Assembly (NCBI GenBank): GCA_947626495.1
Contig: CANQSJ010000004.1
Span: 1 to 33,068 of the forward strand
Source of the DNA: an uncultured Oscillospiraceae bacterium
GTDB lineage: Bacteria; Bacillota; Clostridia; Oscillospirales; Oscillospiraceae
Length of the DNA: 33,068 nucleotides
Direction: 5' to 3'
Made by a program: the position numbers and the translations under genes. This document shows positions 1 to 33,068 of this stretch, piece by piece. A model generated the notes under the pieces. That model saw nothing but the letters and a program-made list of their open reading frames with translations, had not been told where the DNA came from and ran no database searches. Within the stretch, counting starts at the first letter, position 1, and each line of letters begins with the position of its first letter.

Positions 1-2
1 GG

Positions 3-653
3 GGCTACGACGACAGCGGCATCATGGAGCAGAACTGCATCATCCACGACCTGGACATCGACTGGATGGGCCAGTGGATCAACCTGCAGCTGGTGTACAA
101 CATGCTCACCGAGGACGAGGACCGGAACCAGAAATCCCTGGAGACCGCCATGGAGCACTTCGGCATCGAGCAGACCCGCGTGGCCCACGACGCCCTGGGC
201 GACGCCTATAACACCGCCCTCGTCTGCTCCCGGCTGGATCTGGCCCGGGGGCTGGCCAATTACGACCAACTGCTCCGCCAGCTCTCCCGCAAGCCCCAGG
301 GCGGCGACGGCGGCAGCGGTCCCAAGCCCATCGAGCACAGCGTGTCCGCCTCCTACCCCACCCGGGAGGCTCTCTGGGAGGCGGCGGGAGAGGCGCAGGC
401 CGTGTGTCCCGTGTGCGGCATGGTCCTGGAGCGCACCCGCTGGATCAGCCAGGGGGACCACCGGTACATGTCCCTCGCCCAGTGTCCGGAGCACGGAGCC
501 TACCTCTGCCGCATCCGCCTCCGCCACGGGGACGACGGCTCCTGGTACGCCAACCGGCTGCTCTACCAGGCGGATGAGGAGATGGTGGAGGGCTTCCAGG
601 CCCATCAGTCCCGACCCCGCCGCCGCAGACGCCGGGGCAAGGCCGCTCCATAA
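3..653 (+). CDS. DEDDh-family 3'-5' exonuclease, 3' part (5' end outside window)
   Basis: The reading frame is open to the left edge, so only the last 216 residues are seen. The segment VAHDALGDAYNTA carries the His-x4-Asp signature of the third exonuclease motif of the DEDDh (DnaQ/RNase T-like) nucleases, which remove nucleotides from 3' ends using two metal ions. An Asp-rich stretch (DLDIDWM) lies upstream and may belong to motif II. The C-terminal part is not nuclease: it has CPVCGM and later CPEHG, which look like a small zinc-binding unit, and it ends in a run of arginines that could bind nucleic acid. The first Met seen (position 24) is internal, because coding sequence continues upstream of it. 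The substrate is unknown. A terminator hairpin follows at once. Exonuclease fold: fairly sure; zinc unit: inference. Confidence 0.75.
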   Translation, partial: GYDDSGIMEQNCIIHDLDIDWMGQWINLQLVYNMLTEDEDRNQKSLETAMEHFGIEQTRVAHDALGDAYNTALVCSRLDLARGLANYDQLLRQLSRKPQGGDGGSGPKPIEHSVSASYPTREALWEAAGEAQAVCPVCGMVLERTRWISQGDHRYMSLAQCPEHGAYLCRIRLRHGDDGSWYANRLLYQADEEMVEGFQAHQSRPRRRRRRGKAAP

Positions 654-663
654 CGCTTCCCAC

Positions 664-692
664 AGCCCCGGCTCCCTGCCGGGGCTCTTCGC
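664..692 (+). terminator. Terminator-like hairpin after the exonuclease gene
   Basis: AGCCCCGG (664-671) pairs perfectly with CCGGGGCT (679-686) around a 7-base loop and is followed by CTTCGCTTTT. It lies 10 bases after the stop codon of the exonuclease gene. The T tract is interrupted, so termination may be incomplete, but a second hairpin lies just downstream. Confidence 0.6.
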
Positions 693-718
693 TTTTCACC
701 GGCCATCCCCTCGCAGCG

Positions 719-754
719 AAAAAAAGACGGTCCCTCGCGGGGCCGTCTCTTTTT
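719..754. terminator. Bidirectional terminator between exonuclease and xerD
   Basis: AGACGGTCCC (725-734) pairs with GGGGCCGTCT (739-748), with one G-U pair and a TCGC tetraloop. It is flanked by seven A on the left (719-725) and TCTTTTT on the right, so it can end transcripts from both sides. It serves the convergent exonuclease (plus) and xerD (minus) genes. Confidence 0.85.
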
Positions 755-761
755 GTATCGT

Positions 762-1652
762 TCACGCTCTGGGGTGGGCCTTGTTGTACACATCCTTGAG
801 CTTCTTCTTCACCAGCTGGGAATAGATCTGGGTGGAGCTGATGTCCGCGTGGCCCAGCATCTCCTGGATGGAGTGCAGATCCGCGCCGTTTTCCAGCAGA
901 TGGGTGGCGAAGCTGTGGCGCAGGGTGTGGGGCGTGATGTCCTTTTCGATGCCCGCCTTCTGCTGATAGCTCTTGACGATCTTCCAGAATCCCTGGCGGC
1001 TCATGCGCTCGCCGCTGACGTTCACGAACAGCGCCCGCTCGGTGGGGCTGGCGATCATCTCCGGCCGGATGAAGTCGATGTAATCCTTCAGCGCCTTGAC
1101 GGCCTTGGGATACAGCGGAATGGCCCGCACCTTGTCCCGGCCCCGGCAGCTGATGATGCCGGCGGACAGGTTCACGTCCGTCACGTCCAGGCCGATCAGC
1201 TCGCTGACCCGGATGCCCGTGGCGTACAGCAGTTCCAGCATGGCCCGGTCCCGATAGCCCTTTCGGTCGGTGCACTCCGGCTGGCTGAGCAGCAGCTCCA
1301 CCTCCTGGGCGGTGAGGATCTCCGGCAGCTTGTGGGTGGCCTTGTCCGGCACCAGCTTTCCGGTGGGGTTCTGCTCCACGTATCCGTGCAGCTTCATCCA
1401 CACATAGAAATTCTTCAGCGACGCGATATTACGGGAAACCGTGGCAACCGACTTTCCCTCCTCCCGGAGGTGGTCGATGTAATCACTCAGCTCCTCCTCG
1501 CTGGCAGTGACATAATCGCTTCCGTTCTGGTCGTACATATACTCCCCGAACTGGCGGATGTCCCGCAGATAAGAGCTGAGGGTGTTCTTGGAGGCCTTCT
1601 TTTCATCGGCCAAATACCGCTCGTACTTTTCGATGCACTCCTGATTCGTCAT
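762..1652 (-). CDS. xerD: Tyrosine recombinase, XerD-like
   Basis: The 296-residue protein has the two-domain layout of Xer recombinases: an N-terminal SAM-like core-binding domain (about 1-90) and a C-terminal catalytic domain. The full catalytic set is visible: R148 (ATGIRVSEL), K174 (GRDKVR), H242 and R245 (HTLRHSFATHLLENG), H268 (LGHADI) and Y277 (STQIYS). Xer proteins resolve chromosome dimers at dif by strand exchange through the Tyr. Length and motifs fit a housekeeping Xer protein better than a phage integrase. The start at 1652 has GGGAG 10 bases upstream; an in-frame ATG at 1676 has no ribosome site. The gene stands alone with its own promoter and terminator. Whether it is the XerC or XerD partner, or acts alone, cannot be settled from one gene. 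Confidence 0.85.
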   Translation of the reverse strand: MTNQECIEKYERYLADEKKASKNTLSSYLRDIRQFGEYMYDQNGSDYVTASEEELSDYIDHLREEGKSVATVSRNIASLKNFYVWMKLHGYVEQNPTGKLVPDKATHKLPEILTAQEVELLLSQPECTDRKGYRDRAMLELLYATGIRVSELIGLDVTDVNLSAGIISCRGRDKVRAIPLYPKAVKALKDYIDFIRPEMIASPTERALFVNVSGERMSRQGFWKIVKSYQQKAGIEKDITPHTLRHSFATHLLENGADLHSIQEMLGHADISSTQIYSQLVKKKLKDVYNKAHPRA

Positions 1653-1669
1653 CGTGACCACACTCCCGT

Positions 1670-1683
1670 ATGTCATTTGACAT
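1670..1683. repeat. Inverted repeat in the xerD leader
   Basis: ATGTCA (1670-1675), two bases, then TGACAT (1678-1683). It lies between the predicted -10 box and the ribosome site of xerD. The half-site ATGTCA recurs at 1744-1749 and 1774-1779 in the same A+T-rich upstream region. It could be an operator or a recombinase contact; function is unknown. Confidence 0.4.
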
Positions 1684-1942
1684 AATTATCGTATGCTCAC
1701 TATACAACAAATTCAAAGAGTAATCAAGAGATTTTTTCAAAAAATGTCATTTTTGTTACTTTTAACATCGTTTATGTCAACTCAATTTTTAATTAAGTTA
1801 CATTTTGTAATTTTAATTTTCCGATATTTCCGGGTTTTTCTCTATTTGTGGTATCAATAATTACATTTTATAACGAGATTTTGTGTTTCTGTTACCTTTT
1901 ATGTGTACCCCTGTACTAAATACGTACTGTTATTAATTTTGC
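1684..1942. other. A+T-rich intergenic region with a dif-like 28-mer
   Basis: Between xerD and the small membrane-protein gene the base composition turns strongly A+T-rich, unlike the flanking genes. It holds no credible gene. It contains the xerD promoter, three copies of GTTAC followed by a T-rich run (1755, near 1797 and near 1891), and a 28-base stretch at 1755-1782. Bases 1772-1782 (TTATGTCAACT) match 10 of 11 bases of the right arm of the Bacillus-type dif site as I recall it. A 6-base centre precedes them, and the left arm is poorly matched (about 6 of 11). This is a weak candidate recombination site placed next to a Xer gene. Confidence 0.3.
1699..1727 (-). promoter_or_regulatory. Promoter of xerD
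   Basis: On the minus strand TTGATT (1722-1727) and TATAGT (1699-1704) are separated by exactly 17 bases, a good vegetative sigma-factor match. Transcription would start near 1692, about 40 bases before the xerD start codon. Confidence 0.75.
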
Positions 1943-2344
1943 CTAACGTCTGCGCCTTCTATGTGCATTTTGACGAATCGAGAGCAGCGTTCCCAGCAAA
2001 ACACCCGCCGCTACGGCCGCTGTCAGCGCCCCCAGCCAAGGACCGAAGGCGCATCGGCCGCCCCCCAGGGCGCAGCCCAGCGCCGCCAGGATCACATAAC
2101 CGCCGCCCAGCGCCCCGCCGGTGGCCATGGCCTGCCGGCCGCGGGCGCGGCCGATGACGGCGGTGGGGACCAGCACCCCGACGCCTGCGCATACCGCCGC
2201 CAGGATCCATCCCAGGCTCTGGGGCAGCGCCTCCGCCCGGATGGCCCAGGCAAAGGGCAGCGCCAGCAGCGCCGTCAGCGCCAGGGCGCACCCCTCCCCC
2301 ATCGCCACACACGCGGCGAAGGACTTCTTTTTCAGAAACGACAT
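1943..2344 (-). CDS. Small integral membrane protein, TIGR04086-like
   Basis: The 133-residue protein has four hydrophobic segments (about 15-37, 42-62, 72-92 and 100-121), a Lys-rich start (KKKSF) and a tail of five arginines, giving a polytopic membrane protein with basic, probably cytoplasmic ends. Size, small-residue-rich helices and position directly after yajC match TIGR04086, a family of unknown function in Firmicutes. That assignment rests on recall and context. The ribosome site GGGGGG lies just before the ATG and is inside an intergenic hairpin (2353-2391), so translation may depend on opening that structure. It is the last gene of the queA-tgt-yajC direction. No catalytic motif is visible. 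Confidence 0.65.
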   Translation of the reverse strand: MSFLKKKSFAACVAMGEGCALALTALLALPFAWAIRAEALPQSLGWILAAVCAGVGVLVPTAVIGRARGRQAMATGGALGGGYVILAALGCALGGGRCAFGPWLGALTAAVAAGVLLGTLLSIRQNAHRRRRR

Positions 2345-2352
2345 AGAAACAT

Positions 2353-2391
2353 CCCCCCGTAAATAGGCTGTTCAAGCCTATTCACAGGGGG
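2353..2391 (-). promoter_or_regulatory. Hairpin covering the ribosome site of the TIGR04086-like gene
   Basis: AATAGGCT (2362-2369) and AGCCTATT (2375-2382) form a perfect 8-bp stem with a 5-base loop. An outer pairing of CCCCC (2353-2358) with GGGGG (2387-2391) extends it across short internal loops. Read on the minus strand, the second outer arm is the G-run that serves as ribosome site of the downstream gene. No T tract follows, so translational control or RNA processing is more likely than termination. Confidence 0.5.
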
Positions 2392-2415
2392 ACGGGAATA
2401 TACGCGCTCAGCGGC

Positions 2416-2805
2416 TCACCGGGGCTCCTCGGTCTGCTTGCCCACGCTGGATACGGACCACTTGGTCAGGTGCAGCCGGACGCGGTCCTCGCTGGTCTCG
2501 ATGACGATGGAGTTCTCCTTCACGCTTACCACCTTGCCCATGATACCGCCGATGGTGGTGATGGTGTCGCCCACAGACAGGTTGTCCCGCATTTGCTGGG
2601 CCTGCTTTTTCTTCTTGTTCTCCGGACGGATCAGCAGGAAGTAGAACACCGCGATCATGGCGACCATCATGATGACCATCTGGAGCGTGGAGCCGGCGGG
2701 GGCTTCACCGGTGCCGGAAGCGGGCGCGCAGCCGGAGACCACCGTCACAGCCAGGACCACCATAAGCACCAACGCAAAAACCTTGAACAGGCGGGAATAT
2801 TTCAT
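2416..2805 (-). CDS. yajC: YajC, accessory subunit of the Sec translocase, with lipoprotein-like N-terminus
   Basis: The 129-residue protein has the YajC core: a membrane helix (about 42-58) ending in LLIRPENKKKKQ, then the conserved segment RDNLSVGDTITTIGGIMGKV and a short beta domain. YajC joins SecD/SecF at the SecYEG channel. Unlike classical YajC it begins with a second hydrophobic segment (8-24) ending in the lipobox VVSGC (Cys26), so it may be lipid-anchored as well as membrane-spanning. The start at 2805 is set by GGAGG 7 bases upstream; the frame is open further upstream but without a ribosome site. It follows tgt, as in many bacteria, and also has a perfect consensus promoter within the 3' end of tgt. 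Confidence 0.9.
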   Translation of the reverse strand: MKYSRLFKVFALVLMVVLAVTVVSGCAPASGTGEAPAGSTLQMVIMMVAMIAVFYFLLIRPENKKKKQAQQMRDNLSVGDTITTIGGIMGKVVSVKENSIVIETSEDRVRLHLTKWSVSSVGKQTEEPR

Positions 2806-2833
2806 TATGTGTACCTCCAAAAAAGTTGCTTTT

Positions 2834-2862
2834 ATTATAAAATTTTTATATGCGGGTGTCAA
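2834..2862 (-). promoter_or_regulatory. Perfect consensus promoter for yajC inside the end of tgt
   Basis: On the minus strand TTGACA (2857-2862), a 17-base spacer and TATAAT (2834-2839) match the vegetative consensus at all 12 bases. The -35 box lies within the last codons of tgt and the -10 box just after its stop. The start would be near 2827, leaving a leader of about 22 bases before yajC. Confidence 0.85.
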
Positions 2863-3979
2863 GCAGTTTCGCATATTTTGCCCGGTAAGCGGCAAAGACG
2901 CCCCTGTCCAGGGCCTCGCGGATCTCTGTCATCAGGTTGTTGTAAAACCAGAGGTTGTGCATCACCGCCAGCCGCAGGCCCAGAGCCTCCTCCGCCTTGA
3001 TGAGGTGGCGCAGATAGGCCCGGCTGTATCGCCGGCACACGGGGCAGCCGCAGGCCGGGTCGATGGGGCTCTCGTCCCGGGCGTACTTCTCGTTTTTCAG
3101 ATTGATGATGCCCGCCTTGGTGAACAGGTGGGCGTGCCGGCCGTTGCGGGCGGGCATGACGCAGTCAAACAGGTCCACCCCCCGCCATACGCCCTCGATG
3201 ATGTTCCCCGGCGTGCCCACGCCCATCAGGTACCGGGGCCGGTCCGCGGGCATATACTCCTGCACCAGTTCGATGATGTCGTACATCTGTTGGTGGGTCT
3301 CTCCCACCGCCAACCCGCCGATGGCGTAGCCGGGCAGGTCCAACTGAGCAATGGCCTTCATGTGCTCCACCCGCAGGTCCGGATAGATGCCGCCCTGGTT
3401 GATGCCGAAGAGCATCTGGCCGGGGTTGACCGCGTCCGGCTCGGCGTTATACGCCGCCAGCGCCGCCTTGCAGCGCACCAGCCAGCGGTAGGTGCGTTGG
3501 GTGGCAGCCTCGAAATATTCCCGCGGGGACGGGATCTTCACGCACTCGTCGAAGGCCATGGCGATGTCGCTGCCCAGATTGGCCTGGATACGCATGCTCT
3601 GCTCCGGGCCGATGAACAGATGCCGCCCGTCCACATGGCTCTGGAAGGAGACACCTTCCTCGGTGACCTTGCGCAGCCCCGCCAGGGAGAACACCTGAAA
3701 GCCGCCGCTGTCGGTGAGGATCGGGCCGTTCCAGGTCATGAATTTGTGCAGCCCGCCCATGGCCTTGATGAGCTCATCCCCCGGGCGGACGTGCAGATGA
3801 TAGGCGTTGGACAGCTCCACCTGGGTGCCGATGTCCTCCAGATCCTTGGCGGAGAGCCCGCCCTTGATGGCCGCCACGGTGCCCACGTTCATAAAGGCCG
3901 GGGTCTGCACCGTGCCGTGAGGCGTGGTGAATTCTCCCCGCCGGGCGTGGCCCTCGTCCTGTTTCAAAAGCTTATACAT
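2846..3979 (-). CDS. tgt: tRNA-guanine transglycosylase
   Basis: The 377-residue enzyme exchanges guanine 34 in GUN-anticodon tRNAs for the queuosine precursor preQ1. Visible features include D90 in ILTDSGGFQVFS (general base), the substrate segment GINQGGIYPDLR, GGLAVGE, and D272 in GVDLFDCVMPARNGRHA (nucleophile by homology). The zinc site is C310, C312, C315 and H341 (CGCPVC ... MHNLWFYNN). Length is normal. The ATG is preceded by GGAGG. It starts 18 bases after queA, whose product acts on the Tgt product, so the pair is almost certainly co-transcribed. Its last codons carry the yajC promoter. Very sure. Confidence 0.97.
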   Translation of the reverse strand: MYKLLKQDEGHARRGEFTTPHGTVQTPAFMNVGTVAAIKGGLSAKDLEDIGTQVELSNAYHLHVRPGDELIKAMGGLHKFMTWNGPILTDSGGFQVFSLAGLRKVTEEGVSFQSHVDGRHLFIGPEQSMRIQANLGSDIAMAFDECVKIPSPREYFEAATQRTYRWLVRCKAALAAYNAEPDAVNPGQMLFGINQGGIYPDLRVEHMKAIAQLDLPGYAIGGLAVGETHQQMYDIIELVQEYMPADRPRYLMGVGTPGNIIEGVWRGVDLFDCVMPARNGRHAHLFTKAGIINLKNEKYARDESPIDPACGCPVCRRYSRAYLRHLIKAEEALGLRLAVMHNLWFYNNLMTEIREALDRGVFAAYRAKYAKLLDTRI

Positions 3980-3997
3980 ACTGCCTCCGCTGTGTTG

Positions 3998-5020
3998 TCA
4001 TTGAATGAACATGGCGTCGCCGAAGGAGAAGAAGCGGTATTCCCGCTCCACGGCCTGCCTGTATGCCTCCAGGATGTGCTCCCGGCCCGCCAGGGCGGAC
4101 ACCAGCATCATCAGCGTGGAGCCCGGCAGATGGAAATTGGTGATCAGCCCGTCGATGCACTTGAACCGATAGCCGGGGTAGATGAAAATGCTGGTCCAGC
4201 CGCCCTCGGCCCGCAGCACCCCGTCCTCGCCGGTGAAGCTCTCCAGCGTCCGGCAGCTGGTGGTGCCCACGGCGATGACACGGCCGCCGGCGGCATGGGT
4301 GCGATTCACCGCATCCGCCGTCTCCTGGGGCACGACACAGTACTCCGAGTGCATCTCGTGGTCCTCGACGTTCTCCACCTTCACCGGCCGGAAGGTGCCC
4401 AGGCCCACATGCAGGGTCAAAAACCGGGTATCCACGCCCATGGCGCGGATCTTGTCCAGCAGTTCGTTGGTGAAGTGGAGCCCTGCGGTGGGCGCGGCGG
4501 CGCTGCCGGGATGGACGCTGTAAACGGTCTGATACCGCTCCGGGTCCGCCAGCTGCACCTTGATATAGGGCGGCAGCGGCATCCGGCCCAGACGCTCCAG
4601 GATCTCCAGAAAGATCCCCTCATATTCGAACCGGACGATCCGCTCTCCCCCGGCGGTCACGTCCTCCACGTGGCCGGTCAATTCCCCGTCGGCGAACAGC
4701 ACCGTCTGGCCCGGGCGCATCTTCTTCCCCGGCCGGACCAGGCACTCCCACCGGTCGCCGTCCAGCTGGCGCAGGAGCATCACCTCCACCGCGCCCCCGG
4801 TGGGCCGGGCCCCGATGAGCCGGGCGGGGATCACCCGGGAGTCGTTCATCACAAGACAGTCGCCTGCCCGCAGAAACGCGGGCAGGTCGTAAAAATGTCT
4901 GTGTTCGGTCGCGCCGGTGTTTTTGTCCAGCACCAGCAGCCGGGAGCCGTCCCGGCGCTCCAGAGGCGTCTGGGCAATGAGCCGTTCCGGCAGGTCATAT
5001 ACAAAGTCCGAAGTTTTCAA
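3998..5020 (-). CDS. queA: S-adenosylmethionine:tRNA ribosyltransferase-isomerase
   Basis: The 340-residue QueA transfers and isomerises the ribosyl part of S-adenosylmethionine onto preQ1-tRNA to make epoxyqueuosine. The family opening ([29 protein letters not shown]), [35 protein letters not shown] and the C-terminal [21 protein letters not shown] are all present. The start codon is TTG at 5020, with AGGA 4 bases upstream; the family alignment supports this start and no ATG fits. It begins 6 bases after the stop codon of the SLH/SpoIID gene, and its ribosome site overlaps that stop, which suggests translational coupling. Very sure. Confidence 0.97.
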
Positions 5021-5026
5021 GTGGTC

Positions 5027-6928
5027 CTACGCTCCATACTGCAGACTCGTCCCGGGGAAATAGAAGCCCAGGATGGTCTGGTAATCCTTGTGATAGTATT
5101 TGTCCATGGCGTACGCGCCCCAGGCGCTCAGTCCCACCCGGTGGCTGATCCGCGTCATATAGTTATAGGTGGACGCGCCGCCGATGTCCTGGACGATGGC
5201 CTGCTCGTAGGGGTCGTCCTTGGCCAGCAGATAGGGATAGGGCACGCCGAAACCCTCCTTGGCCGAGAGGACTTGTCCGCCGTTGCAGGCGGAATAGCAG
5301 GCGATGCACACGCTACCGTTGTATGTAAGGAAGACGTTCTCCGTGGCGTCCACCGCCGCGTCGGGGACGGTGTAATCGCTGTCCCGGCCGCTGGTGCCCC
5401 GGCCGTGATAGGTCTGGGCATTGATGCCGTTGAGCAGATCGAAGCCATAGCTGGAGTAGGTGTTCCAGTCGTAGCTCATCACGAAGGACCGGCAGGCGAT
5501 GGCCGCCGCCTTCATGACCTCCGAGGGCCACCAAGTCCCGAACTCCCAGGGCATCACGCCCTTCACATAGTCCTCCAGGCCCACGTAGTTGACCATGGCG
5601 ACGTTGCTGGGCTTGCCGTATGCCGGGCGGAATTCAAAATCGCCGTAATAGCAGTAGCTCTCGTCCTTCGCCGCCACCCTGGTGAGGGGCTTGTCCGCCC
5701 CCACGGCATGGATCGCGAAGGCGCTGGAGGAGGTATACACCACTTCCCCGGCGGCGTTGCACACCGAGAGCGTACCGCCGCTGGCGGTGACGGTGATGGG
5801 GCCCGCGCCGAGAGAGCCGGCGGAGGAGAACACCCGGCCGGACATGGTGCCGTACTCAAAGCCCGTGCCCGTCTCGTTGGTCAGGGTGACCTTGTCCGCG
5901 GAGGTATGGGTGCCGCCCGTCTCCACATAGATGCCCACGCGGATGGTCCTGCTGCGCAGCTGGACCTTGTCGCTGGCAAAGGCAACGGGCGCGTCCACCA
6001 CGCCGAAGGCATCCGGATCCTTGGAGGGAGGCGCGGACGGCGAGGGAGACGGCGAGGGGGACGTGGACGGCGAGGGCGGCGTGCTCTGGCCCGCGCCGGC
6101 GGCGCTCTCAAACCGCTGGAACATGGTAGCCACCTCCGCCCGCGTGGCGGAGCCGGCGGGCTCAAAGCGGCCGCTCTCCCCATAGCCCTTCACCACGCCT
6201 GCCTGCTGCATCACGGCGACGTCGGCCTTGGCCCAGGAGCTGATGGAACTGTCGTCCGGGAAGGTGACGGCGCTCTCCGTCTTGGAGATGGAGAGGCCCA
6301 TCACCGTGGCATAGCGGTTCAAAAGCGCGCACACCTGCTCCCGGGTCACCACCCCGTCGGGGGAGAACCGGTCCGCGCTGCCGTCCCCGGTGACGATGCC
6401 GTACTGATAGGCCCAGATGGCATAGCCGGCGTAGTACTGGCCGTAGTCCACGTCGCTGAAGCCGTGGTACTGCGGCTGCACGTACTGCTCGCTCATATAG
6501 CCTTCCACGCTGCCGTAGCGGACCTTGTACCAGTCGCCGGATTTGCCCGTGAGGGTGACGGCCGCGCCGCGGGAGACGGAGGCGACCGTGTTGTAGCTGG
6601 TGCCGGGCCCCCGGCGGATATTGACGCCGGAGCCTGTCACCGTCGCCGCCCGCCAGGACGCCTCGTCCACGCCGGCGTAACGGCCCAGGACCTTGATGAA
6701 CATCCCGCGGGTCATCACGTCGTTGGGCGAGAAGGTCGTGGCGGACGTGCCGTCAAAGAGATTCCTGTCCACGGCATACTTCACCGCGTCATAATACCAG
6801 TCGCCGCCGGAAACGTCGGTAAAATCGTCTACGGAGGCCGCATTGGCCGGCAGGCCCGTCCAGGGGACGAGCATGACCGCCAGCAGCAGGGCGGATATCG
6901 CGCGCCGCAGCCGTTTTCCCATCGTCAT
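5027..6928 (-). CDS. Secreted S-layer-homology / SpoIID-LytB-type enzyme
   Basis: The 633-residue protein has a signal peptide (about 1-31, cleavage near PANAA), SLH 1 (about 35-88), an SH3-like domain (about 97-155, with VNIRRGPGTSYNTVASVSRG and GDWYKVRYGSVEGYM), SLH 2 (157-210), SLH 3 (222-275), a Pro/Ser linker (282-303) and a SpoIID/LytB region (about 310-633). The last contains YVKGVMPWEFGTWWPSEVMKAAAIACRSF, whose Glu fits the SpoIID catalytic Glu, and a final HRVGLSAWGAYAMD resembling the family motif HGVGMSQWGA. SpoIID enzymes are lytic transglycosylases that cut stripped peptidoglycan; this one is tethered to the wall through SLH, so it is probably not sporulation SpoIID itself. The usual Zn-site His region reads ACYSACNGG here. 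The ribosome site GGAG favours the first ATG. It heads the queA-tgt operon and has a strong promoter at 7011-7039. Confidence 0.88.
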   Translation of the reverse strand: MTMGKRLRRAISALLLAVMLVPWTGLPANAASVDDFTDVSGGDWYYDAVKYAVDRNLFDGTSATTFSPNDVMTRGMFIKVLGRYAGVDEASWRAATVTGSGVNIRRGPGTSYNTVASVSRGAAVTLTGKSGDWYKVRYGSVEGYMSEQYVQPQYHGFSDVDYGQYYAGYAIWAYQYGIVTGDGSADRFSPDGVVTREQVCALLNRYATVMGLSISKTESAVTFPDDSSISSWAKADVAVMQQAGVVKGYGESGRFEPAGSATRAEVATMFQRFESAAGAGQSTPPSPSTSPSPSPSPSAPPSKDPDAFGVVDAPVAFASDKVQLRSRTIRVGIYVETGGTHTSADKVTLTNETGTGFEYGTMSGRVFSSAGSLGAGPITVTASGGTLSVCNAAGEVVYTSSSAFAIHAVGADKPLTRVAAKDESYCYYGDFEFRPAYGKPSNVAMVNYVGLEDYVKGVMPWEFGTWWPSEVMKAAAIACRSFVMSYDWNTYSSYGFDLLNGINAQTYHGRGTSGRDSDYTVPDAAVDATENVFLTYNGSVCIACYSACNGGQVLSAKEGFGVPYPYLLAKDDPYEQAIVQDIGGASTYNYMTRISHRVGLSAWGAYAMDKYYHKDYQTILGFYFPGTSLQYGA

Positions 6929-6970
6929 ACCCGGGCTCCTTTCTTCGCTAAATCACTGCTTGGACAGAGA

Positions 6971-6999
6971 TTGACGGTTTCAATAACCTGTGCTATACT
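6971..6999 (+). promoter_or_regulatory. Promoter of asd
   Basis: TTGACG (6971-6976), a 17-base spacer and TATACT (6994-6999) give a near-consensus promoter. The start would be near 7006, with a leader of about 97 bases. It faces the minus-strand promoter at 7011-7039, so each transcript runs through the other promoter. Confidence 0.75.
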
Positions 7000-7010
7000 C
7001 TTACAGACAT

Positions 7011-7039
7011 ACTATAAACAAAAAATTACAAAATGTCAA
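7011..7039 (-). promoter_or_regulatory. Promoter of the SLH/SpoIID-queA-tgt operon
   Basis: On the minus strand TTGACA (7034-7039), a 17-base spacer and TATAGT (7011-7016) match the consensus at 11 of 12 bases. The start would be near 7004, giving a leader of about 75 bases before the start codon at 6928. Confidence 0.8.
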
Positions 7040-7052
7040 CAATTATGTAACC

Positions 7053-7077
7053 ATGCACACAGTTTCTGTGTCTGCAT
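7053..7077 (+). promoter_or_regulatory. Hairpin in the asd leader
   Basis: ATGCA-CACAG (7053-7062) can pair with CTGTG (7066-7070) and TGCAT (7073-7077) around a TTT loop with a two-base bulge. It lies 13 bases before the AGGAGG ribosome site of asd. It is much too small for a lysine riboswitch; its role is unknown. Confidence 0.4.
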
Positions 7078-7102
7078 AGCCTGTATCAGGAGGTCAGATC
7101 CC

Positions 7103-8185
7103 ATGAAAAAGCTCAAAGTAGGCGTGATCGGCGGCACCGGTATGGTGGGCCAGCGTTTTGTCTCCCTTTTGGCGGAGCATCCCTGGTTCGACCTGACGGT
7201 AATCGCCGCCAGCTCCCGCAGCGCCGGCAAGACGTATGCCGAGGCCCTGGGCGGCCGCTGGGCGCTGGAAGTGCCCATGCCCGCCTCCGCCAAGGACATC
7301 GTGGTGAAAAGCGCCGTGGACGACATGGCCGAGATCGCGGACCAGGTGGACTTCGTCTTCTCCGCCGTGGACATGAAGAAAGAGGAGATTCAGGCGCTGG
7401 AAGAGGCATACGCCAAGCTGGAGTGCCCGGTGGTGTCCAACAACAGCGCCCACCGCTGGACGCCGGACGTGCCCATGGTGGTGCCGGAGATCAACCCGGA
7501 GCACCTGGCGGTCATCCCCGCCCAGAGAAAGCGGCTGGGCACCAAGCGGGGCTTCATCGCCGTGAAGAGCAACTGCTCCCTGCAGAGCTATGTGCCCGCC
7601 CTGCACCCGCTGAAGGACGAATTCGGACTGAACAAGGTGCTGGTGTGCACCTATCAGGCCATATCCGGCGCCGGCAAGACCTTTGAGACCTGGCCGGAGA
7701 TGGTGGACAACATCATCCCCTACATCGGCGGCGAAGAGGAAAAGAGCGAGCAGGAGCCCATGAAGCTCTGGGGCAAGGTGGCAGGCGACCACATTGAAAA
7801 CGCGCTCGCCCCGTCCATCACCGCCCAGTGCCTGCGTGTCCCCTGCTCCAACGGCCACATGGCCGCCGTGTTCGCCAGCTTTGACCGCAAGCCCACCAAG
7901 GAGGAGATTCTTGCCCGCTGGTCCGCCTTTTCCGGCAAGCCACAGCAGCTGGGCCTCCCCTCCGCCCCCAAACAGTTCCTCCACTATTTTGAGGAGGACA
8001 ACCGGCCCCAGACCAAACTGGACCGGAATCTGGAGGGCGGCATGGCGGTGAGCGTGGGCCGGCTGCGTCCGGACACCCAGTACGACTACAAATTCGTCTG
8101 CCTGAGCCACAACACCCTGCGGGGCGCGGCCGGCGGCGGCGTGCTGCTGGCGGAGTTGCTCCGCGCAGAGGGCTGGCTGGACTGA
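7103..8185 (+). CDS. asd: Aspartate-semialdehyde dehydrogenase, archaeal/fungal-type
   Basis: The 360-residue enzyme reduces aspartyl phosphate to aspartate semialdehyde with NADPH, the branch point to lysine/diaminopimelate, threonine and methionine. It begins with the nucleotide-binding GVIGGTGMVGQRF; the catalytic Cys is C158 in AVKSNCSLQ and the probable base is H252 in VPCSNGHMAAV. Motifs such as SNNSAHRWTPDVPMVVPEINPEHL and TYQAISGAGKTFETWPEM point to the archaeal/fungal branch of the family rather than the classical enterobacterial one. The ATG at 7103 follows AGGAGG; the frame is open far upstream, but that part is antisense to the minus-strand genes. It is followed by dapA, which uses its product. 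Very sure of function. Confidence 0.96.
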   Translation: MKKLKVGVIGGTGMVGQRFVSLLAEHPWFDLTVIAASSRSAGKTYAEALGGRWALEVPMPASAKDIVVKSAVDDMAEIADQVDFVFSAVDMKKEEIQALEEAYAKLECPVVSNNSAHRWTPDVPMVVPEINPEHLAVIPAQRKRLGTKRGFIAVKSNCSLQSYVPALHPLKDEFGLNKVLVCTYQAISGAGKTFETWPEMVDNIIPYIGGEEEKSEQEPMKLWGKVAGDHIENALAPSITAQCLRVPCSNGHMAAVFASFDRKPTKEEILARWSAFSGKPQQLGLPSAPKQFLHYFEEDNRPQTKLDRNLEGGMAVSVGRLRPDTQYDYKFVCLSHNTLRGAAGGGVLLAELLRAEGWLD

Positions 8186-8204
8186 CCTTCCGAATATCAC
8201 ATCG

Positions 8205-8246
8205 CGCGAAAGATGCCGTGGGCGGACTGCCCGCGGCATCGTCGCG
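8205..8246 (+). promoter_or_regulatory. Strong hairpin between asd and dapA
   Basis: GATGCCG (8212-8218) pairs with CGGCATC (8234-8240). GGGC/GCCC extends the stem inward and CGCGA (8205-8209)/TCGCG (8242-8246) extends it outward. No T tract follows. It ends about 4 bases before the GGGAGG ribosome site of dapA, so it may stabilise or separate the two cistrons or slow dapA translation. Confidence 0.5.
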
Positions 8247-8262
8247 TTTGGGAGGGATCTAT

Positions 8263-9147
8263 ATGAAAACGCCGATATTCACCGGCTCCTGCACCGCCAT
8301 TGTGACGCCCTTCAGAGCCGGCCGCGTTGACCGGGAGGCATTTGTCCGCCTCATTCAGGCCCAGGCCGCCGGCGGCACCGCCGCGCTGGTAGTGTGCGGC
8401 ACCACAGGCGAGGGCGCCACCCTCTCCCCCGCCGAGCATGAAGCGCTGTTTCGCCTGGCGGCGGACACATCGGCCGGGCGGATGAAGATCATCGCCGGCA
8501 TCGGCTCCAACGACACCGCCGCCGCTCTGGACGGGGCAAAGACGGCGGAGGACGCCGGCGCGGACGGACTTCTCATGGTCACGCCCTATTACAACAAGAC
8601 CACCCAGGCGGGGCTCATAGAGCACTTCACCTACGTGGCAGACCGGTCCGACCTGCCCCTGATCGTCTATAATGTCCCCAGCCGCACGGGCGTGGCCGTG
8701 GCCCCGGAGACGTATGCCGTGCTGGCGGATCACCCCAACATCACCGCCGTCAAGGAGGCCTCGGGGGGCATCGGCCAGTTCGCCCGAACAAAGGCTCTGT
8801 GCGGCGAAAAACTCACCTTTTACAGCGGCAACGACTCCGACACCGTGGCCATGATGGCCCTGGGAGCCAAGGGCGTCATATCCGTGGCGTCCAATCTGGT
8901 CCCGGCGGCGGTCAGCCGCCTCACCGCGCTGTGCCTGGCCGGCGATTACGCGGCCGCCGCGGCGCTGAACGAACAGTACATGGACCTGTTTTCCGTCCTG
9001 TTCCGGGAGGTGAACCCCATCCCCGTGAAGACGGCCATGGCCCTGGCGGGGATGTGCTCCGACGAGATGCGCCTGCCCCTGGTCCCCATGGGCCGGGCCA
9101 ACCGGGACGCGCTGGCGGCGGTCCTCGCCCGCCACGGAATCATCTGA
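8263..9147 (+). CDS. dapA: 4-hydroxy-tetrahydrodipicolinate synthase
   Basis: The 294-residue TIM-barrel aldolase condenses pyruvate with aspartate semialdehyde, the first committed step to diaminopimelate and lysine. The Schiff-base lysine is K164 (ITAVKEASG), the proton-relay Tyr is Y136 (IVYNVPSRTG, with R141), and the family signature CGTTGEGATLS lies at 45-55. Length is normal. The ATG at 8263 follows GGGAGG by 7 bases; an in-frame start at 8218 lies inside the upstream hairpin and has no ribosome site. It lies 77 bases after asd in the same direction, and a shared transcript from the asd promoter is likely. Very sure. Confidence 0.96.
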   Translation: MKTPIFTGSCTAIVTPFRAGRVDREAFVRLIQAQAAGGTAALVVCGTTGEGATLSPAEHEALFRLAADTSAGRMKIIAGIGSNDTAAALDGAKTAEDAGADGLLMVTPYYNKTTQAGLIEHFTYVADRSDLPLIVYNVPSRTGVAVAPETYAVLADHPNITAVKEASGGIGQFARTKALCGEKLTFYSGNDSDTVAMMALGAKGVISVASNLVPAAVSRLTALCLAGDYAAAAALNEQYMDLFSVLFREVNPIPVKTAMALAGMCSDEMRLPLVPMGRANRDALAAVLARHGII

Positions 9148-9183
9148 AAAAAAGGGCAATTCCGAAAACGGAATTGCCCTTTC
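9147..9183. terminator. Bidirectional terminator between dapA and mglC
   Basis: AGGGCAATTCCG (9153-9164) pairs perfectly with CGGAATTGCCCT (9169-9180) around AAAA. Seven A precede it (T tract for the minus strand, which carries mglC) and TTTCGGTTT follows. It overlaps the dapA stop codon. Confidence 0.9.
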
Positions 9184-9204
9184 GGTTTGCCGGAAAAGCG
9201 CCGA

Positions 9205-10863
9205 TTACTTCTTCTGCACGTATTTCAGGCAGTCGATGGTGACGGCGGCCAGGATGATGATACCGGAGAAGACGAACTGCAGGTTGGTATCCACGCCCAG
9301 GATGGTCAGGGAGTAGGTCAGAGCGGTGAAGATCAGCACGCCGACCACAATGCCCTGGATCTTGCCGATGCCGCCGCTGAAGGAGATGCCGCCCACCACG
9401 CAGGCCGCGATGGCGTCGGTCTCCCAGCCTTGGCCGTAGGAAGCGGAACCGGAGCCCACCATACGGATGCACTCCAGCCACGCGCCGAAGCCGTACAGGA
9501 TGCCGGCGATGGCGAAGGCGGTGATGGTGACCCGGAACACGGAGATGCCGGAGACGGCGGCCGCTTCGGAGTTGCCGCCCACGGCGTACATGTTCTTGCC
9601 CAGCGTTGTCTTGTTCCAGATGAAGTACATGATGGCGATGACGGCCACCGCCCACAGGATGATCGTCGGGAACTTTCCTCCGATCTTGGGCATGATGATG
9701 CTCTGGATCTCGGGCTCGATGGCGCCGAAGGACACGCCCTTGGTGGCGAAGGTCATCAGGCCGAACATGATCAGCATGTTGGCCATGGTGGAGATGAAGG
9801 GATGGATCTTGAACCGGGCGGTAAAGAACCCGGCGAAGCTGGTGAACAGCGTGGTGATGCAGCAGCAGACCACCAGCGCCAGCACCATCCGCACGCCGAT
9901 GGGCAGCGCGGTGAGGTCAAAGATATGCCCGAACAGGGCGCCCGTATTGATGCCCTTGTGCATAATCATGGTGGCCATCACCATGCTGGTGCCCACCATA
10001 CGGCCCACGGACAGGTCAGTGCCGCCCAGCAGGATCAGACCGCCCACGCCCAGCGCCAGGAACATACGCGGGGACGCCGCCTGCAGGATGTTCAGGATAT
10101 TGGTAACGGTGAGAAGCTTCGTGTTCTTGACCACCGGGGCCAGGATGCACAGCAGGATGAAGATCAGCACGATGACTATGTACAGGCCGTTGGTCAGCAG
10201 GAACTGGCGGATGTTGAAGCTGTATTTGTAGTTCTCCAGCTTCTGCTTCTGCTTCTCGCCGAAGGTGAACTTGCTCAGCCGCAGCAGGTCGATCAGGTGG
10301 TACCGGTGGGTAAAGGCGTCGTGCCGGCGGTCCTTGATCTGCTGCAGGGTGGCGTCGTGCTTCAGCTTGGCGTCAAACTGCTTGTTTTTGTAGACGTATT
10401 TCTCGTCCTTGATCTCCCCCTGATCGGAGAGCTTGGCGATATCAGCCTCATGCTGGCTCTTCAGCTCGGCCAGCTCGGCCGCATAGCGGGCATTCTCCGC
10501 CTCTTTTTCCGCGGCGCAGGAGGCGGCGACGGGGTTGTAATACTCCTTGTCGTAATTGGCGTCCAGGTATTTGACCGCGTCGTCGATCAGCGCCTTGATC
10601 TCCGCCCGGTTCTTCTCCTCCACGGCTTTCGCCTGCTGAAGGGCCTCTTTATCCTTGGCGATGATGTCCGCTTTCTCAATTTTTGTGTAGTTGGCGTTTT
10701 CCTTGACGATGGCGATATGGTTCGTCAGAGCCGTTACTTTGTCGGTACCGTCCACACGAAGCGCATCGATCTTCTTCTGGATCCCGCCGATGTATTCGTC
10801 AATGGGCGCCAGAAGCTGCTGTTCTTCTTCCACGGACAGGATTATCTCTTTTTGACTGGCCAT
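9205..10863 (-). CDS. mglC: Galactose-type ABC transporter permease with long N-terminal extension
   Basis: Residues from about 219 to 552 are a multi-span permease of the MglC/RbsC class, with GVGGLILLGGTDLSVGRMVG, WNKTTLGKNMYAVGGNSEAAAVSGI, DAIAACVVGGISFSGGIGKIQG and the family-like end DCLKYVQKK. It would form the membrane channel of the transporter encoded by mglB-mglA-mglC. The odd part is residues 1-218: a hydrophilic, Lys/Glu-rich, probably helical region (for example EEKNRAEIKALIDDAVKYL, AAEKEAENARYAAELAELK) that classical MglC (about 336 residues) lacks and that should lie in the cytoplasm. No stop or frame change separates the two parts, and no internal start has a clear ribosome site. 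The ATG at 10863 has GGAGG 12 bases upstream. It starts 19 bases after mglA. Confidence 0.92.
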   Translation of the reverse strand: MASQKEIILSVEEEQQLLAPIDEYIGGIQKKIDALRVDGTDKVTALTNHIAIVKENANYTKIEKADIIAKDKEALQQAKAVEEKNRAEIKALIDDAVKYLDANYDKEYYNPVAASCAAEKEAENARYAAELAELKSQHEADIAKLSDQGEIKDEKYVYKNKQFDAKLKHDATLQQIKDRRHDAFTHRYHLIDLLRLSKFTFGEKQKQKLENYKYSFNIRQFLLTNGLYIVIVLIFILLCILAPVVKNTKLLTVTNILNILQAASPRMFLALGVGGLILLGGTDLSVGRMVGTSMVMATMIMHKGINTGALFGHIFDLTALPIGVRMVLALVVCCCITTLFTSFAGFFTARFKIHPFISTMANMLIMFGLMTFATKGVSFGAIEPEIQSIIMPKIGGKFPTIILWAVAVIAIMYFIWNKTTLGKNMYAVGGNSEAAAVSGISVFRVTITAFAIAGILYGFGAWLECIRMVGSGSASYGQGWETDAIAACVVGGISFSGGIGKIQGIVVGVLIFTALTYSLTILGVDTNLQFVFSGIIILAAVTIDCLKYVQKK

Positions 10864-10882
10864 GACACTCGTTTTCCTCCCA

Positions 10883-12391
10883 TCACAGATATTTTGCGCT
10901 GAGCCTCAGGAGTTCCTCCTGATCGGTTTCTTTGGTGTTGACGATACCGGAAAGGTGGCCGTTGGACATGACGCCGATCCGGTTTGTGATGCCCAGGATC
11001 TCCGGCATCTCCGAGGATACGACGATGATGGCCTTGCCCATCTTTGCCATTTTGATGATCAGCTCATAGATCTCATACTTGGCGCCCACGTCGATGCCGC
11101 GGGTGGGCTCATCCATCATAAACACCGCCGGGTCCCGCTCCAGCCACTTGCCGAAAATGACCTTCTGCTGGTTGCCGCCGGACAGCGCCGTGATGGAGTC
11201 GGACGGGCCCATGCACTTGGTGTGCATGACGTTGATCTCGTTGGCCGTGGCCTTGACCATCTTGTCCTTGGAAAGAGCGACGCCGGTCTTGTAGTGCTCC
11301 AGATTGGTGATCGTCGTGTTGAGGGTCAGGTCGCCCTCCAGGAAGAGGCCGGTGGCCTTGCGTTCCTCGGTGATCATGGCGAAGCCGTGGTCCATGGCGT
11401 CTCTGGCGTTGGCGAAGTTCATCAGGCGCCCTTTATAGTACACACGTCCCGCTGCCCTGGTCCGCACGCCGAACATCGTCTCCAGCAGCTCGGAGCGGCC
11501 CGCTCCCACCAGTCCGTACAGCCCGAAGATCTCTCCCTCCCGCACGTCAAAGGAGATATCCTTCAGGTTGGGGGCGAACTTGGTGCTCAGATGCTGCACG
11601 GAGAGCACCACGTCCCCCGGCGTATTGTCCACAGGCGGAAACCGGTTGTCCAGCGACCGGCCGACCATGGCGGCGATCAGCTCGTCCATGTTCGTGTCCT
11701 TGGTGTCCTTGGTCATGACCAGCTTGCCGTCCCGCAGGACGGAGACCTGGTCGCAGATCTCAAACACCTCGTCCATCTTGTGGGAGATGTACACCAGCGA
11801 GATGCCCTGCTCCCGCAGGTTGCGCATCATCTCAAACAGTTTGCTCACCTCGCGCACGGTCAGCGAGGAGGTGGGCTCGTCCAGCACGATCAGCTTCGCG
11901 TCATAGGAGATGGCCTTGGCGATCTCCACCATCTGCCGGGAGGAGACCGACATGGTCTTCATCGGCGCGGTCAGATTGACGGTCATATTCAGCCGCCGGA
12001 ACAGATCGCTGGCCTCCCGCTTCATCCGGGCCTCGTCCACAACTCCCATGGAGTTCTTGGGATACCGGCCCAGGAACAGGTTATCCAGCACATTCCGCTC
12101 CAGGCACTGGTTCAGCTCCTGGTGGACCATGGCCACGCCGTTTTCCAGGGCGTTTTTCGGTCCGGAGAAGTTGACCTCCTTGCCGTCAAAAATGATGGTT
12201 CCCTCATCCTTCTGATAGGTACCGAACAGGCACTTCATCATCGTGGATTTGCCGGCGCCGTTCTCGCCCATCAGACCCATGATGGAGCCAGGTTTCACGT
12301 CCAGATCGATGTGGTCGAGAACACGGTTACGGCCGAAGGACTTGCACATGCCACGGATCGATAGGACGGTTTTTGCTTCCTTATCAGCCAT
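10883..12391 (-). CDS. mglA: Galactose-type ABC transporter ATP-binding protein
   Basis: The 502-residue protein has two fused nucleotide-binding domains, as in MglA/RbsA. Domain 1 has Walker A GENGAGKST (42-50), a signature-like MSVSSRQMVEIAKA and Walker B LIVLDEPTSSL. Domain 2 has the degenerate P-loop GLVGAGRSE, the canonical LSGGNQQKV and VFMMDEPTRGIDVG. This asymmetric pattern is normal for the sugar subfamily, and the ending SSEMPEILGITNRIGVMSNG is close to enterobacterial MglA. It powers uptake through the mglC product. The ATG has GGAG 7 bases upstream. The gap to mglB (about 155 bases) holds two hairpins, so mglA is probably expressed below mglB. Confidence 0.95.
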   Translation of the reverse strand: MADKEAKTVLSIRGMCKSFGRNRVLDHIDLDVKPGSIMGLMGENGAGKSTMMKCLFGTYQKDEGTIIFDGKEVNFSGPKNALENGVAMVHQELNQCLERNVLDNLFLGRYPKNSMGVVDEARMKREASDLFRRLNMTVNLTAPMKTMSVSSRQMVEIAKAISYDAKLIVLDEPTSSLTVREVSKLFEMMRNLREQGISLVYISHKMDEVFEICDQVSVLRDGKLVMTKDTKDTNMDELIAAMVGRSLDNRFPPVDNTPGDVVLSVQHLSTKFAPNLKDISFDVREGEIFGLYGLVGAGRSELLETMFGVRTRAAGRVYYKGRLMNFANARDAMDHGFAMITEERKATGLFLEGDLTLNTTITNLEHYKTGVALSKDKMVKATANEINVMHTKCMGPSDSITALSGGNQQKVIFGKWLERDPAVFMMDEPTRGIDVGAKYEIYELIIKMAKMGKAIIVVSSEMPEILGITNRIGVMSNGHLSGIVNTKETDQEELLRLSAKYL

Positions 12392-12426
12392 TTTAACACT
12401 CCTGTCCTTTCGCCTTGCTTTTTCCC

Positions 12427-12475
12427 GGAACGACGCTCCGTAACCCGTTCCCGCCGGGCTGCGGGGCGGCGTTCC
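12427..12475 (-). promoter_or_regulatory. Second hairpin in the mglB-mglA gap
   Basis: GGAACGACGC (12427-12436) can pair with GCGGCGTTCC (12466-12475), with one central mismatch, around a G+C-rich 29-base loop. It lies between the stronger hairpin at 12480-12511 and the ribosome site of mglA. Possible mRNA stabiliser; no T tract. Confidence 0.4.
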
Positions 12476-12511
12476 AAAAGGGCCATCAGGAAGAGAACTT
12501 CCTGATGGCCC
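12476..12511 (-). terminator. Leaky terminator/attenuator between mglB and mglA
   Basis: GGGCCATCAGGAAG (12480-12493) pairs perfectly with CTTCCTGATGGCCC (12498-12511) around AGAA, a 14-bp stem. On the minus strand it is followed by only four T, then GG. Binding-protein genes are often made in excess over the rest of their transporter by such a partial stop. Confidence 0.7.
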
Positions 12512-12547
12512 CTCCTTTAGGTTAACTGTGGATCTTCAAGCCAGCTA

Positions 12548-13918
12548 TTACTGGAGCTTGGAGGTGTAGGAAGCCGCGTTGTCGGTCTTCACCATGTTGA
12601 TAGCGAAGCCGTCATACTCGCTGGGGTTGGCAAGACGGTCGGTGATGTTGGCCTCGGTCTGGCCGTCGCCGGCGATGTACTCCACATCCAGATTCAGGAT
12701 GCCGTCATAGTTCTCCAGCTGGGGCTTGTAGGTGGCGTTCAGGAAGTTATCGGTGGAGTTGAAGATGTCCAGCCAAACTCTCTTGACAGGAGCGTCCTCC
12801 TCGCTCAGCTGGTTGCTGAACGCGGGGTTGGGAGCGGTGGCGTCCAGGAAGGACTCGTAGTTCTCCGCGGTGACGGCGCCGTTCAGAGCGTAGAAGCAAC
12901 GGGTCGCCTCGTCGTAGTAGTACAGATCCTCGCTGAGCACGTTGCCGGCAGCGTCAGGAGTGCTGATGCCGGTCATGATGTCGGCGTCGTCCAGAGCGTT
13001 ACGCATCACACGCAGGGTCAGATAAGCCTGCACGTCGGCGTTCTGGGTGATGGTGCCGCAGTAGCCGTCGGCGATGGCGGCGACAGCGTCGGAGTTGGCG
13101 TCATAGCCGAAGGTGGGGACGTTGTTGTCCTTGGACCAGGCATTGAACACGGCCATGCCCATGCCGTCGTTGTTGGAGACGACCACGTCGATCTGATCGC
13201 CGAAGGAAGCGCTCCAGGTGTTGATGGCGTTGCCGGCGGTGGGAGCATCCCAAGTGGCGCCGGAGTTGTTCTTCATCTCCTGGGAGGCCAGCTCACGGAC
13301 GATGTAGTCGGTGCCGTCGATGGTGATGGAGCCGTCCTGAACCTCAGCGGAGGAGCCGTCCAGGTTGGTGCCGACAGCGTTGGGGTTCACGTCGTCGATG
13401 GTCTCAACAGCGGTCTTGCCCTGAGCGGAGTCGGGAACAGCGGTGCCCAGCGCCAGACGGGCGCCGCGGGTACGGGCGATGGAGTCGTTGTGGCCGATAT
13501 CGCCGATGCACAGCACGTAGCCGATGATGCCGTCGCCGTTACGGTCCAGGCCTTCGCCGTGGGCCAGCAGATAATCCACGATCATCTGGCCCTGGAGCTC
13601 AGCGCCCTGCTTGGCGTCGAAGCCCACGTAGTAGGTCTTGTCGTTGAAGGTCAGAGCGTCCATATCCAGCTCGCCGGTGGTGCTGTTGGAGGGCTGCCGG
13701 TTGAACCAGATAACGGGCTTCTCATTGTTGGGGACCTCAGCGGCCTCGGGCTCCTCGGCCTCAGGCTCCTCAGCCTCAGGTTCGGCTTCGGGCTCGGTAG
13801 CGGCCTCAGGCGCCTCAGCGGGGCCGGCCTCGGTCTCGGGCTTGCTGTCGCCGCCGCCGCAAGCGGCCAGCGCGAACACCATGACGAGCGCGAGAAGAAG
13901 TGCAAGAAGTTTCTTCAT
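12548..13918 (-). CDS. mglB: Galactose-type sugar-binding lipoprotein with circularly permuted domain order
   Basis: The 456-residue protein has a lipoprotein signal (Cys20 in FALAAC) and an acidic Ala/Glu/Pro linker (21-66). Residues 67-360 correspond to the later part of E. coli galactose-binding protein: VIWFN (N73, for N91), a DRNGDGIIG calcium-like loop (125-133), GHNDSIART (H143, D145, R149, for H152, D154, R158), W223 (W183), NND (N250, for N211) and FGYDA (D273, for D236), ending with ALNGAVTAENYESFL like the native C-terminus. After a linker (361-377), residues 378-456 match the native N-terminus: VWLDIFNSTDNFL carries D390-N391-F392 (D14-N15-F16), then DGFAINMVKTDNAAS like the native ALAINLVDPAAAG. 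The order is thus a circular permutation. GGAG 7 bases upstream sets the start. Matches were made by eye against remembered sequence. Confidence 0.88.
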   Translation of the reverse strand: MKKLLALLLALVMVFALAACGGGDSKPETEAGPAEAPEAATEPEAEPEAEEPEAEEPEAAEVPNNEKPVIWFNRQPSNSTTGELDMDALTFNDKTYYVGFDAKQGAELQGQMIVDYLLAHGEGLDRNGDGIIGYVLCIGDIGHNDSIARTRGARLALGTAVPDSAQGKTAVETIDDVNPNAVGTNLDGSSAEVQDGSITIDGTDYIVRELASQEMKNNSGATWDAPTAGNAINTWSASFGDQIDVVVSNNDGMGMAVFNAWSKDNNVPTFGYDANSDAVAAIADGYCGTITQNADVQAYLTLRVMRNALDDADIMTGISTPDAAGNVLSEDLYYYDEATRCFYALNGAVTAENYESFLDATAPNPAFSNQLSEEDAPVKRVWLDIFNSTDNFLNATYKPQLENYDGILNLDVEYIAGDGQTEANITDRLANPSEYDGFAINMVKTDNAASYTSKLQ

Positions 13919-14013
13919 TTTGGATCTCCTTTTCAAAAGTAATTGATTTGCTGGGGTTATAATAGAGCAAGACCGTGCGGCCCTGCCGTATTACCTTGTC
14001 TGAAGCCGCCGTC

Positions 14014-14055
14014 ATGCAGCTGTGATGCAGCTGCATGCAGCAGGGCGCCCTGCTG
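14014..14055. repeat. Dense palindromes in the mglB leader
   Basis: ATGCAGCTG occurs at 14014-14022 and again within the 12-base palindrome ATGCAGCTGCAT (14025-14036). An 18-base perfect palindrome, CAGCAGGGCGCCCTGCTG, follows at 14038-14055. All lie in the transcribed leader of mglB, about 60-100 bases after the predicted start. They can fold as RNA or bind a dimeric regulator. Confidence 0.55.
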
Positions 14056-14093
14056 ATCTGAAAATTGGAAATCATCTGTTAAATCAACAAATC

Positions 14094-14111
14094 CGACCGG
14101 TGTTTCGGTCG
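14094..14111. promoter_or_regulatory. Operator-like inverted repeat below the mglB promoter
   Basis: CGACCG (14094-14099) and CGGTCG (14106-14111) form a perfect 6+6 inverted repeat with a 6-base spacer, placed about 6-23 bases after the predicted mglB start site. That is a usual place for a repressor, for example a LacI- or GntR-type regulator. The regulator is not in this window. Confidence 0.5.
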
Positions 14112-14123
14112 ATTTCCTAAAAG

Positions 14124-14152
14124 ATTTTACCAATGTTGCAGGCAGTTGTCAA
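14124..14152 (-). promoter_or_regulatory. Promoter of the mglBAC operon
   Basis: On the minus strand TTGACA (14147-14152), a 17-base spacer and TAAAAT (14124-14129) match the consensus at 11 of 12 bases. The start would be near 14117, giving a leader of about 200 bases. The 325-base gap 13919-14243 contains this promoter, the operator-like repeat and the palindromes, and no supported gene. Confidence 0.8.
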
Positions 14153-14214
14153 CATGGAAATGTTAAAATTATATTAACTGTCTGATTTTAAGGCGTCGAT
14201 TTTGTGAAATATGT

Positions 14215-14240
14215 AGAGCGGCCCGTCCACGGGTCGCTCT
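14215..14240 (-). terminator. Hairpin after the small lipoprotein gene
   Basis: AGAGCG (14215-14220) pairs with CGCTCT (14235-14240) and CCCG with CGGG, with one mismatch between them and a TCCA loop. It lies 3 bases after the lipoprotein stop on the minus strand. The bases that follow (ACATATTTC) are only partly T-rich, so termination may be weak and could feed the mgl region. Confidence 0.5.
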
Positions 14241-14243
14241 TTG

Positions 14244-14621
14244 TTATCGTCCTGTCGTCGCGGTGGGAGTGGACTGCGATCTGTCGCCCGCCGTCTTCCC
14301 TTCGCCGGTCATATCCTCCACGGCATTGGCCGCGTCGTCCACCAGGTCCTCTCCGCCCTCCAGCAGATCGTCCACCGCATCTTCGCCGGCGCCGATCACG
14401 CCGTCCACGGCGTCCCGGCCCTCGTCGATGACACCGTCGGCCGTGCTGTCGCCGGTGCCGCTGTCCATGCCCGCCGTGGGGGCGGCGGAGGGCGCCGCAG
14501 AGTGCGTCGGAGAGGAGACGGCAGGCGTATTCCGGGTCTCCCCTGTTTTATCCCGGCCGCAGCCGGCCAGCGCCGTCAGGAGCATGACCGCCGCCAGCAG
14601 AGTCGTTAAGATGGTCTTCAT
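14244..14621 (-). CDS. Small acidic secreted lipoprotein of unknown function
   Basis: The 125-residue protein has a lipoprotein signal peptide (lipobox LTALAGC, about residues 14-20), then a Thr/Ser/Pro/Ala-rich stretch, then an acidic region with loosely repeated units of 10-11 residues (GVIDEGRDAVD, GVIGAGEDAVD, DLLEGGEDLVD, DAANAVEDM) that would make an amphipathic helix. I do not recognise a family with a known role. It is probably anchored on the outer face of the membrane. The ATG at 14621 has GGAGG 9 bases upstream; the frame is open further upstream but without a ribosome site or signal peptide. It lies upstream of the mgl promoter on the same strand. Confidence 0.75.
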   Translation of the reverse strand: MKTILTTLLAAVMLLTALAGCGRDKTGETRNTPAVSSPTHSAAPSAAPTAGMDSGTGDSTADGVIDEGRDAVDGVIGAGEDAVDDLLEGGEDLVDDAANAVEDMTGEGKTAGDRSQSTPTATTGR

Positions 14622-14725
14622 CCTTGCTTGCCTCCGTTGCTCATAAGTTGTACGGCGATAGTATGTCATCTTTCCGCCGGGATTTGCGCCGGGGAAGGAA
14701 AAAATGTTTTCCATGGAAAAATCTG

Positions 14726-14754
14726 TTGCGCCGGGCAAAAGACTATGCCATAAT
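14726..14754 (+). promoter_or_regulatory. Possible promoter directly abutting the SLOG gene
   Basis: TTGCGC (14726-14731), 17 bases, CATAAT (14749-14754). The predicted start falls at about 14761, the ATG itself, which would make a leaderless message. The -35 match is moderate (4 of 6). Confidence 0.45.
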
Positions 14755-14760
14755 GGGGCC

Positions 14761-15267
14761 ATGGAACGAGAGATCACCTGCTGCTTCACCGGCCACCGGG
14801 CGGACAAGCTGCCATGGGGCGACAACGAGAGCGCGCCGGCGTGCCTGACGCTGAAAAGGGCCATCGCCGACGTGCTGGCCAGTCTGTACGCCGGCGGCTA
14901 CCGGCATTTCATCTGCGGCATGGCCACCGGCTCGGACATCTACTGTGGCGAGGCGGTGGTGGCCCTGCGGGACGAGCACCCGGACGTGACGCTGGAGGCC
15001 GCCGTGCCCTATTCCGGACAGGAAAAGCGTTGGCCGACGCGCTGGCGGCAGCGGTATTTCCGCCTGGCGGAGGAGTGCGACAAGCTGACGGTCCTCCACC
15101 GGGACTATACCGCCGACTGCATGATGGACCGCAACCGCTATATGGTGGACGCCTCCAGCGTTCTGGTGGCAGTCTACAACGGCGCGCCGGGCGGCACAAG
15201 GGCCACCATGCTCTACGCCATGCGCCGGGGGGTGCAGATCGTGGAGCTGGAGGTGCCGTCCAAGTAG
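14761..15267 (+). CDS. SLOG-family protein, YpsA/DUF1273-like
   Basis: The 168-residue protein starts with the family opening CCFTGHRADKLPWG and contains FICGMATGSDIYCGEAVVAL (the glycine-rich SLOG nucleotide-binding loop), AAVPYSGQEKRWP, and MMDRNRYMVDASSVLVAVYNGAPGGTRATMLYAMRRG. SLOG folds are related to lysine decarboxylase-like and DprA proteins and are thought to bind nucleotides or NAD-type ligands. B. subtilis YpsA has been linked to cell division and stress; the exact reaction is unknown. The ATG at 14761 fits the family start but lacks a clear ribosome site and sits at a possible transcription start. An in-frame ATG at 14704 has AAGGA upstream and would add 19 residues. The start is therefore uncertain, the family fairly sure. 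Confidence 0.82.
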   Translation: MEREITCCFTGHRADKLPWGDNESAPACLTLKRAIADVLASLYAGGYRHFICGMATGSDIYCGEAVVALRDEHPDVTLEAAVPYSGQEKRWPTRWRQRYFRLAEECDKLTVLHRDYTADCMMDRNRYMVDASSVLVAVYNGAPGGTRATMLYAMRRGVQIVELEVPSK

Positions 15268-15279
15268 GACATTTTTCCC

Positions 15280-15308
15280 TTGACAATCGGTTGGATATGC
15301 GATAGAAT
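15280..15308 (+). promoter_or_regulatory. Promoter of tRNA-Val
   Basis: TTGACA (15280-15285), a 17-base spacer and TAGAAT (15303-15308) match the consensus at 11 of 12 bases. The start would be near 15315, just before the mature tRNA 5' end at 15323. Confidence 0.85.
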
Positions 15309-15322
15309 ATCACACGCTGAAC

Positions 15323-15398
15323 GGACGATTGGCGCAGCTGGTAGCGCATCCGCTTGACGTGCGGGAGGTCACAAGTTCGAGTCTTGTATCGTCCACCA
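15323..15398 (+). tRNA. tRNA-Val (anticodon GAC)
   Basis: A complete cloverleaf can be folded. The acceptor stem GGACGAT (15323-15329) pairs with ATCGTCC (15388-15394). The D arm has GCGC/GCGC, and the anticodon stem TCCGC/GCGGG encloses loop TTGACGT with anticodon GAC at 15356-15358. The T arm is ACAAG/CTTGT with loop TTCGAGT. The discriminator A and an encoded CCA end at 15398. GAC reads the valine codon GUC (and GUU). It has its own promoter and is followed by a hairpin terminator. Confidence 0.95.
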
Positions 15399-15406
15399 TC
15401 TGAAAA

Positions 15407-15440
15407 ACCCGGAAGGCCTTATGGCATCCGGGTCTTTCTC
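15407..15440 (+). terminator. Terminator of tRNA-Val
   Basis: ACCCGGA (15407-15413) pairs with TCCGGGT (15427-15433). An inner GCC/GGC pairing encloses TTAT, and CTTTCTCT follows. It is 8 bases after the tRNA. Confidence 0.7.
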
Positions 15441-15522
15441 TATTCTGCCCCGGCCGCGCTGTCTCCGCGTCCCGCCGGAGCGCCGGGGCGTTATAAATGC
15501 ATTTTACAGGGAGGGACAAAAA

Positions 15523-17214
15523 ATGAGAAAATGGATCCTGGCGCTGCTTCTTCCCGCCGTCATCATATCGGCTCTGACCCCCGCCGCCGGCGCGGCGGAG
15601 GCCGCTGTCGCCGACAGCTCCTCCCCCGTCTCCGGGGCAGCCGAATATGAGGCCGCGGCCGCGGCCCGCCGGCAGGAGATCCTGTCCTCCGGGACGGAGA
15701 TCGTCAAATCCGACGTTTTCATCCCCGGCGAGACCTATACCGGGCAGGCCTACTATGTGTCCTTCAGCACCGGCAGCGACGGCAACAGCGGCACCTCCCC
15801 TGACAGCCCCTGGCAGACCGTCTGGCAGGTCATCAACGCGGACCTCCGCCCCGGGGACGCCGTGTTTTTCCGCCGGGGGGATATGTGGCGGCAGCAGCTG
15901 TACCAGACCGTACCGGGCGTGACCTACTCCGCCTACGGCGAGGGAGGAAAGCCGATCTTCACCACCTCCCCGGAAAACGGCGCGGACGCCGGCAAATGGG
16001 AACTGTACGAACAGGGGGACGACGGGCGGAAGATCTGGAAATTCTACCAGGATCTGGACATGGTGGGAGGCATCTACCTCAACGGCACGGAGCTGGAGGC
16101 CGGGCGGGTCTACGGCTACTGGACGGGCGAGCACTATGTGGACCTGGCGTACAGCTACGACTCGGCTCCCGACCCGGACAACACCTCCGGCTGGACGCTC
16201 CAGGTGGGCGGCGAGCAGCGCCCCGAGACTAGCCTGGAGGATCTGCAATTCTGCTGTATGCCCGATCTGACGGGGCGGGATTACCCCATCGATCTGCTGG
16301 GCGACAAGTGTCCCGGCCCGCTGTATCTGCGCTGTGACGCGGGCAATCCGGGCGAGGTCTTCGACTCCATTGAGTTCTGCGGCTCCTACTGGCCCATCGC
16401 CGTGTCCAGCGACTGCGTGTTTGACAACCTGGCCATCCGCTACTGGAGCGTATTTGCCTTCTGGGGCCACCCGGACACAGACAAAAACGTGGTCATCCAA
16501 AACTGCGAGGTGGCCTACGGACGGCAGAACACCGTCGGCTTCAACCAGCCGGAGCCCGACTGCGCCGTCATAAACGACGCCATCTACGGCGTGGTTCAAA
16601 ACGCGGTCATCCGCCACAACTACATCCACGATAACGACGGCTCCGGCATCACCTTCGAGACCCACCCCGACAGCCGGCCCCAGGACGGTGACGACGGCCC
16701 CGTCACCGGTCTCAGCTTCACCTGCACCGACAATCTCATCGAGCGGTGCGGCGCCTGCATCCAACTCAACGACGGCAACGACTGGTTCGATTTCGACCGG
16801 ATCACCATCTCGGACAACATCGCCTCCGACGCCGGCTTCAACTATGGCACCGACTCCATGGGCGTCAACAGCTTCTGTCCCTTTGCCGACCTGTCCCTGG
16901 GCGCCTGGGGAAGGCTCTCGGCCAAGACGCTGGAGGTCTCCGGCAACATCTTTATGCGCAGCCGCCGCTATGTCCTCGCCTGCGGCTACGACTCCGTCTA
17001 TCAGACGGACAACGGCGTCTCGTTCCATGACAACGTGTATATCCAAACGGCGGACCGGCTCTTCGGGCCCAACTGCTATGGCGACTGGTTTGTCTACGCC
17101 GCCTCCGATCCGCTGCTGCGCAGCGGACTGCGGGAATACACCCGGGGCAAAAACGAGACGGTCGTCATCCTGCCGGCGGACCCGGCTCCGGACAGCGCGC
17201 CGGTCTCTCCGTGA
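15523..17214 (+). CDS. Secreted right-handed beta-helix protein, probably carbohydrate-active
   Basis: The 563-residue protein has a signal peptide (about 1-23, AAGAAEA). It then has an opening typical of secreted parallel beta-helix proteins (YYVSFSTGSDGNSGTSPDSPWQTVWQVINADLRPGDAVFFRRGDMWR), followed by repeated short strands with Asn ladders (NVVIQNCEVAYGRQNTVGF, NAVIRHNYIHDNDGSGITFETH, NLIERCGACIQLNDGND, ITISDNIASDAGFNYG, LEVSGNIFMRSRRYVLACG). Such folds are found in pectate-lyase-like polysaccharide lyases and glycosidases. No catalytic set can be assigned, so the substrate is unknown. The ATG at 15523 has GGGAGG 8 bases upstream; the frame is open upstream but that part overlaps the tRNA terminator. 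No convincing promoter of its own is seen; read-through from the tRNA is possible. Confidence 0.82.
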   Translation: MRKWILALLLPAVIISALTPAAGAAEAAVADSSSPVSGAAEYEAAAAARRQEILSSGTEIVKSDVFIPGETYTGQAYYVSFSTGSDGNSGTSPDSPWQTVWQVINADLRPGDAVFFRRGDMWRQQLYQTVPGVTYSAYGEGGKPIFTTSPENGADAGKWELYEQGDDGRKIWKFYQDLDMVGGIYLNGTELEAGRVYGYWTGEHYVDLAYSYDSAPDPDNTSGWTLQVGGEQRPETSLEDLQFCCMPDLTGRDYPIDLLGDKCPGPLYLRCDAGNPGEVFDSIEFCGSYWPIAVSSDCVFDNLAIRYWSVFAFWGHPDTDKNVVIQNCEVAYGRQNTVGFNQPEPDCAVINDAIYGVVQNAVIRHNYIHDNDGSGITFETHPDSRPQDGDDGPVTGLSFTCTDNLIERCGACIQLNDGNDWFDFDRITISDNIASDAGFNYGTDSMGVNSFCPFADLSLGAWGRLSAKTLEVSGNIFMRSRRYVLACGYDSVYQTDNGVSFHDNVYIQTADRLFGPNCYGDWFVYAASDPLLRSGLREYTRGKNETVVILPADPAPDSAPVSP

Positions 17215-17271
17215 ACCGCCGCGCGCAATAGCCTCCCTCATTCCGGCGCGAAACGCGCCTGCCTCACCGCG

Positions 17272-17305
17272 AAAAAAAGCGGCCCGCTTATGCGGGCCGC
17301 TTTTT
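17272..17305. terminator. Bidirectional terminator between beta-helix and zinc-ribbon genes
   Basis: GCGGCCCGC (17279-17287) pairs perfectly with GCGGGCCGC (17292-17300) around TTAT. Seven A precede it and five T follow, so it serves both convergent genes. Confidence 0.92.
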
Positions 17306-17316
17306 CAGCAGTGCGA

Positions 17317-17985
17317 TCAGTTGATTCTCACAGGCATGGAGCGGGTTTCGCCGTTCACATCCACGGTGACGGTGGCGGACTGGCCGCTCTCACCCACCAG
17401 GGCGATGGTGACCTGGTTGCCCTCGGCGGGGGTGACGGTCACAACATCCTCGTCCGAGCTGCTCCATTTAGGGATGGCCATCACGTTCGTGGGGAACCAA
17501 CTCACCTGGAACATGGGGAAGGAAGTCCCCGGGTCGCCGGAGAAGCCGGTGCCGGAATAGTCATAATCCGCGTATCCGTACTGCCAGAGGATCTCCACGT
17601 TGGTGATGGAGGGAGGTGGCGACGGAGACGGCGTGGGAGCCTCGGTGGGGATGGGCGGCGCCGTGACCATGCCCTGCGTATCCTCCCCTTCCGTCTGGGA
17701 GGCCGAGGGCCCGTTGGCCGCCACGTCCTTTCTCACGCCCGAGGAGACCAGAAAGATGGTGGCGACGATCACCGCCAGCAGCAGCACGCATCCGATGAGC
17801 GTCTGGAGGTTGACCGCCTCCACGGCCGAGCGGGCGGCCTGGGTGCCGGGCACGGCGCTGTCGGTCTCCGGGGTGGCGCTGCGGACCTCACGGACCTTCT
17901 TCGTGCCGCAATAGGGGCAACGGTTTCTGTATGCCGGGAACTGCCGGTGGCAGCGGCGGCAAGTCGTATTGGGAATCAGGCTCAT
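17317..17985 (-). CDS. Zinc-ribbon membrane protein with extracytoplasmic Ig-like domain
   Basis: The 222-residue protein has an N-terminal zinc ribbon (C9-x2-C12 and C23-x2-C26), one membrane helix (about 62-83), a Thr/Pro/Ser-rich linker (about 100-126) and a C-terminal beta-rich domain (127-222). The last includes PKWSSSDEDVVTVTPAEGNQVTIALVGESGQSATVTVDVNG, which looks like a bacterial Ig-like (BIG2) unit. The predicted topology is cytoplasmic ribbon, extracytoplasmic Ig domain. I know of no defined function for this layout; sensing or envelope attachment is a guess. The ATG follows AAAGGTG. It lies 122 bases after ypeB but has its own strong promoter. Confidence 0.75.
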   Translation of the reverse strand: MSLIPNTTCRRCHRQFPAYRNRCPYCGTKKVREVRSATPETDSAVPGTQAARSAVEAVNLQTLIGCVLLLAVIVATIFLVSSGVRKDVAANGPSASQTEGEDTQGMVTAPPIPTEAPTPSPSPPPSITNVEILWQYGYADYDYSGTGFSGDPGTSFPMFQVSWFPTNVMAIPKWSSSDEDVVTVTPAEGNQVTIALVGESGQSATVTVDVNGETRSMPVRIN

Positions 17986-18015
17986 TTGAGATCACACCTT
18001 TCTGTAAGCATCATA

Positions 18016-18044
18016 ATTATAACAAAAGTTACAGAATGATACAA
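18016..18044 (-). promoter_or_regulatory. Promoter of the zinc-ribbon membrane protein gene
   Basis: On the minus strand TTGTAT (18039-18044), a 17-base spacer and TATAAT (18016-18021). The start would be near 18009, about 24 bases before the start codon. Confidence 0.75.
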
Positions 18045-18107
18045 CCCCTTTTTTGCAAATGCAACTGTTTTTTTCGAATGTTTTTCTGAAAATTTCGCCA
18101 AATTGCC

Positions 18108-19460
18108 TCAGATTGTGAGCGTTCCCCCGTCGTCCTCCAGCAAAATGAGGATCTTTTCCTCCTGGCCGGTCACGGCGTTGACGTACATGAGATACCGGTC
18201 CCCCGCCTCGCTCTCGCACAAAAACTCATGGCAGAGCCGCTCCTCGCCTCCCGCGGAGGGGATAACGGCCATGGCGTGGTCGGTGACGGTGAGGGATGGT
18301 GACAGCGCCGCCCGGGCGTCCTCCTCGGACACCGCCACCTCGGGCAGCTCCCGCTCGGTGTGGGCGTTGATATACCCCTGGGCGTCGTAGGACATGAGGT
18401 TGCCGTTGTCCAGCGCCACGCCCACCTTGACGAGGTCCGGATAGCACCGCACGCCGTCCTCTCTGTACTCAAAGTTCACCAGCAGCACCCCGTCGGACAG
18501 AGAGTGATAGCTCTCCTCCATATCGTCGAAGCCCCAGGTGCGCATATAGTCCTCCGCCATATCCAGCCCCTGCCGGATGGAGTAGCTTCGCTCCCCCACC
18601 GGCCGGTCGCAGATCACGCTCCAGATCTCGCCGCCCTGCCGGGTGACGGCGATGGTATACTCCCCGCCGTGAATCCGTCCGGAGCAGATCCAGCAGGGCA
18701 CGTCCCCCTCCCGCTGGCCGATGACCTCCAGATCGGCGGGGTCCGTCCCCATAAACGCGGCCGCGGCCTTCCGGGCTCCCTCCTTGTTCACCCGGTCCTT
18801 GCCCTGCAGATACAGGGCCTTCTGCTCCGACATGGTCTCGGAGAAGGGGCCGTCATAGATGAGAGAGGGCAGCTCGGGAAACTCCTGCTCGATGCTCTGC
18901 AGCGCCTCCCCCGCCAGCGGGGGCTGGTCCTCTCCCCCGGCGCCGGCGGCGGCCATGCCGTACCCCTCCTCCAGCGTCAGGGCCCCCTCCGTGACCCGGG
19001 CCTGCATGTCCTGCAGGTTCAGCTTCATCACGGAGGCGGTCTGGGCCAGGCTCTGCAGATTGGCCAGTTCCTCCTCGGAATATCCGCCGCTGCTGCCCAC
19101 CGTCCGGGCCAGGGTATTGGCGTAGTCCCCCACCCGGGCCACAAAGCTGGCAGTCTGCTCCAGCTCCTGGGAGGCATAAGGCAGCGCGCTCATGGCCATC
19201 TGGGCGGTCATGGCCCGGCCGAAGATCTGGGTACACAGGGCGCTCTCCAGCGCCGGATCGGCCAGATACTGGCTCTTCTCCAGGTCGTTGGAGAGCTCCG
19301 ACACGCTGGTCACCAGATCGTCGAAGGCCCGCTCCGTGGCGGATCGGGCATACCGCTCCAGGGCGATGGCCCGGCGGGTATTGCCCACGGCAAAGACGCC
19401 CGCCACGACGAGCGCCGCCGTCAAAAACGTGATCACACGTACAACCGGTCGTTTTTTCAT
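18108..19460 (-). CDS. ypeB: Spore germination protein YpeB
   Basis: The 450-residue protein has one N-terminal hydrophobic segment (about 8-25), a long helical region (30-160) with YpeB-like wording (ERAFDDLVTSVSELSNDLEKSQYLADPALESALCTQIFGRA), and PepSY-type repeats in the C-terminal half (GGEIWSVICDRPVGERSYSIRQGLDMAEDYMRTWGFDDM; LVKVGVALDNGNLMSYDAQGYINAHTER). In Bacillus YpeB is needed to keep the cortex-lytic enzyme SleB stable in the spore. Here sleB is not adjacent: gltX lies upstream and the zinc-ribbon gene downstream. The ATG is preceded by AGAGG, which also forms part of the gltX terminator stem. It supports a spore-forming host. Sure of the family. Confidence 0.9.
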   Translation of the reverse strand: MKKRPVVRVITFLTAALVVAGVFAVGNTRRAIALERYARSATERAFDDLVTSVSELSNDLEKSQYLADPALESALCTQIFGRAMTAQMAMSALPYASQELEQTASFVARVGDYANTLARTVGSSGGYSEEELANLQSLAQTASVMKLNLQDMQARVTEGALTLEEGYGMAAAGAGGEDQPPLAGEALQSIEQEFPELPSLIYDGPFSETMSEQKALYLQGKDRVNKEGARKAAAAFMGTDPADLEVIGQREGDVPCWICSGRIHGGEYTIAVTRQGGEIWSVICDRPVGERSYSIRQGLDMAEDYMRTWGFDDMEESYHSLSDGVLLVNFEYREDGVRCYPDLVKVGVALDNGNLMSYDAQGYINAHTERELPEVAVSEEDARAALSPSLTVTDHAMAVIPSAGGEERLCHEFLCESEAGDRYLMYVNAVTGQEEKILILLEDDGGTLTI

Positions 19461-19498
19461 AAAAAATACACCTCTTTGCTATTGTTTCCGCAAAGAGG
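19461..19498 (-). terminator. gltX terminator overlapping the ypeB ribosome site
   Basis: GCAAAGAGG (19490-19498) pairs perfectly with CCTCTTTGC (19471-19479) around a 10-base loop. On the minus strand the stem is followed by TGTATTTTTT and then the ypeB ATG at 19460. The second stem arm on that strand is the AGAGG ribosome site of ypeB, so one element may both end gltX transcripts and mask ypeB in read-through RNA. Confidence 0.7.
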
Positions 19499-19525
19499 CG
19501 CATTTTCAATATGAATTTCTTCCAG

Positions 19526-20998
19526 TCAGGACAGCCGCCCGATGCCGTCGGCCATCCGGCGCAGGGTCTCCTCCCGGCCCAGGATGCGGCAGATCTCCAC
19601 CGCGCCGCCGGGGGTGACGGCGGCGCCGGTGACGGCGATGCGCACCGGCCACATGAGCTTGGCATTTTTCACTTCCAGCTTCTCCGCCAGACCCACCAGA
19701 GCGTCGTGGATGTGCTCATCGTCCCAGACGGGCAGCGCCTGCAGCACCGGCAGAGCGGCCTGCAGCATCACAAGGGCGCTTTCCTTATCGCTCTTGGACT
19801 TTTTGTGCACGTAGAGTTCGGTATCGTAGTCGGGAAGCGCGTCGAAAAAGCCCAGCTTGCCGGGGATCTCGGTGAGCACCTCCGTGCGCTGCTGCAGCAG
19901 CGCGGCCACCGCCGCCGGGTCGATGGCGGGGTTTTTCACCGCCTGGCGGATGTAGGGCTCCGCCACTGCGACAAATTCCGCCGGGGACATGGCCCGGATG
20001 TACTCCGCGTTGAAATAGGTCAGCTTGTCGATATCGAAAATGGCCTGGCTCTTGCTGATGCCGGACAGGTCGAAGGCCTCCGCCAGCTCCCGGATGGAGT
20101 AGATCTCCCGCTCCCCGCCGGGAGCCCAGCCAAGCAGCGCCACGTAGTTGACGATGGCGGCCCGCAGATAGCCTCTCTCCACCAGGTCCTCGTAAGAGGG
20201 GTCCCCGTGGCGCTTGGACATCTTGTTGTGGGCGTCCCGCATTACCGGCGAGCAGTGCACGTACTTGGGGATCTCCCAGCCGAAGCCCTCATAGAGCAGA
20301 TTATATTTTGGCGCGCTGGCCAGATACTCCGAGCCGCGGACCACGTGGGTGATGCCCATCAGGTGGTCGTCGATGACGTTGGCAAAGTTATAGGTGGGCA
20401 GCCCGTCCCGCTTGATGAGTACCTGGTCGTCCAGGTCCTTGTTGGGAGCGGTCACGTCGCCGAAGATCTCGTCGTGGAAGGAGGTGGAACCCTCCCGGGG
20501 GATCTTCTGGCGGATGACGTAGGGCATGCCGGCCTCCAGCCGACGGCGCACCTCCTCGGCGGGCAGATCCCGGCAGGGGTCGTCGGCCTTCTGAAACGAC
20601 CCGCTCTCCTCCTCGCCGTCCGCCTTGTCGCAGAAGCAGTAATAGGCGCATCCCCGCTCCACCAGCCGCTGGGCGAAGGGCAGGTACAGTCCCCGCCGCT
20701 CGGTCTGCACATAAGGTCCCACGGGGCCGCCCTTGTCCGGGCCCTCGTCCCAGTCCAGCCCGCAGTCGGTCAGCGTCCGGTAGATCACGTCCACCGCTCC
20801 CTCCACCAGCCGGTTCTGGTCGGTGTCCTCAATGCGGAGAATGAACTTTCCGCCGTTGTGGCGGGCGATGCACCAGGTGTACAGCGCCGTGCGCAGATTG
20901 CCCACGTGCATGTATCCCGTGGGGCTGGGGGCGAAGCGGGTGCGGACCTCTCCCTTGGGGATGCGGCTCTCCAGCTCGTCAAAATATCTCTCGTCCAT
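19526..20998 (-). CDS. gltX: Glutamyl-tRNA synthetase
   Basis: The 490-residue class I synthetase charges tRNA-Glu. It has the HIGH-type motif in RFAPSPTGYMHVGNLRTALY (H31), the following FILRIEDTDQNR, VVRGSEYLASAPKYNLLYEGFGWEIP and the KMSKS-type motif KMSKR (259-263), then an all-helical anticodon domain. Length is normal. The ATG at 20998 has AGGAAG 6 bases upstream; the GTG at 21013 would place that ribosome site inside the gene, so the ATG is preferred. Its promoter shares its -35 region with trpS on the opposite strand. I cannot tell from sequence alone whether the enzyme is discriminating or also charges tRNA-Gln. Very sure of family. Confidence 0.96.
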   Translation of the reverse strand: MDERYFDELESRIPKGEVRTRFAPSPTGYMHVGNLRTALYTWCIARHNGGKFILRIEDTDQNRLVEGAVDVIYRTLTDCGLDWDEGPDKGGPVGPYVQTERRGLYLPFAQRLVERGCAYYCFCDKADGEEESGSFQKADDPCRDLPAEEVRRRLEAGMPYVIRQKIPREGSTSFHDEIFGDVTAPNKDLDDQVLIKRDGLPTYNFANVIDDHLMGITHVVRGSEYLASAPKYNLLYEGFGWEIPKYVHCSPVMRDAHNKMSKRHGDPSYEDLVERGYLRAAIVNYVALLGWAPGGEREIYSIRELAEAFDLSGISKSQAIFDIDKLTYFNAEYIRAMSPAEFVAVAEPYIRQAVKNPAIDPAAVAALLQQRTEVLTEIPGKLGFFDALPDYDTELYVHKKSKSDKESALVMLQAALPVLQALPVWDDEHIHDALVGLAEKLEVKNAKLMWPVRIAVTGAAVTPGGAVEICRILGREETLRRMADGIGRLS

Positions 20999-21031
20999 TA
21001 TGAGCTTCCTCACTTGTCAAAAACTCATATT

Positions 21032-21060
21032 AGCATATTTTATTCTGACCCGCTTGTCAA
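21032..21060 (-). promoter_or_regulatory. Promoter of gltX
   Basis: On the minus strand TTGACA (21055-21060), a 17-base spacer and TATGCT (21032-21037). The start would be near 21025. The -35 box coincides with that of trpS on the other strand. Confidence 0.75.
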
Positions 21061-21082
21061 GAAAAAACGGGTGTGTTATTAT
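21054..21082 (+). promoter_or_regulatory. Promoter of trpS
   Basis: TTGTCA (21054-21059), a 17-base spacer and TATTAT (21077-21082). The start would be near 21089, giving a leader of about 50 bases, too short for a T-box. The -35 overlaps the gltX -35 by 5 bases. Confidence 0.7.
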
Positions 21083-21138
21083 ATTTAGTTGTGACGACCA
21101 TCAAAACCAGCGGCTTACGCCGTGGAAAGTGTGGATAT

Positions 21139-22152
21139 ATGGACGAGAAGAAAAAAGTGATGCTCTCCGGCATCAAGCCCTCGGGAGACCTGACCTTGGG
21201 CTCCTATCTGGGGGCCATCAAAAACTGGGCGGAGCGGGCTGAGACCTTTGACTGCTACTACTTCATGGCGGACCTGCACGCGCTGACCACCCGGCAGAAT
21301 CCGGCGGACCTGCGCCGGCGGACGCTGGAGCAGCTGGCCCAGTATGTGGCCTGCGGGCTGGACCCGGAGAAGAACACCCTTTTCATCCAGTCCCATGTGC
21401 CCGAGCACGCCCAGCTGGGCTGGGTGCTGCAGTGCTACACCATGTTCGGCGAGCTGAGCCGCATGACCCAGTTCAAGGACAAATCCGCCAAGAACGCGGA
21501 CAACATCAACGGCGGCCTGTTCGCCTACCCCTCCCTGATGGCGGCGGACATCCTGCTGTACCAGCCGGATTACGTGCCCGTGGGGGACGACCAGCGCCAG
21601 CACGTGGAGCTGACCCGGGACATCGCCCACCGCTTCAACGGCGTGTACGGCGACGTGTTCAAGATCCCCGAGCCCTACATCCCCAAGGTGGGCGCCCGGG
21701 TGATGGATCTGCTGGATCCGTCCAGCAAGATGTCCAAGTCCGACGACATCGGCAACGGCCGGGTGTGCCTGATGGACCAGCCCCAGGACATCGCCCGGAA
21801 ATTCAAGCGGGCCGTCACCGACAGCGAGACCGGCGAGCGGTGCGTGCGCTATGACCGGGAGAATAAGCCCGGCGTGGCAAATCTCATGCAGATCTACGCC
21901 AGCTGCACCGGCCGCAGCTTCGATCAGATCGAGGACGAATTTACCGGCCACGGCTACGGCGACTTCAAGACCGCCGTGGGCGAGGCGGTCATCGAGACCC
22001 TCCGGCCCATTCGGGAGGAGGCGACCCGGCTGATGAAGGACAAGGGCTATCTGGAAAATCTCTGCCGCACCGGCGCGGAAAAGGCCTCCTACATCGCCAT
22101 GAAGACCCTGCGCAAGGTGTACAAAAAAGTGGGCTTGGTACCAAGAGCGTAA
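21139..22152 (+). CDS. trpS: Tryptophanyl-tRNA synthetase
   Basis: The 337-residue class I synthetase charges tRNA-Trp. It has GIKPSGDLTLGSYLGAIKNW (HIGH-type motif as TLGS, as in several bacterial TrpRS), YFMADLHALT, DILLYQPDYVPVGDDQRQHVELTRDIAHRFN and KMSKS at 197-201 (DPSSKMSKSDD). Length is normal. The ATG at 21139 fits the family start; its ribosome site is weak (GTGG close to the ATG, GGAAAG further up), and an in-frame upstream start at 21073 lies before the predicted transcription start. The gene is divergent from gltX. Very sure. Confidence 0.96.
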   Translation: MDEKKKVMLSGIKPSGDLTLGSYLGAIKNWAERAETFDCYYFMADLHALTTRQNPADLRRRTLEQLAQYVACGLDPEKNTLFIQSHVPEHAQLGWVLQCYTMFGELSRMTQFKDKSAKNADNINGGLFAYPSLMAADILLYQPDYVPVGDDQRQHVELTRDIAHRFNGVYGDVFKIPEPYIPKVGARVMDLLDPSSKMSKSDDIGNGRVCLMDQPQDIARKFKRAVTDSETGERCVRYDRENKPGVANLMQIYASCTGRSFDQIEDEFTGHGYGDFKTAVGEAVIETLRPIREEATRLMKDKGYLENLCRTGAEKASYIAMKTLRKVYKKVGLVPRA

Positions 22153-22153
22153 T

Positions 22154-22187
22154 AAAAATGGGCGTCATGTCAGCAGCATGGCGCCCA
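22154..22187 (-). terminator. Terminator overlapping the end of the 86-residue gene
   Basis: TGGGCG (22159-22164) and CATG pair with CATG and CGCCCA (22182-22187), with one mismatch and a 7-base loop. On the minus strand ATTTTTATTA follows. The stem includes the last codons and stop of the minus-strand gene and lies just after the trpS stop, so the two convergent genes share it; the T tract favours the minus strand. Confidence 0.7.
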
Positions 22188-22425
22188 GCATAATTAATAG
22201 GTCCTTGTCGCCGCTCTCGCGGTACATCAAGTACAGGATCAGCGCCATGATGAGGTCGTCCGTCTCCATGTTCGCGCTCACGGACTCCAGCTTGTGCATC
22301 AGCGCCCCCACCGCCCCGGAGAGCTTATCCTCTCTCTGGGGCGGCCTTGTTTCCCGTCTTGCGGGCACCGGCGCGGGCTGATTCTCCCGGCGCCGGTCTC
22401 TGCCGTACGCGCCGCTATACGCCAT
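22165..22425 (-). CDS. Unknown small protein with hydrophobic C-terminal tail (third of three overlapping genes)
   Basis: The 86-residue protein has a basic, Arg/Pro-rich first half (YGRDRRRENQPAPVPARRE), then a helical, hydrophobic end (residues about 55-86: DDLIMALILYLMYRESGDKDLLIMLGAMLL) made of two short hydrophobic stretches separated by a charged turn. I recall small clostridial proteins with this type of tail but no known function. It overlaps the preceding gene by 11 bases, so it is probably translationally coupled to it. GGGAG lies 10 bases before the ATG. Membrane association or self-assembly is a guess. Confidence 0.65.
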   Translation of the reverse strand: MAYSGAYGRDRRRENQPAPVPARRETRPPQREDKLSGAVGALMHKLESVSANMETDDLIMALILYLMYRESGDKDLLIMLGAMLLT

Positions 22426-22774
22426 GTCCGCCGTACTCCCGCATCACCGCCCCGGCGATGTTGGCCATTCGCGCGATCTTCATCGCCCGGTCCAGCTTCT
22501 CCTGCTTCTCCGGCCGCATATAGGGACGCATGGCCAGCAGCAGCGCCGTGGAGCGGCTGGTCTCCCCGCCCTTGGCGAAGGCCTTGCCGATGACGGACAA
22601 AAGCTTCGCGTCCGTCTGCGCCTGCTCCGGCTCCTGCCTCTCCGGCGGATCGTCCCGTTTCTCCGGGGTCCCCGGCTCCTGGGCGAAGATGCTCCTGGCC
22701 ATCTGGGACAGCTTTTCCATCTGCGCCGGATCGGACAGCACCGCCTCCAGCCGGGCGGAGAGATCACCGTCCAT
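22415..22774 (-). CDS. Unknown small helical protein (second of three overlapping genes)
   Basis: The 119-residue protein begins with a short amphipathic part (LSARLEAVLSDPAQMEKLSQMARSIF), then a charged, Pro/Glu-rich linker (about 33-52), then a helical region with a distinctive core (STALLLAMRPYMRPEKQEKLDRAMKIARMANIAGAVMREYG). The first segment resembles part of the 81-residue protein next to it in style (both mention 'LSQ...' helices with Asp-Pro turns), but identity is too low to call a duplication. Family not recognised. It overlaps both neighbours by 11 bases, which indicates a single translational unit. The ribosome site is weak, supporting coupling. Confidence 0.68.
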   Translation of the reverse strand: MDGDLSARLEAVLSDPAQMEKLSQMARSIFAQEPGTPEKRDDPPERQEPEQAQTDAKLLSVIGKAFAKGGETSRSTALLLAMRPYMRPEKQEKLDRAMKIARMANIAGAVMREYGGHGV

Positions 22775-23009
22775 CGCTGTTCACCGCCCTCTTTACCTGG
22801 GACGCCAGCCGTCGGCCCTCGGGCGTGGCCAGCACGTCCCGCAAAAGCTGGCTCAGCGCCTTCATGTCCCCCGCCTTCGCGGCCTGCTCCAGCTTCCGCT
22901 TGTCCAGACCCGCCAGCACCTTCTCCGCTTCCCCGGACCGGGCCAGCGCATCCAGGACTGCGCCGCTGTCCCCCTGGCGCACCATTTTCGCATATCCCTC
23001 CAGATCCAT
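22764..23009 (-). CDS. Unknown small helical protein (first of three overlapping genes)
   Basis: The 81-residue protein is predicted to be all helical and highly charged, with a repeated pattern of short helices: YAKMVRQGDSGAVLDALARSGEAEKVLAGLDKRKLEQAAKAGDMKALSQLLRDVLATPEGRRLASQVKRAV. The wording recalls helix-turn-helix repeat scaffolds, but I cannot name a family. It has a strong ribosome site (GGAGGGGG), which is held in a perfect 10-bp inverted repeat. It lies 73 bases after the SLH cysteine-peptidase gene on the same strand and could be read from it. Its stop overlaps the next gene. Confidence 0.68.
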   Translation of the reverse strand: MDLEGYAKMVRQGDSGAVLDALARSGEAEKVLAGLDKRKLEQAAKAGDMKALSQLLRDVLATPEGRRLASQVKRAVNSDGR

Positions 23010-23014
23010 AACAA

Positions 23015-23061
23015 CACCCCCTCCGTTCAGGCCATTGTATGCGGCCGTCCCGGAGGGGGTG
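23015..23061 (-). promoter_or_regulatory. Hairpin masking the ribosome site of the three-gene unit
   Basis: CACCCCCTCC (23015-23024) and GGAGGGGGTG (23052-23061) are perfect complements; inside, GGCC (23030-23033) can pair with GGCC (23043-23046). On the minus strand the second arm is the ribosome site of the 81-residue gene starting at 23009. No T tract follows, so control of translation is more likely than termination. Confidence 0.6.
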
Positions 23062-23082
23062 ACTGATTCGAGTTTTCCCGGA

Positions 23083-26000
23083 TCAGCCGTTCAGGTACTT
23101 GTCCAGCCGCATGAAGATCGTGGCGACCTCCGCGCGGGTGGCGGCTGCAGTGGGATTGAAGTTGCCCTTGTTGTCGCCGGTGATCACGCCGATGGAGGCC
23201 ATGGCCTTCACCGCGGTGAGCGCGTAGCTTTCCACCTTGGACAGGTCGTTGAAGCTGGCGCTGCCCGCGGGGATCGACATGCCCCGGTACCCCGTCAGGT
23301 ACTTATACAGGATCACGCAGATGTCCTGCCGGGAGATGGCGGCGTTGGGCGAATAGGTGGTGGTCGAGGTGCCGTTGATGATGCCCTGCAGATTGGCCCA
23401 CTGGGCATAGCCCGCGCAGTAGCTGATGTCGGAACTGGTCAGGTCGTTGAACTGACACACGTACATGAGCGTCTTGTTGTTGCTGGGCATCACGCTGCGC
23501 ACGTAACCGGTCTTGCCGTTGTACTCCACCTGGTACCAGACCGCGCCGTCCTTGCTCTGGGAGGCGGGCACGATGCTCTTGACCTTGATGTACTGGCCGG
23601 AGGCGGCGAGGATGGTCACATGGGAGGAGCTGGTGCTGGTGCTGGAGCGGACATAGATATCCGTGCCGTTGGTCAGGCCCATCCGGCCTGTCCAGTTGGC
23701 GATGGTGCTGTCCAGCTTGGCATACCGGCCCAGGACCGTGATGAACATGGCCCGGTTCATCGCCGTTTCCGGCTCGAACCTGGTGGAGGAGGTGCCGTTG
23801 AACAGACCCTTGTTGGTGGCGAAGGCCACCGCGTCCACATACCAGCTCCCGGTGGGAACGTCGTTGAACGGCAGCTTGATCTCCGCCTTGATGGTGTGGT
23901 CGGACTGGACGTTGGAGAAGGTGTATTTGCTCACCACGCCCAGATTCTCACCGTCCACCTTCACGTTGCCCAGAGTATAGCCGTTGACGGAGCCGAACTG
24001 GAAGGTGACGGTACTCCCCTCCAGCACGCTGGCGGAGCCGTTGGGCGAGACGAATCCGAACGGATCGTCCACGGTGATGGTATAGAGCTTGCCGGCCTTC
24101 ACCTGGAACACGGCCACCTGGCTGGGCACGCCCTTCGCCACGGCGAACGCCTTGATGACCAGATCGTCCTGCACCTCGATGCCAGTGGAGGAGGTGACCC
24201 GGTTGCTGTTGAGTGTGGGGTCGGCGCCGTTGGTGGTATAGTATATGGTGGCGCCGCTGGCGGCGGACAGGGTGAGCTTCTTGGAGCCGTCGGCATAGTA
24301 CACGCCGCCGCTGAGGAACACGCCGGAGTTGTCCGTGGATCCGACGACCCGCAGCGTGGGCTGGGTGGCCATATCCACCTGCTCATTCAGGGGGAAGCTG
24401 TTCAGATACCCCGGCACTTTGGCAATGGCGCGCACGTTGGTGGACTTGCTCACGGTGAACGGCCCGGTATACTGCGTGCTGGAGGTGGAAGGCGCGGAGC
24501 CGTCGGTGGTGTAGTAGATGACCGTGCCGGAAGAGGCGTGGCTCAGGGTGATCTTGGCGGAGGCGGGCCCCTGGGCCGTCACCGTCATGGTGGGCGCGGG
24601 CGCGTAGCTCAGCTTCGCGTCGTCGTTGGGCTCGCGCACGCTGGGCCGGCTGGAGCAGTCCCGCCGATAGATCTTGTAGCCCTTGGTCAGGTAATAGTTG
24701 TAGATGTAGGACAGCTGGCCCTGGTACTCATAGGTCCGGCCGCTGATGACCTCGCCGTAGACCGACACCCGCATTTTGGAGGGGGTCTGCTCCGTGATCT
24801 CCACGGAGACCACCCGGCCCTGGCTGTCGTAGCCGATATCGGTGACCAGCACCACGTGCTCGCTGGTCAGGTTCAGACAGTCGCCCACCTGCAGCTTGTA
24901 CAGCACGTTGTCCTTGTTGGGCGAGCCGATGAGCTCAGAGAAGTTCACCAGCGTGGAGCAGGGGCACCGATACGGCAGATCCCAGGCGTAGGACACGAAG
25001 CCGGAGCAGTCGCTGCCGTAATAGGGCGCCCGGCGGCCGTATGTAGAGTAGCTGGTATAGAGCGGGCTGGAGGCGTTGTCCACCTCCTGCAGGAACTTGC
25101 CCAGGGAGATCTCCCAGCCCACGTAGCCGGTACCCACCGCCTGGGCGTAGGGCACGCCCTTGTATGTCTTGCCGGCAATAAACTTGCCGTTGTCCGTCCG
25201 GTAGACGGAGTCGCTCTTGGTGCTGATGTAAGAGGGATCGTTGCCGCCCCAGGCGGTAATGGTCTTCACCGGGGTCCACTTGACCTCGGCCATCTGCTGG
25301 GCCCGCAGAACGATGTTCTGCTGGTTGGCCGTCATCTTCTTGGTCAGGACGGTGGAAGTGCTGATGGTGTCGATGCCGTTGTTGGCATACTCCACCAGGG
25401 CCGCCTGCATCGCAAGATACTGGTCGGACTCCAGATAGGCCCGCTCCTGGGCCAGCGCTTCCTCGTCGGAGATGTCGCTGATCGCCGCGGCCTCATCCCG
25501 GTGCAAGCTGTAGCTCTGCAGGGACACAGCGCCGCTGAACAGATCCGCCAGGTCGGTCTGATAGGTCGCGCCGCCGGTGACCACCACCAGCCAGTCCCCC
25601 TCGGGATAGGCGCTGTCCACCGCGGACAGAAGCTGGGTCTTCTCCGCCCAGAGATCATAGGCGAACAGCTCGCCTGTCAGATAGAGGTTGCCGTAGGGCG
25701 TGGGGATCAGGCCCTTCACGTCCGCGGGGGCGTCCAGCGTCTCCGCGACGCCCGCGGCCATGTCGTAGGACACCACCGCGCCGTCCACAGTCATGCGCAG
25801 CTCGTCCCCCATGACGTACATCTGCCAGATCTGGCCATCGGCGGTATAGACGCTCTCCGCCGCGCCGCCGGCCGCGCTCATGCGCCAGACCGTGTCGCCG
25901 CTGGTGTAATAAAGCCACTGGCCGGACAGGTTCAGGTTATCGGCCCGGGCGTCGGACAGCTTTACCGCCGCGCCGCCCTGCTGCAGCCAGATGCCGTTCT

Positions 26001-26445
26001 CGCTGTAATAGTAGCCGCTGCCCGCCTCCAGCGTCCAGCCGCCGCCCAGAATGGAGGCGGCGGTGTTGCCGGGCTCCGTCCAGGGCCAGACCTTGTGCTC
26101 CGGCTGGACGGCCGCGGTACCCGGCTCGTCCTGCTCCCCGGCCTCGTTCTCTTCGGGCTGGTCGGGCTCATCGGACTGCTCGGGCTGGGAGGGCTCTTCA
26201 GACTGTTCGGGCTGGGAGGGCTCCGGAGCGATCTCCGACGCCTCCGGCTGAGGAGCCTGCTCCCCGTCCCCACCGTCGGTCTCTTCGGCCTCGGGCGCGG
26301 GCTGCTGTCCCTCCTCCGCGGCAACGGAGCTCTCCGGGTCTGGGGGCGCATCAAGCCCCGCGCTGGCAAAGGCCAGCCCGTCCCCCATCGAGATAAATAT
26401 TGTAAGGACCAGCAGCAGCGCGATCCCTTTTTTGAAAACAGCCAT
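23083..26445 (-). CDS. Large secreted cysteine-peptidase-like protein with S-layer-homology module
   Basis: The 1120-residue protein has: signal peptide (about 1-28); acidic Pro/Glu/Gln-rich stretch (30-118) with three 9-residue repeats; beta-propeller-like region (about 130-290, with WLYYTSGDTVWRMSAAGG resembling DUF5050); NlpC/P60- or CHAP-like peptidase region with Cys480 in YYGSDCSGFVSYAW and His530 in LTSEHVVLVTDIG; two chitobiase-C-type repeats (638-680, 728-775; IYYTTDGSAPS, IYYTTNGADPT); an InlB-type repeat (785-856); then SLH 1 (859-912), an SH3-like domain (923-987), SLH 2 (999-1050) and SLH 3 (1065-1118). Likely a wall-anchored peptidoglycan hydrolase or amidase. The ATG at 26445 follows GGAGG; an upstream in-frame ATG has no ribosome site. 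The SLH-SH3-SLH-SLH order recurs at the other end of the SpoIID protein. Confidence 0.85.
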   Translation of the reverse strand: MAVFKKGIALLLVLTIFISMGDGLAFASAGLDAPPDPESSVAAEEGQQPAPEAEETDGGDGEQAPQPEASEIAPEPSQPEQSEEPSQPEQSDEPDQPEENEAGEQDEPGTAAVQPEHKVWPWTEPGNTAASILGGGWTLEAGSGYYYSENGIWLQQGGAAVKLSDARADNLNLSGQWLYYTSGDTVWRMSAAGGAAESVYTADGQIWQMYVMGDELRMTVDGAVVSYDMAAGVAETLDAPADVKGLIPTPYGNLYLTGELFAYDLWAEKTQLLSAVDSAYPEGDWLVVVTGGATYQTDLADLFSGAVSLQSYSLHRDEAAAISDISDEEALAQERAYLESDQYLAMQAALVEYANNGIDTISTSTVLTKKMTANQQNIVLRAQQMAEVKWTPVKTITAWGGNDPSYISTKSDSVYRTDNGKFIAGKTYKGVPYAQAVGTGYVGWEISLGKFLQEVDNASSPLYTSYSTYGRRAPYYGSDCSGFVSYAWDLPYRCPCSTLVNFSELIGSPNKDNVLYKLQVGDCLNLTSEHVVLVTDIGYDSQGRVVSVEITEQTPSKMRVSVYGEVISGRTYEYQGQLSYIYNYYLTKGYKIYRRDCSSRPSVREPNDDAKLSYAPAPTMTVTAQGPASAKITLSHASSGTVIYYTTDGSAPSTSSTQYTGPFTVSKSTNVRAIAKVPGYLNSFPLNEQVDMATQPTLRVVGSTDNSGVFLSGGVYYADGSKKLTLSAASGATIYYTTNGADPTLNSNRVTSSTGIEVQDDLVIKAFAVAKGVPSQVAVFQVKAGKLYTITVDDPFGFVSPNGSASVLEGSTVTFQFGSVNGYTLGNVKVDGENLGVVSKYTFSNVQSDHTIKAEIKLPFNDVPTGSWYVDAVAFATNKGLFNGTSSTRFEPETAMNRAMFITVLGRYAKLDSTIANWTGRMGLTNGTDIYVRSSTSTSSSHVTILAASGQYIKVKSIVPASQSKDGAVWYQVEYNGKTGYVRSVMPSNNKTLMYVCQFNDLTSSDISYCAGYAQWANLQGIINGTSTTTYSPNAAISRQDICVILYKYLTGYRGMSIPAGSASFNDLSKVESYALTAVKAMASIGVITGDNKGNFNPTAAATRAEVATIFMRLDKYLNG
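26143..26223 (-). repeat. Three tandem 27-base units coding EPSQPEQS(E/D)
   Basis: Residues 75-101 of the large SLH protein read EPSQPEQSE, EPSQPEQSD and EPDQPEENE. The DNA units are close copies, so unit number may vary between strains. They form part of an acidic, extended spacer after the signal peptide. Confidence 0.75.
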
Positions 26446-26501
26446 GGGTTTCCTCCATCTGTCAAACGATACATACGGTGGTTCCCGATACAGATACACA
26501 C

Positions 26502-26530
26502 ACTATATCATGGTTCCCCTCGATTTGCAA
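26502..26530 (-). promoter_or_regulatory. Promoter of the large SLH cysteine-peptidase gene
   Basis: On the minus strand TTGCAA (26525-26530), a 17-base spacer and TATAGT (26502-26507). The start would be near 26495, about 50 bases before the start codon. Confidence 0.7.
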
Positions 26531-26610
26531 GAAATATTTGCAATTTTTGTTTCCGGTTTGTTATCTAAAACTACAACTTTTGTAATTATGTTAACACATT
26601 CAAAACAAAC

Positions 26611-26638
26611 ACGGGCCGGGGATATCTCCCCGGCCCGT
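26611..26638 (-). terminator. Terminator of the serC-serA operon
   Basis: ACGGGCCGGGGA (26611-26622) pairs perfectly with TCCCCGGCCCGT (26627-26638) around TATC. On the minus strand GTTTGTTTTG follows. It lies about 20 bases after the serA stop. Confidence 0.85.
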
Positions 26639-26657
26639 CCGATCAAGATCTGTTTTG

Positions 26658-27818
26658 TTACAGCACCCGCACCCGGCGCACATGGGACACCGCGGCGATG
26701 CGCCCGGCCAGCTCCTGGCTGATGGGGCTGCCCACGTCGATGACCGTGTAGGCCACCTCTCCCCTGGCCCGGTTCTGCATGTGCTCCACGTTGATATTCT
26801 CTGCGCCGATGATGTCCAGAAAGCTGTTGATCATGCGGGGGACGTTGTCGTGGATGGCGCAGATGCGGGCGACGCCAGCCCGCTCCAGGGTCAGTTCCGG
26901 CAGGTTGACGCTGTTGTGGATGTTGCCGTTGAGCAGGTAATCGGCCAGTTCCTGAGCCGCCATGATGGCGCACTTCTCCTCGCTCTCCGGGGTGGAGGCG
27001 CCCAGATGCGGGAAGGCCACCACGCCCTTGGCTCCGGCCAGTTTGGCGCTGGGGAAGTCGGTGACGTACCGGGCGGCCTTGCCGCTCTCCAACGCGGCCA
27101 GCACCGCGTCCTCGTCCACCAGACCGCCCCGGCCCAGGTTGATGATGCGCACCCCGTCCTTCATCTGGGCGATGGCGGCGGCGTCAATCATGTGGTGGGT
27201 CTTCTCGTTGTGGTGCACCTGCACCAGAACATAGTCGGCGGCCTTGAAGAGACTGGGCAGGTCCTCGGCGTGCTTGACGTCGCTGTGCAGATGCCAGGCC
27301 GCCTCCACAGACAGATAGGGGTCGTAGCCGATGACGTTCATGCCCAGGTTCAGCGCGCTCTTGGCGATGCGGGCGCCGATGGCCCCCAGGCCGATGACAC
27401 CCAGGGTCTTGCCCCGGATCTCCGGGCCCACGAAGGCCTTCTTCCCCGCCTCCACAGCCGCTTCCACGTCGTCCCGTCCGGCCAGGGAGTGGACCCACAG
27501 GGCGCCGCCCATCAGGTCCCGGGAGGCCAGCACCAGGGAGCAGACCGCCAGCTCCACCACCGCCTGGGCGTTGGCGCCGGCGGTGTTGAACACCACCACG
27601 CCCTTTTCCGTGCACCGCTCCACAGGCACGTTGTCCGTGCCCACGCCGGCGCGGGCGATGGCCAGCAGGTTCTTCCCGAAGGTCATATCGTGCAGCTTGG
27701 CGGAGCGGACCAGCAGTCCGTCGGGATCGGCCGCGTCGTTGTCCACCCGGATATCCTTGGCCGCCAGTACATCCAAGCCCGTCTGGGCGATGTTGTTCAT
27801 GGTCTTGACTTTATACAT
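26658..27818 (-). CDS. serA: D-3-phosphoglycerate dehydrogenase
   Basis: The 386-residue enzyme oxidises 3-phosphoglycerate, the first step of serine synthesis. It has the NAD-binding GVIGLGAIGARIA, the substrate Arg in IINLGRGGLVDE, the catalytic His in AFPHLGAST and a C-terminal ACT domain (about 312-386, VARICAIHDNVPRMINSFLDIIG) that could sense serine. The usual acidic catalytic motif (DVFEEEP) is replaced by VTDFPSAKL, as I recall in other Firmicutes SerA of this type. The ATG at 27818 has GGTGGA upstream and overlaps the end of serC by 8 bases, so the two are translationally coupled; an upstream TTG would cover its ribosome site. Very sure of function class. Confidence 0.92.
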   Translation of the reverse strand: MYKVKTMNNIAQTGLDVLAAKDIRVDNDAADPDGLLVRSAKLHDMTFGKNLLAIARAGVGTDNVPVERCTEKGVVVFNTAGANAQAVVELAVCSLVLASRDLMGGALWVHSLAGRDDVEAAVEAGKKAFVGPEIRGKTLGVIGLGAIGARIAKSALNLGMNVIGYDPYLSVEAAWHLHSDVKHAEDLPSLFKAADYVLVQVHHNEKTHHMIDAAAIAQMKDGVRIINLGRGGLVDEDAVLAALESGKAARYVTDFPSAKLAGAKGVVAFPHLGASTPESEEKCAIMAAQELADYLLNGNIHNSVNLPELTLERAGVARICAIHDNVPRMINSFLDIIGAENINVEHMQNRARGEVAYTVIDVGSPISQELAGRIAAVSHVRRVRVL

Positions 27819-28896
27819 GGTGTTCCACCTCAAACTTCTTCATAAACGCCGCCAGGGCCTGCACGCCCTCCATGGGCTGGGCGTTGTAGAGCGACGCCCG
27901 CAGACCGCCCACGCTGCGGTGGCCCTTCAGATTCATCAGCCCCTTCGCCTGGGCCTCCTTGGCGAAAGCCGCGTCCAGATCGGCGTCCCCGGTGCGGAAG
28001 GTGACGTTCATATCGCTGCGGTCCTCCGGCCGGGCGCAGCCCTTGTAGAGGGAGCTGTTGTCAATGATGTCGTAGATGACGGCGGCCTTCTCGTGCTTGA
28101 TGGCCTCCATGCCGGCCACCCCCCCCTGCTTTTCCAGCCAGTCCAGCACCAGCCCCAGCATATAGATGCACCAGCAGGGCGGGGTGTTGTACATGCTGTC
28201 CTTGGCGATCATGGTCTTGTAGGAGAGCATCAGGGGCGTATAGGGCGCCTCCCGGCCCGCCAGGGACTTATCCATGATGACCACAGTGACGCCGGCGGGA
28301 GCCATGTTCTTCTGGGCACCGGCCAGGATGAGGCCGTACCGGGACACATCCACCGGCCGGGAGAGGATCTCCGAGCTCATGTCGCACACCAGCGGGGCCG
28401 CCGTCTCGGGCACATAGTCCCAGGCGGTGCCGTAGATGGTGTTGTTGGCGCAGTAGTAGAAATACTTGGCCTCCGGGCTCAGGTCCAGCTGATCCTGGCG
28501 GGGGATGTAGGAGAAGTTGTCGTCCTCGGAGGAGGCGGCGATATGGACCGTGCCGTACTTTTTTGCCTCCTTCATGGCGATGTTGGAGAAGTTACCGGTG
28601 ACGGCGTAATCCGCCGTGCCCCCCTCCATCAGGTTCAGGGGGACCATGGAAAACTGCAGCGACGCGCCGCCCTGCAAAAACAGGATCTCATGGCTGTCCG
28701 GCACGCTGAGCGCCTTTTTCAGCTTCTGCTTGGTGCTGTCGAATATCTCCTGGAAAAAGGCGCTGCGGTGGCTCATCTCCATGACGGACATGCCGCTGCC
28801 GTTATAGTTGAGGATCTCCGCGGCGGCCCGCTCCAGGGCCTCCCGGGGCAGGACCGACGGTCCCGCGGAAAAGTTGAATACTTCTTCCCTGTTCAT
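27811..28896 (-). CDS. serC: Phosphoserine aminotransferase
   Basis: The 361-residue pyridoxal-phosphate enzyme transaminates 3-phosphohydroxypyruvate to phosphoserine, the step after SerA. It starts with FNFSAGPSVLPREALERAAAE, contains FLQGGASLQFSMVPLNL, and has the Schiff-base lysine K196 in LAGAQKNMAPAGVTVV, ending with GHRSVGGLRASLYNAQPMEGVQALAAFM. Length is normal. GAGG lies before the ATG. It is the first gene of the serC-serA operon, with its own promoter at 28934-28962 overlapping the end of mtaB. No serB is seen in the window. Very sure. Confidence 0.96.
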   Translation of the reverse strand: MNREEVFNFSAGPSVLPREALERAAAEILNYNGSGMSVMEMSHRSAFFQEIFDSTKQKLKKALSVPDSHEILFLQGGASLQFSMVPLNLMEGGTADYAVTGNFSNIAMKEAKKYGTVHIAASSEDDNFSYIPRQDQLDLSPEAKYFYYCANNTIYGTAWDYVPETAAPLVCDMSSEILSRPVDVSRYGLILAGAQKNMAPAGVTVVIMDKSLAGREAPYTPLMLSYKTMIAKDSMYNTPPCWCIYMLGLVLDWLEKQGGVAGMEAIKHEKAAVIYDIIDNSSLYKGCARPEDRSDMNVTFRTGDADLDAAFAKEAQAKGLMNLKGHRSVGGLRASLYNAQPMEGVQALAAFMKKFEVEHHV

Positions 28897-28933
28897 GGTT
28901 TTACCTCAATAAATAATCAAGGATGATAACGCG

Positions 28934-28962
28934 ATAGTATCTCATTTTGGGCCGGATTGCAA
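28934..28962 (-). promoter_or_regulatory. Promoter of serC-serA
   Basis: On the minus strand TTGCAA (28957-28962), a 17-base spacer and TACTAT (28934-28939). The start would be near 28927, about 30 bases before serC and just after the mtaB stop. Confidence 0.65.
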
Positions 28963-28963
28963 A

Positions 28964-30232
28964 TCATTCCGTCCGTTTTGTCACTTCGCCCAAAAGTGTG
29001 TCGCCGTCGACCGCGTCAATGAGCACATTTTTTACCTCTCCCCGCACGGCGCGGCCCCGGATGCGGACGGGGCAGTAATTGCCCCCGTGGCCGGAGCGGT
29101 CTGTCTCAAAGAGCACCTGCTCCACCTGTCCCACCCGGCCGGCCAGATAGGCCTGGCGCATCCTCTCGATGACCTCTCCCGCCCGGCGCACCCGCGCCTC
29201 CTTCTCAGCGTGGGACAGCTGGTCGGGCATGTCCGCCGCCTTGGTGCCGGGTCGGACGGAGTAAGGAAAGGCGTGGACGCTGTAAAAGCCGCAGCTCTCC
29301 AGAAAAACCAGCGTCGATTCAAAATCCGCCTCGCTCTCCCCGGGAAAGCCGCAGATCAGATCCGCCGTCAGCGCACAGCCGGGAAAGGCGGCCCGCAGCC
29401 GGCCGCATACCGCCAGAAACGCGGCGGTGTCGTACTTTCTGTTCATCCGCCGCAGGGTGTCGTCACACCCCGACTGCAGGGACAGATGAAAATGGGGGCA
29501 GATGTTCCCCAGCGCCGCCAGGCGCCGGCAGAAAGCCTCCGTCACCGCCGTGGGCTCCAAAGAGCCCAGCCGGATGCGCACGCCGGGCGCTGCCTTGGCC
29601 ACCGCCTCCACCGCGTCGGCCAGACCCGGCTTTCCCGGCAGATCCTTGCCGTAGGAGGCGATCTCGATGCCCGTCAGGACGATCTCCCGGAACCCCTCCC
29701 CTGCCAGGGCCGCCCCCTGGGCGGCGCAGCTTTCCAGCGGCAGGGACCGGACCCGGCCGCGGGTATAGGGGATGACGCAGTAGGTGCAGAAATTGTCGCA
29801 TCCGTCCTGAATCTTCAGCATGGCCCGGGTCCGGCCGGACACCGCGCCGGCGGGTAGCGGCTCGAACACCCGCCGCCGGAAGGGATCGTCCACCCACCGG
29901 GCGGGAAGCGCCCGCTCGATGGCGTCCGCCAGGGCGTGCTTATCGCCGCTGCCGAACACGATGTCCGCCCCCAGGGCGGCGACGGCGTCCGGCTCCAGCT
30001 GGGAGAAGCAGCCGCACACCACCGTCAGCGCGCCGGGATTTTGGCCCTGCAGCCGCCGGATGGCCTGCCGGGACTTGCGGCCGCTCTCCGCCGTGACGGC
30101 GCAGGTGTTGACAATCACCACGTCTGCGTCCCGCTCCGCCGGCTCAAAGCCCCTCTCCCGGAGCATGGTCTCCAGAGCCTGGGTCTCATATTGGTTGACC
30201 TTGCAGCCCAAGGTGTAAACAGCGTACTTCAT
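28964..30232 (-). CDS. mtaB: tRNA t6A37 methylthiotransferase
   Basis: The 422-residue radical-SAM enzyme adds a methylthio group to N6-threonylcarbamoyladenosine at position 37 of ANN-decoding tRNAs. It has the MtaB opening YTLGCKVNQYET (C10) with further N-terminal cluster cysteines (C44 in VNTCAV and C73 or C75), and the radical-SAM triad C145, C149 and C152 in DGCDNFCTYCVIPYTRGR. It also has HFHLSLQSGCDDTLRRMNRKYD, LICGFPGESEADF and a C-terminal TRAM-like domain. The GCKVNQYET wording separates it from MiaB and RimO. The ATG at 30232 has AAGG 8 bases upstream. It is divergent from the cysteine desulfurase gene. Very sure. Confidence 0.94.
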   Translation of the reverse strand: MKYAVYTLGCKVNQYETQALETMLRERGFEPAERDADVVIVNTCAVTAESGRKSRQAIRRLQGQNPGALTVVCGCFSQLEPDAVAALGADIVFGSGDKHALADAIERALPARWVDDPFRRRVFEPLPAGAVSGRTRAMLKIQDGCDNFCTYCVIPYTRGRVRSLPLESCAAQGAALAGEGFREIVLTGIEIASYGKDLPGKPGLADAVEAVAKAAPGVRIRLGSLEPTAVTEAFCRRLAALGNICPHFHLSLQSGCDDTLRRMNRKYDTAAFLAVCGRLRAAFPGCALTADLICGFPGESEADFESTLVFLESCGFYSVHAFPYSVRPGTKAADMPDQLSHAEKEARVRRAGEVIERMRQAYLAGRVGQVEQVLFETDRSGHGGNYCPVRIRGRAVRGEVKNVLIDAVDGDTLLGEVTKRTE

Positions 30233-30237
30233 AAATC

Positions 30238-30266
30238 TTGCCTTTTCCCGCCGCCTGGATTATAAT
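30238..30266 (+). promoter_or_regulatory. Promoter of the cysteine desulfurase gene, palindromic -10
   Basis: TTGCCT (30238-30243), a 17-base spacer and TATAAT (30261-30266). The -10 lies in ATTATAAT (30259-30266), which reads TATAAT on both strands, so it could also serve mtaB on the minus strand, although no good -35 is seen on that side. Confidence 0.7.
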
Positions 30267-30285
30267 CGGGGCGGTGATTTTTGAT

Positions 30286-31413
30286 ATGATCTATCTGGAT
30301 AACGCGGCCACCACCCAGGTCTGCCCCGAGGCGGCCCAGGCGGCGCTGGCCGCCATGACCGGGGATTTCGGCAACCCCAGCTCCACCCACGGTCCCGGCC
30401 GGGACGCCCGCCAGGCGCTCCGCTCGGCCCGGGAGACGGTCGCCGCCAGTCTCGGGGCGAGGCCGGAGGAGGTATTCTTCACCTCCGGCGGCTCCGAGGG
30501 GGACAACTGGGCCATCCGCGGCGCCTGCCGGCTCATGCGCCACAAGGGAAAGCACATCGTCAGCGGTCTGACCGAACACGACGCGGTGCGCAAGACTCTG
30601 GACTACATGCAGTCCCAGGGCTGGGAGGTGACCCGCCTGGCCCCCGGAGCCGACGGAGCGGCCTCCGCCGCCAGCGTGGCCGCCGCGCTGCGGCCGGACA
30701 CCGCGCTGGTCAGCCTCATGCTGGTCAACAACGAGACCGGCGCGCTGACGGACATTCCCGCCGTAGCGAGGGCCATCAAAGCGGCGGGGTGCCCGGCGCT
30801 GCTGCACACGGACGCCATACAAGGATACATGAAGGTGCCGTTTTCTGTCAAGGGCCTGGGGGCGGACATCGTCACCGTCTCCGGCCACAAGATCCACGCC
30901 CCCAAGGGCGTGGGCGCCCAGTACGTCCGCGCCGGGCTGCGCCTGCCGCCCCTCATCCTGGGCGGCGGACAGGAGGATTCCTTCCGCTCCGGCACGGAGA
31001 ACATGCCCGGTATCCTGGCCCTGGCCGCCGCGGTGCGGGCGTACCAGGTGGACAAGGACGCCCCGGCGCGCATGGCCGCGCTGCGGCAGCGGGCCGTCGA
31101 CACCCTCTCCCCCGCCGTCCCGGACCTGACGGTCATCGGCGGCGGCGCGCCCCACATCCTGTGTCTGAGCCTGCCCGGCTACCGGAGCGAGGTGCTGCTC
31201 AACTATCTGGACGGACAGGGCATCTGCGTGTCCAAGGGCTCCGCCTGCAAGCGGGGCGCCCGCAGCCATGTGCTGCAGGCCATGGATCTGGCGCCCAGGG
31301 TCATCGACGGCGCCATCCGGGTCAGCCTGGGCCGGTTCACCGGCCAGGAGGACATCGACGGGTTCTGCCGCGGTCTTCTCCAGGCCCGCGACACCCTTCG
31401 CAGGTCGCTGTAA
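30286..31413 (+). CDS. Cysteine desulfurase, NifS/IscS-like
   Basis: The 375-residue pyridoxal-phosphate enzyme removes sulfur from cysteine for Fe-S clusters or tRNA thiolation. It has the family opening MIYLDNAATTQVCPEA, His98 (SGLTEHDAV), LMLVNNETGALTDI, Asp176 (HTDAIQGYMK), the lysine K202 in VSGHKIHAPKGVGAQY, and the catalytic Cys321 in SKGSACKRGARSHVL. The short loop around Cys321 differs from the long flexible loop of IscS, so the sulfur acceptor may differ. No iscU, thiI or mnmA is adjacent. The ATG at 30286 fits the family; an in-frame GTG at 30274 coincides with the predicted transcription start. Sure of family, unsure of partner. Confidence 0.92.
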   Translation: MIYLDNAATTQVCPEAAQAALAAMTGDFGNPSSTHGPGRDARQALRSARETVAASLGARPEEVFFTSGGSEGDNWAIRGACRLMRHKGKHIVSGLTEHDAVRKTLDYMQSQGWEVTRLAPGADGAASAASVAAALRPDTALVSLMLVNNETGALTDIPAVARAIKAAGCPALLHTDAIQGYMKVPFSVKGLGADIVTVSGHKIHAPKGVGAQYVRAGLRLPPLILGGGQEDSFRSGTENMPGILALAAAVRAYQVDKDAPARMAALRQRAVDTLSPAVPDLTVIGGGAPHILCLSLPGYRSEVLLNYLDGQGICVSKGSACKRGARSHVLQAMDLAPRVIDGAIRVSLGRFTGQEDIDGFCRGLLQARDTLRRSL

Positions 31414-31418
31414 ACGAC

Positions 31419-31451
31419 AAAAAGGCGGGGAACGGATCCCCCGCCTTTTTT
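31419..31451. terminator. Bidirectional terminator after the cysteine desulfurase gene
   Basis: GGCGGGG (31424-31430) pairs with CCCCGCC (31439-31445). Five A (31419-31423) precede it and six T follow, so it serves both the plus-strand desulfurase gene and the minus-strand P-loop gene. Confidence 0.9.
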
Positions 31452-31461
31452 ATGTTCAAAA

Positions 31462-31878
31462 TCACTCGTAGATGTACTTGGTGACCTCGGGTCCAAAGGA
31501 GTTGGGGTCCGCGGAGACGGTCACCGTGAAGGTGATGCTCTCCGACTGCCCGAAACGCTCCAGCCAGGAGAGGAAGCCGCTCAGCTCCTCCTCGGAGGCC
31601 GGCCGGATGATCTTGAAGAGATTGTCGATGAACACATGGGTGATATCGAAGTTCCCGGCAGACAGGCCGCTGATGAAGCCGCGCATCAGGTCGATGGAGT
31701 TGATCCCGTACTGGGAGGCGTGGATAAGACGCGCCTGATAGGGGATATCGTAGGTCAGGACCTTGTCCTTCTCGATACAGATCACGTCGCCGTGCTCTTC
31801 ATCCACCGCTTTGCGTACCAATTCCACCAGCCGTTTCGTTTTGCCGGTCCCTTTGAGACCCATGATCAATCTGATCAA
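31462..31878 (-). CDS. Small P-loop ATP-binding protein of unknown function
   Basis: The 138-residue protein starts with a hydrophobic strand and a Walker A motif, GLKGTGKT (7-14). A Walker-B-like hydrophobic strand ending in Asp is seen in ITHVFIDNLFKII. The rest is short, without a further recognised domain, so it is near the minimum for a nucleotide-binding fold. The start codon is probably TTG at 31878, since the strand before the P-loop is needed; the GGGAG ribosome site is rather far (12 bases), and the next ATG (31863) would remove that strand. It has its own promoter at 31912-31940 and a strong terminator. I recall related unnamed proteins in Oscillospiraceae, but no known function. 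Confidence 0.72.
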   Translation of the reverse strand: MIRLIMGLKGTGKTKRLVELVRKAVDEEHGDVICIEKDKVLTYDIPYQARLIHASQYGINSIDLMRGFISGLSAGNFDITHVFIDNLFKIIRPASEEELSGFLSWLERFGQSESITFTVTVSADPNSFGPEVTKYIYE

Positions 31879-31911
31879 AAGATCATCACGCTCCCTTCAT
31901 ATAGTGGCCTT

Positions 31912-31940
31912 ATTCTATCATCTTTCCCGCCGTCTGGCAA
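31912..31940 (-). promoter_or_regulatory. Promoter of the small P-loop gene
   Basis: On the minus strand TTGCCA (31935-31940), a 17-base spacer and TAGAAT (31912-31917). The start would be near 31905, about 27 bases before the start codon. Confidence 0.7.
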
Positions 31941-31984
31941 CGGAAATTTGATAAAAAGAGGGCAAATTTTTCCGCCGGCCTCCG

Positions 31985-33068
31985 TCACGTCCCCGGTTTG
32001 CCCAGCATGCGGAACATATTCTTCTTGTAAGCCTCCACGCCGGGCTGGTCGAAGGGGTTCACCCCCAGCATATAACCGCTGATGGCGCAGGCCACCTCAA
32101 AGAAGCACACCAGCTCCGCGAAGCCCTCCTCGTCCCGCCTGGCCACGCTCACGCCCATATTGGGCACGCCGCCGGCCACGTGGGCGGCCTTCACCGCCTC
32201 CATGGCCACCCGGGAGATCTCCCCCAGGCCCCGGCCGGCCAGATAGTTGAGCCCGTCGGGATCGCCCATGGAGAAGGGCATCTCATAGTCCCGCCGGGGC
32301 CGCTCAAAGCTGACCACCGTCTCCATGAGGGTGCGGGGACCGTCCTGGATGTACTGGCCCATGGAGTGCAGATCCGCGTTATACTCCACGCTGGCGGGGT
32401 AGATGCCCACGCCGTTTTTGCCCTCGCTCTCGCCGTAAAGCTGCTTCCACCACTCGGCCATATACCGGAAGGACGGCTCGTAGCTGGCCAGGATCTCGAT
32501 GCGCTTGCCCTTGGTATAAAGGCCGTTGCGGGTGGCGGCATACTGCCAGGCGGGGTTGTCGGGGCTGCGCCGGTCCAGTTCATACAGCGCCTCCGCCGCC
32601 GCGCCCACCATGGTGTGCACGTCGCAGCCAGCCGCCGCCAGGGGCAGCAGCCCCACCGCGGACAGCACGCTGTACCGGCCGCCCACGTCGTCGGGCACCA
32701 CGAAGGTCTCGTAGCCCTCCTTGTCGGCGATGGTCTTCAGCACGCCCCGGGCTTTATCGGTGGTGGCGTAGATGCGCTTGCGGGCGCCGGCGCCGTATTT
32801 CTTCTCCAGCAGGCCCCGGAAGATACGAAACGCCGCCGCGGGCTCCAGGGTCGTGCCCGATTTGGACACCACGTTCACGGAAAAGTCCCGCTCGCCCAGC
32901 TGATCCAGCTTGTCGTTCAGATCATCCGGGGAAAGGCCGGTGCCGGCGAAGATCACCTCGGGACCGTCCTTGGGCTTGATGAGCTCGATGCCGGCCCGGG
33001 CGCCCAGATAGCTGCCGCCGATGCCCACCACCACCAGCACCTCGCTGTTGTCGCGGATGCGCTCCGCG
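31985..33068 (-). CDS. pgi: Glucose-6-phosphate isomerase, C-terminal part (5' end outside window)
   Basis: The frame is open to the right edge; about 361 of the expected roughly 450 residues are seen. Pgi interconverts glucose 6-phosphate and fructose 6-phosphate in glycolysis. Visible motifs are VVVGIGGSYLGARAGIE, the phosphate-binding NVVSKSGTTLEPAAAFR, VPDDVGGRYSVLSAVGLLPLAAAG, GQYIQDGPRTLMETVV and the C-terminal ANPFDQPGVEAYK-type segment (here GVNPFDQPGVEAYKKNMF), typical of the bacterial SIS-fold enzyme. The GTG at 33040 is internal and not the true start, since conserved coding sequence runs through it. No clear terminator follows. Very sure of function. Confidence 0.95.
   Translation of the reverse strand, partial: AERIRDNSEVLVVVGIGGSYLGARAGIELIKPKDGPEVIFAGTGLSPDDLNDKLDQLGERDFSVNVVSKSGTTLEPAAAFRIFRGLLEKKYGAGARKRIYATTDKARGVLKTIADKEGYETFVVPDDVGGRYSVLSAVGLLPLAAAGCDVHTMVGAAAEALYELDRRSPDNPAWQYAATRNGLYTKGKRIEILASYEPSFRYMAEWWKQLYGESEGKNGVGIYPASVEYNADLHSMGQYIQDGPRTLMETVVSFERPRRDYEMPFSMGDPDGLNYLAGRGLGEISRVAMEAVKAAHVAGGVPNMGVSVARRDEEGFAELVCFFEVACAISGYMLGVNPFDQPGVEAYKKNMFRMLGKPGT

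Follow-up and report, generated by a model that had tools for sequence, protein, structure and literature searches.

A further circularly permuted sugar-binding protein of the TpMglB-2 class, encoded beside an N-terminally extended permease in an uncultured Oscillospiraceae bacterium

Natural circular permutation of a sugar-binding protein was reported in 2016 for Tp0684/TpMglB-2 of Treponema pallidum, which binds glucose with a Kd of 1.1 μM and galactose with a Kd of 33 μM (Brautigam, Deka, Liu and Norgard, 2016; PMC4990184). The same paper describes many database matches with the TpMglB-2 topology, from spirochaetes as well as from Gram-positive bacteria that in many cases live as commensals in the gut. 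For the class it proposes the name Type Ic or Cluster Bc. MglB of Escherichia coli (EcMglB, also known as GGBP), the second system with which we compare our locus, is a linear protein whose signal sequence is devoid of a lipobox and whose operon has the order mglB-mglA-mglC.

The DNA analyzed here is a stretch of 33,068 nucleotides (referred to as the window) whose minus strand carries an mglB-type reading frame of 456 codons (12548..13918; ATG start codon at 13918, stop codon at 12548-12550). Sequence comparisons, profiles and a structural model lead us to conclude, with very little doubt, that its product is a circularly permuted, putatively D-glucose-binding (perhaps also galactose-binding) lipoprotein of an MglBAC-type ABC importer, and that it belongs to the TpMglB-2 subclass (Type Ic/Cluster Bc). 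In a sequence search of the PDB, the closest solved structures were 5jx2, 6bgd and 6bgc (E 3.5e-93 to 3.2e-91), all with the same segment order through residue 455. With 45% identity to TpMglB-2, as represented by these entries, the window protein shares with it the position of the connector, a sugar pocket containing glutamine, the calcium residues and the lipoprotein character, and the residue equivalences given for TpMglB-2 (PMC4990184) are the same as those found here. It differs by about 24 additional residues around positions 160-195 and by a long acidic linker. The window protein is hence a further natural case of an already published type. A preliminary description of this DNA had presented the permutant as undescribed; since the permutation has been in print since 2016 (PMC4990184) and a Pfam family, PF18610 (Peripla_BP_7), exists for the displaced part, this claim of novelty fails. 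The observation itself is real and its structural reading correct, while the part worth a second look is an extension of the partner permease.

The predicted protein begins with a signal peptide ending in the lipobox LAAC (...FALAAC) with Cys20 (13859..13918, minus strand, as are all gene parts given below), followed by an acidic Glu/Pro-rich linker (residues 21-61; 13736..13858). Within the core (residues 62-377), Pfam family PF13407 matches residues 92-310, and residues 67-360 (12839..13720) correspond by alignment, profile and model to the part of mature MglB that lies between residue ~85 and the C-terminus and comprises the remainder of the N-lobe and the whole C-lobe. A connector (residues 361-377; 12788..12838) then occupies the place at which TpMglB-2 has its fourth hinge and an extended stretch. 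The last segment, residues 378-456 (12551..12787), is the displaced counterpart of the MglB N-terminus; PF18610, the family of this segment, matches residues 379-448 with 121.9 bits at a cut-off of 36.8. Upstream of the gene, a promoter scan found a σ70-like promoter (TTGACA-17-TAAAAT; 14124..14152, minus strand) that agrees with the consensus at 11 of 12 positions; the region holds four promoter-like sites where shuffled sequences led us to expect 1.5. The reading frame lies where the preliminary description had placed it, and the residue mapping given there is supported, as is its view that this is a working gene.

To compare the native and the permuted order, we aligned the protein, either as it stands or rotated at residue 378, with MglB of E. 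coli K-12, whose sequence was taken from its genome record (BLOSUM62 matrix). The linear alignment did not score as well as the permuted one: the native order reached a semi-global score of 207 and the rotated protein one of 235, with local scores of 230 and 258, respectively. When the tail of the rotated protein was shuffled, the mean score was 198.7 (standard deviation 8.9), and 1 of 1,000 shuffles reached at least 235. A scan of rotations had its maximum (248-253) with cuts at residues 308-322, away from the connector and within the last part of the core, where similarity is weak, so that the scan favours the permuted order and places the junction only roughly. Profile comparisons used a linear set made up of E. 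coli MglB and nine linear MglB proteins from the phylum of the window; 11 linear regions had been fetched, of which L174, where the start rule found no start, and L183, where mglA and mglC were not seen, were excluded. The whole permuted profile scored 183.6 against this set, compared with 166.8 for the native order. NF011924, the NCBIfam equivalog model for linear MglB, recognized the window protein in two stretches with 93.4 bits, below its curated cut-off of 420. This cut-off was passed in none of 249 genomes of the phylum, linear MglB proteins with 323-353 bits included, and therefore cannot by itself tell the two orders apart.

The authors of the TpMglB-2 study allowed that the tail might have been taken from another gene and have converged on the same strands (PMC4990184). 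Such an origin, in place of a displaced MglB N-terminus, would fit the weak pairwise similarity of our tail to E. coli MglB (23 identities in 73 aligned positions), since 93 of 2,000 shuffles aligned equally well. When the tail was instead represented by a profile of 40 sequences, it fell on residues 28-93 of the MglB precursor in the expected register (E 0.0017); its score of 26.1 was reached by none of 300 column shuffles (mean 12.8, standard deviation 2.5, highest 23.4). The alignment moreover places the DNF motif with the D14/F16 contacts in line and pairs GDGQ with NDSQ and FAINMV with LAINLV. Homology of the displaced segment to the native N-terminus is thus demonstrable by profile, and we consider a convergent origin of the tail improbable, though worth keeping in mind; a related linear sugar-binding protein is a possible source of the segment. 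Traces of a duplication were sought as well: the displaced segment stood behind the core in 110 reading frames, some genes being counted twice, and before the core or at both ends in none, in a search whose tail HMM (E 0.01) misses the N-termini of linear MglB proteins, so that a diverged duplication intermediate would be invisible to it. In the draft genome from which the window derives, PF13407 had seven matches, and a search for a linear paralogue with NF011924 returned the gene of the window only, a negative that holds for the part of the genome covered by the draft.

Nine of the ten sugar contacts of E. coli MglB are identical in the window protein, and the tenth, N256, is replaced by Q292, exactly as the preliminary description had mapped them. 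Glutamine at this position is also found in TpMglB-2 and in all 40 aligned rows. At the position of D14 of E. coli MglB, the window protein has D390 where TpMglB-2 has N311, and the specificities of the two permuted proteins may therefore differ. Judged by sequence, residues D125, N127, D129 and D244 correspond to those of a predicted calcium-binding EF-like loop, which is altered in the same way as in TpMglB-2, with G133 in place of Q142. An AlphaFold2 model built on 40 related sequences, with residues 21-43 (pLDDT <50) and 76-81 poorly defined, has the same fold as E. coli MglB and matches 6bgc along its whole length; it was proposed in the preliminary description as a check and is consistent with the permuted order. 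As a point against this reading, an aligner unaware of permutations extended the aligned ranges of some other linear sugar-binding chains to as far as residue 421 of the model. By sequence, the stretch of about residues 361-377 can be aligned with the connector of TpMglB-2 and may form the additional, fourth crossover between the native C-terminus and the displaced strands. Collectively, the rotation and profile tests with their shuffle controls, the sugar contacts and the model agree on a circular permutation. The chain starts at the strand of MglB residue ~85, proceeds to the native C-terminus, goes through an extra connector and finishes in the N-terminal strands of the native protein.

Because the window comes from a draft genome of 62 contigs that is 89.8% complete, one might ask if two gene pieces had been joined in the wrong order during assembly or binning. 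The same order was present in all 80 loci from genome contigs (the best 80 of at least 555 relatives), as the preliminary description had proposed to look for, in all ten loci from the genus (some truncated at contig ends), on a plasmid of Treponema saccharophilum and in the three crystal structures mentioned above. Its occurrence in independent genomes rules out an assembly error for all practical purposes. The nearest relatives of the window protein come from Gram-positive gut bacteria. Among 60 near relatives, with the genome of the window counted, PF18610 was detected in ten, all of them belonging to the 35 genomes of its genus; it was also present in 21 of 400 genomes drawn from the family and 2 of 398 drawn from the phylum, the window's own genome being counted in both draws. 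Nine members of the genus that are 93-97% complete have no PF18610 match, so that the permuted protein looks like an accessory trait. In a plasmid collection, 23 records matched; in two of them, from Agathobacter rectalis and T. saccharophilum, the match spans 80% or more of the query. The permuted mglBAC genes are found there on replicons deposited as plasmids, namely pTS2 of T. saccharophilum (L184) and a plasmid of A. rectalis (L185). On the latter, genes for an IS91 transposase and for integrase lie a few kb from the operon. Such replicons may offer a way to the horizontal sharing that was suggested in the TpMglB-2 study (PMC4990184).

A possible role of the permutation in lipid anchoring was raised in the TpMglB-2 study (PMC4990184), and the preliminary description likewise saw its significance in a relocated anchor. 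We assigned signal classes by pattern match to those sequences for which a start rule gave a start. This rule parsed 73 of the 80 genome-contig loci and failed for seven; with the window included, 73 sequences were classified, L060 having no readable start. A lipobox was present in 51 of these 73 permuted sequences and absent from 22. By eye, the latter carry signal-peptidase-I-like sites such as AFA-DD, after which the fold follows directly, with no linker. The state of the lipobox changes at least seven times on a quick tree in which 22 of 72 inner branches are strongly supported. Among linear MglB proteins of the same phylum encoded beside mglA and mglC (the ten best NF011924 matches), nine have a lipobox and the tenth has no signal that could be read with the start rule. 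Anchoring and permutation are hence not coupled, the proposed significance of an anchor relocation is weakened, and the pattern of predicted signals argues against the idea that the permutation arose to serve anchoring. Both kinds of protein occur within a single genus: the window gene, L008 and L009 encode lipoproteins with an acidic linker, while L003, L004, L005 and L010 have a plain signal-peptidase-I-like sequence and no linker.

Downstream of mglB on the minus strand lie mglA (10883..12391), which encodes a sugar ABC transporter ATPase of 502 amino acids by family match, and mglC (9205..10863), which encodes a permease of 552 amino acids with PF02653 at residues 255-540; the operon therefore has the same gene order as that of E. 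coli. By analogy with TpMglB-2 in vitro, the permuted protein would catch glucose outside the membrane and close as other MglB proteins do; the closed protein would then dock on MglC, and import would be driven by MglA. The protein might instead serve as a sensor or chemoreceptor, given that E. coli MglB functions in both import and chemoreception and that chemoreception is discussed for TpMglB-2 (PMC4990184). Such a role in place of that of an importer's binding protein appears very unlikely, as mglA is located downstream in 78 of the 80 loci (the best 80 of at least 555) and 72 of them also contain mglC or at least its extension, the remaining contigs ending first.

MglC of E. coli comprises 336 residues and has no extension; the surplus of the 552-residue window MglC is N-terminal. 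This extension of about 215-220 residues (10219..10863) is predicted to form helices at residues 11-37, 40-55, 61-144, 148-195 and 201-213 before the first membrane helix, and in an AlphaFold2 prediction (overall pTM 0.53) helices of 84 and 48 residues dominate. DNA for the extension is present in 72 of the 80 loci, including all 71 with the permease core, and the other eight contigs stop inside or before mglA. In other words, the extension was found in 72 of the 72 loci that hold this DNA and in none of the ten linear operons examined, whose permeases have 310-345 residues with no match to it. The annotated permeases of plasmid operons from Fusobacterium and Cetobacterium have 339 and 336 residues. 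Of 67 complete permease reading frames, 66 encode at least 548 residues. The exception, L100 (Eubacterium plexicaudatum), contains extension-like DNA upstream of a permease reading frame that starts later; this apparent frame break between extension and core (9014-9511) may be real or a sequencing error.

Of the 400 genomes drawn from the family, 22 gave strong matches to the extension, and every one of the 21 genomes with PF18610 is among them. In the 22nd (G655), the extension lies 1.1 kb from the end of its contig, a distance shorter than mglA, so that an upstream mglB would lie beyond the contig end. Matches in two other cases were weak (one with E 7e-6 and internal stops, the other with E 4e-4) and were taken as chance. 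In the draw of 398 genomes from the phylum, the extension and PF18610 were found in the same two genomes. The permease of T. saccharophilum has 562 residues, the first 215 of which align with the window extension at 26% identity; the BLAST value of 1e-15 is uncorrected for composition, was obtained with four sequences and may be inflated by coiled coils, which makes homology likely but unproven.

No Pfam family matched the extension above its cut-off, its best solved relative (E 0.049, a prohibitin coiled coil) was taken as chance, and a search for solved structures with a profile of the whole MglC gave none at E 0.01. Nor did we find an account of the extension in the literature searched, a set to which most subscription papers do not belong. 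According to the TpMglB-2 study, the permease has a similar distribution; the term MglC does not occur in its main text, and the passages considered here do not mention an extension (PMC4990184). The association of the extension with the permuted MglB may reflect joint inheritance of the operon, and a functional link between them is conjecture. We tentatively put forward, as an idea that is rather less probable than not, that the permuted MglB and its permease, with a long helical hairpin in the cytosol, constitute one co-inherited importer design. In this design, the hairpin would be a dedicated regulatory or docking element that is confined to permuted MglB and was retained when the genes passed between Spirochaetota and Bacillota, and the whole would make up a structurally distinct class of glucose importers. 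The extension raises a testable question about the regulation of this importer class.

Rfam models, at their gathering scores, detected a single RNA in the window, a tRNA at 15323-15395. By eye, we noticed a perfect 12-bp inverted repeat followed by TTTTGG (four T) between mglB and mglA (12480..12511, minus strand), which the terminator scan did not list; the corresponding hairpin could possibly raise expression of the binding protein.
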